Shown: piece after piece, positions 1 through 64,000 of the stretch | How positions within the stretch are numbered: the stretch's first letter is position 1 | How the letters are laid out: each line of letters opens with the position of its first letter | Source of the DNA: Chloroflexota bacterium | GTDB taxonomy: Bacteria > Chloroflexota > Limnocylindria > Limnocylindrales > CSP1-4 | Direction: 5' to 3' | Assembly (NCBI GenBank): GCA_015478725.1 | Contig: JADMIG010000001.1 | Coordinates: 474,748 to 538,747 of the forward strand | Length of the DNA: 64,000 nt | Translations under genes and position numbers: made by a program | Notes under the pieces: generated by a model | Told to the model about the DNA's origin: nothing | The model's database searches: none | What the model saw: the letters and a program-made list of their open reading frames with translations, nothing else

Positions 1-37
1 GCCCTGATCGGGACGCGGTGACGGACCGAGCCGCCCC

Positions 38-1570
38 CTACGGTCCGCTGGGACTCGTCGGACAGGTCGTGCCGGGCGCCGGCGGGCGGAGGCTGAGGAG
101 GTAGGTGTCGGCTGCCGCCCGGACGCACGCGCTGAAGGCGTAGCCGGTGTGCCCCTCCCCCGTCCGGGTGATGAGGACGCCCGAGACGAGCTGATGGGCA
201 AGCGCGACCGCCCAGGCGTACGGCGTCGCCGGATCGCCGGTCGAGCCGACCACGAGGATCGGCGGCGCGCCGGCAGCCGAGGCCGGAGCCGGGACCCGGG
301 CCGGCGGGACCGGCCAGAACGCGCAGTCGACGTCGTTGTAGGCGAAGAGCGCCCCGAGGCGCGGGGCCAGTGCCGTGAACCGGGGCACCTCCGCCTCGTA
401 CGCGGCCGCATTCCGCGGCCCCGGGAAGTCCAGGCACGTGACGGCGCTGTTCGCATCGACGAGGTTGGAGTAGCTGCCGTCCGGGTTGCGACCGTTGAGC
501 GGATCCGCGAGGGCGAGGAGATACGAGCCGTCGCCCTGTTGCGCGAGCGCCAGCGCCTCCGCGAGGAGCGGCCAGCCCTGGGGAGCGTAGAGCGAGCCGA
601 TGACCGCATCCCAGGCATACGTGGGACCGACCGGGCGCGAGTCCCTGAGGAGGATCGCGGGGAGCGGCCTCGTGTCGATCCGGCGCATCAGCGCGTCGAA
701 GGCCGGACCCGGCCGGCCGCCGTTGTGGAACGCGCACGTCGCCCGGCGTGCGCAGTCGGCGAGGAAGCGATCGAGCGCACCCTCGAATGCGACCGCCTGG
801 CCCACCCGAAGATGGGCGAGATCGACGGTCGGGTCGATCGCGCTATCGAGGACCAGCGCCCGGACCCGGTCCGGGAAGAGGTCAGCGTAGATCGAGCCAA
901 TGAGCGTCCCGTACGAGAAGCCGACGTACGTCAGCGCGGGATCGCCGAGCGCCGCCCGGATGAGGTCGACGTCGCGCGCCACATTCACCGTCCCGACGTA
1001 CGGCAGGAGGTCGCCGTCGCGACGCTCGCAGCCGGCCACGAAGGAGCGTTCCCCGTCGAGGAGCGTGGCCAGCTCGGCCGCTGTGTCCGGGTTCGGGTCG
1101 GCGGCGAGGAAATGGTCGAGGTTGTCCACGCAGCGGATCGGCGTGCTCCGGGCGACGCCCCGCGGGTCGAAGCCGACGATGTCGAATCGCTCCCGGACCG
1201 CGCCCGGAAACAGGCTGGCCGCGTCGTTCCGGACGAAGTCCACGCCCGATGCGCCAGGGCCGCCGGGATTGACGACGAGCGACCCGATGCGGTGGGCCGG
1301 ATCGATGGCCGGAAGTCGGATGAGGGCGAGCAGGATCGTGCCGCCGACGGGGTCCGCATAGTCCCGCGGCACGAGGACCGTGCCGCACTCGAAGCCGTTG
1401 CCGCAGTCGCTCCAGCGCACCGGCGGGACGCTCGGAGCCGGCGGCGGCCCCGACGACGAGGGGATGGCGGCCGTCGACGGGGCGGGCTGTGACGGGGTGA
1501 CCGTGCTGCACGCCGCGACGAGCGTGGCGACGGCGCCGGCGACGAGGAGGCGTTGGACCGTGCCGCTCAG
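38..1570 (-). CDS. TAP-like alpha/beta-hydrolase, predicted lipoprotein
   Basis: Secreted serine hydrolase of the tripeptidyl-aminopeptidase-like (SlpD/SlpE, TAP C-terminal) family, which cleaves short peptides or esters; the substrate cannot be told. Numbering from the in-frame GTG at 1420 gives the oxyanion motif NPGGPGASG (51-59), nucleophile Ser169 in GFSYGT, Asp396 in GSTGD and His424 in GEGH. In-frame sequence upstream of that GTG encodes a clear lipoprotein signal: a hydrophobic stretch ending in the lipobox VAAC, then a Pro/Ser-rich linker. No ATG, GTG or TTG lies between the upstream stop at 1604-1606 and the GTG, so the best start is a CTG at 1570 (510 aa). It lies 33 nt downstream of the thiamine-diphosphate enzyme gene. 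The family call is firm; the start is not. Confidence 0.85.
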   Translation of the reverse strand: MSGTVQRLLVAGAVATLVAACSTVTPSQPAPSTAAIPSSSGPPPAPSVPPVRWSDCGNGFECGTVLVPRDYADPVGGTILLALIRLPAIDPAHRIGSLVVNPGGPGASGVDFVRNDAASLFPGAVRERFDIVGFDPRGVARSTPIRCVDNLDHFLAADPNPDTAAELATLLDGERSFVAGCERRDGDLLPYVGTVNVARDVDLIRAALGDPALTYVGFSYGTLIGSIYADLFPDRVRALVLDSAIDPTVDLAHLRVGQAVAFEGALDRFLADCARRATCAFHNGGRPGPAFDALMRRIDTRPLPAILLRDSRPVGPTYAWDAVIGSLYAPQGWPLLAEALALAQQGDGSYLLALADPLNGRNPDGSYSNLVDANSAVTCLDFPGPRNAAAYEAEVPRFTALAPRLGALFAYNDVDCAFWPVPPARVPAPASAAGAPPILVVGSTGDPATPYAWAVALAHQLVSGVLITRTGEGHTGYAFSACVRAAADTYLLSLRPPAPGTTCPTSPSGP

Positions 1571-1603
1571 CGGTCCGGTCCGCCGTTCATCCGACCCGTC
1601 GGG

Positions 1604-3316
1604 TCACGAGATCGCCGGTCGGTCGACCGAGATCCACGCCGGAGCGAGCGGCAGGTGGATCACCGTGGGGCCGTCCGCGGCGAGCGCCTCGCGGAGCGTC
1701 GCCTCGAACGTCCGATCGTCGTCGACCCGCACACCGCGTGCGCCAAGGGCGACGGCGACCCCGGCGACGTCGATCGGGCCGAGCTCGGTCCCGACGCCGA
1801 TCCCGGTCCCGCGGGCCTCCTGGTGCATCCGGATCGTCCCGTACCGTCGGTTGTCGAAGACGAGGACGACGAGTCGACAGTGTTCGCGGACGGCGGTCTC
1901 GAGCTCCGCCATCGTCATCGCGAAGCCGCCGTCGCCGGCGAGGGCCACGACCGGCCGTTCTCGGTGCACGATCGAAGCCGCGATGGCCGCCGGGAGTCCG
2001 TAACCCATCGCCCCGGAGGTGGGCCCGAGGAACGTGCCGGGCTTCCGCCAGCGGTATCCCCGCGCGAGCCAGCCGGAGAGGTTGCCGGCGTCCGTGGTCA
2101 CGACCGCCTCCGCGGGCAGGACCTCGCCGAGTGTCGCGATGATGCGGCCCGGATGGACGCCCGGACCGTCCCACTCCCCGCCGGAGACGATCGTGGCGGC
2201 CTCCCACGCCGCGCGATCCGCGAGGTTCGCGGTCCGTCGGGCATCCAGACGCGCCTTGTCGTGGACGGTCCCGCCAAGGAGGCGGACGGCGATCCGGAGG
2301 AAGGTCCGGGCATCGGCCTGGATCGCGAGATCGGGCGCCGTGAGGCCCGCCCGCGCCTCGCGCGGCTCGAGGTCGACGTGGGTCCAGCGCTGCCCGCCAC
2401 CGGGAACCCGATAGCGATCCGAGGTGATCTCGTTGAGGCGGCTGCCGACGACGAGGAGTTCGTCGGCAGCGGCGATCCGTTCCCGGACCGTCCCGGGAGC
2501 GCCGTAGCCGGTCATGCCGAGGTAGAGCGGATGGTCGTTGGGGAAGACGTCCGCCCGGCGCCACGACGCGACGACCGGGACCTCGACGATCTCGACGAGG
2601 CTGACGAGGTCCGCCGTCGAGCGCGCCCGCAGGACGCCCGCGCCGGCGACGATGATCGGGCGGTCGGCGGCCATGAGGCGACGGAGTGCGGTCCGGACGA
2701 CATCCGGGTCCGGGTCCGGCGGCCGGCTCCGGACGACGTGGCTCACCGCGGCGCCGGCCGGCATCGGGCGGTCGAGCACATCCTCGGGGACCGAGATGAC
2801 GACGGGCCCCGGACGGCCCCCGAGCGCCCGGCGCGTCGCCTCGGCGAGGGCTGCCGGAAGGCGGGCGACGTCCTCGACGTCGACGGCGTGGACGGCGAGG
2901 CGGCCGATGGAGCCAGCCACGTCGATCTCCTGGAATGCCTCGCGCCCGCGGAGATCCGACGGGACGCCGCCGACGAGCGCGAACATCGGCGTCGAGTCGG
3001 CGCGCGCCGTGTGGATCCCGATGGCGAGGTTCGAGGCCCCCACCGCCCGGGTCGCCAGACATGCTGCCGGCCGGCCGGTGAGCTGGCCGTACGCCTCGGC
3101 CATGAACGCGGCGCTGCCCTCATGGCGGGTCGCCACGACGCGGATCCCCGCGTCGCCCATGGCGTCGAGGAGGCCGAGGAAGCTCTCGCCGGGCACGGTG
3201 AACGCGACCCGGACGCCGGCGAGGTGGAGGGCGTCGGCGATGAAGCGACCCGCCGACGGGGGTGGCGCCACGGTCGGTTCGTCCAGGGGTGGCGCCGCGG
3301 TCGGTTCGTCCGTCAC
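1604..3316 (-). CDS. Thiamine-diphosphate enzyme, acetolactate-synthase-like
   Basis: Cytoplasmic ThDP-dependent enzyme of the IlvB/benzoylformate-decarboxylase superfamily (570 aa). It has the Pyr domain with catalytic Glu44 (VPGES), a central domain (about 200-340), and the PP domain with GDGG at 461-464 and Asn489 in DNRRYG, the Mg/ThDP-binding motif. The length fits acetolactate synthase large subunits, but no ilvN regulatory subunit or other ilv gene is nearby. A true biosynthetic role is therefore unproven, and a decarboxylase or a carboligase with another substrate is possible. The GTG start lies 5 nt after the yajQ stop with no clear Shine-Dalgarno. The first 20 residues contain a Pro-rich duplication. 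Confidence 0.85.
   Translation of the reverse strand: MTDEPTAAPPLDEPTVAPPPSAGRFIADALHLAGVRVAFTVPGESFLGLLDAMGDAGIRVVATRHEGSAAFMAEAYGQLTGRPAACLATRAVGASNLAIGIHTARADSTPMFALVGGVPSDLRGREAFQEIDVAGSIGRLAVHAVDVEDVARLPAALAEATRRALGGRPGPVVISVPEDVLDRPMPAGAAVSHVVRSRPPDPDPDVVRTALRRLMAADRPIIVAGAGVLRARSTADLVSLVEIVEVPVVASWRRADVFPNDHPLYLGMTGYGAPGTVRERIAAADELLVVGSRLNEITSDRYRVPGGGQRWTHVDLEPREARAGLTAPDLAIQADARTFLRIAVRLLGGTVHDKARLDARRTANLADRAAWEAATIVSGGEWDGPGVHPGRIIATLGEVLPAEAVVTTDAGNLSGWLARGYRWRKPGTFLGPTSGAMGYGLPAAIAASIVHRERPVVALAGDGGFAMTMAELETAVREHCRLVVLVFDNRRYGTIRMHQEARGTGIGVGTELGPIDVAGVAVALGARGVRVDDDRTFEATLREALAADGPTVIHLPLAPAWISVDRPAIS
3261..3311. repeat. 27-nt tandem repeat in the ThDP enzyme N-terminus
   Basis: Two 24-nt copies (3261-3284 and 3288-3311) differ at one base and repeat with a 27-nt period, so the reading frame is kept. 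They encode the duplicated Pro-rich DEPT.APP segment at the start of the protein. It looks like local slippage rather than a functional site. Confidence 0.8.
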
Positions 3317-3321
3317 GGACG

Positions 3322-3813
3322 TCAGCGGTAGTTCTGGAACTGAAGCGGGACCGCCTCGTCGAGCTCACGGAGTCGGGTGATCACCCGCTGGAGGTCGTCC
3401 TTGCTCTTGCCCGATACCCGGACCGCATCACCCTGGATCTGCGACTTGACCTTGGGGAACTCGTCACGGATGAGCCTGGTCAGCTTCTTCGCGAGCTCCT
3501 CCGGCAGCCCGCGCCGAAGCGCGATGACCTGGCGGACCTTGTTCCCGCCGGCCGGTTCGACGCGGCCCCAATCGAAGATCTTGAGGCTGAGATTCCGCCG
3601 CACCGCCTTGGACTCGATGAGGTCCTTGACCGCAGCGGCACGGTGCTCGTCGTCCGTGAGCAGGGTGAGATCGTCCTTTGCCTGGACGAGCTCGACGGTG
3701 ACGCCCTTGAAGTCGAACCGTTGCTGGATCTCACGCCGGACCTGGTCGAGCGCGTTGCGGAGCTCCTGCTCGTCATAGTCGCTCACCACGTCGAACGAGA
3801 CCTCGCCGGCCAT
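3322..3813 (-). CDS. yajQ: YajQ-family nucleotide-binding protein
   Basis: Small cytoplasmic protein (163 aa) of the YajQ/UPF0234 family. Characterised members bind cyclic di-GMP, GTP or tRNA and act as effectors; no enzymatic activity is assigned. The sequence has the family's two-domain pattern, starting MAGEVSFDVVSD and ending in a LRELDEAVPLQFQNYR-type tail. The ATG at 3813 is chosen because AGGAGG lies about 9 nt upstream; the reading frame extends 14 codons further without another ribosome-binding site. It follows the MurC-like gene after a 90-nt spacer holding a GC-rich hairpin. Confidence 0.95.
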   Translation of the reverse strand: MAGEVSFDVVSDYDEQELRNALDQVRREIQQRFDFKGVTVELVQAKDDLTLLTDDEHRAAAVKDLIESKAVRRNLSLKIFDWGRVEPAGGNKVRQVIALRRGLPEELAKKLTRLIRDEFPKVKSQIQGDAVRVSGKSKDDLQRVITRLRELDEAVPLQFQNYR

Positions 3814-3881
3814 CGAATCTCCGCCTCCTGCCCGCTCCCCGTGCGCCCGGTCCACTCCCGGCGCCGGCCGCCATGGTACCC

Positions 3882-3901
3882 GGGCGAGCCGGAGCCCGCC
3901 C
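3882..3901 (-). terminator. GC-rich hairpin just after the MurC-like gene
   Basis: An 8-bp stem (one G-U pair) with a TCCG-type tetraloop begins 2 nt after the stop codon. No U-tract follows. It may terminate transcription, pause RNA polymerase or protect the mRNA 3' end. Confidence 0.4.
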
Positions 3902-3903
3902 GC

Positions 3904-5481
3904 TCAAGCGAGCGTTGCGAGGAGGAGTTCGGCGATCCGGTAGCTGCGCCCGCCGCCCATGACGAGGACGACGTCGCCCGCTCGGACGTGAGCCGCGAGC
4001 CACGCGGCCGTCACCTCGACCGAGCCCGGTGCGACGACGTCGATGCCGGGTCGGACCTGCGCGATGGCGGCCGCGAGATCCGCCCCGGAGACGCTCGCGG
4101 TGTCGAGATCGCGGCCGGCCCAGATGTCGGCGATCGCCACCCCGTCCGCGTCCGCGAGGGCGAACGCGAAGCGATCGAGGAGGGCCGCGGTCCGATGGAA
4201 CGTGAGCGGCTCATAGACGGCCCACAGCGGGCGTCCCGGTTCACGCTGCCGGACGGCCGCGATCGTCGCCCGGATGGCGGTCGGATGATGGCCGTAGTCG
4301 TCGTACACGACCACGCCCCCTGCCTCGCCTTTCCGCTCCAGCCGGCGGCCGACGCCCGAGAACCGCCCGATGGACGCGACGACGGCGGACCGCGACAGGC
4401 CGAGGGCGAGTGCCGCGCCCACGACGCCGAGCGCGTTCGCGGCGTTGTGCCGACCAGCCGTCGCGATCCGGACGACGACCGACCCCGTCAGGGGATCGAG
4501 CCCGGTGATCTCGAGGGTCGTGCCCGAGGGATCCGCGCCGACGATCCGACCGAGCAGCCCGCGGGCCGGCCCGCCGCCGGTCGTGTACTGATCGGCCATC
4601 CCGCGGAGCAGGCCAGGTCGCGGCGCGGACGCACCATCGAGGAGGGCGGTCGCGATGACCGTCCCGGGCCAGCCGGCCATGCGGCCGACGACGAGTTCGG
4701 CGCCGCGGTCCGCGACGTTCGCGACGAGGACCGGCGGAGGCCCGTCGCGTGGTCCGTCTCCGCCCAGGGCCGCCGCGGCGAGCCAGTCCACGTAGGTCTC
4801 GATGACGGCGTCGCGGTCCGCGAAGACGTCCGGATGGTCCCAGTCCGCGTTCGTGAGGACCGCGATGGCGGGTCGGTACGGATCGAAGTTCCCGGCGTAC
4901 TCGTCCGCCTCGACCACGAACGCCGCTCCCCTCCCCCGGCGGGCCGTGGCCGGCACGCCGCCCGTGATCGCGGTCGGGAGCAGCGCCCCGACGAACGCTG
5001 CTGGATCCTCCCCCGCCGCGACGAGCACGTCGACGAGCCAGCCGGCGGTCGTGCTCTTGCCATGGGTGCCGGCGACGCCGACGAGGGTCCGCCCGACCGC
5101 CGCGTCCGCCACCACCTGCTGCCACGGCTCGAGCGGGATGCCGCGCCGGCGGGCAGCCTCGAGCTCCGGGTGATCCGGTGCGATCGAGGTGAGGGCCTTC
5201 GTGACCGCAAGGCGGTCCGGGGCCGGCTGCCGTTCGACATGGGCGGGATCGTGACCCAGGAGCACCGGGATCCCCGCCTCGGCGAGCGCGGGTGTGTACG
5301 GTGACTCGCCGTCCGAGTCGCAACCGTCGACGACCACACGAGCGTGAGCTGCGACGAGCGCCGCTCCGCTCGCCCCGGCCCCCGCGATCCCGACGACGTG
5401 GAGTCGCTCACCGTCTCGGATCGGCCGCGCCGTCCGGGCCGGCGCGAGTCCGGCGCCGATGGACGCCGCCGGGCGGGTCAT
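3904..5481 (-). CDS. murC: MurC-like UDP-N-acetylmuramate-amino acid ligase
   Basis: Mur ligase, most like MurC, which joins L-alanine to UDP-MurNAc in the cytoplasm using ATP. Seen in order: N-terminal Rossmann segment HVVGIAGAGASG (28-39), ATP-binding GTHGKSTT (138-145), the EADEY segment (191-195), GRHNAANALG (343-352) and DDYGHHPTAI (394-403). The glycine motif departs from the usual GIGGxGMSG, and at 525 aa the protein is longer than typical MurC (about 460-490). A Mpl-type recycling ligase is an alternative. The gene stands alone without other mur or fts genes, and its start overlaps the pncC stop by 4 nt (ATGA), which suggests coupled translation. Confidence 0.8.
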   Translation of the reverse strand: MTRPAASIGAGLAPARTARPIRDGERLHVVGIAGAGASGAALVAAHARVVVDGCDSDGESPYTPALAEAGIPVLLGHDPAHVERQPAPDRLAVTKALTSIAPDHPELEAARRRGIPLEPWQQVVADAAVGRTLVGVAGTHGKSTTAGWLVDVLVAAGEDPAAFVGALLPTAITGGVPATARRGRGAAFVVEADEYAGNFDPYRPAIAVLTNADWDHPDVFADRDAVIETYVDWLAAAALGGDGPRDGPPPVLVANVADRGAELVVGRMAGWPGTVIATALLDGASAPRPGLLRGMADQYTTGGGPARGLLGRIVGADPSGTTLEITGLDPLTGSVVVRIATAGRHNAANALGVVGAALALGLSRSAVVASIGRFSGVGRRLERKGEAGGVVVYDDYGHHPTAIRATIAAVRQREPGRPLWAVYEPLTFHRTAALLDRFAFALADADGVAIADIWAGRDLDTASVSGADLAAAIAQVRPGIDVVAPGSVEVTAAWLAAHVRAGDVVLVMGGGRSYRIAELLLATLA

Positions 5482-6011
5482 GCGGAGGCGTCGCGTTCGG
5501 CGTGGGCCACGAGGAGCTCGAGGGTCGCCCTGGCGCTCGATCGCACGTTCGCGGCCCGGTCCCCGCTCCAGGTGAACCGGCGGACCTCGGTTCCCGCCGT
5601 CGAGGCCAGCGCGATGTACGTGAGGCCGACCGGCTTCGTCGGCGTGCCACCGTCCGGACCGGCGATGCCGGTGACGGCCGCGCCGAGGTCTGCGCCGAGA
5701 CGGCCGCGGATGCTCTCCGCCATCGCCTTCGCGGTCTGGGCGCTCACGGCGCCATGGGCGCCGAGCACCGCCGCGCCGATCCCGAGCAGCTCGATCTTCG
5801 CCGAGTCCGCGTACGAGACCACGCCGCCGACGAAACAGGCGGACGATCCGGGGATCCGGGTGATCGTGTGGGCGACGAGCCCGCCGGTGCACGACTCGGC
5901 CGTCGCCACGGTGAGGCCGGTGGCACGGCAGCGGGCAAGGAGTCGCTCGGCGAGGGCGAGCAGGTCGTCGCCGAGCGGGTCATCGTCGACCGGGTCGGCG
6001 GCCATGACCAT
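5478..6011 (-). CDS. pncC: Nicotinamide-nucleotide amidase (CinA C-terminal domain)
   Basis: PncC deamidates nicotinamide mononucleotide to nicotinate mononucleotide in the pyridine-nucleotide salvage cycle. The 177-aa protein shows AESCTGG (38-44, with the candidate catalytic serine), a SYADSAKIELL segment (66-76) and TGIAGPDGG (114-122). It corresponds only to the C-terminal domain of CinA; the N-terminal COG1058 domain is absent. In Bacillus cinA also follows the rodZ homologue and precedes recA, whereas here a MurC-like gene follows. The start is ATG 6011 or 6005; 6011 lies 5 nt after the rodZ stop. Confidence 0.92.
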   Translation of the reverse strand: MVMAADPVDDDPLGDDLLALAERLLARCRATGLTVATAESCTGGLVAHTITRIPGSSACFVGGVVSYADSAKIELLGIGAAVLGAHGAVSAQTAKAMAESIRGRLGADLGAAVTGIAGPDGGTPTKPVGLTYIALASTAGTEVRRFTWSGDRAANVRSSARATLELLVAHAERDASA

Positions 6012-6016
6012 CGTCG

Positions 6017-7444
6017 TTACTGGTCGGTCGTCTGTTTCGGCGGCCCGCTCGGGCTGAAGAGCCATGTCTCGGGGTTCGCCGTCAGGCCGAGACGGCCGAG
6101 GTTCGTGCCGTTCACGCTGAAGTACGTCGAGGAGCTCGAGCCGGTCCTGACCTCCACCGACTGCTGACCGGTATAGGTGAGGACCTTGCCGTCCCCGAAG
6201 ACGGTCCCCGCCGCCCCGGTTGACGCGTCGACCTGGCCGTCCACCCAGACCTTGAGCCACGCTCGACCCTTGATCGTCACGACGACGTTGACGCCCTTGT
6301 AGGCGACGGTCACCGTCCGGCTGATCGTCGTCGTCTTGCCCTCCGCGGACGACGCGGCGACCGTCAGCTGCCAGCGGCCGCTCGTCAGCTCGAATGGCGT
6401 CGTGAACGTCCCGTCCGGTGCCACCGTCACCGTCACGCTCGCCGGAGGTGCCGGCGTCGGCACCGGCGTCGTGCCGGGTGTCCCGGTCGGACTGGCAGTG
6501 GGACGCGGCGTCGCGGCAGGCGTCGCCGCACTCCCGACCGGCCCGCCGCTACCGACCGGTCCGAGGTACGCCGCGCTCACGACGACCTGCGTCGCATTCG
6601 TCGCGGTCCCGCTCACCGGGATCGCTCCGTTCTCGAAGCTCGCCCCGTCCGCCGGTGAATCGACTGCGAGGGTGGGTGCCTGGACCACCGAGAACGGGAC
6701 ATCGATGATGATCGGGATCGTCTGGTCGGAGTTCTTTCCGGTGTCGGGATCCGTCGCCGAGATGCGGAAGTCGTTGCGGCCGCGCCGGATCGGGACGGCC
6801 TGGCTCCACGTCCCGTCGCTGCCGGCGGTGACCTGGATCGGCGTGCCGGCGGAACCGACGATCGTCACGGTGCCATGGGGGATCGTCGTGCCCTGGAGCA
6901 GATAGCTTGTCGCCGCATCGTTCACGGTCATCACCGCGGTCGGCGGGTCCGTGACCGCGATCGACGGCGGTTTCGCGAACCGGAGGAGCTGCACGCCGAG
7001 GTAGGCGACGAACAGGATGAGGAGGACGGTCATGAGCGCCGCGACGACGACCGCCGGAGAGAACGTCAGTCCCTGGCGCGGTGCGGTGAGTGCTCGCGGG
7101 ACGACGATGACCGGCTCGGTCGTTGCCCCGCCGTCGCCGCGCTCGCGTCGCCACTGCACGAGGATCTCATCCGGATCGAGGCCGAGGTAGAGGGCGTAGT
7201 TGCGGAGGAAGCCCTTCGTGTACACCGCGCCCGGGAGCTCGCGGTAGTCGCCGCGCTCGAGGGCCGCGAGGTAGCGCGACCGGATCTTCGTGTCGCGCTC
7301 GGCGCGATACAGGTCGACGCCCTTCCGTTCCCGGGCGGCGAGCAGCCGTTCGGGCAGGCTCGGGGCCGCGGTCGCGGCCACCACCGGCCGGGCGCCGTCC
7401 GTGCGGACGTCGTTCCGGCGGCGGGTCTCATCTCGAGTGGTCAT
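6017..7444 (-). CDS. rodZ: RodZ-like membrane protein with HTH and Ig-like domains
   Basis: Probable cell-shape or envelope protein of the RodZ/YmfM type, which links cytoskeleton and wall synthesis. The cytoplasmic N-terminus has a Xre-type helix-turn-helix of the HTH_25 class (about 30-100), one membrane helix follows at about 130-152, and the rest is extracytoplasmic. The outer part contains two Ig-like or bacterial-Ig-like segments separated by a Thr/Pro/Gly linker, then a DUF4115-like C-terminus with VTIKGRAWLKVWVDG and a VRTGSSS segment. At 475 aa it is longer than many RodZ proteins because of the Ig-like part. It lies between ftsK and pncC, as in Bacillus. Confidence 0.85.
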   Translation of the reverse strand: MTTRDETRRRNDVRTDGARPVVAATAAPSLPERLLAARERKGVDLYRAERDTKIRSRYLAALERGDYRELPGAVYTKGFLRNYALYLGLDPDEILVQWRRERGDGGATTEPVIVVPRALTAPRQGLTFSPAVVVAALMTVLLILFVAYLGVQLLRFAKPPSIAVTDPPTAVMTVNDAATSYLLQGTTIPHGTVTIVGSAGTPIQVTAGSDGTWSQAVPIRRGRNDFRISATDPDTGKNSDQTIPIIIDVPFSVVQAPTLAVDSPADGASFENGAIPVSGTATNATQVVVSAAYLGPVGSGGPVGSAATPAATPRPTASPTGTPGTTPVPTPAPPASVTVTVAPDGTFTTPFELTSGRWQLTVAASSAEGKTTTISRTVTVAYKGVNVVVTIKGRAWLKVWVDGQVDASTGAAGTVFGDGKVLTYTGQQSVEVRTGSSSSTYFSVNGTNLGRLGLTANPETWLFSPSGPPKQTTDQ

Positions 7445-7506
7445 CGGCGTGCGCAGGTCCTCGGGGTGTCGACGACGCCGCCCACGCCGCCGTCCGATCT
7501 GGGTTC

Positions 7507-7512
7507 AGGATA
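7507..7512 (-). promoter_or_regulatory. Candidate -10 (TATCCT) for rodZ
   Basis: TATCCT on the minus strand lies 62 nt upstream of the rodZ start in the 103-nt ftsK-rodZ spacer. No convincing -35 was found, so this is a weak call. Confidence 0.3.
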
Positions 7513-7547
7513 CCCCACCGGATCGGATCCTCCGCTCGGCGGGTTCG

Positions 7548-9863
7548 TCAGAGACCGGAGCCGTCGAGCTCGTCATTGCTGACGATCCAGTTGTCCCGGC
7601 CGTAGACGATCCGCGGGACCGCCGGGTTGCGTGGATCCTGCGGGCCCACGATGCCGTACCGCTCGAGGTCGTCCATCAGCCGGCTCGCCCGGCTGAACCC
7701 TACCTTGAGCTTCGTCTGGAGCATCGATGTCGACGCCCTGCCGAGGGTCGTGACGAGGTCCGCCGCCGCGATCACCATGTCGTCGTCCACCTTGCCGGCA
7801 AGCCAGCCGAACTGGCTGTCGCCGTTGCCGTCCGTGTCGATGTAGGCGAGGACGTCCGGGTCGTAGAGGGGCACCGGGGCCTGCGCGATCCAGTGCTTCG
7901 TGACGCTGCGAACCTCGTCGTCGCTGACGAACACGCCCTGCATCCGTACCGGTCGAGGCAGGTCCACCGGCTGGTAGAGCATGTCGCCACGCCCGATGAG
8001 GTCCTCGGCGCCGGGCGCGTCGAGGACCGTCCGGCTGTCCACCATGGAGGCCATCGCGAAGGCGATCCGCGACGGGACGTTCGCCTTGATGAGGCCGGTG
8101 ACGACATTGACGCTCGGTCGCTGGGTCGCCAGGACGAGGTGGATCCCCACCGCGCGCGCCTTCTGGGCGATCTTGACGACCGGGTCCTCGACCTTCCGGC
8201 CCTCGCGCATGATGAGGTCGGCGAGCTCGTCGATGACGATGACGATGTACGGCAACCGCTCGTCGAGCCGGACGTTCGGGCTCGCGTTGTAGGCGGCGAT
8301 GTTCCGTTCCGCCTTCGAGGCGAGCGCCTTGTACCGCTCCTCCATCTGGCGGACCGCCCAGTCGAGTGCCGACTTCGCCTCCTGCGGCTCGACGATCACG
8401 GGCGCGAGGAGGTGCGGGAGGCGATCGTACGGGGCGAGCTCGACCCGCTTGAGGTCGACGAGGATGAGCCGAACCTCGTCCGGGCGGGCATGCATGAGGA
8501 GGCTCGTGATGAGGGCGTTGACGCAGACGCTCTTGCCCGAGCCGGTCGCCCCCGCGACGAGGAGGTGCGGCATCTTGGCGAGGTCCACGGCGTACGCCTT
8601 GCCGGACACGTCGCGTCCGAGCGCGAACGAGAGCCGGCTCTCCGCGTCGAGCATCCGCGTGTCGTCCATGACGCGGCGGAAGCCGACGACCTCGGACTTC
8701 ACGTTCGGGATCTCGATGCCGACGACGTCCCGGCCGGGGATCGGTGCTTCGATCCGGATCGTCCGGGCGGCGAGCGCCATCGCCAGGTCGTCCGCGAGGC
8801 CCTCGATGCGCGAGATCTTCACGTGGCGCTCCGGCCGCACCTCGTACTGCGTGACGACCGGGCCGGTGTTCGTCGCCACCACGGTGGCCGGGATGTCGAA
8901 GCTCAGGAGCTTCTGTTCGATGATCCCGATGTTCATGCGGTGGTCCGCCTTGCCGACGATCCCCTCGGCAAGGCTCGGGATGAGCTCGATCGGGGGGAGG
9001 ACCCATGGCCGGTCGATCGGTCGGGCGGCGTGATCCGCCGAGAGCAGCTCGACCGCCGCGTCGCCGAGGACGGCCGCTGCGGCCACGGGGCCGCGGGACT
9101 CGGGCGCAGGTCCATCTCGCCCGGAGACCACGGTCTGGCTCATCGGCGCCGGGCTCGAGATCGGGGACGGCATCCGACCCGGAGTCGAGGGCCGCTCCTC
9201 CGTCGACCCCGTCGTGGAGGTCGTCGTGGCCGCCTCGGCGGCGGACCTCGTGGTCGTCGACCGTCGGGCGCCGCCGGGGGCCGGCCGCTCATCTCTCGCC
9301 GATCGGTCGAGCAGGGCGGCGAGGCCGCTGGCGCCTCGACCGAGCGGCGAGATAAAGGAGCGAAGGCTCATGTCGAGTGTGAGAAGGGCGCCGGCGATCC
9401 CGATCGAGGCGAGGACGACGAACGCCCCGGGCCGGGTGATCAGTCCGCCGAGCGCCTGCATCTCCCAACCGCCGATGTTCCCGCCGCGATGCGGACCGAG
9501 GAACGCCATGACACCGAGCAGGCCGAGGTAAGCGATGACGACGCCGACGAGCGTGAGCTGCCAGCTGTTCGTGCCGCGGGGCACGCGCTCGACATACGCG
9601 CCGGCACCGAGGAGGAGGAAGGGCAGGAACCAGCGGCCCGAGCCGAACCATGGCGCGACCGCGTCGCGCCACACGTCCGTGAGCCGACCCTGCCCTGGGA
9701 GCATGAGGGCGATGAGCGTCACCGCCCCGAGGACAAGCAGGAAGATCCCGACGAGCGACCGCGCCACGTCCTGGCTGAGCGTCGGCAGGGTGAACGCGCT
9801 CCCCCGTCGCCCGCTGCCGGGCCGCGAGGATCGGCGGGTGGTCGGTCGACGCCGGGTCGCCAC
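7548..9863 (-). CDS. ftsK: FtsK/SpoIIIE-family DNA translocase
   Basis: Membrane-anchored, ATP-driven double-stranded DNA translocase that clears chromosome DNA from the division septum. The N-terminus (about 30-190) holds four or so hydrophobic helices. A low-complexity linker follows, then the RecA-like motor with Walker A GATGSGKS at about residue 435 and the LILVDLKRVEL segment. The winged-helix gamma domain at the C-terminus (DMVIAAADLVTTLGRASTS) normally reads KOPS/SRS polarity sequences. At 771 aa it is close to SpoIIIE in length. GTG start; the RNase J stop is 4 nt upstream, so the genes are probably co-transcribed. Confidence 0.97.
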   Translation of the reverse strand: MATRRRPTTRRSSRPGSGRRGSAFTLPTLSQDVARSLVGIFLLVLGAVTLIALMLPGQGRLTDVWRDAVAPWFGSGRWFLPFLLLGAGAYVERVPRGTNSWQLTLVGVVIAYLGLLGVMAFLGPHRGGNIGGWEMQALGGLITRPGAFVVLASIGIAGALLTLDMSLRSFISPLGRGASGLAALLDRSARDERPAPGGARRSTTTRSAAEAATTTSTTGSTEERPSTPGRMPSPISSPAPMSQTVVSGRDGPAPESRGPVAAAAVLGDAAVELLSADHAARPIDRPWVLPPIELIPSLAEGIVGKADHRMNIGIIEQKLLSFDIPATVVATNTGPVVTQYEVRPERHVKISRIEGLADDLAMALAARTIRIEAPIPGRDVVGIEIPNVKSEVVGFRRVMDDTRMLDAESRLSFALGRDVSGKAYAVDLAKMPHLLVAGATGSGKSVCVNALITSLLMHARPDEVRLILVDLKRVELAPYDRLPHLLAPVIVEPQEAKSALDWAVRQMEERYKALASKAERNIAAYNASPNVRLDERLPYIVIVIDELADLIMREGRKVEDPVVKIAQKARAVGIHLVLATQRPSVNVVTGLIKANVPSRIAFAMASMVDSRTVLDAPGAEDLIGRGDMLYQPVDLPRPVRMQGVFVSDDEVRSVTKHWIAQAPVPLYDPDVLAYIDTDGNGDSQFGWLAGKVDDDMVIAAADLVTTLGRASTSMLQTKLKVGFSRASRLMDDLERYGIVGPQDPRNPAVPRIVYGRDNWIVSNDELDGSGL

Positions 9864-9867
9864 GAGC

Positions 9868-11532
9868 TCAGACCTCGACGACGACCGGGAAGACCATCGG
9901 TCGTCGCTTCGTCTGTTCGTAGAGGTGGCGCGACACGGCGTCCTTGATCTGGCTCTTGAGGAGCGCGATCTCGCTGATGTGATCGCCGGGGTTCTCGATC
10001 GCCTGGATGACCCGCTCGGTCGCCGACTCGATGACCGGATCGCGGTCGTTCGGGACGAAGCCGCGGGTGATGACCTCCGGTCGGCCGATGACGGTCCCCG
10101 TCTGCTTGTCGACGGTGACGACGACGAGGAACATCCCGTCGTTCGCGAGCGCCCGCCGATCGCGGAGGACGACTTCGCCGACGTCCCCGACGGAGAGGCC
10201 GTCGACGAAGACGTAGCCGGCGGTGACGGGCGTGCCGCGTCGGGCAGAGCCGTCCGGCAGGATCTCGATCGGCATCCCGTTCTCGATGATAAAGACGTTC
10301 TCCGCGGCGACGCCGGTCTCGATCGCGAGGCGACCGTGCTGGACCTGCATCCGGAACTCGCCGTGGATCGGGATGAAGTAGCGCGGCTTCGTGAGGCCGA
10401 GCATGAGCTTGAGCTCTTCCTGGCTCGCGTGGCCGGAGACGTGGGCGCGCTTGATCGCGTGATAAAAGACGTTCGCGCCGGCCTTGAAGAGGTTGTCCAC
10501 CGTGCGGCTTACATACTCCTCGTTGCCGGGGATCGGGCTCGCGCTCACGATGACGGTGTCGCCGGGGACGATCTCGACGTATCGGTGATCGCGATTCGCC
10601 ATCCGGGCCAGGCCGGCCATCGGCTCGCCCTGGGCGCCGGTCGTCGCGATGACGAGCTTGTTCGCCGGGACCTCGGCGATCCGATCCTTGGCCACGATCT
10701 GCGAGGCGGGATAGGTGAGATAGCCGAGGTCGCTCGCGATCCGGAAGTTCTGTTCCATGGAGCGGCCGATGACGGCGACCTTGCGATCGAACGTCGCCGC
10801 GGCGTCGAGGACCTGCTGGACGCGGGCGATGTTGCTCGCGAAGGTGGCGACGATGACGCGTCCCTGGAGCGGCTCCATGATCTCGCGGAACGCCTCGCCG
10901 ACGGTCCGCTCGGACGGCGTGTAGCCTGGGTTCTCGGCGCGCGTGGAGTCGGAGAGGAGGCAGATCACGCCTTCCGCACCGAGCGCGGCGAGGATCGCGA
11001 AGTCGGACAGCTTGCCGTCGACCGGCGTGTGGTCGAACTTGAAGTCTCCGGTGTGGACGACCGTCCCGACCGGGGTCCGCAGGGCGATCCCCATCGCGTC
11101 GGGGATCGAGTGGCCGATCCGGAACGGGATGACGGTGAACGGACCGATCGTGATCTCGTCGCCGGGGTTCAGCGCGCGGAGCGGGTTGTTGTGGAGCCGG
11201 TGCTCCTTGACCTTGTTGCCGAGGAGTCCCCGGGCGAGGGTGCTCGCGTAGACGGGCACGCCGGGGAACTCGGGCAGGATGTACGGCAGGCCGCCGACGT
11301 GGTCCTCGTGTGCGTGCGTGATGAGGAAGGCGCGAACCTGGTCCCGGCGCTCCTTGAGATAGCTGACGTCGGGGATGACGAGGTCGATGCCGAACATCTC
11401 CTCGTCCGGGAACATGAGACCGCAGTCGATGACGACGATGTCGTCGCCGTATTCGAACACATACATGTTCTTGCCGATCTCGCCCACCCCGCCGAGCGGG
11501 ATGATGCGGAGCGGTCGCTGTGGATCGGGCAT
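9868..11532 (-). CDS. rnj: Ribonuclease J
   Basis: Metallo-beta-lactamase/beta-CASP ribonuclease with 5'-3' exo- and endonuclease activity in mRNA turnover and rRNA maturation. The 554-aa protein shows the zinc motif HAHEDH (73-78), the beta-CASP region including the SDSTRAENPG segment, GHASQEELKLMLGL further on, and the C-terminal domain. ATG 11532 is chosen because AGGAG lies 7 nt upstream; the frame extends upstream without an equally good start. It sits two genes from pnp, so 5'-3' and 3'-5' exonucleases are near neighbours, as with Bacillus rnjB and pnpA. Confidence 0.97.
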   Translation of the reverse strand: MPDPQRPLRIIPLGGVGEIGKNMYVFEYGDDIVVIDCGLMFPDEEMFGIDLVIPDVSYLKERRDQVRAFLITHAHEDHVGGLPYILPEFPGVPVYASTLARGLLGNKVKEHRLHNNPLRALNPGDEITIGPFTVIPFRIGHSIPDAMGIALRTPVGTVVHTGDFKFDHTPVDGKLSDFAILAALGAEGVICLLSDSTRAENPGYTPSERTVGEAFREIMEPLQGRVIVATFASNIARVQQVLDAAATFDRKVAVIGRSMEQNFRIASDLGYLTYPASQIVAKDRIAEVPANKLVIATTGAQGEPMAGLARMANRDHRYVEIVPGDTVIVSASPIPGNEEYVSRTVDNLFKAGANVFYHAIKRAHVSGHASQEELKLMLGLTKPRYFIPIHGEFRMQVQHGRLAIETGVAAENVFIIENGMPIEILPDGSARRGTPVTAGYVFVDGLSVGDVGEVVLRDRRALANDGMFLVVVTVDKQTGTVIGRPEVITRGFVPNDRDPVIESATERVIQAIENPGDHISEIALLKSQIKDAVSRHLYEQTKRRPMVFPVVVEV

Positions 11533-11554
11533 GAGTCTCCTGACGGTGGTCTGG

Positions 11555-12490
11555 TTAGAAGGCGAAGAGCTGGCCGGTCTCGTCGGCGCGCGGGTCGAGC
11601 CGATCGTCTGTCGCGGATCCCGACGCTGCAGCACGCTCGATATCGGCCGCACCATTAGCGGACGATGCCGGACTCCGCGAGCCGGCAGACGCGCCCTCAG
11701 CGACGGCGTCGACACCTCGCTCAGGGTGCTCCACACCCTCCGGTGATCGCTTCGGCGCGTGGGCTAATCGTGGCGCCGATATCACGGACGGAGCCAGGGC
11801 CGCCGACGGAGCTGCAGCCAACGCGGACGGAGCGACCGCCGCCGCCGACGGCGCCGACGGGGCGCTCGCGGCGGCGATCCGGGCCCCCTCCTCGTCGCGA
11901 CGAGCTCGGGCCGCCAGGAGCGCGCCCGGGATACCCGCGACGTCGTCGAAGGTCTGCCGTTCCACGTCGGTGGAGCGCAGGGCGGCGGCCGGGTGATAGA
12001 GGGCGTAGCCGAGGGCGTCGCGCGCGCCCGACGCCGGGTCGACCGGCGCGGACGTCCCGTGCGTCTGGCCGATCCGGGCACCCGGTCGGAAGCGGCCGAG
12101 CGAGTGCCGGCCGAGGGTGACGATGAGGGCCGGGTCGAGGATCTCCAGCTGGCGCTGAAGGTACGGCAGGCAGGCCGCGATCTCGTCGGGCTCCGGGTCC
12201 CGGTTCTCCGGCGGTCGGCACTTCACGACGTTCGTGATGAACACCTCGTCGCGCCTCCAGCCGATCGTCGCGAGGAGCTTCACGAGGAGGTCACCCGCCC
12301 GCCCGACGAACGGTCGACCCTCGCGATCCTCGTTGGCACCCGGTCCCTCGCCGACGAAGACGACCTCCGTGGACGGGTGCCCCTCGCCGGGGACCGCTCG
12401 GGTGCGACCTTCGTGGAGCCGGCAGCGGGTGCAGATCCGGACGTCCGCGGCGACGGCCTCGAGCGCCGAGCGACGCTCGGCCTCGGTCAT
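11555..12490 (-). CDS. Family-4 uracil-DNA glycosylase with low-complexity tail
   Basis: Iron-sulfur uracil-DNA glycosylase (UDGa, family 4) that removes uracil from DNA in base-excision repair. Four candidate 4Fe-4S cysteines are Cys20, Cys23, Cys91 and Cys107. The active-site motif GEGPGANEDREGRPF (47-61) and YHPAAAL (165-171) are present. The fold ends near residue 200; the last 110 residues are Ala/Ser/Pro-rich and appear disordered, with a short terminal GQLFAF-type segment. ATG 12490 is chosen from the alignment start and because it overlaps the asd stop by 4 nt (ATGA). Confidence 0.93.
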   Translation of the reverse strand: MTEAERRSALEAVAADVRICTRCRLHEGRTRAVPGEGHPSTEVVFVGEGPGANEDREGRPFVGRAGDLLVKLLATIGWRRDEVFITNVVKCRPPENRDPEPDEIAACLPYLQRQLEILDPALIVTLGRHSLGRFRPGARIGQTHGTSAPVDPASGARDALGYALYHPAAALRSTDVERQTFDDVAGIPGALLAARARRDEEGARIAAASAPSAPSAAAVAPSALAAAPSAALAPSVISAPRLAHAPKRSPEGVEHPERGVDAVAEGASAGSRSPASSANGAADIERAAASGSATDDRLDPRADETGQLFAF

Positions 12491-13542
12491 GCGGCCCCTG
12501 CCCGGGAGGAGGCCCGACTGATCCAGCCGCGAGCCGCGATGAGTTCGGCGATCTCGACGGCATTCGTCGCCGCACCCTTGCGGAGGTTGTCGGAAACGAC
12601 CCACAGGGCGATCCCGCGACCGTTCGGGATCGACGGATCCTGGCGGACCCGGCCGACGAACACCTCGTCGCGTCCGGCCGCCTCCGTCGCGAGTGGGTAG
12701 ACATGGGCGGCCGGGTCGTCGCGGACGACGACGCCGGGGATGGCCGCGAACAGCGCACGCGCCCGGTCGGGCGTGATCGGCTCACGCGTCTCCACGTGGA
12801 CCGCCTCAGAGTGGCCGACGAAGACGGGGATCCGGACCGCCGTCGCGCTGATCCGGAGCTCCGGCAGGTGGAGGATCTTCCGGCTTTCCGTCACGAGCTT
12901 CCACTCCTCGCGCGAATAGCCGTTGGGGAGGAAGACGTCGATCTCCGGCAGGGCGTTGAAGGCGATCCGATGCGGGTAGACCGCCGCCGTCGCGACATCG
13001 CCGCTGACGTGGGCGCGGACCTGGCCCTCGAGCTCGGCGATCGCCTCGGCGCCCGTCCCCGAGACGCTCTGATACGTATCCACGATGACGCGCTCGAGCC
13101 CGACCGCGTCGCGGAGGGCCATGAGCACCGGAGCAAGCTGCATCGTCGAACAGTTCGGGTTCGCGATGATCCCGTCATGCGTGGCCGCATCGTCCGGGTT
13201 CACCTGTGAGACGACGAGCGGCACACCGTCCGTCATCCGCCACGCGCTCGAGTTGTCGATGACGACGGCGCCGTGCGCCACGGCGGCAGGCGCGAGGTCC
13301 TCCGAGACGCCGGCGCCGGCCGAGAAAAGGGCGATATCGACGCCGTCAAACGCCTCGGGGGCCGCTTCGCCCACCTCCAGCGTCCGCCCTTCGACGCTCA
13401 CCGTCCGACCCGCCGACCGGCCCGAGGCGAGCAGACGGAGCTCACGGATGGGGAATCCGCGTTCGGTGAGGACCTGGATCATCGTCCGGCCGACGACGCC
13501 GGTCGCGCCGACGACGGCCACAGAGAGAGGCTGACGGGTCAT
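12487..13542 (-). CDS. asd: Aspartate-semialdehyde dehydrogenase
   Basis: Reduces aspartyl phosphate to aspartate semialdehyde, the branch point to lysine/diaminopimelate, threonine and methionine. The 351-aa protein shows the NADP-binding GATGVVG (12-18), catalytic Cys131 in NPNCSTMQ and the SVSGTGAEA segment. The start is ATG 13542, 3 codons inside an in-frame GTG at 13551; a GGAG sits 11 nt upstream of the ATG and too close to the GTG. Neither lysC nor dapA is adjacent, although Bacillus also carries asd a few genes from pnpA and rnjB. Confidence 0.95.
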   Translation of the reverse strand: MTRQPLSVAVVGATGVVGRTMIQVLTERGFPIRELRLLASGRSAGRTVSVEGRTLEVGEAAPEAFDGVDIALFSAGAGVSEDLAPAAVAHGAVVIDNSSAWRMTDGVPLVVSQVNPDDAATHDGIIANPNCSTMQLAPVLMALRDAVGLERVIVDTYQSVSGTGAEAIAELEGQVRAHVSGDVATAAVYPHRIAFNALPEIDVFLPNGYSREEWKLVTESRKILHLPELRISATAVRIPVFVGHSEAVHVETREPITPDRARALFAAIPGVVVRDDPAAHVYPLATEAAGRDEVFVGRVRQDPSIPNGRGIALWVVSDNLRKGAATNAVEIAELIAARGWISRASSRAGAA

Positions 13543-13590
13543 CGACGGCACGGCTCCGCGCGGTGAGACTTGGGACCGGGCACGGCCCGG

Positions 13591-13599
13591 AGTATAGCA
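13591..13599 (-). promoter_or_regulatory. Extended -10 promoter (TGC-TATACT) for asd
   Basis: TGCTATACTCC on the minus strand lies about 48 nt upstream of the asd ATG, directly after the pnp hairpin. The TGC makes it an extended -10; no -35 is evident because the hairpin occupies that position. The same TGCTAYACTCCG string occurs upstream of rplS and rpsB. Confidence 0.5.
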
Positions 13600-13627
13600 G
13601 CGCGCCGCCGGGCTCCCGGCGGCGCGC
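13600..13627 (-). terminator. Perfect 13-bp GC inverted repeat after pnp
   Basis: A perfect 13-bp G+C-only inverted repeat with a 2-nt centre lies 23 nt after the pnp stop. There is no U-tract. It may be a terminator or a 3'-end stabiliser against exonucleases, followed at once by the asd promoter. Confidence 0.55.
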
Positions 13628-13650
13628 GATGCGATCGGAGAGATCGGAGG

Positions 13651-16236
13651 TCAGACGGGCTCGGTGGCGAGGTGGCGCTGCATCGCCGCCTTCCGGCTCA
13701 GGTTGATCCTCCCCTGGCGGTCGACCTCGATCACGACGACCATCACCTCGTCACCGACGGACACGACGTCTTCCACCGATGGCACGTGATAGTCGGCGAG
13801 CTCGCCGATCCGGACCAGGCCCTCCTTGCCGGGGAGGATCTCGACGAAGGCGCCGAAGCCCATGAGCCGGGTGACCTTGCCGAGGTAGAGCGAGCCGACC
13901 TCGACGTCGCGCGTGAGCGACTCGATCCACTGGATCGCCTTGCGGGCGTTGTCGCCCGAGACCGCGGCGATCTCCACCGAGCCGTCGTCCTCGACGTTGA
14001 TCTCGGTCCCCGTCTCCTCCTGGATCTTGCGGATCATCGAACCGCCTTTGCCGATGATGTCGCGGATCCGCTCGGGATTGATCCTGATGGTCGTGATCCG
14101 CGGCGCGAAGTCGCTCATCGCGCCTCGGGTCTCGGGCATGACCTCGGTCATCTTGTCGAGGATGATGAGGCGCGCCTCAAGGGCCTGGGCAAGCCCCTGA
14201 CGGATGATCGCCTCATTGATGCCCCTGACCTTGATGTCCATCTGGAGGGCCGTGATCCCATCCCGGGTCCCGGTGACCTTGAAGTCCATGTCGCCGAACG
14301 AGTCCTCCTTGCCGAGGATGTCCGTCAGGACCGCGAACCGGCCATCCGGCTCGCTGATCAGACCCATGGCCGCGCCGGCGACCGGAGCGCTGATCGGCAC
14401 GCCGGCGTCCATAAGGGCGAGCGTGGAGCCGCAGGTCGAGGCCATCGACGTCGAGCCGTTCGACGTCACGCACTCGGAGACGAGGCGGATGACGTACGGG
14501 AAGTCTTCCTGGCGCGGCAGGACCGGGATGAGGGCGCGTTCGGCGAGGTTGCCGTGGCCGATCTCGCGACGACCGGGGCCGCGCATCGGCTTGTTCTCAC
14601 CCGTGCTGTAGGGGGGCATGTTGTAGTGGTGGAGGTAGCGCTTCTCGGTCTTCGGGCTGATCGTGTCGATCCGCTGGACATCGGAGCTCGCCCCGAGTGT
14701 GGCGACCGTCAATGCCTGCGTCTCACCCCGGGTGAAGAGACCCGAGCCATGTGCCCGCGGCACGAGGCCGACCTCGACCGAGATCGGCCGCAGCTCGTCA
14801 GGGGCGCGACCGTCCATCCGGATCTTCTCGCTGAAGACGAGCTCACGGACCGTCTTCTTGTGGACGAGACCGAAGAGCGCCTTGCTCACCCGCGCCTGGC
14901 GTCGAGCGGCCTCGAGCAGGCCCTTGGCGTCGCCGCCCGTGCGGTTCGCCCGGATCGACGCGGCGATGCCGTCGTGCAGCGTCTCGATGCGGCCGGGGAG
15001 GTCCGCGGCGAAGGCGAGGAGGAGGGCAGCCGTCGCCTCGGCGTCGGGCAGCGCCCGGTGGTTGTTCTCGAGGGCGATGCCGAAGAACTTCGTGAGGTCG
15101 GCGAGCTTGTAGCTCTCACTGAACCCCGGATACCCATCCCGGGCGATCACGAGCGTGTCGAGGTAGCGGTCCGGGGCGAAGCGATAGCCGTCGCCCCGAG
15201 CCTCCTCGATGAAACCGAGATCGAAGCCGACGGAGTGGCCGACGATCGTGGCATCGCCGGCGAAGACGAGGAACGCTTCGGCAGCCTCACGGGGCGATGG
15301 GGCCTTCTTGACGTCCTTGTCGGTGATGCCGTGCATCTGGTTACCGACGATCGAGCGCCCGGGGTTGACGAGGGTCGACCAGCGGTCGACGACCGCGCCG
15401 GCCCTGATCCTGACCGCGGCGATCTCGACGAGGTCGGCCATCCTGGGATCCGTGCCGGTCGTCTCGGTGTCGACGACGACGAACTCGGCGCCATCGCGAG
15501 CCTTCGCGACGAACCCGAGGACCGAGCCGGTGCCGGGCTCGAGGTACGGCAACACCTTCGCCTTGCCGACCGCCTCGCGGAGCCGCTCCTGGAGGTCGAT
15601 GAGCGGCTGGATCGCCCGGTGCCCGAAGAGGATCGCCTCGGCCATGACAGCCTCAGGCAGGAGCCTGGCGCCGGCCTCGACCATCATGATCGCGTCGCGG
15701 GTGCCGGAGACGACAAGGTCGAGCTCCGACTCCTCGAGCTGGCTCATGGTCGGGTTGACGACGAACTCCCCGCCGATCCGGCCGATGCGGACCGCGCCGA
15801 TCGGGCCCTGGAACGGGATCTCGCTGATCGTCAATGCCGCCGATGCGGCGACCGTGCCGAGAACGTCCGGGTCGTTCTCCTGGTCCGTCGAGAGGACCGT
15901 GAGGACGACCTGGACATCGTCCTTGTAGCCCTCCGGGAAGAGCGGGCGGATCGGCCGGTCCGTCATCCGCGCAGCGAGGATGGCCGCCTCCGAGGGGCGA
16001 GCCTCACGCTTGATGAAGCCGCCGGGGATCTTGCCCGCCGCATACATCCGCTCCTCGAAGTCGACCGTGAGCGGGAAGAAGTCGAGGCCGGGCCGTGGCT
16101 CCGAGCGGTTCGCGGTGCCGAGCACCATCGTATCGCCGAAACGGACGGTGACCGAGCCACCGGCGAGGCGGGCGAGCTTGCCCGTTTCGATCGTGAGCGT
16201 GCGCCCACCGAACTGCGTCTCGAATGTCTGAGACAC
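13651..16236 (-). CDS. pnp: Polynucleotide phosphorylase with embedded DEDDh exonuclease domain
   Basis: PNPase degrades RNA 3'-5' by phosphorolysis. The 861-aa protein holds RNase PH core 1 (1-212), part of the helical linker, an inserted exonuclease domain (about 250-410), the rest of the linker (411-470), RNase PH core 2 (473-680), KH (713-770, GKGG 729-732) and S1 (780-850). Core 2 keeps SNGSTSMAS (592-600) and Asp645, Asp651, Lys653, matching the E. coli residues 486, 492 and 494. The insert keeps all five DEDDh residues. Typical PNPases are about 700 aa, and the extra length equals the insert. The reading frame is continuous. The start is GTG 16236, with GGAGG 11 nt upstream. It follows rpsO, the usual partner. 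Confidence 0.97.
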   Translation of the reverse strand: MSQTFETQFGGRTLTIETGKLARLAGGSVTVRFGDTMVLGTANRSEPRPGLDFFPLTVDFEERMYAAGKIPGGFIKREARPSEAAILAARMTDRPIRPLFPEGYKDDVQVVLTVLSTDQENDPDVLGTVAASAALTISEIPFQGPIGAVRIGRIGGEFVVNPTMSQLEESELDLVVSGTRDAIMMVEAGARLLPEAVMAEAILFGHRAIQPLIDLQERLREAVGKAKVLPYLEPGTGSVLGFVAKARDGAEFVVVDTETTGTDPRMADLVEIAAVRIRAGAVVDRWSTLVNPGRSIVGNQMHGITDKDVKKAPSPREAAEAFLVFAGDATIVGHSVGFDLGFIEEARGDGYRFAPDRYLDTLVIARDGYPGFSESYKLADLTKFFGIALENNHRALPDAEATAALLLAFAADLPGRIETLHDGIAASIRANRTGGDAKGLLEAARRQARVSKALFGLVHKKTVRELVFSEKIRMDGRAPDELRPISVEVGLVPRAHGSGLFTRGETQALTVATLGASSDVQRIDTISPKTEKRYLHHYNMPPYSTGENKPMRGPGRREIGHGNLAERALIPVLPRQEDFPYVIRLVSECVTSNGSTSMASTCGSTLALMDAGVPISAPVAGAAMGLISEPDGRFAVLTDILGKEDSFGDMDFKVTGTRDGITALQMDIKVRGINEAIIRQGLAQALEARLIILDKMTEVMPETRGAMSDFAPRITTIRINPERIRDIIGKGGSMIRKIQEETGTEINVEDDGSVEIAAVSGDNARKAIQWIESLTRDVEVGSLYLGKVTRLMGFGAFVEILPGKEGLVRIGELADYHVPSVEDVVSVGDEVMVVVIEVDRQGRINLSRKAAMQRHLATEPV
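15007..15489 (-). other. DEDDh (DnaQ-like) 3'-5' exonuclease domain inside PNPase
   Basis: This in-frame stretch of pnp encodes about 160 residues resembling the DNA polymerase III epsilon/PolC proofreading fold. ExoI is VVVDTETTG (Asp256, Glu258), ExoII is IVGHSVGFD (Asp339) and ExoIII is NNHRALPDAEAT (His393, Asp398), so the two-metal site looks complete. The motif HGITDKDV is also typical of DnaQ domains. It sits after the PGTGSVLGF junction, where ordinary PNPases continue into the all-helical linker. A hydrolytic exonuclease on RNA or DNA is predicted; its substrate is unknown. Confidence 0.93.
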
Positions 16237-16308
16237 GGGGATGTGTACCTCCTGCCGTGGAGGAGCGACTGGCCCTGGCGCGAAGACCGACCCGCGCGTG
16301 GCGACGTT

Positions 16309-16331
16309 CCGACGCCGGTCTCCCCGGTCGG
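16309..16331 (-). promoter_or_regulatory. Hairpin in the rpsO-pnp intercistronic leader
   Basis: An 8-bp stem with a GGAGA loop and a 2-nt bulge lies between the rpsO stop and the pnp start. In E. coli, RNase III cleaves a pnp leader hairpin and PNPase then represses its own synthesis. A similar role here is only inference. Confidence 0.35.
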
Positions 16332-16346
16332 TCGGCGACGTGACCC

Positions 16347-16616
16347 TTAGCGGCGGAGTCCGAGCTGTCCGATGACGGCTCGGTATCGCACGTTGTCCTT
16401 CCGGATGAGATAGGCAAGAAGGCGACGGCGATGGCCAACGAGCTTGAGGAGGCCGCGGCGGGAATGGTTGTCCTTCGGGAAGCTCTTCAGATGACCCGTG
16501 AGTCCCTTGATCCGCTCCGTCAGGAGCGCGATCTGGACCTCCGGCGATCCGGTGTCTCCCTCGCTCCGGGCGAATGTGGTGACGACCGAGAGCTTCTGTT
16601 CCCGCGCGAGCGGCAC
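16347..16616 (-). CDS. rpsO: 30S ribosomal protein S15
   Basis: S15 binds the 16S rRNA three-way junction h20-h21-h22 and starts assembly of the platform. The 89 residues align over the full usual length, with the signature [16 protein letters not shown] and [17 protein letters not shown] and ending RLGLRR. GTG 16616 is chosen because GGAGG lies 5 nt upstream and it gives the family length; a GTG five codons upstream is less likely. It has its own promoter and precedes pnp. Confidence 0.98.
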
Positions 16617-16675
16617 GCAATCCTCCGACACGATGCTGCTGTGGTGATGGTTCCTTGTCTTTGTCGAACCGGCGG

Positions 16676-16704
16676 AGGATACCAGCCCCGCACCGATGCG
16701 GCAA
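16676..16704 (-). promoter_or_regulatory. rpsO-pnp promoter (TTGCCG-17-TATCCT)
   Basis: A -35 TTGCCG (16699-16704) and -10 TATCCT (16676-16681) are spaced by 17 nt on the minus strand. The predicted leader before rpsO is about 50 nt. This is the best classical sigma-70-type promoter in the window. Confidence 0.65.
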
Positions 16705-16705
16705 A

Positions 16706-16723
16706 CGCGCCCCGGCCGGCGCG
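16706..16723 (-). terminator. Hairpin with short U-tract after ribF
   Basis: A 6-bp G+C stem with a GGCCGG loop lies about 22 nt after the ribF stop and is followed by TTT on the minus strand. The run of T overlaps the rpsO -35 element, so terminator and next promoter are packed together. Confidence 0.5.
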
Positions 16724-16745
16724 GCGAGCGGGGAGACAGGATCGC

Positions 16746-17507
16746 TCAGGCGAAGACGATCCGCAGTGGTCCATCGAACGACCGGTCGAGCTCGATCCGG
16801 TCGCTGGTCACGAGCGCCAGGGCGCGAACGGACCGCCTCCCGGGAGGCCGCACCACGACACGGTAGTCTCCAGCCGGCGGCAGGGCGACCGGCAGGGCGA
16901 ACGACACGATCGAGCCGTTCGGGGCCGCCGACGCCGCTCCGACCACGGCGACCGGACGTCCGAGGAGGCGTTCCGCCCGGGCGAGATCGCCGGCGGCGAT
17001 CGCGTCGCGCACGTCCGTGCTGCGGACCGCTCCGCCGTCCAGCGTGAACGGCGGCACGACCAGGACCTCGAAGCCGAGCTCGTCGCCGAGGGCGGACACG
17101 GTCGCCGGCGTTCCCCGTCGCTCGTGCCCGAATGCCGCATCCGGCGTCATGAGGAAGCCGGCGATCTCGACCCGGGCGGCGATCCGGCCGATGAAGGTGT
17201 CGTACTCCGTCGTGCGGAGCGCCTGGTCGAAATGCTGGACGACCGTGGTTTCGACAGCCGCCGCCGCGAGCCGCTCGAGACGCTCCGCCGGATCGCAGAG
17301 GAGGGCCGGGGCCTGACCGACGAGGATCTCGTCGGGATGATGGTCGAACGTCACGACCGTCCCGCGCGCGCCGCGATGGCGTGCCTCGCGGACCAGGCGG
17401 CGGAGGAGATAGGCATGGCCGAGATGGAGGCCGTCGAAGACGCCCACGACGACGAAGACCGGTCCCCGCTCGGCGGTCAGCGCATCGACGCCCGCGACGA
17501 CCGCCAT
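16746..17507 (-). CDS. ribF: RibF-like FAD synthetase lacking the kinase domain
   Basis: The N-terminal part is an FMN adenylyltransferase (FAD synthetase) of the RibF family, transferring AMP from ATP to FMN. It shows GVFDGLHLGH (22-31), TFDHHPDE (53-60) and VRSTDVRDAI (161-170) followed by LLGRP. Bacterial RibF normally continues for about 125 residues as riboflavin kinase, with a GFPTANL-type motif. Here only about 70 residues follow and that motif is missing, so kinase activity is doubtful. No other frame restores it. The start is ATG 17507; an ATG at 17537 would overlap truB. In Bacillus the homologue ribC also sits between truB and rpsO. Confidence 0.88.
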   Translation of the reverse strand: MAVVAGVDALTAERGPVFVVVGVFDGLHLGHAYLLRRLVREARHRGARGTVVTFDHHPDEILVGQAPALLCDPAERLERLAAAAVETTVVQHFDQALRTTEYDTFIGRIAARVEIAGFLMTPDAAFGHERRGTPATVSALGDELGFEVLVVPPFTLDGGAVRSTDVRDAIAAGDLARAERLLGRPVAVVGAASAAPNGSIVSFALPVALPPAGDYRVVVRPPGRRSVRALALVTSDRIELDRSFDGPLRIVFA

Positions 17508-17520
17508 CGGAGCGGTCCGT

Positions 17521-18477
17521 TCAGGCGCGCGATCCATCGGCCACCGCATCGATGAGCACCTTCTCCGGAGCGAGACGACCCTCGGTCCAGCGGGCGATCG
17601 CGATGAGTCGATCGTGGTCGTCCACGAGGCGCAGCCGGCCGTCCGGTTCGTCCGGCGCCACGATCGGCTGCGTCGGGCGGATGAACTGGCCCCGCGAGAC
17701 GGCAGCGACCTCGGCGGGACCGAGGACGACCCTTGGGAACCGCTCGAGGCCGGTCGCGGCTGGCAGGAGGAGATCGGCGAGGCGTGACGGCTCGCTCGTC
17801 GCGGCCACCCGGATCTCGTCGATGCCGATCGCATCCTCGAGGCGGAACGGGCCGCTCTCGCGGCGGATCAGGACGCCGAGGTACGCGCCGCTCCCCGTCC
17901 GTTGGCCGAGATCCCGGGCGAGCGCCCGGATGTACGTGCCCGCCGAACACTCGACGTCGAGGACGGCCAGTGGACGGTGGGGGTCGGCGTCGTCCCACGC
18001 CACAAGCTCAAGGCGATGGACCGTCACGTGCCGCGGCCGGAGCTCGGGCGTCAGTCCGGCCCGAGCCAGGGCGTAGGCACGGCGTCCGCCGACGTTGATG
18101 GCGGAGAAGGCCGGCGGGACCTGCTCGAGCTCGCCGCGAAACCCGTCGAGCTCGCGCTCGACGGTCGTGCGATCCGGAGCCGGCCCGGTCGGGGTGAGCT
18201 CACCATCGAGATCATCGGTCGTCGAATGGGCGCCGAAGCAGACCGTCGCCCGATACACCTTGCGGTCGCCAAGGTGATACTCGACGAGGCGGGTCGCCCG
18301 GCCAAGGAAGATCGGGAGGACGCCGCTCGCGAATGGGTCGAGCGTCCCGCCGTGGCCGACGCGCCGGATCCCCGACAGCCGCCGGACGAGCGCGACGACA
18401 TCGTGCGAGGTGGGGCCGGTCGGCTTCGCGACGACGAGGATTCCGGACGCGTCCGCCTCCCGGAGCGCCTCGGTCAC
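17521..18477 (-). CDS. truB: tRNA pseudouridine-55 synthase
   Basis: TruB isomerises U55 to pseudouridine in the T-loop of tRNAs. The 318-aa protein carries GHGGTLDPFASGVL, with catalytic Asp47, and the conserved YRATVCFGAHSTTDDLDG and CSAGTYIRALARDLG segments. A C-terminal PUA-like part follows from about 245. The GTG start overlaps the nrnA stop by 4 nt (GTGA). It belongs to the nusA-infB-rbfA-nrnA-truB-ribF run. Confidence 0.97.
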   Translation of the reverse strand: MTEALREADASGILVVAKPTGPTSHDVVALVRRLSGIRRVGHGGTLDPFASGVLPIFLGRATRLVEYHLGDRKVYRATVCFGAHSTTDDLDGELTPTGPAPDRTTVERELDGFRGELEQVPPAFSAINVGGRRAYALARAGLTPELRPRHVTVHRLELVAWDDADPHRPLAVLDVECSAGTYIRALARDLGQRTGSGAYLGVLIRRESGPFRLEDAIGIDEIRVAATSEPSRLADLLLPAATGLERFPRVVLGPAEVAAVSRGQFIRPTQPIVAPDEPDGRLRLVDDHDRLIAIARWTEGRLAPEKVLIDAVADGSRA

Positions 18478-19505
18478 GTCCGGCGATCCACCCGTGCCGC
18501 CAGCTCGCGCGCCACGACGAGCGCCGCGTCGCGAGCGGCGCCGAGGGGCAACGGGATCGTCGCTCCTGCCGCCCGGGCGTGGCCGCCACCACCGAAGCGA
18601 CCGGTGAGGACGGTCGCATCCACGCCGCCGGGTCGCGTCCGCACACTCAGCCGCGTCGTGTCGCGGTGGTCCTTGAGGAGCATGACCACCTCAGCCCGAT
18701 CCGCCTGGGAGAGCAGGTCGATGAGTCCCTCGGCGTGGGCGGGCACGGCGCCGCTCGCCACGACGTCCGCGTCCGTGAGCGTCGACCACAGGACCCGACC
18801 CTCGTCGACGGTCTCGAGCCGGTCGAGGACGCGGCCGAAGAGGCGGAGCTGCGCGTCCGGCTTCGAGCGGTACAGCCGACGCGAGATCTCGGAGAGCGGC
18901 GCGCCAGCCGCCACGAGGGCGGCCGAGACGGCGAGCGTTCGCGGCGTCGCGTTCGGGTGGGCGAACGTCGCGGTGTCCATGACGATGCCCGCCATGAGCG
19001 CCGTCGCGAGCGCGCCGTCCCCGGTCTCGAACGGCACGCCGAGGCGCGCGGCGAGCAGGCCGACCATCTCGCACGTCGCGGCAGCCGCCGGGTCCACCCA
19101 GTCCGTCGGTCCGGCGGTGTCATTCGAGATGTGGTGGTCGATGACGACCCGCGGCAGGGCCTCGAGGATCGCCCGCTGCCGCCGGCCAACCTCGCCGATC
19201 CGGTCGAGCGATCCGCAGTCCGAGACGACGAGGAGGTCGTACTCGACGCCGGGCTCCGGGTCCGTCCGGAAACCGTCCTTCCCCGGGAGGAAGTCGTAGG
19301 CGGGCGGCGGTGGGTCCGAGCAGACGAGCGTGGTGCGCCCGCCGTGCTCGCCGACGATCAGGCCCACCGCGATCGACGCCCCGAGGGTGTCGGCATCGGG
19401 ATTCTCGTGGCTGACCGCGAGGACGCGCCGCGCGCCGCCGATGGCGTCGATGACGGCAATCGGGACGTCCGTCGCCCACGGTCGGAGGTCGAGCGGTCCG
19501 ATCAT
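18474..19505 (-). CDS. nrnA: DHH-family nanoRNase/pAp phosphatase
   Basis: NrnA-type DHH/DHHA1 phosphoesterase, which degrades 2-5 nt RNA fragments and, in some members, dephosphorylates pAp. The 343-aa protein shows SHENPDADTLG (32-42), SDCG, the DHH motif (122-124) and the C-terminal GGGGHARAAG (304-313). It is a downstream partner to the exonucleases in this window because it finishes off their short products. The start overlaps the rbfA stop by 4 nt (ATGA), and its stop overlaps truB. The rbfA-nrnA-truB order is common outside Firmicutes. Confidence 0.94.
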   Translation of the reverse strand: MIGPLDLRPWATDVPIAVIDAIGGARRVLAVSHENPDADTLGASIAVGLIVGEHGGRTTLVCSDPPPPAYDFLPGKDGFRTDPEPGVEYDLLVVSDCGSLDRIGEVGRRQRAILEALPRVVIDHHISNDTAGPTDWVDPAAAATCEMVGLLAARLGVPFETGDGALATALMAGIVMDTATFAHPNATPRTLAVSAALVAAGAPLSEISRRLYRSKPDAQLRLFGRVLDRLETVDEGRVLWSTLTDADVVASGAVPAHAEGLIDLLSQADRAEVVMLLKDHRDTTRLSVRTRPGGVDATVLTGRFGGGGHARAAGATIPLPLGAARDAALVVARELAARVDRRT

Positions 19506-20035
19506 CGGGCTCGGCCGCGACGGCGCGTCCGGGCGGCCGGCCGGCGCAGCGCGGCGAACTCGGCCGCCGCGGCACCGAAGCCGTCCGGGCGCGACGGCGG
19601 GTCCACTGCAGCATCCGCGGCCGCATCAGCCGGGACGATCGGCGCTCTCGTCGGGGTCGGCAGGGACTCGCCGGCCGGCTCGTCCGGTGTCGCGCCGCCG
19701 GTTTCTATCGCGTCGATGAGCCGGAGGACGCGGGTGCCCCGTTCGATGGAGTCGTCGAGGCGGACGTGGAGGTCCGGGATCCGCCGGAGCCGCAGGCGGG
19801 TCCCGAGCTCGCGACGGATGAAGACCATCGCATGCTCGAGCGCGCGAATCGTCTCGGTCCGTTCGGCCGAGCCGCCGATGACGCTGACCCAGACCTTCGC
19901 GTGGCGGAGATCGGGGGTCGTCTCGACACTGGTCACCGTCGCGAAGCCGATCCGCGGATCGGCGACCTCGCGTTCGAGCATCGCGCCGATCTCCTGGCGG
20001 AGGAGCTCGTCGATCCGTTCGGTGCGCTGCGTCAT
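19502..20035 (-). CDS. rbfA: Ribosome-binding factor A with C-terminal extension
   Basis: RbfA binds the 30S subunit late in assembly and helps mature the 16S 5' end. Residues 1-115 form the KH-type core, starting MTQRTERIDELLRQEI and including DPRIGFATVTSVE. About 60 further residues are Ala/Pro/Arg-rich and appear unstructured, which makes the protein longer (177 aa) than the usual 120. The start is ATG 20035, 28 nt after the infB stop. The Shine-Dalgarno is weak. Confidence 0.93.
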   Translation of the reverse strand: MTQRTERIDELLRQEIGAMLEREVADPRIGFATVTSVETTPDLRHAKVWVSVIGGSAERTETIRALEHAMVFIRRELGTRLRLRRIPDLHVRLDDSIERGTRVLRLIDAIETGGATPDEPAGESLPTPTRAPIVPADAAADAAVDPPSRPDGFGAAAAEFAALRRPAARTRRRGRAR

Positions 20036-20063
20036 CGCGGTGCCCGGCGGCCGATCCGACCGC

Positions 20064-21974
20064 TCAGGCGGACGCGGCGCGGCTGATCGTCTGGCTCGAG
20101 AAGCACTCGATGACGTCGCCCTCCGCGATATCGTGGAACCCGGCGAGCCCGATTCCGCACTCGAAGCCGGTGGCCACCTCGCGGACGTCGTCGCGGAAGC
20201 GGCGGAGCGACTCGATCCGGTCGGTCGCGATGATCTTGCCACCGCGCCAGACCCGGGCCCCGCCGCGGACCATCCGGCCATCCGTGACGTACGAACCGGC
20301 GATCACCGTGTTCTTGCCGACCCGGATGACCTGGCGGACCTCTGCCCGGCCTTCGACCGCCTCGACGATTTCCGGCTCGAGGAGGCCCTTGAGGGCCGCG
20401 TCGATGTCGTCCGTCAACTTGTAGATGATGTCGTAGATCCGGACGTCGACGCCCTCGGCCTCGGCAGCCCGGCGAGCCGTCTCGGTGATCTTCGTGCTGA
20501 AGCCCACGACGATCGCATCGGATGCCGCGGCGAGCATGATGTCATTGTCCGTGATGTCGCCGGCGGCCTCGTGAAGGACGTTGATGCGGACCTCGTCGGA
20601 GCTGATCTGTTCGAGGGCGTGGGTGATCGCCCCGAGCGACCCCGAGACGTCCGTCTTGAGGATGATCCGGAGCTCCTTCGCCTGGCCGGTCTGGATCTGG
20701 CGGTAGAGGTCCTCGAGCGTAGCTCGCCCGCTCCCCTCCCCCGCACGTGCGGCGGTCGCGGCGCGACGCGTCTCGACGAGCGTCCGCGCCTCCTTCTCAT
20801 CGGCGACGACCCGCAGGATGTCGCCGGCGGCCGGCACGGAGGAGAGTCCGAGGACGACGACCGCGCTCGACGGGCCGGTCTTCGCCACTCGCTTGCCGGC
20901 ACTGTTCTCGAGCGCCCGGACCTTGCCGAACGTCTCCCCGACGACGATGACGTCGCCCACCCGGAGGGTCCCTGTCTGGACGATCGCGGTCGCCACCGGA
21001 CCGCGACCCTTGTCGAGCTCCGCCTCGACGATCGTGCCGACGGCCGGGCGCTTCGGGTTGGCCGTGAGCTCCTGGAGATCGGCGACGAGGAGGATCATGT
21101 CGAACAGCTCGGTGAGCCCGAGTCGCGCCTTGGCCGAGACCGCCACGAGGGGCGTGTCGCCGCCGTATTCCTCGACGATGACGTTCGCCTCGGACAGCTC
21201 GGTCTTCACGCGCTCCGGGTTGGCGTCCGGCTTGTCGATCTTGTTGAGGGCGATGATGATCGGCACCTTCGCCGCCCGGGCGTGGTGGATCGCCTCGAGG
21301 GTCTGCGGCATGACGCCGTCATCCGCGGCGACGACCACGACGGCGATGTCCGTGACCCGCGCGCCGCGCGCCCGCATCGCGGTGAACGCCTCATGGCCGG
21401 GCGTGTCGAGGAAGACGACCCGCCGGCCGTCCTTGTCGACCTCGCTCGCCCCGATGTGCTGGGTGATGCCGCCGCGCTCACCGGCGGCCACCTCGGTGGT
21501 CCGGATCGCGTCGAGCAGGCTCGTCTTGCCGTGGTCGACATGGCCCATGACCGTGACGATGGGCGCCCGCGGCACGAGGAGCGACGGATCGTCCGCCTCG
21601 AAGAGGACCTCCTTGGTCGCTTCGGCCGTGGGCTCTTCCGCCGTCCCGTCGGCGTTGACAGCCCCGCCGTTGGCGGTGGAGGTCTCGGCGACATCGAAGC
21701 CGAGCTCGCCTGCCACGAGCGACGCGGTGTCGCGATCGATGAGCTGATTGATCGTCGCGAAGATGCCGCTCTTGATGAGCTCACGGATGACGTCCGCCGG
21801 GTTCACGGACAGCAGCTCCGCGAGCTCCTTCACCGTGATCGTCGACGGCAGCTCGATCGCGCCACGCTCGCGCGGATCCGCCACCTGGACGACCGCCGCG
21901 ACGAACGCTCCGTCGCGACGCGGCGGTTTGCGGGGGCCTCGACGGCCGCGGGTGCCGCTCCTACTCCTGGCCAT
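20064..21974 (-). CDS. infB: Translation initiation factor IF-2
   Basis: GTPase that places initiator fMet-tRNA on the 30S subunit and promotes subunit joining. The 636-aa protein has a short basic N-terminus, the IF2_N segment (about 45-95), the G domain with GHVDHGKT (144-151), DTPGHEAF and NKID, and then domains II, III and C2. The N-terminal region is short compared with many IF-2 proteins. The ATG has GAGGAGG at good spacing and overlaps the end of ylxR by 14 nt. Confidence 0.98.
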
Positions 21975-22341
21975 GGGTCCCTCCTCGGGTTTCGATCATC
22001 TGGTCATGAGCCGGCGGGTCGCCGGCGAGATACGCGCGCACGTCGTCCGACAGCGAGATCTCGAGGGCGCGTCCGAGTCCACCCTTCTCGAGGGCGGTCG
22101 CTCGACAGGCGCCGTCCACGCACAGGTACGCGCCTCGGCCGGAGCGCCGGCCCGACGGGTCGACGGCCATGGCGCCGTCCGCTGTCCGGACGATCCGCAC
22201 GAGGTCGCGCTTGTCGCGAGCCGTCCGACAGGCGACACAGGTCCGGGTCGGGGCCGGCCGTGAGCGACGGGCCGCGACGCCATGCGTCGTGCCGACGGCG
22301 CCTACGACGCCACCTCCCCGCCCGCGGTCGATGCCGGCGAT
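21961..22341 (-). CDS. ylxR: YlxR-family RNA-binding protein, start unresolved
   Basis: Small YlxR/DUF448 protein, always found between nusA and infB. Homologues bind RNA or influence transcription and the nucleoid. The conserved core TCVACR, then VRIVRTADG and DPSGRRSGRGAYLC, is plain. No ATG, GTG, TTG or CTG occurs in frame between the core and well inside nusA. The nearest non-standard options are ATC codons at 22341 and 22332, and the coordinate given uses the first. The only nearby ATG (22283) is in another frame. Either a non-AUG start or a sequencing indel is possible. It overlaps the nusA 3' end and infB. Confidence 0.75.
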   Translation of the reverse strand: MAGIDRGRGGGVVGAVGTTHGVAARRSRPAPTRTCVACRTARDKRDLVRIVRTADGAMAVDPSGRRSGRGAYLCVDGACRATALEKGGLGRALEISLSDDVRAYLAGDPPAHDQMIETRGGTHGQE

Positions 22342-23546
22342 CGCTTCGCCCTCGCCGGCCGCGTCGTCGGGGGATCGGCCGGCAGCGCGTCCGCAACCGC
22401 GGCGGCCGGGGCCTCGCCAGCGGCCGGGGCCTCGCCAGCAACCGCGGCGGCCGGGGCCTCGCCAGCGGCCGGGGCGTCGGTGACCTTCGCCTCCGCTGCG
22501 GCCTTCGCCTCGGCGACGGAGACGTCGCTCCGGATGTCGATCCGCCAGCCGCTGAGCTTGGCCGCGAGCCGGGCGTTCTGGCCCTCGCGCCCGATGGCCA
22601 GCGAGAGCATGCGCTCCGGGACGGTCACGCTTGCGATCCGCCGCTCCTCGTCGATATCGACCCCGAGGACCTGGGCAGGCGAAAGCGCGTTCGCGACGAA
22701 GACGGCAGGGTCGTCGTTCCACGGGATGACGTCGATCTTCTCGCCACCGAGCTCGGCGACGACGGACTGGACCCGGGCGCCGCGCTGGCCCACGGTCGCG
22801 CCCACCGGATCGAGGCCGTCCTGCCGGCTCGCGACGGCGACCTTGCTGCGGCTGCCCGCCTCGCGGGCGATCGCCTTGATCTCCACCGTCCCGGCGTGGA
22901 TCTCCGGCACCTCGAGCTCGAACAGCCGGCGGAGGAAGCCCTTGTGGGTCCGACTGACGAAGATCTGCGGGCCCCGCGTCGAGCGCCGGACCTCGAGCAC
23001 GAAGGCCTTGACGTTCTGGCCGATGCGGTAGTGCTCGACGGTCGACTGCTCGGTGGTCGCAAGGATGGCCTCCACGCCCTTGCCGACGTCGAGGATGATC
23101 GCCCGAGGCTCGACGCGGTTCACCGTCCCGGTGATCATCTCGCCCTCGCGACTCGCGAACTGATCGAAGACGACGTCCCGTTCCGCTTCCCGGAGCCGCT
23201 GCAGGACGACCTGCTTCGCGGTCTGGGCATGGATCCGGCCGAAGTGCTGCGGATCGAGCTCCTCGGTCTGGACGAGGTCCCCGAGCTGGGCGGCCGGGTC
23301 GTGGTGGCGGGCCTCGTCAAGGGTGAACTCCGTCGCCGGGTCTTCCACATCTGCCACGACGGTGCGGGCGCGAAAGGCATGGATGCGGCCGGTCTCGCCG
23401 TCGATCCGGACCTGGATGTCCTCGTCGCCTTCCGTGCGCCGCCAGGCGGCCTGGATGGCGTCCTCGATCGTGTGGATGAGCTGTTCGCGCGGGACCTGCT
23501 TCTCGGCGTTGAGCTGGAGAAGGGCACCCACGAATTCTCGACTCAT
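22302..23546 (-). CDS. nusA: Transcription termination/antitermination factor NusA
   Basis: NusA binds RNA polymerase and nascent RNA to control pausing, termination and rRNA antitermination. The 414-aa protein has the N-terminal polymerase-binding domain (1-130), S1 (about 135-205), and KH1 and KH2 (about 230-345). A low-complexity Ala/Glu/Pro tail (352-414) contains a 15-residue tandem repeat. The ATG has GGAGGAG at ideal spacing. rimP, which usually precedes nusA, is missing; instead a 143-nt spacer with a terminator-like hairpin lies between ispG and nusA. Confidence 0.98.
   Translation of the reverse strand: MSREFVGALLQLNAEKQVPREQLIHTIEDAIQAAWRRTEGDEDIQVRIDGETGRIHAFRARTVVADVEDPATEFTLDEARHHDPAAQLGDLVQTEELDPQHFGRIHAQTAKQVVLQRLREAERDVVFDQFASREGEMITGTVNRVEPRAIILDVGKGVEAILATTEQSTVEHYRIGQNVKAFVLEVRRSTRGPQIFVSRTHKGFLRRLFELEVPEIHAGTVEIKAIAREAGSRSKVAVASRQDGLDPVGATVGQRGARVQSVVAELGGEKIDVIPWNDDPAVFVANALSPAQVLGVDIDEERRIASVTVPERMLSLAIGREGQNARLAAKLSGWRIDIRSDVSVAEAKAAAEAKVTDAPAAGEAPAAAVAGEAPAAGEAPAAAVADALPADPPTTRPARAKRSPASTAGGEVAS
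22393..22476. repeat. 45-nt tandem repeat in nusA 3' end
   Basis: A 45-nt unit (22393-22437) is followed by a second, almost complete copy (22438-22476). The unit encodes an AGEAPAAxxA-type peptide and itself contains a shorter internal repeat. It builds the disordered NusA tail. Confidence 0.85.
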
Positions 23547-23590
23547 GTTGCTCCTCCCAGTCGTCGGTACGGTCCACGCCGGCCGCTCAT

Positions 23591-23615
23591 AAAGAAACGT
23601 GGGGGTCACCCACGT
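23591..23615 (-). terminator. Rho-independent terminator upstream of nusA
   Basis: A 7-bp stem (ACGTGGG/CCCACGT) with a 5-nt loop is followed on the minus strand by TTTCTTT. This is the clearest intrinsic terminator in the window. It lies 75 nt after the ispG stop and 45 nt before nusA, so it may end the upstream operon or act as an attenuator for nusA. Confidence 0.7.
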
Positions 23616-23642
23616 CGCAAGGCGGCCATTCGGTTCCGCGGC

Positions 23643-23648
23643 AGTATA
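23643..23648 (-). promoter_or_regulatory. Candidate -10 (TATACT) upstream of the nusA terminator
   Basis: TATACT lies between the ispG stop and the intrinsic terminator. A transcript from here would run through the hairpin before nusA. No -35 match was seen at 16-18 nt. Confidence 0.4.
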
Positions 23649-23689
23649 CACCGGCGACTCCGGCCGACCCCCTCGTCCTCCGGCAGGAT

Positions 23690-24958
23690 TCAGGCCCCGG
23701 CGAGCGGTGCGGCCGTGCTCACGGACGGGAAGCGCCGCTCGACATACGACTCGAGCAGCTCGGTGAACTCGCCCACGATCCGGTCGCCGCGCAGCGTCCG
23801 GTCGAGCTTTCCGTCGACGAAGACCGGCGCCACCGGCTCCTCGAACGTCCCCGGCAGGCTGATCCCGATGTCGGCGTGCTTGCTCTCCCCGGGTCCATTG
23901 ACGACGCAGCCCATGACGGCGACCCGCAGGTCCTCGACGCCCGGATGCGACAGGCGCCAGGTGGGCATCCGGTCGCGGAGATAGACCTGGATGTCGCGCG
24001 CCATCTCCTGGAAGAACGTCGAGGTCGTTCGACCGCAGCCCGGACACGCGCTCACCTGTGGCAGGAACGAACGGATGCCGAGCGACTGGAGGACCTGCTG
24101 GGCGATCTCCACCTCGCGCTCGCGCGGCGCACCGGGCTCGGGCGTGAGGGAGACGCGGATCGTGTCGCCGATCCCCTCGTCGAGGAGGATCGCGAGGCCG
24201 GCGGTGGACGAGACGATCCCCTTGTCGCCCATGCCCGCCTCCGTGAGGCCGAGGTGGAGCGGCAGGTCCGTGCGGGCCGCGAGGCGGCGGTAGACATCGA
24301 CGAGGTCGCGGACGCCGGACACCTTCGCCGAGAGGATCATCCGGTCATGGTGGAGGCCCACCGACTCGGCGAGCTCGGCCGAACGGATCGCCGATTCGAC
24401 CATCGCCCGGATCATCACCTCCCGGGCGTCGGCGGGCTCCGACGATCGGGCGTTCTCGTTCATGAGCTCGGTGAGGAGTGCCTGGTCGAGCGAACCCCAG
24501 TTCACGCCGATGCGGACCGGCCGGTCGTTGTCGATGGCGATGCGGACGATCGTCGCGAAGTTCTCGTCGTGCCGCTTCGCGCCGACGTTGCCGGGGTTGA
24601 TGCGGTACTTCGCCAGGAGGGCCGCGGTCGCCGGATGGCGGGCGAGCAGGAGGTGGCCGTTGTAGTGGAAATCGCCGATGACCGGGACGTCCACCCCGAG
24701 GCCGCGGACCCTGGCGATCATCTCCGGCACGGCGGCAGCTGCGGCCTCCGTGTTCACCGTCACCCGCACGAGCTGCGAGCCCGCGTGCGCGAGCCGGGCG
24801 ACCTGGATCGCGGTCGCGTCGGCGTCCGCGGTGTCCGTGTTCGTCATCGACTGGACGACGACCGGATGGGCGCTCCCGACGAGGACGCCGCCGACGTCGA
24901 CGCTGACGCTGGGACGACGCCGCGGGCGGAGCGAGCTCGGGTCGACTGCGCCGCTCAT
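23690..24958 (-). CDS. ispG: 4-hydroxy-3-methylbut-2-enyl-diphosphate synthase
   Basis: IspG (GcpE) converts MEcPP to HMBPP in the penultimate step of the MEP isoprenoid pathway, using a 4Fe-4S cluster. The cluster cysteines are Cys305 and Cys308 in CPGCGRTT and Cys351 in GCVVNGPGE. The TIM-barrel part ([16 protein letters not shown]) precedes them. At 422 aa it is a compact form without the plant insertion. The ATG overlaps the rseP stop by 4 nt, and dxr lies two genes upstream in the same pathway. Confidence 0.97.
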
Positions 24959-26088
24959 CCCCCGCCGCCGATCTGGCGGGCGATGTCGAAGAACGTGATC
25001 CAGGCGAGGAAGGCCATGAGGACACCGAAGCCGACGAGATACGTCAACCGTTCGATCTGCAGCGACAGCCGCTTCCCGACGATCGCCTTGAGGGCGAGGA
25101 CGAGCATCCGTCCGCCGTCGAGCGGCGGCAGCGGAAGGATGTTCACGAGGGCGAGATTCGCCGACAGCAGTCCGGCCAGGTAGAGCGTCGCGATGGGACC
25201 CTGCTGCCAGAAGACGTCGCCGACACCGACCGCGATGCCGACCGGGCCCTGAACGGGCGGCGCTTGCGTCGGGCGGTTGACGATCGCGTCTCCGAGCTGA
25301 CCGAGCCCCGAGGCGATGAGGCCGAACGCTTCACCGGTTCGGGCAAGGCCGAAGGCGAGGGCGTCGGCCGGTGAGCGGGTGAACGGCGTCGCGAGAGCCG
25401 TGAACGTGGCTCCCGAGATGCCGAGCGGTCCGTGCGTGGCATCGAGGGCGGCGGGCGAGCGGAGCTTGACCACGATCGTGTCGGTCGTGCCGCTCGGATG
25501 GAGCACGCCGAGCGTCACGGTGTGCCCGGCCCGCGATCGGAGAAGATCGATCATCCGGCCACCGCCGTCGAAGTCGTGGAACGACTGACCGTCCACGCTG
25601 ACGACCCGGTCGCCCGCCGCCGGATCGGACGACGCCCCGGTGCCCTGGAGGCCGGCGAGGGCCGCTGGCGATCCGGTCTGCACGACGCGGAAGCCGAGCG
25701 CCCCGGTCTGCCCGGGCAGCCAGCCGATGGTGGTGAAGATCGCAACCGCGAGCAGCACGTTCATCGCCACGCCCGCGACGAGGATGACGAGCTTGAGCGG
25801 GAGTCCGGCTCGCGAGAAGGAATGTGGATCGTCCGATCCGCCCTCCTCTCCTTCGAGCTTGACGAAGCCACCGAGCGGCAGCCAGTTGAGCGTGTAGAGC
25901 GTCTCGCCATGTGAGCGCAGGACGCGGGCGCGCGGCGGGAACCCGATCCCGAACTCGAGGACGCGGACTCGCGCGATCCGGGCCATGGCGAAATGGCCAA
26001 GCTCGTGGACGATCACGAGGACGCCGAGGATGAGGACGAAGACGACGAGGGTGATCGCGCTCTGCGCAAGGTCCGTGAGAACGGTCAC
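24955..26088 (-). CDS. rseP: RseP-type site-2 zinc metalloprotease
   Basis: Intramembrane protease that cuts transmembrane substrates such as anti-sigma factors or signal-peptide remnants. Residues 10-35 form the first helix with HELGH (28-32) as zinc ligands. A PDZ-like domain (about 130-200) and the third ligand motif [14 protein letters not shown] (about 313-326) follow, then a last membrane helix. The GTG start overlaps the dxr stop (GTGA). The cdsA-dxr-rseP order is widespread. Its substrate here is unknown. Confidence 0.95.
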
Positions 26089-27338
26089 CCAGGGGCTCCT
26101 TCAGCGGCCGCGTTCGCGTGAGGCGCCGCGAACGCGGCGCGGATCTCTCGTTCCAGGGCGGCGAGTCCGTCGACGTCCGGGTGCTGGTCCGGGCCGAGTC
26201 CGAACCGCTCGACAGCATCGTCGAGCAGCCGAGGGATCCCGCCGAAGCTGAGGGTCCCGTCGAGGAACCGGCCCACGGCGAGCTCGTCGGCGACGATGAA
26301 CGCGGCGGTCGCACGGGGTCCGATGAGGCCGGCCTCGCGAGCGATCGCGAGGGCGGGGAACCGGGTCACGTCCGGCCGCCGGAACGTGAGTGAGCCGACG
26401 GCGACGAGGTCCGGCGCAGTCGAAGGCGAGACGCGGCGGTCGGGGAAGGTGAGGGCGTACTGGATGGGGAGGCGCATGTCCGGCGTGCCCAGCTGGGCCT
26501 TGAGCGACCCGTCCACGAACACGACGGCCGAGTGGACGACGCTCTGCGGATGGACGACGACGTCGATCGCGTCGTAGCCGACATCGTACAGCCAGTGCGC
26601 CTCGATCACCTCGAGACCCTTGTTGGCAAGGGTGGCCGAGTCGACCGTGATCTTCGCGCCCATCCGCCAGGTGGGGTGGCGAAGCGCCAGTTCGGGGGTC
26701 ACGGTGGCGAGTTCGGCCGCGGACGTGTCGAGGAACGGACCGCCGGAGGCGGTGAGGACCAGTCGCGCGACATCGGCCATCCGTTCGCCGGCAAGGCACT
26801 GCCAGATCGCCGAGTGCTCCGAATCGATGGGCCGGAGCCACGCGAGCGGCGAGGCGAACGGATCGGTCGGGTCGGCTGCGGCGCGCGCGGCGGCGCGGGC
26901 TCGGACGAGCGGCATCGCGAGGTGGCCAGCGGCGACGAGGGTCTCCTTGTTCGCCGTGGCGACGACCCGCCCGGCCGCGAGCGCGGCAAGCGTCGCCCGC
27001 AGTCCGACGAGGCCGGACGTCCCGACGAGGACGAGATCGACGTCGTCGCGGCGCGCGATCGCCTCGAGGGCCTCGTCGCCGCCGAGCCGCGCGATCCCGG
27101 CCGGGAGGTCGAGCCCGGCGAGGGCACCCGGATCGCGGAGGGCCACCATCGACGGACGGAGGCGAAGCGCCTGCTCCCCGAGGAGCGCCGCGTCGCGGCC
27201 GGCAGCGAGGGCGACGACGCGGAATCCGTCGCCGAGCCGGGAGAGGACGTCGACGGCCTGCCGACCGATCGACCCGGTGGAGCCGAGGAGGGCGACCCGG
27301 ATCGGTTCCCGACGATCAGCGGACGACGGCGACGACAT
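26085..27338 (-). CDS. dxr: 1-deoxy-D-xylulose 5-phosphate reductoisomerase
   Basis: Dxr (IspC) makes 2-C-methyl-D-erythritol 4-phosphate from DXP with NADPH, the first committed MEP-pathway step. The NADPH-binding [14 protein letters not shown] lies near residue 19, and the conserved [22 protein letters not shown] and [16 protein letters not shown] segments are present. It is 417 aa. The ATG lies 23 nt inside the cdsA 3' end. It may share a transcript with uppS, which uses the isoprenoid product. Confidence 0.97.
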
Positions 27339-28143
27339 ACAGTGTCACGACCGGTGCAGCGAAGAGGAACGAGTCGAGGCGGTCGAGGACACCGCCGTGG
27401 CCCGGGATGAGCGATCCCGCGTCCTTCACCCCCCCGGCCCGCTTGAGCATCGACTCCGCGAGGTCGCCGGCCTGTGCCGCGAGCGCAGTCAGGGGTCCGA
27501 GCAGGACACCGCCGAGCGGGGCCTGACCGAGCGCCGCGAGCAGGAGCGAAGCGACGACCGTCGCCGCGACGACACCGCCGACGAGGCCCTGATAGGACTT
27601 CGAGGGCGACAGGTGGACGAGGAAGCGATCCCGGCCGATCCAGCGGCCGACGAGATATGCCCCGCTGTCGTACGCCCAGACGGTGAGCACGAGCAGGAGG
27701 ATCCAGCCGCGATCCGCTCCGAGGCCGGCGAGGACCGACCCCGATGGCACGGTCGGCGCGACAAGGCCGAGGCGGGCGATCGAGCCGAGCAGTCCGACGT
27801 ACACCGCGCCGAACAGCGTCCCGATCCACGAGCGGAGTCCCTCAGCGGGGTCCGGCCGGGCGAAGGAGCCGATCGCGATGAGGACGACGCCGATCCCGAG
27901 GACAAGGGCCGCCTTGTCCGCGAGTTCGACCGGCGCCGCCGCCGCGAGCACGATCGCGGCGGCGAGCGCCGCACCGAGGATCGGCAGCGACGGGATGCCG
28001 GCCCGGTCGAGGATCCGGTACACCTCGATCGCCCCGACGGCCGCGAGGGCGGCGAGGCCGATCGCGATCCACGGCATGCCGAGGAGGAGGACGACGAGGA
28101 GCGGTGGGACGAACACCGCCGCGCTCGCCGCGCGCTGCTCCAC
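27316..28143 (-). CDS. cdsA: Phosphatidate cytidylyltransferase
   Basis: CdsA forms CDP-diacylglycerol from CTP and phosphatidic acid, the branch point of phospholipid synthesis. It is an integral membrane protein (275 aa) with about seven or eight hydrophobic helices. The C-terminal signature reads [20 protein letters not shown] and then GVLDRLDS. The GTG start lies 17 nt after the uppS stop. The uppS-cdsA pair is highly conserved and ties undecaprenyl and phospholipid synthesis together. Confidence 0.96.
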
Positions 28144-28160
28144 GCCCTGCCGACCTGACG

Positions 28161-29018
28161 TCAGCGGCCGAACCGCCGCGTTCGGCGGGCGAACTCGGCG
28201 ACCGCGGCGTCGAACGCGTCGGGGCCGAAGTCCGGCCAGAGGAGGTCGCTCGTGTAGAGCTCGGCGTAGGCGGCCTGCCAGATGAGGAAGTTCGACAGTC
28301 GTTGCTCGCGTCCGGTCCGGATGACGAGATCCGGATCCGGCAGACCGGCCGTGTAGAGCGCACCGGAGATCGCCGCCTCGTCGATCTCGTCCGGAGGGAT
28401 CCCACTGGCGGCGAGGCGCCGGAAGGCGTCGACGAGCTCGGTCCGACCCGCGTAGTTGAAGGCGATGTTGAGGAGAAGCCGGTCCCCGCCCGAGGTCTCT
28501 GCGAGCGCGCCGCCAATGGACTCTCGGGTCCCGACCGGCAGCTCGCCGATCCGACCGAGGAGTCGCACCCGGACGCCCTCCGAGCGCAGCTCGGCGGTCT
28601 CGTCGCGGAGCGCGCCTTCGAGGAGCGTGAAGAGTCCGCTCACCTCGTCGTCGGAGCGCGCCCAGTTCTCGCGACTGAACGCATAGAGGGTGAGGACCGG
28701 GATCCTCCGCCGGACCGCGTGGCGGAGGACGGCACGGATCGCCTCGACGCCCGCGGCATGCCCCTCGAGGTCCGTGACGTCATGGTCGCGGGCCCAGCGT
28801 CGGTTGCCGTCCATGATGATCGCGACATGCTGCGGCAGCTCCGAAGGCCGAGCCTCGACATCGATGACCGCCGTCGCTGCCGGCGCGTCGGCCGGTCGGG
28901 CGAGGGAGAGGTCCTCCGCCGCGCGCGGCGCCTCGGCGGCGGGCGCTGTCGGCGCGTCGGCGACGGCGGGCGCATCCGTCCGATGGGCGAGCGGGATGCG
29001 AGCCTCCGGGCCGGCCAC
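28161..29018 (-). CDS. uppS: Isoprenyl transferase (undecaprenyl-diphosphate synthase type)
   Basis: Cis-prenyltransferase that extends farnesyl diphosphate with IPP to the lipid carrier used in peptidoglycan synthesis. The signature MDGNRRWA (69-76, with catalytic Asp70), [11 protein letters not shown] and [14 protein letters not shown] are present. An Ala/Pro-rich N-terminal extension of about 60 residues is unusual. The GTG start shares one base with the frr stop (TAGTG). A shorter start cannot be excluded. Confidence 0.95.
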
Positions 29019-29575
29019 TAGACCTCGAGGACCTCCTGCTCCTTGTGGGCACCGATCCTGTCGACCTCGCCCGTGTGGCGATCGGTGAGCTTCTGGATCG
29101 CGTCGAGCTCGCGATGCGCATCGTCCACTCCGAGTGCCCCGTCGCGCTCCTCACGCTTGAGAAGGTCGCTCGCCTCCCGGCGGAGGTTGCGGATCTCGAC
29201 GCGCGCCTCCTCCATCCGCTTGTGGACGAGCTTGACGATGTCGCGCCGCCGCTCCTCCGTCAAGGGCGGGATGTTGAGTCGCACGACCGTTCCGTCGACG
29301 TTCGGAACGAGGCCGATATCGCTCTTCTGGATCGCCTTCTCGATCGCTCCGAGGACGCCGCGGTCCCACGGCTGGATGACGATCTGGTGGGCCTCCGGGA
29401 CGCTGATCCCGGCGAGCTGGTTGAGCGGCGTCTGGGTGCCGTAGTAGTCGACGTGGATCCGCTCGACGAGCGCCGTCGAGGCGCGCCCGGTGCGGATCCC
29501 GGCGAAATCGCGCTCCATCGCCTCGACCGCGCGGCCCATCTTGCGGTCCGCGTTGCCGATGACCTCGGAGCTCAT
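29018..29575 (-). CDS. frr: Ribosome recycling factor
   Basis: RRF splits post-termination ribosomes together with EF-G. The 185 residues span the whole family, with the conserved [20 protein letters not shown] near the N-terminus and the [20 protein letters not shown] helix. The ATG overlaps the pyrH stop by 4 nt. It is part of the classic rpsB-tsf-pyrH-frr-uppS-cdsA series. Confidence 0.98.
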
Positions 29576-30378
29576 GCCGCCGGGGCCCCGCTCGGCGTCG
29601 CCCCGATGAGGGTCCCGACCGCCTCACCGCGCGCGACCCGGGTGATGTTGTCCGGGCGGTTCAGGTCGAACACGACGATTGGGAGGTCGTTCTCCATGCA
29701 GAGGCTTACAGCCGTGGCGTCGAGGACGCGCAGCCGGTCGCGAAGCACGTCGCCATAGCTGAGGCGGTCGTACCGCTTCGCGTTCGGATGGGTCAGCGGA
29801 TCGGCGTCATACACCCCGTCCACCTTCGTCGCCTTGAGGATCACCTCGGCTCCGATCTCGACCGCGCGCAGGGCAGCCGCCGTGTCCGTGGTGAAGTACG
29901 GGTTGCCCGTCCCGGCCGCGAGGATGACGACTCGACCCTTTTCCAGGTGACGGACCGCCCGGCGGCGGATGTACGGCTCGGCGACCTCGTTCATCCCAAT
30001 GGCACTCATGACCCGGGTCTGGACACCCGCCCGCTCGAGGGCGTCCTGGAGCGCCAGCGCGTTCATGACGGTCGCGAGCATGCCGATGTAGTCGCCGGTC
30101 GCGCGATCCATGCCCTTGGCGGCTGCCGCGAGGCCGCGGAAGATGTTGCCACCGCCCACGACGATCCCCATCTCCACGCCGAGGCCGCGGACCTCGGCGA
30201 CCTGATGGGCGATGAACGAGCAGAACGCGGGATCCACGCCGTAGGCGCGATCGCCGAGCAACGCCTCGCCGGAGAGCTTGAGCAGGATCCGTCGGTAGCG
30301 GATGCGGCCGCCGTCGGACGGATCGTCCGGACTCTCGGCGGTCACCGTCGTCTCGGCGGCCGTGCCGGCCTCGCTCAC
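29572..30378 (-). CDS. pyrH: Uridylate kinase
   Basis: PyrH phosphorylates UMP to UDP and belongs to the amino-acid-kinase fold. The core begins [15 protein letters not shown], with GGGNIFRG and [17 protein letters not shown] further on. About 30 residues of Ser/Thr/Glu-rich sequence precede the core. The GTG at 30378 is chosen because GGAGG lies 4 nt upstream and it overlaps the tsf stop by 4 nt (GTGA). The protein is 268 aa. Confidence 0.97.
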
Positions 30379-30974
30379 AACTCCTCCCCGAGTTCGTAGC
30401 GGACGAAGCGTCGGACACGGATGTTCTCGCCGATGGTCGCGATGGCGTCGGTCACCAGCTCGCGGACCGTCATCTCGGTATCGCGGAACGGCTGATCGAG
30501 GAGGCATACCTGCGTGTACCACTTCTTCAGCTGGCCGTCGACGATCTGGGCGCGGATCGCCTCGGGCTTCTTCTGCACGGTCTCATCGGCGAGGAGCTCT
30601 GCCCGCTTCGCCTCGAGGACCGCTGCCGGGATGTGATCGACGTCGACGTACTCGGGACGCAGTCCGGCGACCTGGATGGCGAGGTCGCGGACGAGCTTCT
30701 GGTACCGCTCGGTGCGGGCCACGAAGTCCGTCTCGCAATTCACCTCGATGAGGACGCCGATCCGTCCGCCCGTGTGGATGTAGCTGCCGACGAGACCGTC
30801 CCGTGCGTCGCGACCGGCCTTCTTCGCGGCCGCGGCCTGACCACGCTCCCGCAGCAGGGCGACGGCGGCCTCGACGACCCCGCCCGTCTCCTCGAGGGCT
30901 CGCTTGCAATCCATGAACCCGGCACCGGTCCGCTCGCGCAGTTCCTTGACCGCGGCCGCCGAGATCTCCGCCAT
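30375..30974 (-). CDS. tsf: Elongation factor Ts (short form)
   Basis: Guanine-nucleotide exchange factor for EF-Tu. The 199 residues include the UBA-like N-terminus ([19 protein letters not shown]) and the EF-Tu-contacting TDFVAR (82-87). The second core subdomain is reduced, as in the short EF-Ts of Thermus and cyanobacteria. ATG 30974 is chosen from the family start; the frame extends 17 codons further. It follows rpsB after a 119-nt spacer. Confidence 0.97.
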
Positions 30975-31093
30975 GCTCGTCTCGTTCTCCAGTCTTCGCC
31001 GTCCACCCGTCAGGTCGACGGTCAACGTCGCTTCACGCCAGCCGACCCGTCATCGCGGACCGGCGCTCGGTTGCACACGCCGGGGTGCTCCGG

Positions 31094-32101
31094 TCAGCCC
31101 GCCACGACACCGCCGACGGATGCCTCGACCGCGACCACTGGATCGCCCGCCCCGTCGGCGGCCTCGGCCTTCTCCGCCGCCTCGCGGGCGAGCTCTGCGG
31201 CGATCTCGTCGGCCGAGGCCTCCGGAGCGACCACCTCCGGCACATCCGCGGCGCGATGGGCGCCGGGCAGGAGGTCATCCTCATCCGGCTCGAACGTCAG
31301 GGCGGCGCCGCCGGCGAGAGCGGCGACGTAGGCATCCGCGGCGCTGTCGTCGAACTCGTCGAGGGCGACGGGGGCCGCCTCGGCGACCTCGTCCGGCTCC
31401 GAGGCAAGCCGGGCCGCGCGCTCGCGGGCACCCTCGATGCACGCGTCCGCCACGAGCGAGCACACGAGCCGGATCGCCCGGATCGCATCGTCGTTGCCGG
31501 GGATGATGTAGTCGAGCTCGTCCGGATCGACGTTCGTGTCGCCCGTGCCCGTGATCGGGATCTCGAGCTTGATGGCCTCGGTCACGGCGATCCGCTCGCG
31601 GTGTGGATCGACGATGAAGATCATGCCGGGCAGGCGCTTCATTCGCCGGATCCCGCCGAGGGTGAGGTTGAGCTTCGAGAGCTCCTCGGTGAGCTTCGCC
31701 GCTTCCTTCTTCGTCATCCGCTCGAAGTCGCCCGCCGCCTGACGTGCCTCGAGCTGTTCGAGCAGCCCGATCCGCTTCTTGATCGTCACGAAGTTCGTCA
31801 GCATCCCGCCGAGCCAGCGCTTGTTGACGTAGAGCTGACCGGCGCGCGTCGCCTCCTGGGCGATCGGCTCCTGGGCCTGCTTCTTCGTGCCGACGAACAG
31901 GACGGTCTCGCCCCGGCCGACGGTCTCGCGCACGGCGTCGAGGGCCACGTCGAGCCGCTTGACGGTCTGGGCGAGGTCGATGATGTGGATCCCGTTGCGC
32001 TCCGCGAAGATGAACGGGCGCATCTTGGGATTCCAGCGGCGCGTCTGGTGGCCGAAATGGATGCCGGCCTCGAGCAGCTGCCGCATCGACACGGTGGGCA
32101 C
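31094..32101 (-). CDS. rpsB: 30S ribosomal protein S2 with acidic C-terminal extension
   Basis: S2 joins the 30S subunit late and helps recruit S1 and mRNA. Residues 1-235 match the whole family ([43 protein letters not shown]). The last 100 residues are rich in Ala, Glu and Asp with few basic residues, giving 335 aa against the usual 230-260. The start is GTG 32101, with AGGAGG 7 nt upstream. A leader of about 160 nt between the candidate promoter and the start could hold an autoregulatory element. Confidence 0.97.
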
Positions 32102-32267
32102 GGGTGGACCTCCTGTTGGTTCGAACCTCCGCGCGTCTCTGTCCCGGGACCGCGATCGGACGATGGGTCGTCCTCGCGGCACCGCTCCGGGCAGTGACAG
32201 TCGCGCGTGTGAGCTCCGCCGACCGGGAACATCCCGCCGACGGGCGTGCCGCTCGTGCGGCCGGCGG

Positions 32268-32276
32268 AGTGTAGCA
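32268..32276 (-). promoter_or_regulatory. Extended -10 promoter (TGC-TACACT) for rpsB-tsf
   Basis: TGCTACACTCCG lies in the 228-nt spacer between yraN and rpsB, 166 nt upstream of the rpsB start. It shares the TGCTAYACTCCG form seen before rplS and asd. No -35 match was found. The rest of the spacer shows no gene. Confidence 0.5.
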
Positions 32277-32329
32277 CAGGGTCCGGCGAGCTCCCGACCA
32301 TCGTCAGTGCTCCTGGACCGAGGCCTAGA

Positions 32330-32731
32330 TCACGATCCGGCGAGGACCGCCCGATGGTGGCGGACCCGCGGCGGTCGCGTCGCGTCCAGGCCCGGTTCGA
32401 CGACGACGAGATCCACCCGCAACGGGAGATGCGGCAGCGACCGACCGTTCGCCAGCCGATCCGATGCCATGAGTCGTCCGATCGCCCGCCGGATGCGGGC
32501 CCGCTTCGCCCGATCGAAGGACTCCTCGACGAGTCCGAAGTCGCGACGGCCGCGCCAGCGGACCTCGACGATGACGAGCGCGGCAGGCGGACCGGGATCG
32601 ATCGCGACGAGGTCGAGCTCATCCCGCCCGAGCCGGACGTTCCGGCCGAGCGGCGTCCACCCGGCGGCCTCGAGGCGCGCCGCCACGAGGTCCTCCGCCG
32701 CCGCTCCGCGATCCTGGGCCAGGGTGCTCAT
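32330..32731 (-). CDS. yraN: YraN/UPF0102 endonuclease-like protein
   Basis: Small protein of the YraN family, which has a Holliday-junction-resolvase/restriction-endonuclease-like fold but no settled function. The core shows AAEDLVAARLEAAGW, the GRDELDLVAID acidic motif and VIVEVRWRGRRDFG, matching the PD-(D/E)xK pattern. The ATG at 32731 matches the family start; a GTG nine codons upstream is possible. It follows rnhB, its usual neighbour. Confidence 0.9.
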   Translation of the reverse strand: MSTLAQDRGAAAEDLVAARLEAAGWTPLGRNVRLGRDELDLVAIDPGPPAALVIVEVRWRGRRDFGLVEESFDRAKRARIRRAIGRLMASDRLANGRSLPHLPLRVDLVVVEPGLDATRPPRVRHHRAVLAGS

Positions 32732-32780
32732 CGCTCGATGATGGCCGTTTCCCGTCACCGCGGACTCACCGGCGCCCGGA

Positions 32781-33575
32781 TCAGCCGCCGGGCGACCCCT
32801 CCGCGACGGCCTCCCACAACGTGGCCGTCTCGACGATCGAGCAGGAGTTGAACGTCAGTCGGTGGATCGGCGACGCTCCGAGCGCGCGAAGGCCAGCCCG
32901 ATGCTCGGGTGCCGCGTATCCCTTGTTCCGGGCGAGGTCGTACCCCGGATATCGCCCGTCGAGCTCCACCATGAGGCGATCGCGGGCGACCTTCGCCACG
33001 ACGGACGCAGCCGCCACGGAAGCGCACAGGCGGTCCCCGTCGATGACGACCCGCTGCCGGATCGACAGCTCCGGCAGGTGGAGCGTCCCGTCCAGGAGCA
33101 GCACGTCGGGACGGACCGCCAGGCGGCTCGCCGCGAGCTGGGCGGCGAGCAGCGTCGCCTGCAGGATGTTGATGCCATCGATGATCGCCGGCTCCACGAA
33201 CGCCACGGCCCAGGCGACGGCGCGGGCCGTGATCTCGACCGCGAGTCGCTCACGCTCGGCTCGGTCGAGGAGCTTGGAGTCGCGGAGTCCCCGGGGACAC
33301 CATCCCGGAGGCAGGATGACCGCGCCGGCGGCGACGGGGCCGGCGAGACAGCCACGACCGACCTCATCGATGCCGGCGATGAATCGATGACCGCGCCGGG
33401 CGAGATCGAGTTCCTCGGCGAAGTCCGGGTCGCGCCGCTCGCGATGCCACGGCGCGACGAACGCCCGGCCTCCGGGAGCCGCGGGCGAGGGGAATGACGG
33501 TCGATGCCGCGCGGCGGAACGCGCAGGGGTCGCGGAGCGAAGTCGCGCGTCGGGCTGCCGAAGGCTCGGCGCCAC
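32781..33575 (-). CDS. rnhB: Ribonuclease HII
   Basis: RNase HII cleaves the RNA strand of RNA-DNA hybrids and starts removal of ribonucleotides from DNA. The signature IDEVGRGCLAGP holds Asp70 and Glu71; the third acidic residue is in VLLLDG and the fourth in KVARDRLM. A basic, Pro-rich N-terminal extension of about 60 residues precedes the core. The GTG start has GGGAG 4 nt upstream and lies 11 nt after the rplS stop. Confidence 0.95.
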   Translation of the reverse strand: MAPSLRQPDARLRSATPARSAARHRPSFPSPAAPGGRAFVAPWHRERRDPDFAEELDLARRGHRFIAGIDEVGRGCLAGPVAAGAVILPPGWCPRGLRDSKLLDRAERERLAVEITARAVAWAVAFVEPAIIDGINILQATLLAAQLAASRLAVRPDVLLLDGTLHLPELSIRQRVVIDGDRLCASVAAASVVAKVARDRLMVELDGRYPGYDLARNKGYAAPEHRAGLRALGASPIHRLTFNSCSIVETATLWEAVAEGSPGG

Positions 33576-33586
33576 GCCGCTCCCGG

Positions 33587-34006
33587 TCAGGACTTCGAGG
33601 GTACGGAGGCCTCACCCGTCGGCGAGCTGGCCGCCGTCGGACTCTTCGGCCGTCGCTCACGGAGCGTCGCCGCCTTGCCGACGCGACCGCGGAGGAAGTA
33701 CAGCTGTGCGCGCCGCACCTGGCCGTGACGCATGACCTCGATCTTCTCGATCCGTGGGCTGTTCACCTTGAACGTTCGCTCCACGCCGACGCCGCTCGCG
33801 ATGCGCCGGACGGTGATGGAGCGGGTGATGCCGCCGCCGCGGAGCCGCATGACGACGCCCTCGAAGACCTGGATCCGCTCCCGGGTGCCCTCGACGACCT
33901 TGGCACTCACCCGGACGGTATCCCCGGTGGCGAGTTCCGGGAGGTCGGTCCGGATCTGGTCGCTTACGATCTCGTCGAGTACGTTCACGCGGAGGTCCAC
34001 CTTCAT
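33587..34006 (-). CDS. rplS: 50S ribosomal protein L19
   Basis: L19 sits at the 30S-50S interface. The 139 residues include [36 protein letters not shown] and [20 protein letters not shown] 20-residue Ser/Pro tail follows. The ATG has no visible Shine-Dalgarno; a small hairpin lies just upstream. It has its own promoter 3' of trmD, keeping the rpsP-rimM-trmD-rplS order. Confidence 0.97.
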
Positions 34007-34012
34007 CGATCG

Positions 34013-34027
34013 GCAGCCGGAGGCTGC
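34013..34027 (-). promoter_or_regulatory. Small hairpin just upstream of the rplS start
   Basis: A 6-bp stem (GCAGCC/GGCTGC) with a 3-nt loop ends 6 nt before the ATG. It occupies the place where a Shine-Dalgarno would lie, so it may shape translation initiation of L19. Its function is inferred. Confidence 0.3.
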
Positions 34028-34071
34028 GCTGTGTTCGGAGGAAACGGGCCGCGCGGTGCGGTCGACGGCGG

Positions 34072-34099
34072 AGTATAGCATGAGGTCGACGGCCGCCAG
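34072..34099 (-). promoter_or_regulatory. rplS promoter (CTGGCG-16-TATACT, extended -10)
   Basis: TGCTATACTCCG with -10 at 34072-34077 and CTGGCG at 34094-34099, spaced by 16 nt. The -35 differs in one base from the CTGACG found upstream of ffh and the SepIVA-like gene. The leader to rplS is about 60 nt. Confidence 0.6.
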
Positions 34100-34141
34100 C
34101 CACACCTGCGGCGGTCTGCCGATGGCGCCCTGCGCAGCCGC

Positions 34142-34888
34142 TCAGCGACCCGAAGGCTCGTCGGCCGCACCCTCGGCCGCGATCTCGTCGAGGAGTCGCC
34201 GCTCGGTCGGCGAGATGGCCCGCTCGGCGAGGAGATCCGGACGCCGAGCGAGCGTCCGTCGAAGACTCTCGCGGAGCCGCCAGCGTCGCACCGCTGCATG
34301 GTCGCCCGAGACGAGGACGGATGGCACATCTGCCCCTTCGAATGACGCCGGCCGGGTGTACTGCGGGTATTCGAGGAGCCCCTCGGAGAACGACTCCTCC
34401 GTGATGGACGCGGCCTCGATCGCTCCCGGCAGCAACCGGATCGTCGCGTCGATGACGACGAGGGCGGCCAGCTCGCCGCCGGTGAGGACGTAGTCGCCGA
34501 TCGACAGCTCGAGGTCGGCGAGCGTCCGGATCCGCTCGTCCACCCCTTCGTATCGCGGGCAGATGAAGACGAGGTGCGATCGCCGGGCGAGGTCTTCGGC
34601 CCGCGTCTGACGGAACGGTTCGCCCGCAGCGTCGAGGAGGATGACGAACGAATCCGGGCGCCGGAGCTCGCGCAGTGCGGCCGCCACCGGCTCCGGACGG
34701 AGGACCATCCCCGCGCCCCCGCCATACGGGTAATCGTCCACCGCCCGATGGCGCCCGAGGCCCCAGTCCCGGAGATCGCGGACGGTGACAGCGGCGAGCC
34801 CTCGCTCGACGATCCGGGCCGGGATGCTCTCGCCGAGCGGGCCCGTCACCATGCCGGGAAAGAGGGTGAGGACGTCGATCTCGAGCAT
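34142..34888 (-). CDS. trmD: tRNA (guanine-37 N1)-methyltransferase
   Basis: TrmD methylates G37 next to the anticodon with S-adenosylmethionine and prevents frameshifting. The SPOUT trefoil-knot motifs YPYGGGAGMVLRPEP (53-67) and SIGDYVLTGGE (129-139) are intact, and the catalytic Asp region QYTRPASFEG follows. The protein is 248 aa. The ATG shares one base with the rimM stop (TGATG), so translation is probably coupled. Confidence 0.98.
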   Translation of the reverse strand: MLEIDVLTLFPGMVTGPLGESIPARIVERGLAAVTVRDLRDWGLGRHRAVDDYPYGGGAGMVLRPEPVAAALRELRRPDSFVILLDAAGEPFRQTRAEDLARRSHLVFICPRYEGVDERIRTLADLELSIGDYVLTGGELAALVVIDATIRLLPGAIEAASITEESFSEGLLEYPQYTRPASFEGADVPSVLVSGDHAAVRRWRLRESLRRTLARRPDLLAERAISPTERRLLDEIAAEGAADEPSGR

Positions 34889-35463
34889 CAGGAGGCCGGT
34901 GGTCCGTCCGGCGCGGGTCGGACCCGTCGCGGGCGTGGCTCCCGGCGCGCCTTCGCCGCCCTCGGCGGCCCGAGGCCGAGCGCGTCCACGTCGACGACGA
35001 TCTCGCCACGCTTCGGAGCGAGGATCCGGACGACAGCCCGGACGACCGGAACGTCGAACTCACCATACGGCTCGCCGCGCACGACGAAGACCTCTGCCCC
35101 CGCGACCCGATAGATGTCGTGGACGACCCCGAGCTCGCGGTCGTGGAGGTCGCGGACCGTCGCCCCGATCACGTCGTGCCAGTAGTACGCCCCGCGCGGC
35201 AACGCCGAGTCGGGGCCGACGACCGCCTCAAGGTAGCGGCCCCGGAGGTGCTCTGCGGCGGTCCGGTCCGTCGCCTCGGCGAACCGGACTCGCCATCCCG
35301 GGCCGTCCGGGATTGCGATCGCGCTGGCGATCGTCAGCGTCTCGTCGTCGTCCTCGAGATGGAGGACGGCTCCGGGCACGAATCGTTCGTCCGGGCGATC
35401 CGTGAGGACCTCGATCCGGACGTCGCCGCGGAGCCCATGGACGCCCCGTACCAGGGCGACCAC
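34888..35463 (-). CDS. rimM: 16S rRNA processing protein RimM
   Basis: RimM binds S19 and helps 30S head maturation. The N-terminal barrel starts VALVRGVHGLRGDVRIE and the PRC-barrel domain carries YYWHDVIGATVRD and GELGVVHDIY-like sequence with EVFVVRG. A basic Arg/Pro tail follows residue 170. The GTG start fits the family N-terminus, although the Shine-Dalgarno is poor and the khpA stop lies 17 nt upstream. Confidence 0.95.
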   Translation of the reverse strand: MVALVRGVHGLRGDVRIEVLTDRPDERFVPGAVLHLEDDDETLTIASAIAIPDGPGWRVRFAEATDRTAAEHLRGRYLEAVVGPDSALPRGAYYWHDVIGATVRDLHDRELGVVHDIYRVAGAEVFVVRGEPYGEFDVPVVRAVVRILAPKRGEIVVDVDALGLGPPRAAKARREPRPRRVRPAPDGPPAS

Positions 35464-35480
35464 GAGTCGGTCGTCGGCGG

Positions 35481-35714
35481 TCAGAGGATCTCGAGCGACA
35501 CGGACTCGCCGTCGCGGGCGGCGGTCACCTTGAGCAACGTCCGCAGTGCTTTCGCGACACTGCCGTTGCGTCCGATCACCTTGCCCATGTCGTCCTCCGC
35601 GACGTGGAGCTCGAGGACGGTCCCCTCGGCGTCACGGATCTCCTCGACCTTCACGGCGGCGGGATCGTCGACGAGGGATCGGGCAACGAATTCGACCAGT
35701 TCCTTCGCGGGCAC
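35481..35714 (-). CDS. khpA: KH-domain RNA-binding protein KhpA
   Basis: Small KH protein (77 aa) of the YlqC/KhpA family. In Gram-positive bacteria it pairs with KhpB/EloR and binds many RNAs, affecting cell elongation. The KH GxxG loop is GRNG (48-51) within MGKVIGRNGSVAKALRTLL. The GTG has AGGAGG 5 nt upstream. It follows rpsP, its normal neighbour. Confidence 0.96.
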   Translation of the reverse strand: MPAKELVEFVARSLVDDPAAVKVEEIRDAEGTVLELHVAEDDMGKVIGRNGSVAKALRTLLKVTAARDGESVSLEIL

Positions 35715-35723
35715 GTCGTCCTC

Positions 35724-35978
35724 CTACTTCGCCAGCGGCAGGATGCCGCGCTCGCGAAACAGCCTTGCCACCGTGTCCGACGGGGTCGCCCCCTTGGCGA
35801 GCCACGCCTTTGCCTTATCGGCGTCGATCGAGACGTCGACCGGCGACGTGCGCGGGTTGTAGTGGCCGATCGTCTCGAGCGAGCGACCGTCGCGCGCGCT
35901 CCGCCCGTCGGCGACGACGACGCGATAGGTCGGCTGTTTCGTCGCGCCGACGCGGGTGAGCCGGATGCGGACTGCCAT
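35724..35978 (-). CDS. rpsP: 30S ribosomal protein S16
   Basis: S16 is an early-binding protein of the 30S body. The 84 residues start [20 protein letters not shown] and include [20 protein letters not shown] and [17 protein letters not shown]. The ATG has AGGAGG 11 nt upstream. It lies after the DUF3352 gene rather than directly after ffh. Confidence 0.98.
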
Positions 35979-36051
35979 GAGCTGGGTTACCTCCTGCTGG
36001 GGATCGCTGTGCGGGCTGGACGATCGCGACGAAGCGCGATCCGCATCGTCG

Positions 36052-37830
36052 TCATCTGGCGAGGGTGAGGACGAACCGCGCGTGGAGGACGTCGCCGATC
36101 TGGATCGAGACGGCGGCCCCGCCGAGCGGATCGAGATACGGTTTGACGTCCCGCGTGTACGACGCCTGGCGATCCGCCGGGAGCGCCGCGGCGACCGCGT
36201 CGATCGCCGCGCGCAGATCAACGTACGAGCTTGTCACGTTCGCGGATCCGGCCGCGCTCATCGCGGTCTGATATCGCGGCTGATCGGCCAGGGAGGATCC
36301 GCTCGTCGTGTCGAGGATGGCAGGGACGAAGGCGTCGCCCCCGAGACCCACGATCACCAGACCGCCGTGGATCGCGTAGCTGAGACGCCCATGGACCCCC
36401 GCGGGAAGGGACGTCGGCAGACCCGTCGTCGGGAGAAGCGAGTCAAGGGCACCGAAGTCGATGGTCGTGATCGTCGTGCCGGCGTGATCCGTCGTGGTGA
36501 CCGTCGCGGCGCCGCCGGTCAGGGCGACGATGTTGCGGAGACTGGCGAGCTTCCCGGCCGCCACATCCGCCGACGCCGTGTCGGGCAGGCCGATGACGAG
36601 CCCACCTCCGGTACCAGACGCGTCGTGGGTGACGACGACCGCCGCATCACCGAGCCATGATGTGAACGATGCGAGCCCGCCGACCCGGTCGAGCACTCCG
36701 GTGATCGTCGCCACGCCCGCCGCGCACGCCGGGTCCGCCGCCAGGCCGGCCACCATCCGCTCGATCCCGGCGCCGATGTCGTGGACGTCCAGGACGGCCA
36801 CGGTCGATGCGGGAAGACGGGAGGCGAGGCTGCTCACCCGATCGGTCGGCGGCGGAAGCGCCGGGGCCCCGCCGCTGGTGCCCGCGGTCGATGCAGTCGC
36901 CGGTGCCGGCATCGCCGCGTCCGCGACGAGGTGACCGCCGGACGCGGTGACCGCGACGGCGGACCACGCCGGAATGTGACTCGCGGCAGCGCCGCCGCAC
37001 CGCGCCGCGACCGATCCGAGCCCACCGGCGAGCCGCCCGACCGCCACGAACCCGAAGGCCAGGTGGTCGCCCGGCAGTGCCGCGAGCGCGGCGATGAACG
37101 GCGTCGTCATCGCGAGCCCGCCCGCACCGTGGGCGTCGATGATCGCGTGGACCGTGCCGACGTCCCCGACGATGAGCATCGATCCGTCCACCCCGGCCGC
37201 CACCGCGTGATCTGCCGAACCGACGATCGTGAGGTCGACGCCGCCATAGGTCACCGTGGTCGGCGGCGTGCCGGTCGCACGGGCGATCGAGGCGATCCAG
37301 CTGGCCGCCTTCGCGCCGTCGGTGACGGTCGCGAGGAGGACTCCCCGACGGACGGCAGATGTTCCGCCGGTCCCGGAGGCGTCGCCGGCGCTCGGCGCCG
37401 CCGACGAGGCGACGGCGACCTCGCCACCGAACCAGGGCCCGATCTCCGTCGAGTAATCGTGGCCTCCGTTCGTCGCCGCGCGAATGATCCGGTCGTAGAG
37501 TTCGGCGAGCTTCGCATCGAGCGTCGACTGGTCGGCGAAGCCGGGGAACGCGGCGAGGAAGGAGCCGAGCTGCGAACGCTGGTCGCCCGGCAGGTCGAAG
37601 CGCGCCTCCGCGTAGATGACCGAATCGGCGGGTGCCCAGCGGGCGACGGTCGAGGGTCCGCTCGCCCCTCCGGCGACGATGAACGCGCCAGCCGCGGCGA
37701 CGGCGACGAGGGCCGCCACGACGAGGGCGACCGTCCAGCGGAGGCGCCGCTGCGGACCACCGACGACGACCACCGGCACGACCGTCGGCGACGGCGCCGC
37801 GCCGTCGGGCTGACCCACGATCTCGTCCAT
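36052..37830 (-). CDS. DUF3352-family membrane-anchored protein
   Basis: 592-aa protein with a cytoplasmic Pro-rich N-terminus, one membrane helix (about 33-55) and a large extracytoplasmic part rich in Ala, Gly, Thr and Val. The segment after the helix ([20 protein letters not shown]) and the repeated beta-rich pattern match DUF3352, whose function is not known. The ATG has GGGAGG 7 nt upstream. It interrupts the common ffh-rpsP pair, so it may ride in the secretion/ribosome operon without being part of it. Confidence 0.75.
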
Positions 37831-37842
37831 CGTCGTGCCTCC

Positions 37843-39174
37843 CTACCGTCGCCCGAGCAGGCTCGCCGCCGCACCGCGGCGCGACAGGCCCGAGAGCTGC
37901 TTCATCATCTTCCGCATCTCATCGAACTGCTTGACGAGGCGGTTCACATCGGGCAGCTCCGTTCCCGACCCGGTCGCGATGCGCCGCCGGCGCGACGCAT
38001 TGAGCACCGCCGGATCGCGTCGTTCGCGCGGGGTCATGGAGCGGATGATCGCCTCGGTCCGGCGAAGGTCGCCACGGTCCACCGCCGCCTGCGCCTCCTT
38101 CGCCATCCCACCGAGACCGGGGATCATCGAGACGACCTGGCCGATGGGTCCCATCCGCTGAACCTGCTCCATCTGCTCGAGCATGTCCTCGAGCGTGAAT
38201 GTCGACGTGCTGAGCTTTTCCTGCAGCTTCGCCGCCTGCTTCTCGTCGATTGTCTCCTGCGCCCGCTCGACGAGGGTGAGGACGTCGCCCATGCCGAGGA
38301 TCCGTCCCGCGAGACGGTCCGGATGGAACGCTTCGAGCGCATCCGACTTCTCCCCTGTCCCGAGGAACTTGACCGGGATGCCCGTCACGGCGCCGATGCT
38401 GAGCGCGGCCCCGCCGCGCGCGTCGCCGTCGATCTTCGTGAGGACGAGTCCGGTGAGCGGGATCGCGGCGGCGAAGGCCTCGGCGACCGCTACCGCCTCC
38501 TGGCCGGTCATCGCGTCGACGACGAGGAGTGTCTCGACAGGATCGATCGCGGCCGCGACGTCCGCGATCTCGCGCATGAGCGCGTCGTCCACCGTGAGTC
38601 GCCCGGCCGTGTCGACGATGACGACGTCCCGCACGAGGCGACGGGACGCCGCGACGCCGCCCCGCGCGATGTCGATGACGGATGTGCCGGTCGGGGCGCG
38701 GTGGACGGGGACATCGAGCGCCCGACCGAGCGTCTCGAGCTGATCCGCCGCGGCCGGTCGATACGGGTCCGCCGCCACGAGGAGGGGCCGTCTGCCGAGG
38801 CGGATGACGTGGCGGGCGAGCTTCGCCGCGGTCGTCGTCTTGCCCGAGCCCTGCAGCCCTGCGACGAGGACGACGGCAGGGTTGCCCACGAGGTGGAACG
38901 TCCGATCCCCCGCCGAGAGCAGCGCCGTGAGCTCCTCGTTGACGATCGAGACGACCTGCTGACCGGCCGTGAGGGACTCGAGGATATCCGCTCCGATGGC
39001 CCGCTCGCGGACGCGCGCGACGAAGTCGCGGACCACCTTGAAGTTGACGTCGGCCTCGAGGAGGGCGAGACGGACCTCGCGCATCGCGACGTCGACATCC
39101 GCCTCCGTGACGCGGCCGCGGCCGGTGAGGCTCGCGAGCACGCCGCGCATGCGGTCGCTCAGGCTGTCGAACAT
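37843..39174 (-). CDS. ffh: Signal recognition particle protein Ffh
   Basis: SRP54 GTPase that binds signal sequences on the ribosome with 4.5S RNA and docks with FtsY. The 443-aa protein has the N bundle, the G domain with GLQGSGKTTT (106-115), DTAGRL and TKIDGDARGGAALS, and a methionine-containing M domain near the C-terminus. The ATG has GGAGGAG about 13 nt upstream. The gene has its own candidate promoter overlapping the ftsY stop. Confidence 0.98.
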   Translation of the reverse strand: MFDSLSDRMRGVLASLTGRGRVTEADVDVAMREVRLALLEADVNFKVVRDFVARVRERAIGADILESLTAGQQVVSIVNEELTALLSAGDRTFHLVGNPAVVLVAGLQGSGKTTTAAKLARHVIRLGRRPLLVAADPYRPAAADQLETLGRALDVPVHRAPTGTSVIDIARGGVAASRRLVRDVVIVDTAGRLTVDDALMREIADVAAAIDPVETLLVVDAMTGQEAVAVAEAFAAAIPLTGLVLTKIDGDARGGAALSIGAVTGIPVKFLGTGEKSDALEAFHPDRLAGRILGMGDVLTLVERAQETIDEKQAAKLQEKLSTSTFTLEDMLEQMEQVQRMGPIGQVVSMIPGLGGMAKEAQAAVDRGDLRRTEAIIRSMTPRERRDPAVLNASRRRRIATGSGTELPDVNRLVKQFDEMRKMMKQLSGLSRRGAAASLLGRR

Positions 39175-39260
39175 GCCGGGCTGGGATCTCCTCCGAGGGT
39201 TCCGGACGGCGCGCAGCCGACCGGGTGGTGCGCGGGTTCTGGCGACACCGGCGTCAGCGG

Positions 39261-39288
39261 AGTGTACTCCAACGTGACGGACCGTCAG
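39261..39288 (-). promoter_or_regulatory. ffh promoter (CTGACG-16-TACACT)
   Basis: -35 CTGACG (39283-39288) and -10 TACACT (39261-39266) are spaced by 16 nt, and the -35 overlaps the ftsY stop. The leader to ffh is about 80 nt. The same -35 with the same spacing occurs before the SepIVA-like gene. Confidence 0.6.
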
Positions 39289-40346
39289 TCGAAGAGGGCG
39301 GCGACGAACGCCGCGGGATCGAACGGGATGAGGTCGGCCACCCCTTCCCCGAGGCCGACGAAGCGGACCGGGACGCGGAGCGCGTCCTCGATGGCGAAGA
39401 CGATCCCGCCCTTCGCCGTGGAATCGAGCTTCGTGAGGACGATGCCGGTGAGACCGACCGCGGCATTGAATGCGGCCGCCTGGGCGAGGCCGTTCTGACC
39501 TGTCGTCGCGTCCAGGACGAAGAGCACCTCCGGCGCCGCGCCGGGCAGGCGGCGATCGATGACGCGACGGACCTTCGCCAGCTCGTCCATGAGGTACGAC
39601 CTGGTGTGGAGCCGCCCGGCGGTGTCCGCGATCACGAGATCGACGCCCCGCGCCACGGCGGCATCGAGGGCGTCGTAGACGACGGCTCCGGGATCCGCGC
39701 CCGGCGCATGCGCGATCATCGTCGCGCCGGCTCGCGCCGCCCAGGCGCCGAGCTGCTCCGTCGCCGCAGCGCGGAACGTGTCCGCTGCCGCCACGATGAC
39801 CGATCTGCCCTCGGCGCGATAGCGGGACGCGAGCTTGCCGATCGTCGTGGTCTTGCCCGTCCCGTTGACGCCGACCACGAGGATCACCGCCGGACCACCG
39901 TCCCGTGTCCGCTGCGGCTCCCAGGCAGGATCGCGGGCCAGGAGGAGCGCCGCGAGCTCGGCCCGCACCGCGGCCTGCCCGCCGGCAGGGTCGCGGCGCG
40001 CCCGCGCCCGTTCGACGATCCGCATCGCGAGCGCCGCCCCGACGTCGCCGGCGATGAGCGTCTCCTCGATGCCCTCCCAGGTCGACTCGTCCTCACCGCT
40101 CGCGAAGAGGCCTCGAAGTCGGGCGACGAAACCACCCCGGCTGCGAGCCACGCCATCCCGAAGGTCGGGACCCGGCTCCGGCCGTTCGGCGCTCGCGACC
40201 GGCTGGATCGTCGGGCCATCGGCGTGGTCGGCCGTGTCGGGAGGAGCGGCCGCTTCGACCGGATCCGCCCCCTCGCGAGTCGGATCCACGTCGGGACCCG
40301 TCGATCCCTCCCACGCCGGGTCAGACGGGCGTCGTCGCCAGAACAT
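39285..40346 (-). CDS. ftsY: Signal recognition particle receptor FtsY
   Basis: Membrane-associated GTPase receptor for Ffh. The 353-aa protein has an acidic, Pro/Ala-rich N-terminus (1-70), the N domain, and the G domain with GVNGTGKTTT (159-168), DTAGRLH and TKLDSTAKGG, ending RFVGLGEGVADLIPFD. It starts 6 nt after the smc stop. smc, ftsY and ffh are adjacent, although ylxM, found in Bacillus between ftsY and ffh, is missing. Confidence 0.98.
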   Translation of the reverse strand: MFWRRRPSDPAWEGSTGPDVDPTREGADPVEAAAPPDTADHADGPTIQPVASAERPEPGPDLRDGVARSRGGFVARLRGLFASGEDESTWEGIEETLIAGDVGAALAMRIVERARARRDPAGGQAAVRAELAALLLARDPAWEPQRTRDGGPAVILVVGVNGTGKTTTIGKLASRYRAEGRSVIVAAADTFRAAATEQLGAWAARAGATMIAHAPGADPGAVVYDALDAAVARGVDLVIADTAGRLHTRSYLMDELAKVRRVIDRRLPGAAPEVLFVLDATTGQNGLAQAAAFNAAVGLTGIVLTKLDSTAKGGIVFAIEDALRVPVRFVGLGEGVADLIPFDPAAFVAALFD

Positions 40347-40352
40347 CGAGGA

Positions 40353-43300
40353 TCAGCCCGGCCTCGCTGCCGCGCCGACGCGCTCGTCGACCGCGACAGG
40401 CCGCCCCTCGCTCCATCGTCCCTCGCCCGAGCGGGCGGCGATCGCGGTGGCCTCGTCGAGCCTGAGGCTGATCACGCGGCTCACCGAATCGTCTCCGACG
40501 GTCACGCCGTACAGCGCGTCGGCGGCCTCGATCGTGCCCCGGTTGTGGGTGATGACGATGAACTGGGTCCGATCGGCCAGCGAGCGCAGCGCATCCGCGA
40601 ACCGGCCGACGTTCGCCTCGTCGAGCGCGGCGTCGACCTCGTCGAGGACACAGAACGGCACCGGGCGGACCTCGAGCATCGCGAAGAGCAGGGCGACCGC
40701 GGTCAGGGCGCGCTCACCACCCGAGAGGATCGCGAGGGTGCCCGCCTTCTTGCCCGGCGGCCGGGCCACGATCTCGACACCGGTGGCCGACAGATCGTCC
40801 GGATCCGTGAGAGCCAGACGCGCGGAGCCGCCACCGAAGAGCTGCTGGAAGCGAGCGTCGAACGCACGCTCGAGCGCTTGAAACGTCGTCCGGAACTGGT
40901 CGGCCACCATCGTCGCGAGATCCGCGATGAGGCGCCGCGTGTCGTCGATGGCCGCCCGGAGGTCGCGCTCCTGGGTCTCGAGCGCCTCGAGTCGCGAGCG
41001 CACCTCGGCGAACTCCTCGACGGCCGAGGGATCCGCCGCGCCGAGGTCGTGGAACCGCCGTCGCAACTGGGCGAGCCGCGCGCCGGATGGGATGTCGGTC
41101 GGCGTCACCACCGTCGCCCATGCGGAGAGCACCGTGGCAAGCGCGGCCTCGATGTCGGGGTCGGCAGCGCTCCTCCGCTCGGCCGGTGGCACCGCCTCGA
41201 CGAGGGCCCGGAGTCCGACGTCACCGAGACTGCCAAGCTCGACGAGCAGACTCTCGCGGAGCGCTTCGAGTCCGAGTCGCGCCTCGAGCTCGGCGACCTC
41301 CGTCGCCCGCGAACGCTCATCCGCGGCCCGTGCTCGTTCGCGGGCCGCGACCACGGCCAGCTCAGCAGACTCGAGCCGCCGTCGATCCTCGGCAGCGGCG
41401 GCGCGCAGCCCGTCGAGCTCCGACGCGGCGCGCTGCTCGCGGTCGCGGGCCGCCGCGAGATGCGACCGCAACTCCCCGAGCGACTCGCGCAGCCGATGCT
41501 CCCGCTCGGCGAGTCCGTCCGCTTCCCGAGCACCTCGTGCGATGCGGTCCTCGTCGAGCTCGATCGCCGCCTCGGCTCGGGCACGACGTGCCTCGATCTC
41601 GCGACGCGTCGCGTCGCGTTCGTCGCGCTCGGCAGCGAGCCGGTCGCGACGCTCCCGGAGCTCGACGAGGCGCGCCTCCCACGTCGCGAGTGCGGCTGCG
41701 TTCGTCTCGATGCCGCCCTCCGCACCGTCACCCGGTGTTCGCGCCGTTTCCGCACCCGCGGCGACGAGTCCCGCGACGACCGATCGGGCACGCTCGTCCT
41801 CGGCCTCGAGGCGTTCGCGCTGAGCAGCGTGCCAGAGCGCCTCCCGGGTTGCGGCCTCGACCGAACGCGAGGCGGCACGCTCCTCGTCCTCGGCCCTCCG
41901 CCTCGCGATCGCGGCGGCGGACTCGGCCGCGCGGGCCGCCTCTACCGCCTGCTGCGCGGAGGTTGCCGCCGCCGCCGCCGCATCCATCTCCACGCGTCGG
42001 GCATCGCGCTCGCTGGTGACCGTCGCGAGCTCGGTCTCGAGCCGGGTCACGAGATCGCGCCGTTCGACGATCCCGTCCGGACGGCCGAGGACGACCGTGT
42101 GGGGATCCGCCATCGCCGTTCCGTCGCGCACGACGGCCATGCGCCCGGCCGGCAGGTGCGGCTGGATGTCCAGCAGTGCCGGAAGGTCGGGGACCCAGCA
42201 CACCGCGGCGACGATCCGGCTCGCGATCCCCTCCGGGTCGGAACGGATCGCATCGATCAGCGGCCCGCCACCGAGCGCTCGCGCCCGTCCCACGACGGCC
42301 GCCGCGTCCGGTTCGAGCGCTGCCGACCGGGGCTCGAGCCGCGATGTCGACGATTCGGGCGCCAGGACGCCACGCTCCGCGGAGAGCGGACCGATCGCGG
42401 TCCGTGGGACGACATACCCGCGGACCGCGCCGCCGAGGGCGAGCTCGACCGCCAGACGAAACGCGGGATCCACATCGAGGCCGGCGTCGATTCGGCGGCC
42501 ACCGAGCCGGCGGGCCGCGCGGGCGATCGGTCTTCGCTCGTCCTCGTCGAGGCGCGCCCGTTCGGCCGTGAGCCGCGCCTCGGTCGATGCGACGCGCGCA
42601 GCCGCCGCCGTCGCGCGTTCGCGGCCGGCCTCCGCGAGCCCGTCCGCCTGCTCGGCCGCCGCTCGCGCGCGCTCCCTGAGCGAGGTCGCGGCGGCTTCGT
42701 CTCCGATGGCGGCCGCGAGCGAGCGGCGCGCCGAATCGCTTTGTGCCTCCTCCGCGGCCTGCCGCGACCCCGCTACGCCGCCCGCGGATCGCACCTCCTG
42801 CAGCCGGCGGTCGGCGTCCGCGCCGCGCCGCCGCGCCGCCTCAAGCTCCGCTGCACGCGCCGCGTCCGCCCGGCGGATCGAGGCGAGCGCCTCGCCGCGT
42901 GCGCTGGTCGTCGACCGGAGCTCGGCGAGCTCGCGGAGCGCATCGGCGAGCTCGCGGTCCGCTTCGGACGCCCGGGCGTCCGCGTCCGCGTCGCGCGGTG
43001 GAACGGGGCCGGCGAGGAGACGGCGCTGGCCGTCGAGATCCGCCTGGGCTGCCGCTAGTTCGGTCTCCTGACGCTGCCGGTCACGATCCACCGCCTCGAG
43101 CCCGGCGAGCAGGTGTGCCTCCTCGAGCTCGTGCCTCGCGAGGGCCGCCCGGGCCGCGTCGTGATCGACTCGGCGGTCCACCTCGGCCGTCGTGCGCGAC
43201 GCGAGCCAGGCGCTCGCGGTCGCCGCCTCGGCATCGGCCGCGAGGAGCACGGAGCGAGCGGCCGCAGCGTCGTCGGTCGCCGCGGTGCGCTCGGCTGCCC

Positions 43301-44039
43301 GCGCCGTGGCATCGCGGTACGCCGCGTGCCAGCGGGCATGGGCGCCGAGGAGGATCGCGCCGACGAGGTCACGGCCGGCCGATTCCCGTGTCGACTGCTG
43401 CTCGGCCTGGGCGGCGAGGCGCCGGACTCGAGGGCGAAGTTCGCCGACGATATCGAGCACCCGCGCGAGGTTCGCGTCCGCCTCGGCGAGCTGCTCCTCG
43501 GCTCGCCGCCGGCGCCGCTCGTGGCGCCGGACCCCGGCCACCTCTTCGAACAGCGGGCGGCGTTCCTCGGGCCGCAGCGAGAGCGCCTGATCCACCATCC
43601 CCTGGCCGATGAAGAGGAACGCATTGTCGGCGAGGTGCGCCGCATCGAGGAGGTCGACGAGATCGCGGAGCCTGATCCGGTTCCGATTGAGGAGGTAGTC
43701 GTTCTCGCCGGAGCGGTAGAGGCGACGACCGAGCTCGAGGACCGAATACTCCACCGGCAGCAGTCCGTCCGCGTTGTCGATGATGAGGGTGACATCCGCC
43801 ATCCCGAGCGCCGCGCGTCGCTCCGATCCGGCGAAGACGACGTCCTCGCTCTTTCGTGTCCGGAGCGTCCGACCCTGCTCGCCGAGCGCCCAGCGCAACG
43901 CGTCCGCGAGGTTGCTCTTGCCGGAGCCGTTCGGCCCGACGATAGCGCTGATCCCGCCGCCGAACTCGAGGACCGTCCGTTCGGCGAACGACTTGAACCC
44001 ATGGAGCCGGAGGCCGAGGAGGCGCGGCGGGGCCGTCAC
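40353..44039 (-). CDS. smc: Chromosome segregation ATPase SMC
   Basis: SMC forms a ring with ScpAB and compacts and separates sister chromosomes. The 1228-aa protein has the N-terminal Walker A GPNGSGKS (35-42), a long first coiled coil, the hinge (about 500-640), a second coiled coil and the C-terminal LSGGERALTAVALLFA at about 1106 with LDEVDAALDEAN. The coiled coils are rich in Ala, Arg and Glu. The GTG start overlaps the rnc stop (GTGA). Confidence 0.98.
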   Translation of the reverse strand: MTAPPRLLGLRLHGFKSFAERTVLEFGGGISAIVGPNGSGKSNLADALRWALGEQGRTLRTRKSEDVVFAGSERRAALGMADVTLIIDNADGLLPVEYSVLELGRRLYRSGENDYLLNRNRIRLRDLVDLLDAAHLADNAFLFIGQGMVDQALSLRPEERRPLFEEVAGVRRHERRRRRAEEQLAEADANLARVLDIVGELRPRVRRLAAQAEQQSTRESAGRDLVGAILLGAHARWHAAYRDATARAAERTAATDDAAAARSVLLAADAEAATASAWLASRTTAEVDRRVDHDAARAALARHELEEAHLLAGLEAVDRDRQRQETELAAAQADLDGQRRLLAGPVPPRDADADARASEADRELADALRELAELRSTTSARGEALASIRRADAARAAELEAARRRGADADRRLQEVRSAGGVAGSRQAAEEAQSDSARRSLAAAIGDEAAATSLRERARAAAEQADGLAEAGRERATAAAARVASTEARLTAERARLDEDERRPIARAARRLGGRRIDAGLDVDPAFRLAVELALGGAVRGYVVPRTAIGPLSAERGVLAPESSTSRLEPRSAALEPDAAAVVGRARALGGGPLIDAIRSDPEGIASRIVAAVCWVPDLPALLDIQPHLPAGRMAVVRDGTAMADPHTVVLGRPDGIVERRDLVTRLETELATVTSERDARRVEMDAAAAAATSAQQAVEAARAAESAAAIARRRAEDEERAASRSVEAATREALWHAAQRERLEAEDERARSVVAGLVAAGAETARTPGDGAEGGIETNAAALATWEARLVELRERRDRLAAERDERDATRREIEARRARAEAAIELDEDRIARGAREADGLAEREHRLRESLGELRSHLAAARDREQRAASELDGLRAAAAEDRRRLESAELAVVAARERARAADERSRATEVAELEARLGLEALRESLLVELGSLGDVGLRALVEAVPPAERRSAADPDIEAALATVLSAWATVVTPTDIPSGARLAQLRRRFHDLGAADPSAVEEFAEVRSRLEALETQERDLRAAIDDTRRLIADLATMVADQFRTTFQALERAFDARFQQLFGGGSARLALTDPDDLSATGVEIVARPPGKKAGTLAILSGGERALTAVALLFAMLEVRPVPFCVLDEVDAALDEANVGRFADALRSLADRTQFIVITHNRGTIEAADALYGVTVGDDSVSRVISLRLDEATAIAARSGEGRWSEGRPVAVDERVGAAARPG

Positions 44040-44737
44040 GAGCGGACGTCGGATCGCAGCGCGTCGAGCGCCTCGGCGGCGGCCGCGGTCTCCGCCTCGC
44101 GACGGGACGGCCCGACGCCCGTCCCGAGGACGCGACCGCCGACGAGGACCTCGATCCTGAACGTCTTCGCGTGGTCCGGCCCGACGGCGTCGAGCACGCG
44201 ATACTGCGGCCGATCGCCGGCCGTCCGCTGGGTATGCTCCTGGAGCCGGCTCTTCGGACTCTTGAGGCTCGCCGACGGAGCATCGTCCGAGAGCTCGGGC
44301 TCCGCGAGCGCAACGAGCCAGCGCCGGGTCGCATCGAAGCCGCGATCGATGTACAGCGCTCCGCAGAGGGCCTCGAACGACGAGGCGAGAAGGGACGGGC
44401 GGCGCCGGCCGCCGCGGGTCGCCTCGCCCTCGCCGAGGAGGAGCGAGTCGCCGAGGTCGATCCGGCCCGCGAGCCGGGCGAGCCCCGTCGTCGAGACGAT
44501 CGCAGCGCGTCGGGCGGAGAGGACGCCCTCGTCGTCGACCGGGTGTCGAGTGTAGAGCTCCTGGCTGATCACGAGATTCACGACGGCGTCGCCGAGGAAC
44601 TCGAGACGCTCGTTGTGGTCGACCGCCGCCGAGGGATGCTCGTGGAGGTGGCTGCTATGAACGAGTGCCTGGTGCAGAAGCTCCAGGTCCGCGACGTCGA
44701 GCCCGAGATGGGAGGCGAGATCGCCCGCCCGGCGCAT
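44036..44737 (-). CDS. rnc: Ribonuclease III
   Basis: RNase III cleaves double-stranded RNA in rRNA processing and mRNA control. The 233-aa protein carries NERLEFLGDAV (42-52, with catalytic acidic residues) and a C-terminal double-stranded-RNA-binding domain starting KSPKSRLQEHTQ and ending in EAETAAAAEALDAL. The ATG lies 16 nt after the acpP stop. The acpP-rnc-smc-ftsY order matches Bacillus. Confidence 0.98.
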   Translation of the reverse strand: MRRAGDLASHLGLDVADLELLHQALVHSSHLHEHPSAAVDHNERLEFLGDAVVNLVISQELYTRHPVDDEGVLSARRAAIVSTTGLARLAGRIDLGDSLLLGEGEATRGGRRRPSLLASSFEALCGALYIDRGFDATRRWLVALAEPELSDDAPSASLKSPKSRLQEHTQRTAGDRPQYRVLDAVGPDHAKTFRIEVLVGGRVLGTGVGPSRREAETAAAAEALDALRSDVRS

Positions 44738-44753
44738 CGGGCTCGCCCGAGGA

Positions 44754-44993
44754 TCAGGCCGAGCGCTCGTCGATGTACTCGGCCGCGTCGCCGACGGTCC
44801 GGATCTTCTCGGCGTCCTCGTCGGAGATCTCGGTCCCGAACTCCTCCTCGAGGCTCATGATGAGCTCAACGAGGTCGAGCGAGTCGGCATTGAGGTCGTC
44901 AACGAACGAGGCTTCCGGCTTCACCTCGTCCTCGTCGACCCCGAGCTGCTCGACGACGATCTTCTTGAGGCGCTCGTACGTATCGCTGGCCAC
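44754..44993 (-). CDS. acpP: Acyl carrier protein
   Basis: Carrier of growing acyl chains in fatty-acid synthesis. The 79 residues are acidic and contain DSLDLVE, with Ser38 as the 4'-phosphopantetheine site. The GTG has GAGGAG about 8 nt upstream. fabD and fabG, which usually lie between plsX and acpP, are missing; nusB and an Asp23 gene stand there instead. The 77-nt spacer upstream shows no other gene. Confidence 0.97.
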
Positions 44994-45070
44994 TGATGCT
45001 CTCCTCGTGGGTGGGCTGTCGTCTCGTTCGGGTCGCGGGGTCGTGGTGCGGTCGTCGGCCCGGCTCGCGC

Positions 45071-45535
45071 TCAGCTGCGCGGCGCCGTCTCCCGCGAGAT
45101 CCGCCCGAGGACGCCGTTCACGAGACGGCGCATCGGGTCTCCACTGTAGATCCGTGCCAGCTCGACCCATTCGGCGATCGCCACCCGGGCCGGCGTCGCC
45201 GAGTGTAGCACCTCGCCGAGCGCGCAACGGAGCAGTGCGCGATCCATCCGGGCGAGGGACACGACGGGGTACTGCGGGGCGGCCGCCGCGATCGCCGCGT
45301 CGATCTCCTCGCGATGCTCGACCACGGCCGACACGATCCGGCGCGCGAGCTCCGCAGTCGCCGCATCGCCTTCGGCCTCGGCGAGGTGCCGCTCGAGGAC
45401 CGCCGACGGGGTGCGCTGGCCGAACTCGGCCTCGAAGATCGCCGCGAGGGCGAGCCGCCGGGCGGCTCGGGCGGCCCGACTCCGATCCGTCCGAGGGCCG
45501 GCCCCCGCCCGTTGACCGGGCCGTCCCTCCGGCAT
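45071..45535 (-). CDS. nusB: Transcription antitermination factor NusB
   Basis: NusB binds boxA RNA with S10 and prevents early termination of rRNA transcription. The 154-aa protein shows [16 protein letters not shown] near the N-terminus and [16 protein letters not shown] and [16 protein letters not shown] in the C-terminal bundle. A basic N-terminal stretch of about 25 residues precedes the fold. The ATG shares one base with the upstream Asp23 stop (TGATG). Confidence 0.94.
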
Positions 45536-45849
45536 CAGCCGTCGACGCCGTCGACGACCACGTCGATCGTCCCGACCGTCAGATCGAGGAGGCGCTCGAG
45601 CGTGGCGGCGACCGCGGCCCGGACGGCGCGGGTGAGCGGCTCGAGCGGCTCGGACGCGCGAGCCACGATCGTCACCCGGACGGTGACGATCCCGTCCACC
45701 ATCGTCAGGCGCACGGCACGCCCGGCCACGGCTCGTCGCGCGACGGGTCCGCCATACGCGACGCGGATCACACCGGGTACCTCGAGGGCCGCCCGGCGGA
45801 CCATCTCGACGACGACGTCGCGCTCCACCGCCAGCCGAGGTGCGTTCAC
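45535..45849 (-). CDS. Asp23/Gls24-family envelope protein
   Basis: Short (104 aa) member of the Asp23/Gls24 family, which in Gram-positive bacteria associates with the membrane and affects envelope stress responses. It shows the [12 protein letters not shown] and VTVRVTIVA pattern and lacks a signal peptide. It is one of two family members in the window; the other precedes fakA. Asp23 genes beside nusB are common in Firmicutes. The GTG start overlaps the plsX stop (GTGA). Confidence 0.85.
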
Positions 45850-46913
45850 CGGGGGTCCTCCGTGGCGGCGTCCGTCGCGGACGGTGCGGCCCTGAATGCA
45901 TCGGCGATCGCGTCCGGGATGCCGGTCCGCGCGGCCGCGGCCCCGACCGCGACGGCGTACGAGATCATCCGCCGCCGGGCCCGGCCGTGGGTGATGAGGA
46001 CCGTGCCGCGAACCCCGAGGAGCGGCGATCCGCCGAGTCGTTCGTAATCGAAAACGTCGCGGATCCGGGCGATCCCCGGTCTGAGGAGGAGGTAGGCGAG
46101 CCGGCCGCGAAGATCGCGCTCGAACTCGTCGCGGAGGAGGCCGCGGAGGATGAAGCTCGAGAGGCCCTCGAAGAACTTGATCGTCACGTTGCCGACCGCC
46201 GCGTCGCAGACCACGACATCGGCCACGTGGTCGACGAGGTGGCGTCCCTCGATGTTGCCGATGAAGTCGAGGTCGGTCCCCCGCAGCCGCTCCGTCGCCT
46301 CCTGGACCCGTGCCTCGCCCTTGCCGGCCTCCTCCCCGATCGAGAGCAGCGCGACGGACGGCCGGGCGACCCCGAGGACCCGCTCGGCATACAGCGCGCC
46401 CATCCGCGCGTACTGGGCCAGATTGAGGCCGGTCGAGTCGGTCGTCGCGCCGATGTCGAGGAGGACGAACGGACCCTTCGCGGTGACCATCTGGACGGCG
46501 AGGGCCGGCCGATCGACGCCCGGCAGGCGGTGCAGGTGGAGGATCGCCGATGTCACCCCGGCGCCGGTGTGGCCGGCCGTCACGACGGCGTCCGCCTCGC
46601 CCGAGCGGACCAGGTTCATGCAGACGTTGATCGAGGCGTCACGCTTCCGACGGACCGCGGCGGCCGGGTGTTCGTCCATGTCGACGACGGTCGCCGCATG
46701 GACCACCTCGACGTTCCGCGGCGCTGACGGACCGAGAAGACCGCGGACGCGCTCTTCGTCACCGACGAGGATGATCCGGTCGGCCGGGTGCCCCTCGGCG
46801 TAGGTGACGGTTCCTGGTACCACTTCGGTCGGACCATGGTCGCCGCCCATCGCGTCGACGGCGACACGGACGACCCGATCCGGTGCGATGGTCCGGACGG
46901 CGCTCAGATCCAC
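45846..46913 (-). CDS. plsX: Phosphate acyltransferase PlsX
   Basis: PlsX converts acyl-ACP to acyl phosphate, the acyl donor for PlsY in phosphatidic acid synthesis. The 355-aa protein has the DAMGGDHGP motif (20-28) and GHTGAGVTSAILHL and GNIEGRHL segments. The GTG at 46913 has a weak Shine-Dalgarno, so a slightly different start is possible. It lies downstream of rpmF, the usual rpmF-plsX pair. Confidence 0.97.
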   Translation of the reverse strand: MDLSAVRTIAPDRVVRVAVDAMGGDHGPTEVVPGTVTYAEGHPADRIILVGDEERVRGLLGPSAPRNVEVVHAATVVDMDEHPAAAVRRKRDASINVCMNLVRSGEADAVVTAGHTGAGVTSAILHLHRLPGVDRPALAVQMVTAKGPFVLLDIGATTDSTGLNLAQYARMGALYAERVLGVARPSVALLSIGEEAGKGEARVQEATERLRGTDLDFIGNIEGRHLVDHVADVVVCDAAVGNVTIKFFEGLSSFILRGLLRDEFERDLRGRLAYLLLRPGIARIRDVFDYERLGGSPLLGVRGTVLITHGRARRRMISYAVAVGAAAARTGIPDAIADAFRAAPSATDAATEDPR

Positions 46914-46946
46914 CGGGGCCCGCCGACGTGGTCTCGGACGCGCGGA

Positions 46947-47150
46947 CTACGACGAGGCGTGCTCGTCGCTCGATCGCTTGAGCTCGATCGCCGGGCGTCC
47001 GTCGTAGTAGCCGCAGTTCGGGCAGGCATGGTGCGGCCGCTTGGGCTCGTGACAGTGCGGGCACGCATCGAGCTGCGGGAGACTGATCGCGAGATGCGCT
47101 CGCCGCTCCCCCTGTCGCGCGTGCGAGACGCGTCGCTTCGGGACACCCAT
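46947..47150 (-). CDS. rpmF: 50S ribosomal protein L32 (zinc form)
   Basis: L32 is a small zinc-ribbon protein of the large subunit. The 67 residues start MGVPKRRVSHARQGERRAH and hold the cysteine pairs Cys30-Cys33 and Cys43-Cys46, so it is the zinc-binding C+ form. The ATG has AAGGAG about 10 nt upstream. It follows yceD, its usual partner, after a 193-nt spacer with a hairpin and a promoter. Confidence 0.97.
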   Translation of the reverse strand: MGVPKRRVSHARQGERRAHLAISLPQLDACPHCHEPKRPHHACPNCGYYDGRPAIELKRSSDEHASS

Positions 47151-47270
47151 GACGTGGAGACTCCTTTCGAGCGCGTGCGCCGGGCGGAACGCACGGCCGG
47201 TCGCCCCTGATCGAGGATCATCGTCCGGCCGCGGACGGGCGAGGTCGGCAGCAGGATGCGCTGAGGCGAG

Positions 47271-47300
47271 AGTCTACCCGGTCCCGCGATCCGACGTCAC
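47271..47300 (-). promoter_or_regulatory. rpmF-plsX promoter (GTGACG-18-TAGACT)
   Basis: -35 GTGACG (47295-47300) and -10 TAGACT (47271-47276) are spaced by 18 nt, just after the yceD hairpin. The leader to rpmF is about 115 nt. The rest of the 193-nt spacer shows nothing else. Confidence 0.5.
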
Positions 47301-47303
47301 CGG

Positions 47304-47330
47304 CCCGCGGGCGGCACCGTCGCCCGCGGG
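47304..47330 (-). terminator. Perfect 10-bp GC hairpin after yceD
   Basis: A perfect 10-bp stem (CCCGCGGGCG and its complement) with a 7-nt loop starts 13 nt after the yceD stop. No U-tract follows. It is similar in type to the pnp hairpin and lies directly before the rpmF promoter. Confidence 0.55.
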
Positions 47331-47343
47331 GGCTCTCTGGCGC

Positions 47344-47919
47344 TCAGGAGGGGGACGCCTCCCGGAAGGCCGCCAGCGCCGCGAGCCGTGGGTCGATCTC
47401 CGTGTCCGGGTGCTCGTGGGGACCGGTCGCGAGCTCCACGCCGCAGATCGGGCAGAGGCCCGGGCAATCCGGCCGGCACAGCGGAGCGATCGGCTCCGCA
47501 AGCGACAGGAGGTCGCGGACCGGGCCGCCGAGCGCCAGCTCATGGTGGTCCGTGAGGCGGACGATCTCGGGATCCGTGCCGATCGGCAGGACGAGGCCGG
47601 TCGCGATGTCGACGGAGGGCCGCACCTCCTCCTCGAGATCGACGGTGACCGGGATGTCGATCGCCCGGAGGCAGCGGCTGCATTCGGCCCACAGCCGCCC
47701 CGTCAGCCGACCGGTCGCGAAAAGCCCGCGCTCGGTGCGGATCGCCTCGATCGTGCCCTCGAGCGGTCCGGACTGGCGGAGCCCATCAGCAAGAGTGAGC
47801 ACGACACCACGCACCGGGAACGTGCGCCGCGATCCGGCCGGCTCGGACATGAGTCTGGCGACGTTGAACGTGAGGGCTCCCGCCGGATCCGGATCCGGTC
47901 GGCGATCGGTGTCGATCAC
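47344..47919 (-). CDS. yceD: YceD/DUF177 protein
   Basis: YceD-family protein associated with L32 and 23S rRNA accumulation; its biochemical role is not settled. The 191-aa protein has CSRC (80-83) and a second cysteine set, Cys148, Cys152, Cys156, Cys159 (CRPDCPGLCPICG), that probably binds zinc. The GTG start overlaps the SepIVA-like stop (GTGA). It precedes rpmF, the standard arrangement. Confidence 0.92.
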   Translation of the reverse strand: MIDTDRRPDPDPAGALTFNVARLMSEPAGSRRTFPVRGVVLTLADGLRQSGPLEGTIEAIRTERGLFATGRLTGRLWAECSRCLRAIDIPVTVDLEEEVRPSVDIATGLVLPIGTDPEIVRLTDHHELALGGPVRDLLSLAEPIAPLCRPDCPGLCPICGVELATGPHEHPDTEIDPRLAALAAFREASPS

Positions 47920-48458
47920 GCGCGTCGGGCCGGCCCCACCTCGGCCGCACGGGGATCGTCGTACGGTTCGTCGTCGCGGTCGTCCGGCGACGCTTCGCCG
48001 TCCTGGAGCGCGGACCGCCGCTCATCGAGCAGGGCGATGCCGCGCTTGATGCTCTGGAGGGTCTTCACGACGTCTCCCTCCAGGCCGATGAGGACGGACG
48101 CGGCGTACTCATCCGCTCCTCGCCTGATCTCCTCGCCGTCGGCCTCGGCCTCGCCGACGATCCGACGGCTCTCGGCCTCCGCGACCTGGGTCAGTCCACG
48201 TTCGTCGATGAGGAAGGCTGCCTGCTCCTGGGCCCTGGCGATGATCTGCTCCGCCTCCTCCTGCGCTTTCTCGATGATCCGCTCGCCCTCGGAGTTGATC
48301 CGTTTCGCGGCTCGGACCTCCTCGGGCACGGCCACGCGCAGCTGGTCGACGAGGTCGAGCGCGGCGGCCTGATCGACGACGACGCTGCTCGTCAGGGGCA
48401 GCTTCTTGCCGTTCGCGATGATCGACTCGAGGCGCTCGACGAGGAAGATGATGTCGAT
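47916..48458 (-). CDS. SepIVA/DivIVA-like coiled-coil protein with apparent AUC start
   Basis: 180-aa, mostly helical protein. Residues 2-50 (DIIFLVERLESIIANGKKLP and then DQLRVAVPEEVRAAKRI) resemble the N-terminus of actinobacterial SepIVA, a septation factor whose gene also neighbours yceD and rnc. A charged coiled coil (50-125) with KAQEEAEQIIARAQEQA follows, then an acidic tail. Similar genes are often labelled ATPase or F0-b-like. In-frame sequence from the upstream stop at 48504-48506 contains no ATG, GTG, TTG or CTG. The only start fitting both homologues and Shine-Dalgarno (AGGAGG, 8 nt upstream) is ATC at 48458. GTG 48335 would remove the conserved N-terminus. Confidence 0.8.
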   Translation of the reverse strand: MDIIFLVERLESIIANGKKLPLTSSVVVDQAAALDLVDQLRVAVPEEVRAAKRINSEGERIIEKAQEEAEQIIARAQEQAAFLIDERGLTQVAEAESRRIVGEAEADGEEIRRGADEYAASVLIGLEGDVVKTLQSIKRGIALLDERRSALQDGEASPDDRDDEPYDDPRAAEVGPARRA

Positions 48459-48502
48459 GGAACCGCCCTCCTGTCTGCGGGTGCGCGACGCGGGTTGTCG
48501 GG

Positions 48503-48530
48503 ATTATGGCACGGAGGAAGGCTCCGTCAG
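48503..48530 (-). promoter_or_regulatory. Promoter for the SepIVA-like gene (CTGACG-16-CATAAT)
   Basis: -35 CTGACG (48525-48530, overlapping the coaD stop) and -10 CATAAT (48503-48508), preceded by TGC, are spaced by 16 nt. The leader to the ATC start is about 38 nt and contains the AGGAGG. Architecture is identical to the ffh promoter. Confidence 0.6.
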
Positions 48531-49042
48531 CCGGTCCTCCGCCCACCGAGCGATGCGAGCGCCTCGAGCGCCGCCGACGGAACCATCCCGGACACGTCGC
48601 CCCCGAACGCGGCGATCTCCCTGACGAGGCTCGAGCTCACGTAGCCGTGCTCGAGCGAGGTCATGAAGAAGACGGTATCGATCGACGGCGCGAGGACGCG
48701 GTTGTTGTGGGCGAGCTGGATCTCGGATTCGAAGTCGGAGATCGCGCGGAGGCCGCGGACGATGAACCCCGCCTCGTGTCTCCGACACAGGTCCACCGTG
48801 AGCCCGTCGAACGCCTCGACCGAGACGCGGCCGGCGGTCGACGCGTCGAACCCGCTGTCAAGTGCGTGCCGAATGATCTCGATGCGACGGGCCGCCGGCA
48901 GGAGCGGCTGCTTCCGCGGATTGGCGAGGACGCCGATGACGAGGCGGTCGAAGACGGCGGCCGATCGACGGACGACATCGAGATGCCCGTTGGTCACCGG
49001 ATCGAACGAACCCGGGTAGACCGCGACGGTGGCGGCGCTCAT
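48527..49042 (-). CDS. coaD: Phosphopantetheine adenylyltransferase
   Basis: CoaD transfers AMP from ATP to 4'-phosphopantetheine in coenzyme A synthesis. The 171-aa protein has YPGSFDPVTNGHLD (9-22, including the nucleotidyltransferase HxGH-type motif TNGH) and FIVRGLRAISDFESE and SSSLVREIAAFGG. The ATG overlaps the rsmD stop by 4 nt. The rsmD-coaD pair is widespread. Confidence 0.97.
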   Translation of the reverse strand: MSAATVAVYPGSFDPVTNGHLDVVRRSAAVFDRLVIGVLANPRKQPLLPAARRIEIIRHALDSGFDASTAGRVSVEAFDGLTVDLCRRHEAGFIVRGLRAISDFESEIQLAHNNRVLAPSIDTVFFMTSLEHGYVSSSLVREIAAFGGDVSGMVPSAALEALASLGGRRTG

Positions 49043-49617
49043 TCCCTCTCCTCGATCCGACGGTGGAACGTGAGCGTCGTCTCACCGAAGCGCCGCTCGC
49101 GTTCCGATGCTAGCAGCCCGATCCGCTCCGGGGGCCGATCCCGCCAGAAGTGCTTGCTCACGACCCGGGCTCCCGGACCGAGCGGTGCGTCCGGCTCGCC
49201 AAGGAGGTCGAGGACGGCGCGGAGCACGTCAACGTCGGCGTACGGCGGATCGACGATGACGAGGTCGAACGGTCCCCGCTCCGAGGCGCGCCGCAGCCAC
49301 CCGAGGACATCGTCCCGGACGACGACGGCAGACGATCCGCCGAGACCGGTCGTCTGCAAATTCTGTTCGATCGTCCGGCTCGCGCCGATGTCGAGCTCCA
49401 CGAAGACAACCCGACGGGCGCCGCGCGACAGCGCCTCGATGCCGGCCGCCCCGCTCCCGGCGAACAGGTCGAGGACGTCCGCTCCCGGCAGGTCGGGCTC
49501 GAGGATCGCGAACAGCGTCTGCTTGACGCGGTCGGCGAGCGGACGGGTCCCGGGCCCCGGAGCGCGGAGTCGACGGCCCGCCGCCGATCCGGCAACCACC
49601 CGCCCGGCGTCAGCCAC
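49039..49617 (-). CDS. rsmD: 16S rRNA (guanine-966 N2)-methyltransferase
   Basis: RsmD methylates G966 of 16S rRNA with S-adenosylmethionine. The Rossmann motif VLDLFAGSGAAGIEAL (48-63) and the catalytic VDPPY (122-126) are present in 192 aa, along with the N-terminal GRRLRAPGPGTRPLADRVKQTLF. The GTG start lies 41 nt after the recG stop. It overlaps coaD downstream. Confidence 0.96.
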   Translation of the reverse strand: MADAGRVVAGSAAGRRLRAPGPGTRPLADRVKQTLFAILEPDLPGADVLDLFAGSGAAGIEALSRGARRVVFVELDIGASRTIEQNLQTTGLGGSSAVVVRDDVLGWLRRASERGPFDLVIVDPPYADVDVLRAVLDLLGEPDAPLGPGARVVSKHFWRDRPPERIGLLASERERRFGETTLTFHRRIEERE

Positions 49618-49658
49618 GGCCCGACGCTGCCCCGGCGGATCGGTCGGAAGACCACACC

Positions 49659-51929
49659 TCAGGTGCCGCTCGCTGGCTCGGCCGTCGACAGCCGGGCGAG
49701 CCAGCCGCTCTCGATCTCGCGCCCCAGCGCGGCGGTCTCCGGCCCGCGAAGCGCCCCGTCCGCATCGAGGAGGCGCTCCGCATGCGCTCGCGCGGCGATC
49801 GCGAGTTCCCGGTGTTCCTCGCGTTCGAGCGATGCGACCCGAAGTCGCGGGAAGCCACTCTGGGCGAAGCCGAGGACGTCCCCCTCGCGGCGAAGGGCGA
49901 AGTCCTTCTCGGCGAGGGCGAATCCATCGCGCGTCTCCGCGAGCGCCTCGAGACGCGCGCGGGCCACGGCGTCCGTCGTGTCGGAGACGAGGACGCAGAA
50001 GGACTCCGCCGTCCCGCGGCCGACTCGCCCGCGGAGCTGGTGGAGCTGGGCGAGACCGAACCGATCGGCACCCTCGATGATCATCATCGTGGCCGCCGGC
50101 ACGTCGACGCCGACTTCGACGACGGTCGTGCCGACGAGCACGTCGAGGTCGCCGTCGCGGAAGCGGGTCATGACCGCGTCGCGGTCCAGCGCCCGCATCC
50201 GACCGTGGACGAGTCCCACCCGCAGCGGCGCGAGGAGCGTGGTGAGGCGCTCGGCCTCGGACTCGGCCGCGACGGCGGCCGACGAGACATCCTCTTCGGC
50301 CTCGCCGGGCGCGACGTCCCCGGCATCGGCAGCGATGAGCGGCACGACGACGAACGTGCGGTGCCCGTTCGCGGCCTCGTCCCGGACCCGGGTCCAGGTA
50401 CCCGCGACGCCGTCGGGACGACGGATGCCGGTCCGGACGGGCACCCGGCCCGCGGGTGGCGTGCGGAGATCGGACACGTCGAGATCCGCGTACAGCACCT
50501 GGCCGACCGTCCGCGGGATGGGTGTCGCGGTCATGAGAAGGACGTGCGGTGCCTCGGAGCCGGCCTTGGCCTCGAGCCGGCCACGCTGCTCGACGCCGAA
50601 CCGGTGCTGCTCATCGATGATCGCCAGGCCGAGCCGGGCGAATGTCACGCCTTCGGACAGGAGGGCGTGCGTCCCGATGACGATCTGCGCCTCTCCTGAT
50701 GCGATCGCCGCGAGGGCCGTCCGGCGGGCGTCCGCGGCAAGGGAGGCCGTGAGGAGCACGACCCGGACCCCCAGGTCCGACACGAGGTCGCCGATCGTCT
50801 CGGCGTGCTGCCGGGCGAGCAGGTCCGTCGGGGCGAGGAGCGCACCCTGCCGATGGTCGAGGGCGCTCAGTGCCAGAGCGTGGGCGGCGACCGCCGTCTT
50901 CCCGGAACCGACGTCGCCCTGGAGCAGGCGGAGCATGGGCTCGGTCCGGCCGAGATCGGCCCGCAGCGCGTCCATGGCCGACGTCTGGTCGGGCGTGAGC
51001 TCGAGGGGTCGACCCACCCGCCGCTCGAGGGCCGCCCGGAGCGCCATCCGGACGCGGGCATCCGTCTCGTCGGAGGCCTCGATCGCCGCCCCGCGGCTTC
51101 GTCCTCGCTGGCGCCGGCGCCCGACCATGCCGATCTGGAGCGCCAGCAGCTCGTCGAAGGCGAGTCGCCGCAGCGCCCGGTCGCGAGTCTCGAAGGATTC
51201 GGGGAAATGCGCGGCCTCGACCGCTTCGGCAATCCCGACCAGGCGCTCCGTGGCCCGGATCCCGCTCGGCAGATACTCCTCGAAGCCCGGTCCTGCGCGA
51301 TCGAGTGCATCGCGGATCGCAGACCGCAGGCGCGCTGCGTTGAGGCCGGTCGTGAGCCGATATACCGGGACGATCCGTCCGGCGGAGAGGATCGCGCTGC
51401 CGTCGTCGACCTCGAAGTCCGGGTTCTCGATGAGCGGCGCGAAACCACGCTGGCTCACCCGTCCCGACACGATGACCGGCGCGCCGGGGGCCAGCCGCCG
51501 CTCGATATAGCGCCGACCGAACCAGACCACCTCCGCCTCACCGGTCTCATCGACCAGTCGGGCGATCGTCCGCTGGACCCGTCGGCGGAACGTCGGCTGC
51601 ACGTGGAGGTCCGACACCGTCGCCCGCACGCTCACGATCTCGCCGTCGTCGAGCGATCGGAGCTCGGCGATCCGACGCATCCGGCGGAGATCGTCATAGC
51701 GGCGCGGCAGATGGAAGAGGAGATCGCGGACCGTCGCGACACCGAGTCGCGGCAATGTCCGCCGCAGGACCCGCTGGGCGGCGAGACCGCTCTGCGCTAT
51801 CGGTGCCCGAAGCAGCGCGGCGGGCGCGAGTGGCGATCGGGCGACGCCGGGCGCTTCGGCCGCCGGACTCCCGCGCGCCGCCGAACGCGTGGCGCGCCGC
51901 GTCCCGGAGCCGTCGGGGCTCCCTACCAA
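49659..51929 (-). CDS. recG: ATP-dependent DNA helicase RecG
   Basis: RecG remodels stalled forks and Holliday junctions. The 756-aa protein has the wedge/OB domain (about 100-220), the helicase Walker A GDVGSGKT at about 338, DEQHRFG at about 439, QLHQLRGRVGRG near 630 and the C-terminal TRG-like part. The start is a TTG at 51929 that overlaps the fakA stop by 7 nt. No ATG lies nearby. The fakA-recG order matches Bacillus yloV-recG. Confidence 0.95.
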   Translation of the reverse strand: MVGSPDGSGTRRATRSAARGSPAAEAPGVARSPLAPAALLRAPIAQSGLAAQRVLRRTLPRLGVATVRDLLFHLPRRYDDLRRMRRIAELRSLDDGEIVSVRATVSDLHVQPTFRRRVQRTIARLVDETGEAEVVWFGRRYIERRLAPGAPVIVSGRVSQRGFAPLIENPDFEVDDGSAILSAGRIVPVYRLTTGLNAARLRSAIRDALDRAGPGFEEYLPSGIRATERLVGIAEAVEAAHFPESFETRDRALRRLAFDELLALQIGMVGRRRQRGRSRGAAIEASDETDARVRMALRAALERRVGRPLELTPDQTSAMDALRADLGRTEPMLRLLQGDVGSGKTAVAAHALALSALDHRQGALLAPTDLLARQHAETIGDLVSDLGVRVVLLTASLAADARRTALAAIASGEAQIVIGTHALLSEGVTFARLGLAIIDEQHRFGVEQRGRLEAKAGSEAPHVLLMTATPIPRTVGQVLYADLDVSDLRTPPAGRVPVRTGIRRPDGVAGTWTRVRDEAANGHRTFVVVPLIAADAGDVAPGEAEEDVSSAAVAAESEAERLTTLLAPLRVGLVHGRMRALDRDAVMTRFRDGDLDVLVGTTVVEVGVDVPAATMMIIEGADRFGLAQLHQLRGRVGRGTAESFCVLVSDTTDAVARARLEALAETRDGFALAEKDFALRREGDVLGFAQSGFPRLRVASLEREEHRELAIAARAHAERLLDADGALRGPETAALGREIESGWLARLSTAEPASGT

Positions 51930-53707
51930 ACCGCGATGAGGTACGGGTAGAGCGGCTGTCCACCGTGGGCGATGTCGACCTCGACGGACGGAAAGGCTGC
52001 GCCGAGCTGCCCGGCGAGCGCCTCGGCATCGCCGAGGTCCACCCCCTCCCCATAGAGGAGGGTCACGAGCTCGAACGGACGACCGAGTGCTTCGAGCGCG
52101 CTGACGACCGCCTTCGCGCGATCGCGATCCGCCGCCACGACGCCATCGTCCGGGTCGAGGACGATCGTCTGACCCTGGCGCACCTTGTGGCCGCCGAGCC
52201 GAGCGTCGCGGACCGCCGTCGTCACCTGGAACGTGCGGACCGCCCGACTCTGCTCGAGCATCCGCCTGAGGTTGGCCGCGACATCGAGGCCGGGCGCCAC
52301 CGCGAGGATCGCCTCGAGGCCCTCGATCGGGTTGCGGGTCGGGACGATGTGGACCGGCCGCGTCGCGAGCTCAGCCACCTGATGGGCGGCGAGGATGACG
52401 TTCCGGTTGTTCGGAAGAATGATGATCTCGGCCGCGTTGAGACGGTCGATCGCCGCCAGGAGCTCTCCGGTCGACGGGTTCACGGACGGTCCTCCGCGGA
52501 CGATCGCGGCAGCGCCACGATCGCGGAACTCCTTCTCGAGACCCTCGCCGGAGACGACGGCCACGACGGCGAGCGCGATCGTCGTCCCATTCCGCGCCCG
52601 CGGATCAATCCACATGGATGCGGGTGTCGGAGCCACCGCCGGCCGATCTGCCCCCCCGTGACGCGCCCGCCCGTCCGCGGTCAGGCCGCGACCCGCGACG
52701 TCATCATCCGCTGGGGCCGGGATCGCGGCGGAGGCGGCGAGCGCGCCTGCGCCGACGAGATCGTCCACCCGGCGATCGAGCATCGCGCGCGATTGGTGGT
52801 CAAGGTTGACGACCGTGATGTCCGTGAGATCGCCGAGCGCGAGCCCGTAGGCGAGGATCTCGTCGGGTCGCTCGTTGTGGACGTGGACCTTGGCCTCGTT
52901 CAGATCCCCGGCGACGATGACCGACTCGGCGAGGCTCGAGAGCCGGCCGCGCATCGCGTCGAGGTCGAGCGGACCATGACCGTTCGGCCGCACGAAGAAG
53001 ACCGTCTCGTACCCGTGACCGTCATCCGCATGGGCGACGAGGTGCGAGAGCCGCGCGGAGGATCCCGCCCGGCCGCCGTCGACAGGCGCCTCGCCGACGA
53101 GATGGAGGAGCGCCCCCTGGAACAGCCGATATAGCCCCTGACCACCGGAATCGACGACGCCCGCGTCGCGAAGGACCGCCAGGAGCGATGGTGTCCGCTC
53201 GACCGATCGGGCCGCGGCGTCGACGGCCGCGGCGAGGACCGTCTCAATGTCCTGGTCACGCTCAGCCACCGTCCGCGCCGCCTCGGCCGCGTCCCGGATC
53301 ACGGTGAGGATGGTCCCCTCGACCGGTTGACTGACCGCACGATAGGCCTGCTCGACGCCCTTGCCGAGCGCGTAGGCGAGGTCCAGCGCGTTGAACCGGA
53401 CCTTGCCGGCGAGACCGTCCGCCATGCCGCCGAAGATCTGACTGACGATGACACCGGAGTTGCCGCGTGCTTCGTGGAGGGCCCCGCGCTTGATCGCCGA
53501 CGCGACCTCGCCGGCCGTCGAGCCCGCGACCGCGTCCGCCGCCGCCAGGGCACCGCGCACGGTCGTGAGCATGTTCGAGCCGGTGTCACCGTCCGGGACG
53601 GGGAAGACATTGAGCGCGTTGACCTCGTCGACGTGGCGCTCGAGGTTCGCCGCGGCCGCAGCGAGGGCGGACCGCAGCCCGGAACCATCGCACCACACCC
53701 GCGTCAC
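51923..53707 (-). CDS. fakA: DAK2-domain protein FakA/YloV
   Basis: Fatty acid kinase catalytic subunit, which phosphorylates fatty acids held on FakB for phospholipid synthesis. The 594-aa protein has the DAK2/DhaL domain at the N-terminus with NVFPVPDGDTGSNM (33-46, metal-binding Asp residues) and the DegV-like C-terminal part with NRNVILAAHQVAEL and TLLYGEGVDLGDA. The GTG overlaps the upstream Asp23 stop (GTGA). No fakB is visible here, but plsX, which competes for the same pool, is close. Confidence 0.92.
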   Translation of the reverse strand: MTRVWCDGSGLRSALAAAAANLERHVDEVNALNVFPVPDGDTGSNMLTTVRGALAAADAVAGSTAGEVASAIKRGALHEARGNSGVIVSQIFGGMADGLAGKVRFNALDLAYALGKGVEQAYRAVSQPVEGTILTVIRDAAEAARTVAERDQDIETVLAAAVDAAARSVERTPSLLAVLRDAGVVDSGGQGLYRLFQGALLHLVGEAPVDGGRAGSSARLSHLVAHADDGHGYETVFFVRPNGHGPLDLDAMRGRLSSLAESVIVAGDLNEAKVHVHNERPDEILAYGLALGDLTDITVVNLDHQSRAMLDRRVDDLVGAGALAASAAIPAPADDDVAGRGLTADGRARHGGADRPAVAPTPASMWIDPRARNGTTIALAVVAVVSGEGLEKEFRDRGAAAIVRGGPSVNPSTGELLAAIDRLNAAEIIILPNNRNVILAAHQVAELATRPVHIVPTRNPIEGLEAILAVAPGLDVAANLRRMLEQSRAVRTFQVTTAVRDARLGGHKVRQGQTIVLDPDDGVVAADRDRAKAVVSALEALGRPFELVTLLYGEGVDLGDAEALAGQLGAAFPSVEVDIAHGGQPLYPYLIAVW

Positions 53708-54141
53708 GCCGCACCCCCGACGACGGTTCCGGCGTCGGCCGCCGGGGATGACTCGCTCGCAGTGTCGGTGGGGGTCGCGACGGGGACCTCCGGGATCCGG
53801 CCCGGCCGATACTCGAGGCCGGCCACCGTGATCGACACGACTCCCACCTCGCGCCGGAGGTCGCGACGGACCGCGTAGCGCACCGCCGAATCGACCTGCC
53901 GAGCCACCTCGGCGACCGGCAACCCGGAGGCGACTTCGAGCGCGAGCCCGATCCGCAGCGAGCCGTCGATCGCGATGTCGATCCCGGGTTCCCTGCCGGT
54001 CACGCGACGGACGACGCTGGCCCGGATGCCGCGATCGGCGAACCCGACGACGCCATAACTGTGGCGGACCGCTGCGGCGACGATCTCCTCGATCGCCCGC
54101 CGGGTCACGACCGAGCGACCGGTCGCGGGACGGTGGACCAT
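53704..54141 (-). CDS. yloU: Asp23/Gls24-family protein YloU
   Basis: Asp23-type protein (145 aa) paired with FakA, as yloU is with yloV in Bacillus. The core has EEIVAAAVRHSYGVVGFAD and VGVVSITVAGLEY, and a Thr/Ser/Ala tail follows. ATG 54141 is preferred; in-frame GTG 54207 is an alternative but would enter the divergent rpmB control region. The function is probably envelope-related and not known in detail. Confidence 0.85.
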   Translation of the reverse strand: MVHRPATGRSVVTRRAIEEIVAAAVRHSYGVVGFADRGIRASVVRRVTGREPGIDIAIDGSLRIGLALEVASGLPVAEVARQVDSAVRYAVRRDLRREVGVVSITVAGLEYRPGRIPEVPVATPTDTASESSPAADAGTVVGGAA

Positions 54142-54187
54142 GACGATGAGCACCCTCGGTTCGGTCGGGACTCGGACCGACCCGTGG

Positions 54188-54193
54188 TATGGT
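54188..54193 (+). promoter_or_regulatory. Candidate -10 (TATGGT) for rpmB
   Basis: TATGGT on the plus strand lies 63 nt upstream of rpmB in the 115-nt divergent spacer. No -35 was recognised, so it is a weak candidate. Confidence 0.3.
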
Positions 54194-54256
54194 ACGCGCT
54201 CGTCCACGACCGACTCGGCCCCGAACGTCCCACGTTCCGCAATCTTGAGGACCAGT

Positions 54257-54454
54257 ATGGCCCGCGCCTGTGCGATCTGCGCGAAAGTCTCGATGGGTGG
54301 CTACAACCCCCAGTCGTCCGGGATGAACCGCGTCCGCGCCCACCGTCGCTACCAGCCCAACCTCCAGCCGCTCCTCGTCTCCGAGGGAGGGGTCGTGTCC
54401 AGGCGTCTCGTCTGCACCCGCTGCCGCCGCACCCAGCTGAAGAACGTCCGGTAG
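54257..54454 (+). CDS. rpmB: 50S ribosomal protein L28 (zinc form)
   Basis: L28 is a small protein of the large subunit. The 65 residues start MARACAICAKVSMGGYNPQS and end in TRCRRTQLKNVR. The CAIC and CTRC pairs make it the zinc-binding C+ form. The ATG has GAGG about 7 nt upstream. It is the only gene read from the plus strand. It sits between rpe and yloU as in Bacillus, where rpmB is also divergent from yloU. Confidence 0.98.
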   Translation: MARACAICAKVSMGGYNPQSSGMNRVRAHRRYQPNLQPLLVSEGGVVSRRLVCTRCRRTQLKNVR

Positions 54455-54471
54455 CGTCGCTGTCGACGCGG

Positions 54472-54497
54472 CGAGCCGACCGGCGGTGGCCGGCTCG
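54472..54497. terminator. Possible bidirectional hairpin between rpmB and rpe
   Basis: A 7-bp inverted repeat (CGAGCCG/CGGCTCG) with a 12-nt loop lies between the convergent rpmB and rpe ends. It could end both transcripts. There is no strong U-tract. Confidence 0.35.
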
Positions 54498-54508
54498 TCT
54501 ATCCGTCG

Positions 54509-55465
54509 TCAGCGCGCCTCGCGCCACGCCCGGGCTTCGTCGAGCCAGGCGGCGCGGGCCGCTCCGAATCGCTCCTCGACGAGCGGCTCTGCGGCGAGCG
54601 GCACGCTGAGGTCGTAGTCCCGCTCACCATCGGCCCCGGCCGGCCCGTCCCCACGAAGCATGATCACCGGGATCCCGCCTTCCTCGATGTCCGCCATCGC
54701 CCGGGCGGCGATCGGGCGCGGCAGGCGGACGAACGGCGTCCACCGATCGCGCGACACCGGCGCCTTCCCATCGTTCAGGCTGAACTGGTACCCCTCGTCG
54801 GCGAGGGTGCGGATGAGGCGGATCTCGCGGGCCATGTCATGGCCCTTGACCCACAGCGCGGACCCGACGGCGAGGATATCGGTCCCCTGCGCGCCGACAA
54901 ACTCAGCCGTCTCGCGATTGACTCCCCCATCGACATGGATCTCGCCCCCGTGCGCCCGGTGGCGCAGATAGCGTCGCGCCGCCAGGAGCTTCCCGGCCGC
55001 GATATCGCGCATGAACGGCTGCCCACCGAAGCCGGGTTCGATGGTCATGATCATGACGATGTCGAGGAGTTCCGCGTACGGCTCGAGCGCCGTGAGCGGC
55101 GTCGCGGGCTTGATCGCCAGCCCGGCGGCCCTGCCGGCGGCGTGGATCGCCCGGAGCGTCGGCTCGATGGGTTCGTCGATCTCGACGTGGATCGTGATCG
55201 AGTCGCAGCCGGCCTCGAGGTACTCGTCGAGGTAGCGGCCCGGGTCGGTGATCATGAGGTGAGCGTCGAACGGGAGTTCAGTCCGCCGTCGCAGCGCCTT
55301 GATCGTCTTCGCCCCGAACGTGAGGTTCGGCACGAAGTGGCCGTCCATCGCGTCGAGGTGGAAGCGATCCGTGCCGGCCCGCTCTGCCCGCCTGATCGCG
55401 TTCGCCAGGTTCCCGAAGTCCGCATCGAGGATGCTCGCGGCCACGCGAGCGCGCCCCTCCGCCAT
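54509..55465 (-). CDS. rpe: Ribulose-phosphate 3-epimerase with C-terminal extension
   Basis: Rpe interconverts ribulose 5-phosphate and xylulose 5-phosphate in the pentose phosphate pathway. Its TIM barrel (1-225) carries FHLDAMDGHFVPN (35-47, with metal ligands His36 and Asp38), His69 and Asp179 in HVDGGVN. About 93 further residues (225-318) match no family known to me; they include EEGGIPVIMLRGDG and end in a basic/acidic helix. Typical Rpe is about 220 aa. The ATG shares one base with the rlmN stop (TGATG). Confidence 0.9.
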   Translation of the reverse strand: MAEGRARVAASILDADFGNLANAIRRAERAGTDRFHLDAMDGHFVPNLTFGAKTIKALRRRTELPFDAHLMITDPGRYLDEYLEAGCDSITIHVEIDEPIEPTLRAIHAAGRAAGLAIKPATPLTALEPYAELLDIVMIMTIEPGFGGQPFMRDIAAGKLLAARRYLRHRAHGGEIHVDGGVNRETAEFVGAQGTDILAVGSALWVKGHDMAREIRLIRTLADEGYQFSLNDGKAPVSRDRWTPFVRLPRPIAARAMADIEEGGIPVIMLRGDGPAGADGERDYDLSVPLAAEPLVEERFGAARAAWLDEARAWREAR

Positions 55466-56727
55466 CAGGGGGCATCCGCCGCGACCGCGACCCGGGAGCC
55501 GCCCCGGCCCGAGCCATCGTCGACGACCGGCGAGGGCTCGCGGCTGCGTTCCCCGCGGAGTGCCGCGGCGCTCGCGATGACGAGCAGTTCGCGGCGGCGT
55601 CCGACGGCCCGTGCCGGCGGCTCACCGGCATGCTCGGCCGCGAGCTGGCCGCATGCCGCGCCGATCTCCTGGCCACGGTTCCGCCGGATCGTCACCGGGA
55701 TGCCGGCAGCCGCGACCAGCCCGGCGAACGCCTCGATCGTCTGCATCGGGCTCGCCGTCCACGGCGTGTGCGCGACGGGGTTCATCGGGATGAGGTTGAC
55801 ATGGGCGAGATCGCCCTGGAGGAGCGTCGCCAGCGCGTCCGCATCGGCCGGGGTGTCGTTCACGCCGGCGATCATCGTGTATTCGTAGCTGATCCGTCGT
55901 CCCGTGGCCGCGGCGTGGTCTCGGGCGGCGGACACGACCTCGGCGACCGGCCAGCGCCGATTCAGTGGCACGAGGACGTCACGGAGCGAGTCGCGCGCCG
56001 CATGGAGGCTCACCGCGAGGGTGAAGCGCGCACCGAGCGCCGTGAGCCGACGGATCCCCGGCACGACGCCCGAAGTGCTGACGGTGATGTGCCGCGCCCC
56101 GAGACCGAACCGCTCCGGGTCGGCGAGGGCCTGGACCGCCTCAAGGACACGGTCGAGGTTGAGGAGCGGCTCTCCCATCCCCATGAAGACGACGTTGGTG
56201 ACGACGCGCCCGTCGGCCGCCAGACGACGGGCCGCCGCGCGCACCTGGTCGACGATCTCCGCGGTGGTCAGGTCGCGCCCGAAGCCGAGTTCGCCAGTCG
56301 CACAGAACGGGCAGCCGACGGCACAGCCGACCTGGCTCGAGATGCAGACGGTGTGCCGCTCCCGGCGACCCACCCGCGGCGGGTAGTGCATGAGGACGGA
56401 CTCGACGAGGGCGCCGTCGTCGAGTCGATGCAGCGCCTTCTCGGTGGCCCCTCCGTCCGACGGCAGGACCTCCGTCGCCTCGAGTGTGTCGAGGCGGTAC
56501 GCGCCTGCGATCCGCTCCCGAAGCGCACCCGGCAGCGGATGGAGATCTGCCGCGACGAGCGCGTGGCGACGCCAGAACGCCTCCCCGAGCTGCGCGAGGC
56601 GGTAGGCTGGTGCGCCGTTCTCCGCCAGCCACGCGGCGAGGGCCGCCGGGTGGACGCCGGCAAGTCCCGGTCGATCTGTTTCGACGTGCGGGCCGGGCGC
56701 GGGGGGCGGTGTCAGGATGCTCGTCAT
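55465..56727 (-). CDS. rlmN: Dual-specificity RNA methyltransferase RlmN
   Basis: Radical-SAM enzyme that forms 2-methyladenosine at A2503 of 23S rRNA and A37 of some tRNAs. The 4Fe-4S motif CAVGCPFC uses Cys135, Cys139 and Cys142, and the second catalytic cysteine is in the C-terminal GQEIGAACGQL. MGMGEPLLN and STSGVVPGIRRL are present. About 50 tail residues are additional. ATG 56727 is chosen from the family start; it lies only 8 nt after a candidate -10, so the transcript may be leaderless. Confidence 0.95.
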   Translation of the reverse strand: MTSILTPPPAPGPHVETDRPGLAGVHPAALAAWLAENGAPAYRLAQLGEAFWRRHALVAADLHPLPGALRERIAGAYRLDTLEATEVLPSDGGATEKALHRLDDGALVESVLMHYPPRVGRRERHTVCISSQVGCAVGCPFCATGELGFGRDLTTAEIVDQVRAAARRLAADGRVVTNVVFMGMGEPLLNLDRVLEAVQALADPERFGLGARHITVSTSGVVPGIRRLTALGARFTLAVSLHAARDSLRDVLVPLNRRWPVAEVVSAARDHAAATGRRISYEYTMIAGVNDTPADADALATLLQGDLAHVNLIPMNPVAHTPWTASPMQTIEAFAGLVAAAGIPVTIRRNRGQEIGAACGQLAAEHAGEPPARAVGRRRELLVIASAAALRGERSREPSPVVDDGSGRGGSRVAVAADAP

Positions 56728-56735
56728 GGGCGCGG

Positions 56736-56744
56736 ATTGTCGCA
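56736..56744 (-). promoter_or_regulatory. Extended -10 candidate (TGC-GACAAT) for rlmN
   Basis: TGCGACAAT lies with its -10 hexamer 8 nt before the rlmN ATG, leaving almost no room for a leader or Shine-Dalgarno. Confidence 0.35.
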
Positions 56745-56855
56745 CGAGCCGACCCCGGACTCCGGCGGCCGGCATCCTGCCAGAGGGCAGCCGCGAAGCC
56801 CGACCCACCCTGCGTCTCGCCGCCTGCGACCGACCGGCTTCGACCGACCGCCTGC

Positions 56856-56942
56856 CGTCTCATCTGTTCATCCACCGAACGCTCGGTCCGGGATGGAGCG
56901 GTGGCGCCGTGACCATCGTCTCATCAGCTCATCCACCGAACG
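56856..56942. repeat. 26-nt direct repeat pair in the fmt-rlmN gap
   Basis: Copies at 56856-56881 and 56917-56942 share CGTCTCATC then TCATCCACCGAACG, with about three mismatches, and start 61 nt apart. No matching protein repeat or inverted partner was found. The origin and function are unknown. Confidence 0.75.
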
Positions 56943-57125
56943 AGCGAGACGGATCCGGCGCTCGGCGGCGCCTGACACCTCTCGGATCACCTGCCCGCCG
57001 CACCAACGTTCCCCCGATGAGCATTTGAGACGCCATCCGGCCTGCGCCACTCCCAGAGGCGGACCGAACCGGGGGTTTCCGCGCATGGATGCACCCCGAG
57101 CCCTGCTCAGACGTCCCGAGCCCCT

Positions 57126-58076
57126 TCAGACGACGCGACCACCGGCGACCGCCGGCCGCCCTCGAGCGAACGCCGATCCTGTCATCGGCCGCCCGCCGGC
57201 AGGTTGGACTTCCTCGAGACGGAGCCGGCCCTCGACTGTCACGAGCTCGAGGCCGGCCGTCGCGGCGACGAGTGTCCCGACCGGCGGACGGTCGTGTTCG
57301 CCCGTCTCGGGGATGACCTCGACTCGACGAACGATGAGGCGTCCGACCGACGTCTCGAGGTGGGTGCCGGGCCACGGATCGAACGCCCGGACCCGACGCT
57401 CGAGATCGCGGGCCGGGACCGTCGGATCGAGCCGGCCGTCGGCCCGTCGAAGCGGCCGCGTCATCGTCGCCGCCGCGGCATCCTGGACGTGGGGCACCAG
57501 CGCGCCTGCCAGCCACGGCCCGAGCGTCCGGCCGACGAGAGCGACGCCGACGCGGGCTGCGTGCACCTCGACCTCCGGCGCCCGCTCGCGCCCCGTCAAC
57601 GGCCAGCGCTCGGCCGCGACGATCGGTCCCGTGTCGATGCCCGCGTCCATGGCGATGATCGTCACCCCGGTCTCCGGGTCGCCCGCGAGGATCGCGGCCG
57701 GGATCGGCGACGCGCCGCGCCATCGCGGCAACAGCGACGGGTGGACGTTGAGGATCCCGTGGCCGAGGAGGTCGAGGATCGTCAGGGGCACGATCAACCC
57801 ATAGTCGGCCAGGACGCCGACATCCGGCCGGAGCTCGGCGATCGCTGCGGCCACGCCCGGATCGCGGAGGGTGGTCGGGGCGATGATGGGGAGGCCGAGG
57901 TCGTCGGCCCGAACCCGGACCGGCGCCGGTCGAAGGACGCCGCCTCGACCGCTCGGTCGCTCGGGGATGGTGACGACGCCGACGAGGCGGATCCCCGGTG
58001 ACGTCGCGAGCCGCTCAAGGATCGGGACCGCGAAGCCGCCCGACCCGAAGAACACGACCCCCGCGGGCTCGCTCAC
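57126..58076 (-). CDS. fmt: Methionyl-tRNA formyltransferase
   Basis: Fmt formylates initiator Met-tRNA using 10-formyl-tetrahydrofolate. The 316-aa protein has FFGSGGFAVPILERL at the N-terminus and the catalytic set Asn110, His112 and Asp148 in NVHPSLLPRWRGASPI and MDAGIDTGPI. The C-terminal tRNA-binding domain holds WPGTHLE. The GTG start overlaps the def stop (GTGA). def removes the same formyl group, so the pair is functionally linked. Confidence 0.96.
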   Translation of the reverse strand: MSEPAGVVFFGSGGFAVPILERLATSPGIRLVGVVTIPERPSGRGGVLRPAPVRVRADDLGLPIIAPTTLRDPGVAAAIAELRPDVGVLADYGLIVPLTILDLLGHGILNVHPSLLPRWRGASPIPAAILAGDPETGVTIIAMDAGIDTGPIVAAERWPLTGRERAPEVEVHAARVGVALVGRTLGPWLAGALVPHVQDAAAATMTRPLRRADGRLDPTVPARDLERRVRAFDPWPGTHLETSVGRLIVRRVEVIPETGEHDRPPVGTLVAATAGLELVTVEGRLRLEEVQPAGGRPMTGSAFARGRPAVAGGRVV

Positions 58077-58585
58077 GCGAGTGCGGTGGCGCGCGCCTCG
58101 ATCTGCTCGTCCTCGTCCCCGGGTCCCACCGCGATCAACTCGTCCATCGAATCGAGGTAGTCGATGTACAGCTTCCCGTCGAGATGATCGAGCTCGTGCT
58201 GGAGCGCCCGACCGAGGAGCCCCGACCCGGCCACCCGGACCTCGCGGCCGAAGCGGTTCTGGGCGACGACCCAGACCCGCTCGCGACGGGTGATATAGGC
58301 GACGTAGCCGGGGATCGAGAGACAGCCCTCGAGATCGCGGTCGTCGCCGGTCGCGCGCACGATCGCCGGGTTGATGAGCTCGTGGAGCTGGTCCTCGACC
58401 TCGATGACGCAGACCCTGAGCGGCTCGCCGAGCTGGGGCGCGGCGAGTCCCACCCCCGGAGCGTGGCGCATCGACTCGGTGAGGTCGTCGAGGAGCTCGT
58501 GGAGCGAGCGACCGAAGCTGTCCACGGGAAGGCCCTGGAGACGAAGCCTCGGGTCGCCGAGAAGGACGATCGGTCTGACGCTCAT
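58073..58585 (-). CDS. def: Peptide deformylase
   Basis: Def removes the N-formyl group from new proteins using a metal ion. The three motifs are GVGLAAPQ (44-51), EGCLS with metal-binding Cys88, and QHELDHLDG with His130, Glu131 and His134. The protein is 170 aa. ATG 58585 lies 8 nt downstream of a TATACT, with no Shine-Dalgarno, so the transcript may begin at or next to the start codon. Confidence 0.97.
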   Translation of the reverse strand: MSVRPIVLLGDPRLRLQGLPVDSFGRSLHELLDDLTESMRHAPGVGLAAPQLGEPLRVCVIEVEDQLHELINPAIVRATGDDRDLEGCLSIPGYVAYITRRERVWVVAQNRFGREVRVAGSGLLGRALQHELDHLDGKLYIDYLDSMDELIAVGPGDEDEQIEARATALA

Positions 58586-58593
58586 GGCCGCGA

Positions 58594-58599
58594 AGTATA
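58594..58599 (-). promoter_or_regulatory. -10 (TATACT) for def-fmt, near the start codon
   Basis: A perfect TATACT ends 8 nt before the def ATG, inside the 64-nt priA-def spacer. The expected start site falls on or within two bases of the ATG. No -35 was seen. Confidence 0.5.
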
Positions 58600-58649
58600 T
58601 CGGAGGGCGGCTGCGCCGCCGCTCGGCCGGGACCGACAGCGGCAGGCCA

Positions 58650-61163
58650 TCAGAGCAGCGTCTCCGGGTCGACGTCCACGCTCCATGCTGGCCCGAGTCC
58701 ACCGTCGAGCAGTGCGACCGGGTCCGTCCCGCGGAGGACCACGTTCCAGCGCCATCGCCCGGCGCGCCGGGCGATGTACGCGGGTGCGGGCCCGATGACC
58801 TCGACGGAGAGCCGCCGTTCCGCCGCGAGGATCCGGAGGCGATCGGCCGTCGCCGTCGCCATCGCCTCCGCCACGGTCGGATCCGGGAGTCCGACGGTGA
58901 GCTTCACGTACCGCCCGAACGGCGGTGCTCCGTACCGCCGGCGGGCCGTAAGCTCGGCGTCGTAGAACGCCGCGGCGTCCCCCTCCGCGACGGCCCGGAT
59001 CGCCGGATGATCCGGCTGATACGTCTGGATGATCGCCACTCCCGGTCGATCGCCGCGTCCGGCCCGGCCCGCCGCCTGGGTCAGCAGCTGGTACGTCCGC
59101 TCGGCCGACCGCTCGTCCGGCAGGTTGAGGGCGATGTCGGCGGAGACGACGCCGACGAGCGCCACCTCCGGGATGTCGAACCCCTTCGTCACGAGGCTCG
59201 TCCCGATGAGCAGATCGAGCCGGCCGTCCGTGAACGCGTCGACGACCCGTTCGGCGCCGCCACGGCGTTCGACGACGTCGCGGTCGAGACGTCCGACCCG
59301 GAGTCCAGGGAACCGGGAGCGGACCTCCGCCTCGACCCGCTGGGTCCCGCCGCCGAGGTAGCGGATGCGCGGCGAGCCACAGGCCGGGCAGCGCGTCGCG
59401 AGCGGCGCGGCGCGACCGCAGTGATGGCACCGCAACGACATGCCGGCCTGATGGAAGACGAGTGGTCGCGCGCATTCGTCGCACGTCTGAACGGCGCCGC
59501 AATCGCGGCACAGGACGGCCGACGCAGAGCCACGCCGGTTGATCACGAGGATGCCCCGCTCGCCCTCGGCCGACCGGAGATCGCGGATCGCCACCTCGAG
59601 CCGGCGGGAGATGAGACCGCGGTTCCCGGCCGCGAGTTCGGCTCGCAGGTCGACGATCTCGATCGTCGGCGGCGCGCCCGCAGGGCGCAGCGGCAGGACG
59701 ACGCGCCGGTAGGTCCCGTCGCGGACCCGCCCCATCGTCTCGACCGCGGGGGTCGCCGAGCCGAGGACGCAGGCAGCGCGAGCAAGCCGGGCGACGGCGA
59801 CGGCCGTGTCACGGGCCTGGAGCCGGGGCGTCCGGTCGCTCTTGTACGCGCCGTCGTGCTCCTCGTCGACGATGACGAGGCCGACCTCGGCGAGCGGCGC
59901 GACCACGGCGAGGCGGGTGCCGACGACGATGTCGATCTCGCCGCGTCGGATCCTCCGCCACTCGTCGGCTCGCTCACCTTCACCGAGGCCGGAATGGACG
60001 AGCGCGATCTCGGCGTCGAGGTCGCGGCGGAGTCGGTCGACCAGTGGCAGCGCGAGGGCGACCTCCGGGACGAGGATAAGGACGGGTCGGCCCGCGTCGA
60101 GACAGGCGCCGATCGCCTCCACGTAGACGGCGGTCTTGCCGCCCCCGGTCACGCCGTCGAGGACGAGCGGTGTCGGGTCGCCCTCGGCGATGGCGGCCCG
60201 GATGCGGTCGAGGGCGGTCCCCTGCGGGCCGGTGAGGTCCGATCCGGACGGTCGGGCGCCACGGTGCCCGGGCCGGCGGCGGGCGAGTGGTCGTCGCTCG
60301 ACCGCGACGACGGAGATCGCCACGAGACCCCGCCGCGCGAGGCTCGTGACGGTCGAGGCTCCGACACCCGCGCTCGTTCCCGCGGTCGGACGGCCGCCGT
60401 CAATGGAGCGATCCCCCTCCAGTGCCACGAGGAGCTCGATCTGGTGCGGACCGAGTGGTCGCCCGGGCGGTCGGACGCCCGCGGCCAGGTTCGCCGCCGC
60501 GACGCGGCCGTCGTCCGTGAGACGCATCCGCCGCTCGAAGCGGGGACCGGCCCCAGCCGTGGTGAGCGTCCAGTCGAGGGTCACCCGGCCGCTTGCCTCG
60601 AGGGTCCGAAGACGGCGGATCAGGGCGGCCCGGCCACTCGGCGTCTCGAGGTCGCGGACGACCCGCGGCGCGAAGCCGATCCGATCGAGGAGCTCGCGGT
60701 CCGTTCCGTCCACCGCTTCCATGCCGGCGTCGTCGCCGTCGCCGCCCGCGCCTTCGCCCCCGGGCGTCCGCTCGACGACGAGCTCGAGGCGCTCGAGCAT
60801 GCCCGGCGGGAGCATCGCCCGGATGACGAGCGACGTCGGAGCGAGATACCGCTCGGCGATCCAGCGGGCGAGCTCCACACTTCGCGCCGGCAGGAGTGGG
60901 CCGTCCGTCCGGACCCGATCGATGATCGGCTTGCTGACGATGCCCGGCGCCATCGCACCAGGGCCGAGCACGATCCCGAGCGCGTGGCGCCGCCCGAACT
61001 CGACGAGGACTGCCTCTCCGGCCTCGAGTCCATCGAGGGCGGGCGGGACGGCGTAGGTGTACGCCCGGTCTGCGGATCCCCCGGCCGCGTCGATCGCGAC
61101 CTCGACGAGCGGCCGCTGCGTCGGCGTCGCGGCCGGGTCACGGCGCAGCTCCTCGTCCGACAT
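58650..61163 (-). CDS. priA: Primosomal replication restart helicase PriA
   Basis: PriA reloads the replisome at repaired forks. The 837-aa protein has the 3'-end-binding and winged-helix domains, Walker A DGVTGGGKT at about 338, DEEHDG at about 432, and a zinc-binding insert with CRDCG, CDEC, CHHCG and CPACG (about 545-600). The ATG at 61163 is preceded in frame by a GTG. The gene follows gmk directly; rpoZ and coaBC, found between them in many bacteria, are missing. Confidence 0.96.
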   Translation of the reverse strand: MSDEELRRDPAATPTQRPLVEVAIDAAGGSADRAYTYAVPPALDGLEAGEAVLVEFGRRHALGIVLGPGAMAPGIVSKPIIDRVRTDGPLLPARSVELARWIAERYLAPTSLVIRAMLPPGMLERLELVVERTPGGEGAGGDGDDAGMEAVDGTDRELLDRIGFAPRVVRDLETPSGRAALIRRLRTLEASGRVTLDWTLTTAGAGPRFERRMRLTDDGRVAAANLAAGVRPPGRPLGPHQIELLVALEGDRSIDGGRPTAGTSAGVGASTVTSLARRGLVAISVVAVERRPLARRRPGHRGARPSGSDLTGPQGTALDRIRAAIAEGDPTPLVLDGVTGGGKTAVYVEAIGACLDAGRPVLILVPEVALALPLVDRLRRDLDAEIALVHSGLGEGERADEWRRIRRGEIDIVVGTRLAVVAPLAEVGLVIVDEEHDGAYKSDRTPRLQARDTAVAVARLARAACVLGSATPAVETMGRVRDGTYRRVVLPLRPAGAPPTIEIVDLRAELAAGNRGLISRRLEVAIRDLRSAEGERGILVINRRGSASAVLCRDCGAVQTCDECARPLVFHQAGMSLRCHHCGRAAPLATRCPACGSPRIRYLGGGTQRVEAEVRSRFPGLRVGRLDRDVVERRGGAERVVDAFTDGRLDLLIGTSLVTKGFDIPEVALVGVVSADIALNLPDERSAERTYQLLTQAAGRAGRGDRPGVAIIQTYQPDHPAIRAVAEGDAAAFYDAELTARRRYGAPPFGRYVKLTVGLPDPTVAEAMATATADRLRILAAERRLSVEVIGPAPAYIARRAGRWRWNVVLRGTDPVALLDGGLGPAWSVDVDPETLL

Positions 61164-61176
61164 CACGGGAGCGCCG

Positions 61177-61785
61177 TCAGACGACCACCGGTTGGCGACC
61201 GGGACGTGCGCGCTCGGTCGCGATGATCTCGTCGATCCGCTCGGCGGTCCACTCCACCTGGCCGGTCTCGTTGACGACCACATGGTCGTAGTCCTCCTGG
61301 CGGGCGAGTTCGATCGCGGCGTTCCGCTGCCGGAGCTCGAGTTCGTCGGCGGTCTCCGTGGCTCGGGTCCGCAGGCGGTGGAAGAGTGCCTCGAGGGACG
61401 GTGGGACGAGGAAGATGAGGAGCGCCTCCGCGACCCGCTCCTTGACGATCTGGGCGCCCTGCACGTCGATCTTGAGGATGACGTCGCGACCGGCGGCGAG
61501 CGCCTCGCGCACCTCCGTCCGCGGCGTGCCGTACCAGTTCCCGTGGACTTCGTTCGCCTCAAGGAGCTCGCCGGCATCACGGAGCTCGACGAACCGCTCC
61601 CGGCTCAGGAAGTGATACGAGCGGTCCGGCAGCTCGCCGGGCCGCGGCGCACGGGTCGTGCAGGTCACGACATAGTGATAGTCGGGATGATGCGGCCGCC
61701 GCTTGAGGGCGTCGAGGATCGTGTCCTTGCCGACGCCGGACGGCCCGCTGACGATGACGAGGAGCGGTACCGGCGGGCCCGTCAT
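61177..61785 (-). CDS. gmk: Guanylate kinase
   Basis: Gmk phosphorylates GMP to GDP. The P-loop GPSGVGKD (14-21), TTRAPRPGE, YHFLSRERF and LKIDVQGAQIV are all present in 202 aa. The ATG overlaps the rluD stop by 4 nt. The position between rluD and priA keeps the gmk-priA-def-fmt order. Confidence 0.98.
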   Translation of the reverse strand: MTGPPVPLLVIVSGPSGVGKDTILDALKRRPHHPDYHYVVTCTTRAPRPGELPDRSYHFLSRERFVELRDAGELLEANEVHGNWYGTPRTEVREALAAGRDVILKIDVQGAQIVKERVAEALLIFLVPPSLEALFHRLRTRATETADELELRQRNAAIELARQEDYDHVVVNETGQVEWTAERIDEIIATERARPGRQPVVV

Positions 61786-62735
61786 CGAGCGGACGCCGCG
61801 CTGCGCAGCCCGGAGAGCGCGCGTTCGAGGTCGGCCGGCAGGGGCGCCTCCGCCCGGATGAGGTGCCCGTCCGCCGGTGATGCGAGCTCGAGTCGCCAGG
61901 CATGGAGGAAGAGCCGCTCCAGACCGTCCGGGCCCTTCCGTGACGTTCCGGTCCCGTAGACGGGATCGCCGGCGACCGGGTGGCCGATGGCCTCGAGATG
62001 GACCCGGATCTGGTGTGTCCGTCCGGTCACCAGGTCGAGCTCGAGGAGGGTCCAGGCGGCGAACCGCTCGCGGACGCGGTAGCCCGTCGTGGCCGCCCGA
62101 CCGTCCGGCACCACCGCCATCCGCGTCCGGTGCTTCGGGTCCCGTCCGATGGGTGCCTCGATCCGACCGACCGCCGCGGCGACCGACCCCTGGACGAGCG
62201 CAAGGTAGGTCTTGCGGACCCGGCGGGCCTTGAGCTGGGCCATGAGGCTCGACTGCGCGACGTCGCCCTTGGCGACCATGAGCAGGCCGCTCGTATCCCG
62301 ATCGAGACGATGGACGATGCCCGGCCGGCGCACGCCGGCGATCCCCCCGTACTCCGCGGCGTCGCGGCGGCCGAGGAGGGCGTGGACGAGCGTTCCCGTC
62401 TCATGGCCGGGCGACGGGTGTACCACGAGCCCGGCGGGCTTGTCGACGATGAGGAGTTCGGCGTCCTCGTAGACGACGGCGAGCTGGATCTCCGGTTCCG
62501 GGATGAGCGTGGCGCGCTCGGCCTCGGGGACGACGAGGCGGAGCCGCACCCCGCCGCCGACCATCGTGTTCGCGCGGATCGCATCCCCGTCGACCGTGAG
62601 GTGGCCCGCCGCGATGAGCTTCTGGACGTGGCTCCGCGACAGCCCGGTCGCATCGGCGACGAATCGGTCGGCCCGGATCGCCGCCCTGCCGTCGGGGACG
62701 ATCACGTCCGTCACCCGCTCGCCCGTCCCGATCAC
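61782..62735 (-). CDS. rluD: 23S rRNA pseudouridine synthase (RluD type)
   Basis: RluA-family enzyme that makes pseudouridines in 23S rRNA (typically 1911, 1915 and 1917). The 317-aa protein has an N-terminal S4 domain (about 20-75), the catalytic HRLDRDTSG (142-150) with Asp145, and GRTHQIRVHLEAIGHP. The GTG at 62735 overlaps the lspA stop (GTGA). Exact uridine targets cannot be told from sequence. The lspA-rluD pair is widespread. Confidence 0.95.
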   Translation of the reverse strand: MIGTGERVTDVIVPDGRAAIRADRFVADATGLSRSHVQKLIAAGHLTVDGDAIRANTMVGGGVRLRLVVPEAERATLIPEPEIQLAVVYEDAELLIVDKPAGLVVHPSPGHETGTLVHALLGRRDAAEYGGIAGVRRPGIVHRLDRDTSGLLMVAKGDVAQSSLMAQLKARRVRKTYLALVQGSVAAAVGRIEAPIGRDPKHRTRMAVVPDGRAATTGYRVRERFAAWTLLELDLVTGRTHQIRVHLEAIGHPVAGDPVYGTGTSRKGPDGLERLFLHAWRLELASPADGHLIRAEAPLPADLERALSGLRSAASAR

Positions 62736-63235
62736 CCTCGACCCGGTCGTGTGCGTTCGGGCGGCAGCAGGGCAAGGATGATGAGGAGGACGATCGCCGT
62801 GCTGATCGCCGCATCCGCGATGTTGAAGGTGTACCAGCGCCAGCCACCGACACCCGCATCCACGAAATCGATGACGTAGCCGAGGCGCAGTCGATCGAGG
62901 AGATTGCCGACCGCGCCGCCGACGAGGAGCCCGAGTGCGAAGGTCACGAGGAGGCTGTCGCCCGCCCGCGCCTCGTACCAGACGATGAGGCCGACGACGG
63001 CCAGGCTGCCGACGCCGAACACGAGCGCCGATCCCTGGAAGAGGCCGAACAGCGCGCCTTCGTTGTGCGAGACGTCGATCCGGACGAGGTCGCCGAGGAC
63101 CGCAACCGGGACGCCCACCTCGTAGGTCGACGCGATCGCCGCCTTCACGAGCTGATCGACGACGACGACGACGATGCCGATCGCGGCGAAGAGCGGCCAG
63201 CGTGGCCGCCGAACGATTCCCACTGCAGGGGTCAT
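62732..63235 (-). CDS. lspA: Lipoprotein signal peptidase
   Basis: LspA cuts signal peptides from prolipoproteins in the membrane. The 167-aa protein has four hydrophobic helices and the catalytic aspartates Asp114 (GNLLDRL) and Asp141 (FNIADAAI). At least one likely substrate, the TAP-like hydrolase, lies in this window. The ATG overlaps the ileS stop by 4 nt, matching the common ileS-lspA order. Confidence 0.97.
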   Translation of the reverse strand: MTPAVGIVRRPRWPLFAAIGIVVVVVDQLVKAAIASTYEVGVPVAVLGDLVRIDVSHNEGALFGLFQGSALVFGVGSLAVVGLIVWYEARAGDSLLVTFALGLLVGGAVGNLLDRLRLGYVIDFVDAGVGGWRWYTFNIADAAISTAIVLLIILALLPPERTRPGRG

Positions 63236-64000
63236 GCGGGCCGACCCGCGCGACCGGAGGCGGCGGAGCGGTGCCTCCCGAGCCCGATCCGGACGTCGCC
63301 GTCGTCGAGGTGCACGCTCGCCGTCGCAACGCCGGTCGGGGCCGGCCCGATCGTGACGAGGTCCGCGAGCGTCTCGGCTGCGACGGCGTCGAGGTGCGGC
63401 ACGACGGCGGACGTCACCCCATCGAGCCAGAGCTCGATGCGATCCGTCAGCGCGAGCTCGGCATCCTTGCGAAGGTCCTGGATCGCCCGCTGGAGCTCGC
63501 GCGCGTCGCCTTCGGCGATGAGCTCCGGGGTGAGCTCGGTGTCGATGACGACGACGAGCCCGTCGTCGTCGGCCACCGCGGTACCGGGCCGCGGGACCGC
63601 CTGGATCTCCACTTCATCCGGCGCGAGCGTCACGCCGGCGAGCCGGACCGAACCGTCGGCGACGAACTCGACGTCGCCCGTCCGGGCCGCCGCCATGACC
63701 GCCGGAATGATCGCTCCGAGGCGCCTGCCGATCCGCGGCAGGAGCGGCTTGACCCGTCGGTCGACGAGGGCCGAACCGTCCTTGATGAGTTCGATCCGCT
63801 TGACATTCACCTCATCGGCGATGAGGCCGAGGAGCGCCTCGCGCTCGACGAGATCGCCGCCAGGCAGTGCCAGCCACATCCGGGCGAGGGGCTGGCGGAG
63901 CCGGATGCCGGCACCGCTGCGGAGGGTCCGGACGAGCTCGGCGGCCCGACGGGCGGTGGCCATCGCCGACTCGAGTGGCTCGTCGCGAGCGGATGCGAGG
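63232..64000 (-). CDS. ileS: Isoleucyl-tRNA synthetase, C-terminal part
   Basis: The reading frame is open to the window edge and the 5' part lies outside. The last 256 residues include the segment LESAMATARRAAELVRTLRS, GIRLRQPLARM and LIADEVNVKRIEL, which fit the C-terminal tRNA-binding end of IleRS. The ending resembles the long, DUF5915-bearing form rather than the zinc-finger-ended form. The catalytic HIGH and KMSKS motifs are not visible. It overlaps lspA by 4 nt. Confidence 0.9.
   Translation of the reverse strand, partial: LASARDEPLESAMATARRAAELVRTLRSGAGIRLRQPLARMWLALPGGDLVEREALLGLIADEVNVKRIELIKDGSALVDRRVKPLLPRIGRRLGAIIPAVMAAARTGDVEFVADGSVRLAGVTLAPDEVEIQAVPRPGTAVADDDGLVVVIDTELTPELIAEGDARELQRAIQDLRKDAELALTDRIELWLDGVTSAVVPHLDAVAAETLADLVTIGPAPTGVATASVHLDDGDVRIGLGRHRSAASGRAGRPA

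Follow-up and report, generated by a model that had tools for sequence, protein, structure and literature searches.

A gene for a SepIVA-like coiled-coil protein in a Chloroflexota genome very probably begins translation at an AUC codon, and comparison across related soil and water bacteria of its class, very probably Candidatus Limnocylindria, argues that it is the weakness of the start, not the identity of the codon, that selection keeps. To our knowledge, few bacterial genes keep a non-canonical start by selection; sepIVA adds a gene for a morphogenesis-type protein whose weak start is kept across most of a class, and the turnover of codons at this position separates "weakness" from "codon". 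The reading that we favour, and regard as fairly probable, is that initiation of the sepIVA-yceD pair is discriminated by IF3 at a true AUC start, which would predict an IF3 regulon beyond infC.

Organization of the locus

The window, i.e., the whole 64,000-nt stretch of DNA that was analysed, comes from one draft genome of 151 contigs, and the following features lie on its minus strand.

48527..49042, minus: coaD, upstream of sepIVA (TIGR01510, 178 bits)
48525..48530, minus: -35-like hexamer CTGACG, spacer 16 nt, called by eye in this locus alone
48503..48508, minus: -10-like box CATAAT, read in the sequence, with the in-frame stop upstream of sepIVA inside it
48506-48504, minus: in-frame stop TAA ahead of the ATC, read in the sequence
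48467..48472, minus: Shine-Dalgarno (SD) AGGAGG, separated from the ATC by 8 nt
48456..48458, minus: start codon ATC (AUC) of the SepIVA-like gene, read in the sequence
47916..48458, minus: gene for the SepIVA-like (DivIVA-like) coiled-coil protein, 180 codons plus stop
47918-47916, minus: stop TGA of sepIVA, read in the sequence
47344..47919, minus: yceD (DUF177; PF02620, E 1.5e-22)
46947..47150, minus: gene after yceD, placed by coordinates and protein, which we take from its sequence to be rpmF (ribosomal protein L32)

The order on this strand is coaD, the promoter-like pair, AGGAGG, ATC, the sepIVA frame, yceD and rpmF, with a distance of 68 nt from the end of coaD to the AUC; the identities of coaD and YceD are firm. 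The CATAAT box would place the 5' end of the mRNA about 35-40 nt ahead of the AUC. yceD begins at a GTG (47919) that shares bases with the sepIVA stop (GTGA), an arrangement through which yceD is likely coupled translationally to sepIVA; among the relatives with enough downstream sequence, an open yceD start lies at -1 in 45 of 91 loci and within 23 nt in 81 of 91. Folding energy at the sepIVA start was no better than that of shuffles (z 0.05), and Rfam returned nothing credible at the locus, its one snoRNA match lying far below the cut-off.

A sequence-only reading of the window had placed the upstream stop, the ATC at 48458 and the AGGAGG 8 nt before it as listed here, downstream of a promoter, and all were confirmed, the promoter as the promoter-like pair. 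Its further claim that no ATG, GTG, TTG or CTG occurs between the stop and residue 42 holds for the first three, the first of them in frame being GTG 48335 at residue 42, and fails for CTG, which occurs in frame at residues 20, 22 and 40 (48401, 48395 and 48341); between the TAA and the ATC itself there is no in-frame CTG.

Identity of the protein

The predicted structure comprises two short helices followed by one long helix (residues 3-16, 30-43 and 46-154; pLDDT 87, pTM 0.44). Pfam DivIVA matches 19 of 25 family members, with a best E of 0.0085; the protein encoded in the window itself reaches 14.1 bits where the cut-off is 28. The suggestion of a septation-type factor is a guess drawn from this DivIVA-like resemblance. 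No match among solved structures in the PDB was obtained by predicted fold, and no convincing one by sequence. The name "SepIVA-like" is drawn from the weak DivIVA similarity, the architecture and a presumed synteny with Rv2927c, in which sepIVA stands beside a DUF177 gene and rnc. The DivIVA-like N-terminal part and the coiled coil of the actinomycete protein (Rv2927c, MSMEG_2416) may have their counterparts in the protein described here; unlike for sepIVA here, the available parts of its literature mention no weak start. According to the portion available of PMC11571769, the role of SepIVA varies even among actinomycetes, and S. venezuelae can do without the protein, which is linked there to polar growth rather than to division.

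Start codon among relatives

A relative was detected in 42 of 61 near genomes, in 147 of 177 genomes of the class and, in a sample of 300 genomes covering the phylum, in 265; none was detected in the 19 genomes searched (G037-G055) of f2, a family with small genomes that belongs to the same order. In a first set of 40 relatives, which leaves out the genome's own copies (L001, L002), the homologous codon was ATC in 29, ACG in 3, CTG, TTG and ATG in 2 each, and ATA and GTG in 1 each. For the class, 208 loci were read and identical ones merged into 135 distinct sequences, the window's own included; these are the loci retrieved, not all 147 genomes with a match. The homologous codon there is ATC in 58, ACG in 20, CTG in 17, GTG in 14, ATA in 13, TTG in 7, ATG in 4, and AGC and AGG in 1 each, such that a weak start (ATC, ACG, CTG or ATA) is present in 108 and ATG or a codon one base away from it in 133. 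In the loci with AGC and AGG (L245, L246), a canonical start lies one or two codons ahead of this position. The proposed use of AUC is supported by this comparison, and ATG in all relatives, which the sequence-only reading had named as evidence against it, gives way to ATG in 4 of 135.

A tree of 174 rows was built with FastTree without the start residue, with many of its forks open, and nine changes between weak and canonical starts are needed over the whole of it. A supported clade (97*) comprises 110 rows, of which 57 are ATC, 20 ACG, 17 CTG, 12 ATA and four canonical; within it, a subclade of family f4 and allied named MAGs is ACG throughout (19/19), CTG occupies 17 rows of a 21-row subclade, and ATA arises several times. 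Because 106 of the 110 rows are weak while weak codons are repeatedly swapped for one another, weak initiation appears to be kept by selection. Sister family f3 uses mostly GTG or TTG, with one ATA and mostly strong SDs, so weak initiation is not essential to sepIVA. Two MAGs titled Clostridiales and Thermomicrobiales (L155, L138) group inside the Limnocylindria clade, and these labels are probably wrong.

Outside the class, 40 hand-chosen loci, mostly the best match per family, have ATG in 21, ATC in 8, GTG in 4, ATA and GTC in 2 each, and three others. No in-frame canonical codon lies upstream in L308, L325, L344 and L326 (ATC) or in L343 (ATA, with its stop far upstream), and these firm cases indicate that, in several parts of the phylum, weak sepIVA starts either evolved or were retained; L310, L311, L312 and L337 (ATC) and L328 (ATA) are ambiguous, having a canonical codon within 10 codons upstream.

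The four canonical rows of the 110-row clade form one group (L038 TTG, L040 ATG, L273 GTG, L274 GTG). In a simple scan for -10-like boxes, a box ends 8-9 nt ahead of the start in all four, matching 5/6 positions in three and 4/6 in L273, whereas a box of at least 5/6 was found 22-53 nt ahead of the start in 85 of 108 weak loci. The transcripts of these four are probably leaderless, and L041 (ATG, family f5), with a 4/6 box at 10 nt, may be another case; as the clade records one evolutionary event, the leaderless exceptions are suggestive only. In E. coli, some leaderless mRNAs are translated less when IF3 is raised and better in relaxed infC mutants, according to the available part of a review (PMC9031893) that also cites work in which leaderless translation requires IF3.

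Evidence for the start site

In 77 of the 108 weak loci there is no in-frame ATG, GTG or TTG back to the visible stop, which falls within 15 codons upstream in 17 of the 77; in the remaining 31, either a canonical codon lies upstream in frame or the stop is not visible, and these loci by themselves give no proof of the start. Heterozygosity at the three codon positions of the weak loci is 0.24, 0.13 and 0.36 over codons 2-20, i.e., mostly third-position variation, and 0.67, 0.69 and 0.68 over codons -14 to -7 of the same frame, which is unconstrained; the conserved N-terminus does begin at the ATC, as had been proposed, the preceding sequence not being conserved. At the nucleotide level, GA is invariant at positions 4-5 and SD purines are prominent at -13 to -9. 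The predicted first helix, starting at residue 3, fits a protein beginning at residue 1, and a start at GTG 42 would cost two helices. Some loci have an ATG at codon 4 (IDIM), but it lies far from the SD, and no canonical start was found for sepIVA that is in frame and fits the conserved N-terminus. Gene callers restricted to ATG, GTG and TTG would trim about 40 residues off the protein in such genomes.

The duplex energy of the window SD is -14.2 kcal/mol with an assumed anti-SD; in the background, for which the best of several starts was taken per gene, the median is -7.4 and 1 of 105 genes matches that value. Canonical sepIVA loci have SDs as strong as those of weak loci (medians -11.9 vs -11.5), so strong SDs go with the gene itself and are not peculiar to its weak starts. 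A strong SD before a weak codon, a feature of IF3-controlled genes of the infC and sigR type, is present in sepIVA.

Controls in neighbouring and genome-wide genes

Among 80 named loci, a gene was scored as lacking a canonical start when no ATG, GTG or TTG occurred between the upstream stop and the sixth codon after the aligned start; this applied to coaD in 0/74, rsmD in 0/71, yceD in 5/76, plsX in 1/66, rpmF in 1/69 and sepIVA in 46/80. Similarly, 112 genes in 363 kb of the window's own genome, each with an orthologue in at least one of two relatives, were searched for conserved protein before the first canonical start, a test blind to genes with an in-frame canonical codon upstream. Of the 33 genes flagged, two are clear, infC (A1117) and sepIVA (A1366), where the stretch ahead of the first canonical start is coding-like in base composition and overlaps no other gene; one more, A274, is described below, and the rest were dismissed on composition or overlap, partly by eye. 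General use of AUC starts in the genome was rejected, only these two being clear among the 112.

IF3 is encoded in the genome (TIGR00168, 188.5 bits), and its own infC has an ATC start with a stop two codons upstream. At the homologous position, infC lacks ATG, GTG and TTG in 52 of 52 class loci (e.g., L117); its starts in the class are ATC, ATA, CTG and CTA and, with a one-codon alignment shift, ATT in f2 and ATA in f3. The 48 tRNA matches yield 46 distinct tRNAs, including one of initiator type with anticodon CAT (L105) and one elongator Met CAT. A tRNA-Ile TAT is present (L054, G000:C11), and neither of the only two CAT tRNAs is an obvious lysidine-type Ile tRNA.

Mechanism and alternative explanations

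In the proposed mechanism, the strong SD would recruit the 30S subunit to the AUC, which would pair imperfectly with the initiator tRNA, such that IF3 would reject many of the complexes. Output of the SepIVA-like protein would consequently be held low and would rise when there is little IF3 for the number of 30S subunits that are initiating, and YceD output would partly follow through the overlap. Discrimination by IF3 at this AUC is proposed by analogy with E. coli and Streptomyces biochemistry, and we infer the low output, the coupling and any physiological signal for the pair. A bolder extension, tentative and in our judgment less likely than not, would make sepIVA-yceD an IF3-sensing operon that links the growth or division machinery and large-subunit rRNA accumulation to initiation capacity, IF3 sensitivity being what selection keeps; lineages would then move among AUC, AUA, CUG and ACG, and the one with regained canonical starts would have gone leaderless, also IF3-repressed.

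The most serious competitor, to which we give a substantial minority chance, is that a genuine AUC serves only to keep the dose low and constant, or its ratio to YceD fixed, and senses nothing. Weak codons generally reduce output, as in Listeria rsbW (ATG > ATA > ATT) in the available part of PMC13068326; expression of S. venezuelae sepIVA is described as low and constitutive in that of PMC11571769; and f3 relatives start with GTG or TTG. However, a weak SD would be a simpler way to a low dose, yet that of sepIVA is among the strongest, and the only other clear weak-start gene, infC, is a known IF3 sensor.

Translation from elsewhere, i.e., from GTG 48335, an upstream codon or by frameshifting, is what standard start-codon rules would choose in the case of the GTG; it is highly improbable given that residues 2-41 are conserved as protein across 25 aligned sequences, with third-position variation, that in several loci a stop stands at only -2 to -7 codons and is followed by no canonical start before the homologous codon, and that the upstream sequence is not conserved. 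A lineage that reads AUC routinely through a special initiator tRNA with a GAU anticodon might account for the two genes of the genome that start with AUC, but AUC starts are not general there, the sole initiator-type tRNA is CAT, Ile GAT and Ile TAT were judged ordinary elongators, and a GAU initiator would leave the ACG, CUG or AUA of relatives unexplained; no initiator-like tRNA with GAU was found among the 46 distinct tRNAs, a few percent of the genome being missing, and this idea is most improbable. A sequencing or assembly error turning ATG into ATC, conceivable for a single draft genome of 151 contigs, is refuted by 107 other distinct sequences, drawn from many independent MAGs, that carry this weak codon or a different one.

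Relation to known systems

A study of all 64 codons was reportedly carried out by Hecht et al. in 2017. For IF3-discriminated initiation at sepIVA, one close parallel is infC (AUU, AUC, AUA or CUG start, IF3 autoregulation), where, as in sepIVA, a weak start has long been kept while weak codons were exchanged; infC differs in closing a feedback loop on its own product, whereas nothing known connects the SepIVA-like protein with IF3. The nearest worked example is Streptomyces sigR, which according to the available part of PMC5472188 has a GTC start, is repressed by IF3 and has a coupled partner, rsrA; sigR thus resembles sepIVA as a non-infC gene with a strong SD (AGGAGGTG in sigR), a weak start and a coupled partner (for sepIVA, probably yceD). 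In the same source the sigR start is GTC in 32 and GTT in 2 of 34 Streptomyces, so the weak start is kept in one genus, whereas that of sepIVA is kept in most of a class; the codons are GUC and GUU as opposed to AUC, ACG, CUG and AUA, and the IF3 effect is measured for sigR and inferred for sepIVA. In Listeria, rnhC (ATC) and infC (ATT) are core genes with non-canonical starts stated to be experimentally confirmed in the part available of PMC13068326; rnhC is a different gene from sepIVA, and no conservation beyond the species is mentioned there. Searches of the open-licence PMC literature listed no paper describing a weak start for sepIVA or within Chloroflexota.

A further flagged gene

One of the flagged genes, A274, which we take to be ymdB-like (MIGDIIGK...), also has coding-like composition before its first canonical start, but 130 of the 231 nt overlap another conserved gene. 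Three genomes conserve the stretch just before it (G000:C1 about 452700; L359 about 17500-18000), including a reading frame that runs on into the gene, and the first residue expected for the family presumably falls on a cysteine codon. Rfam gave no match to this stretch, which may be a leader that has escaped recognition or a further unusual start.
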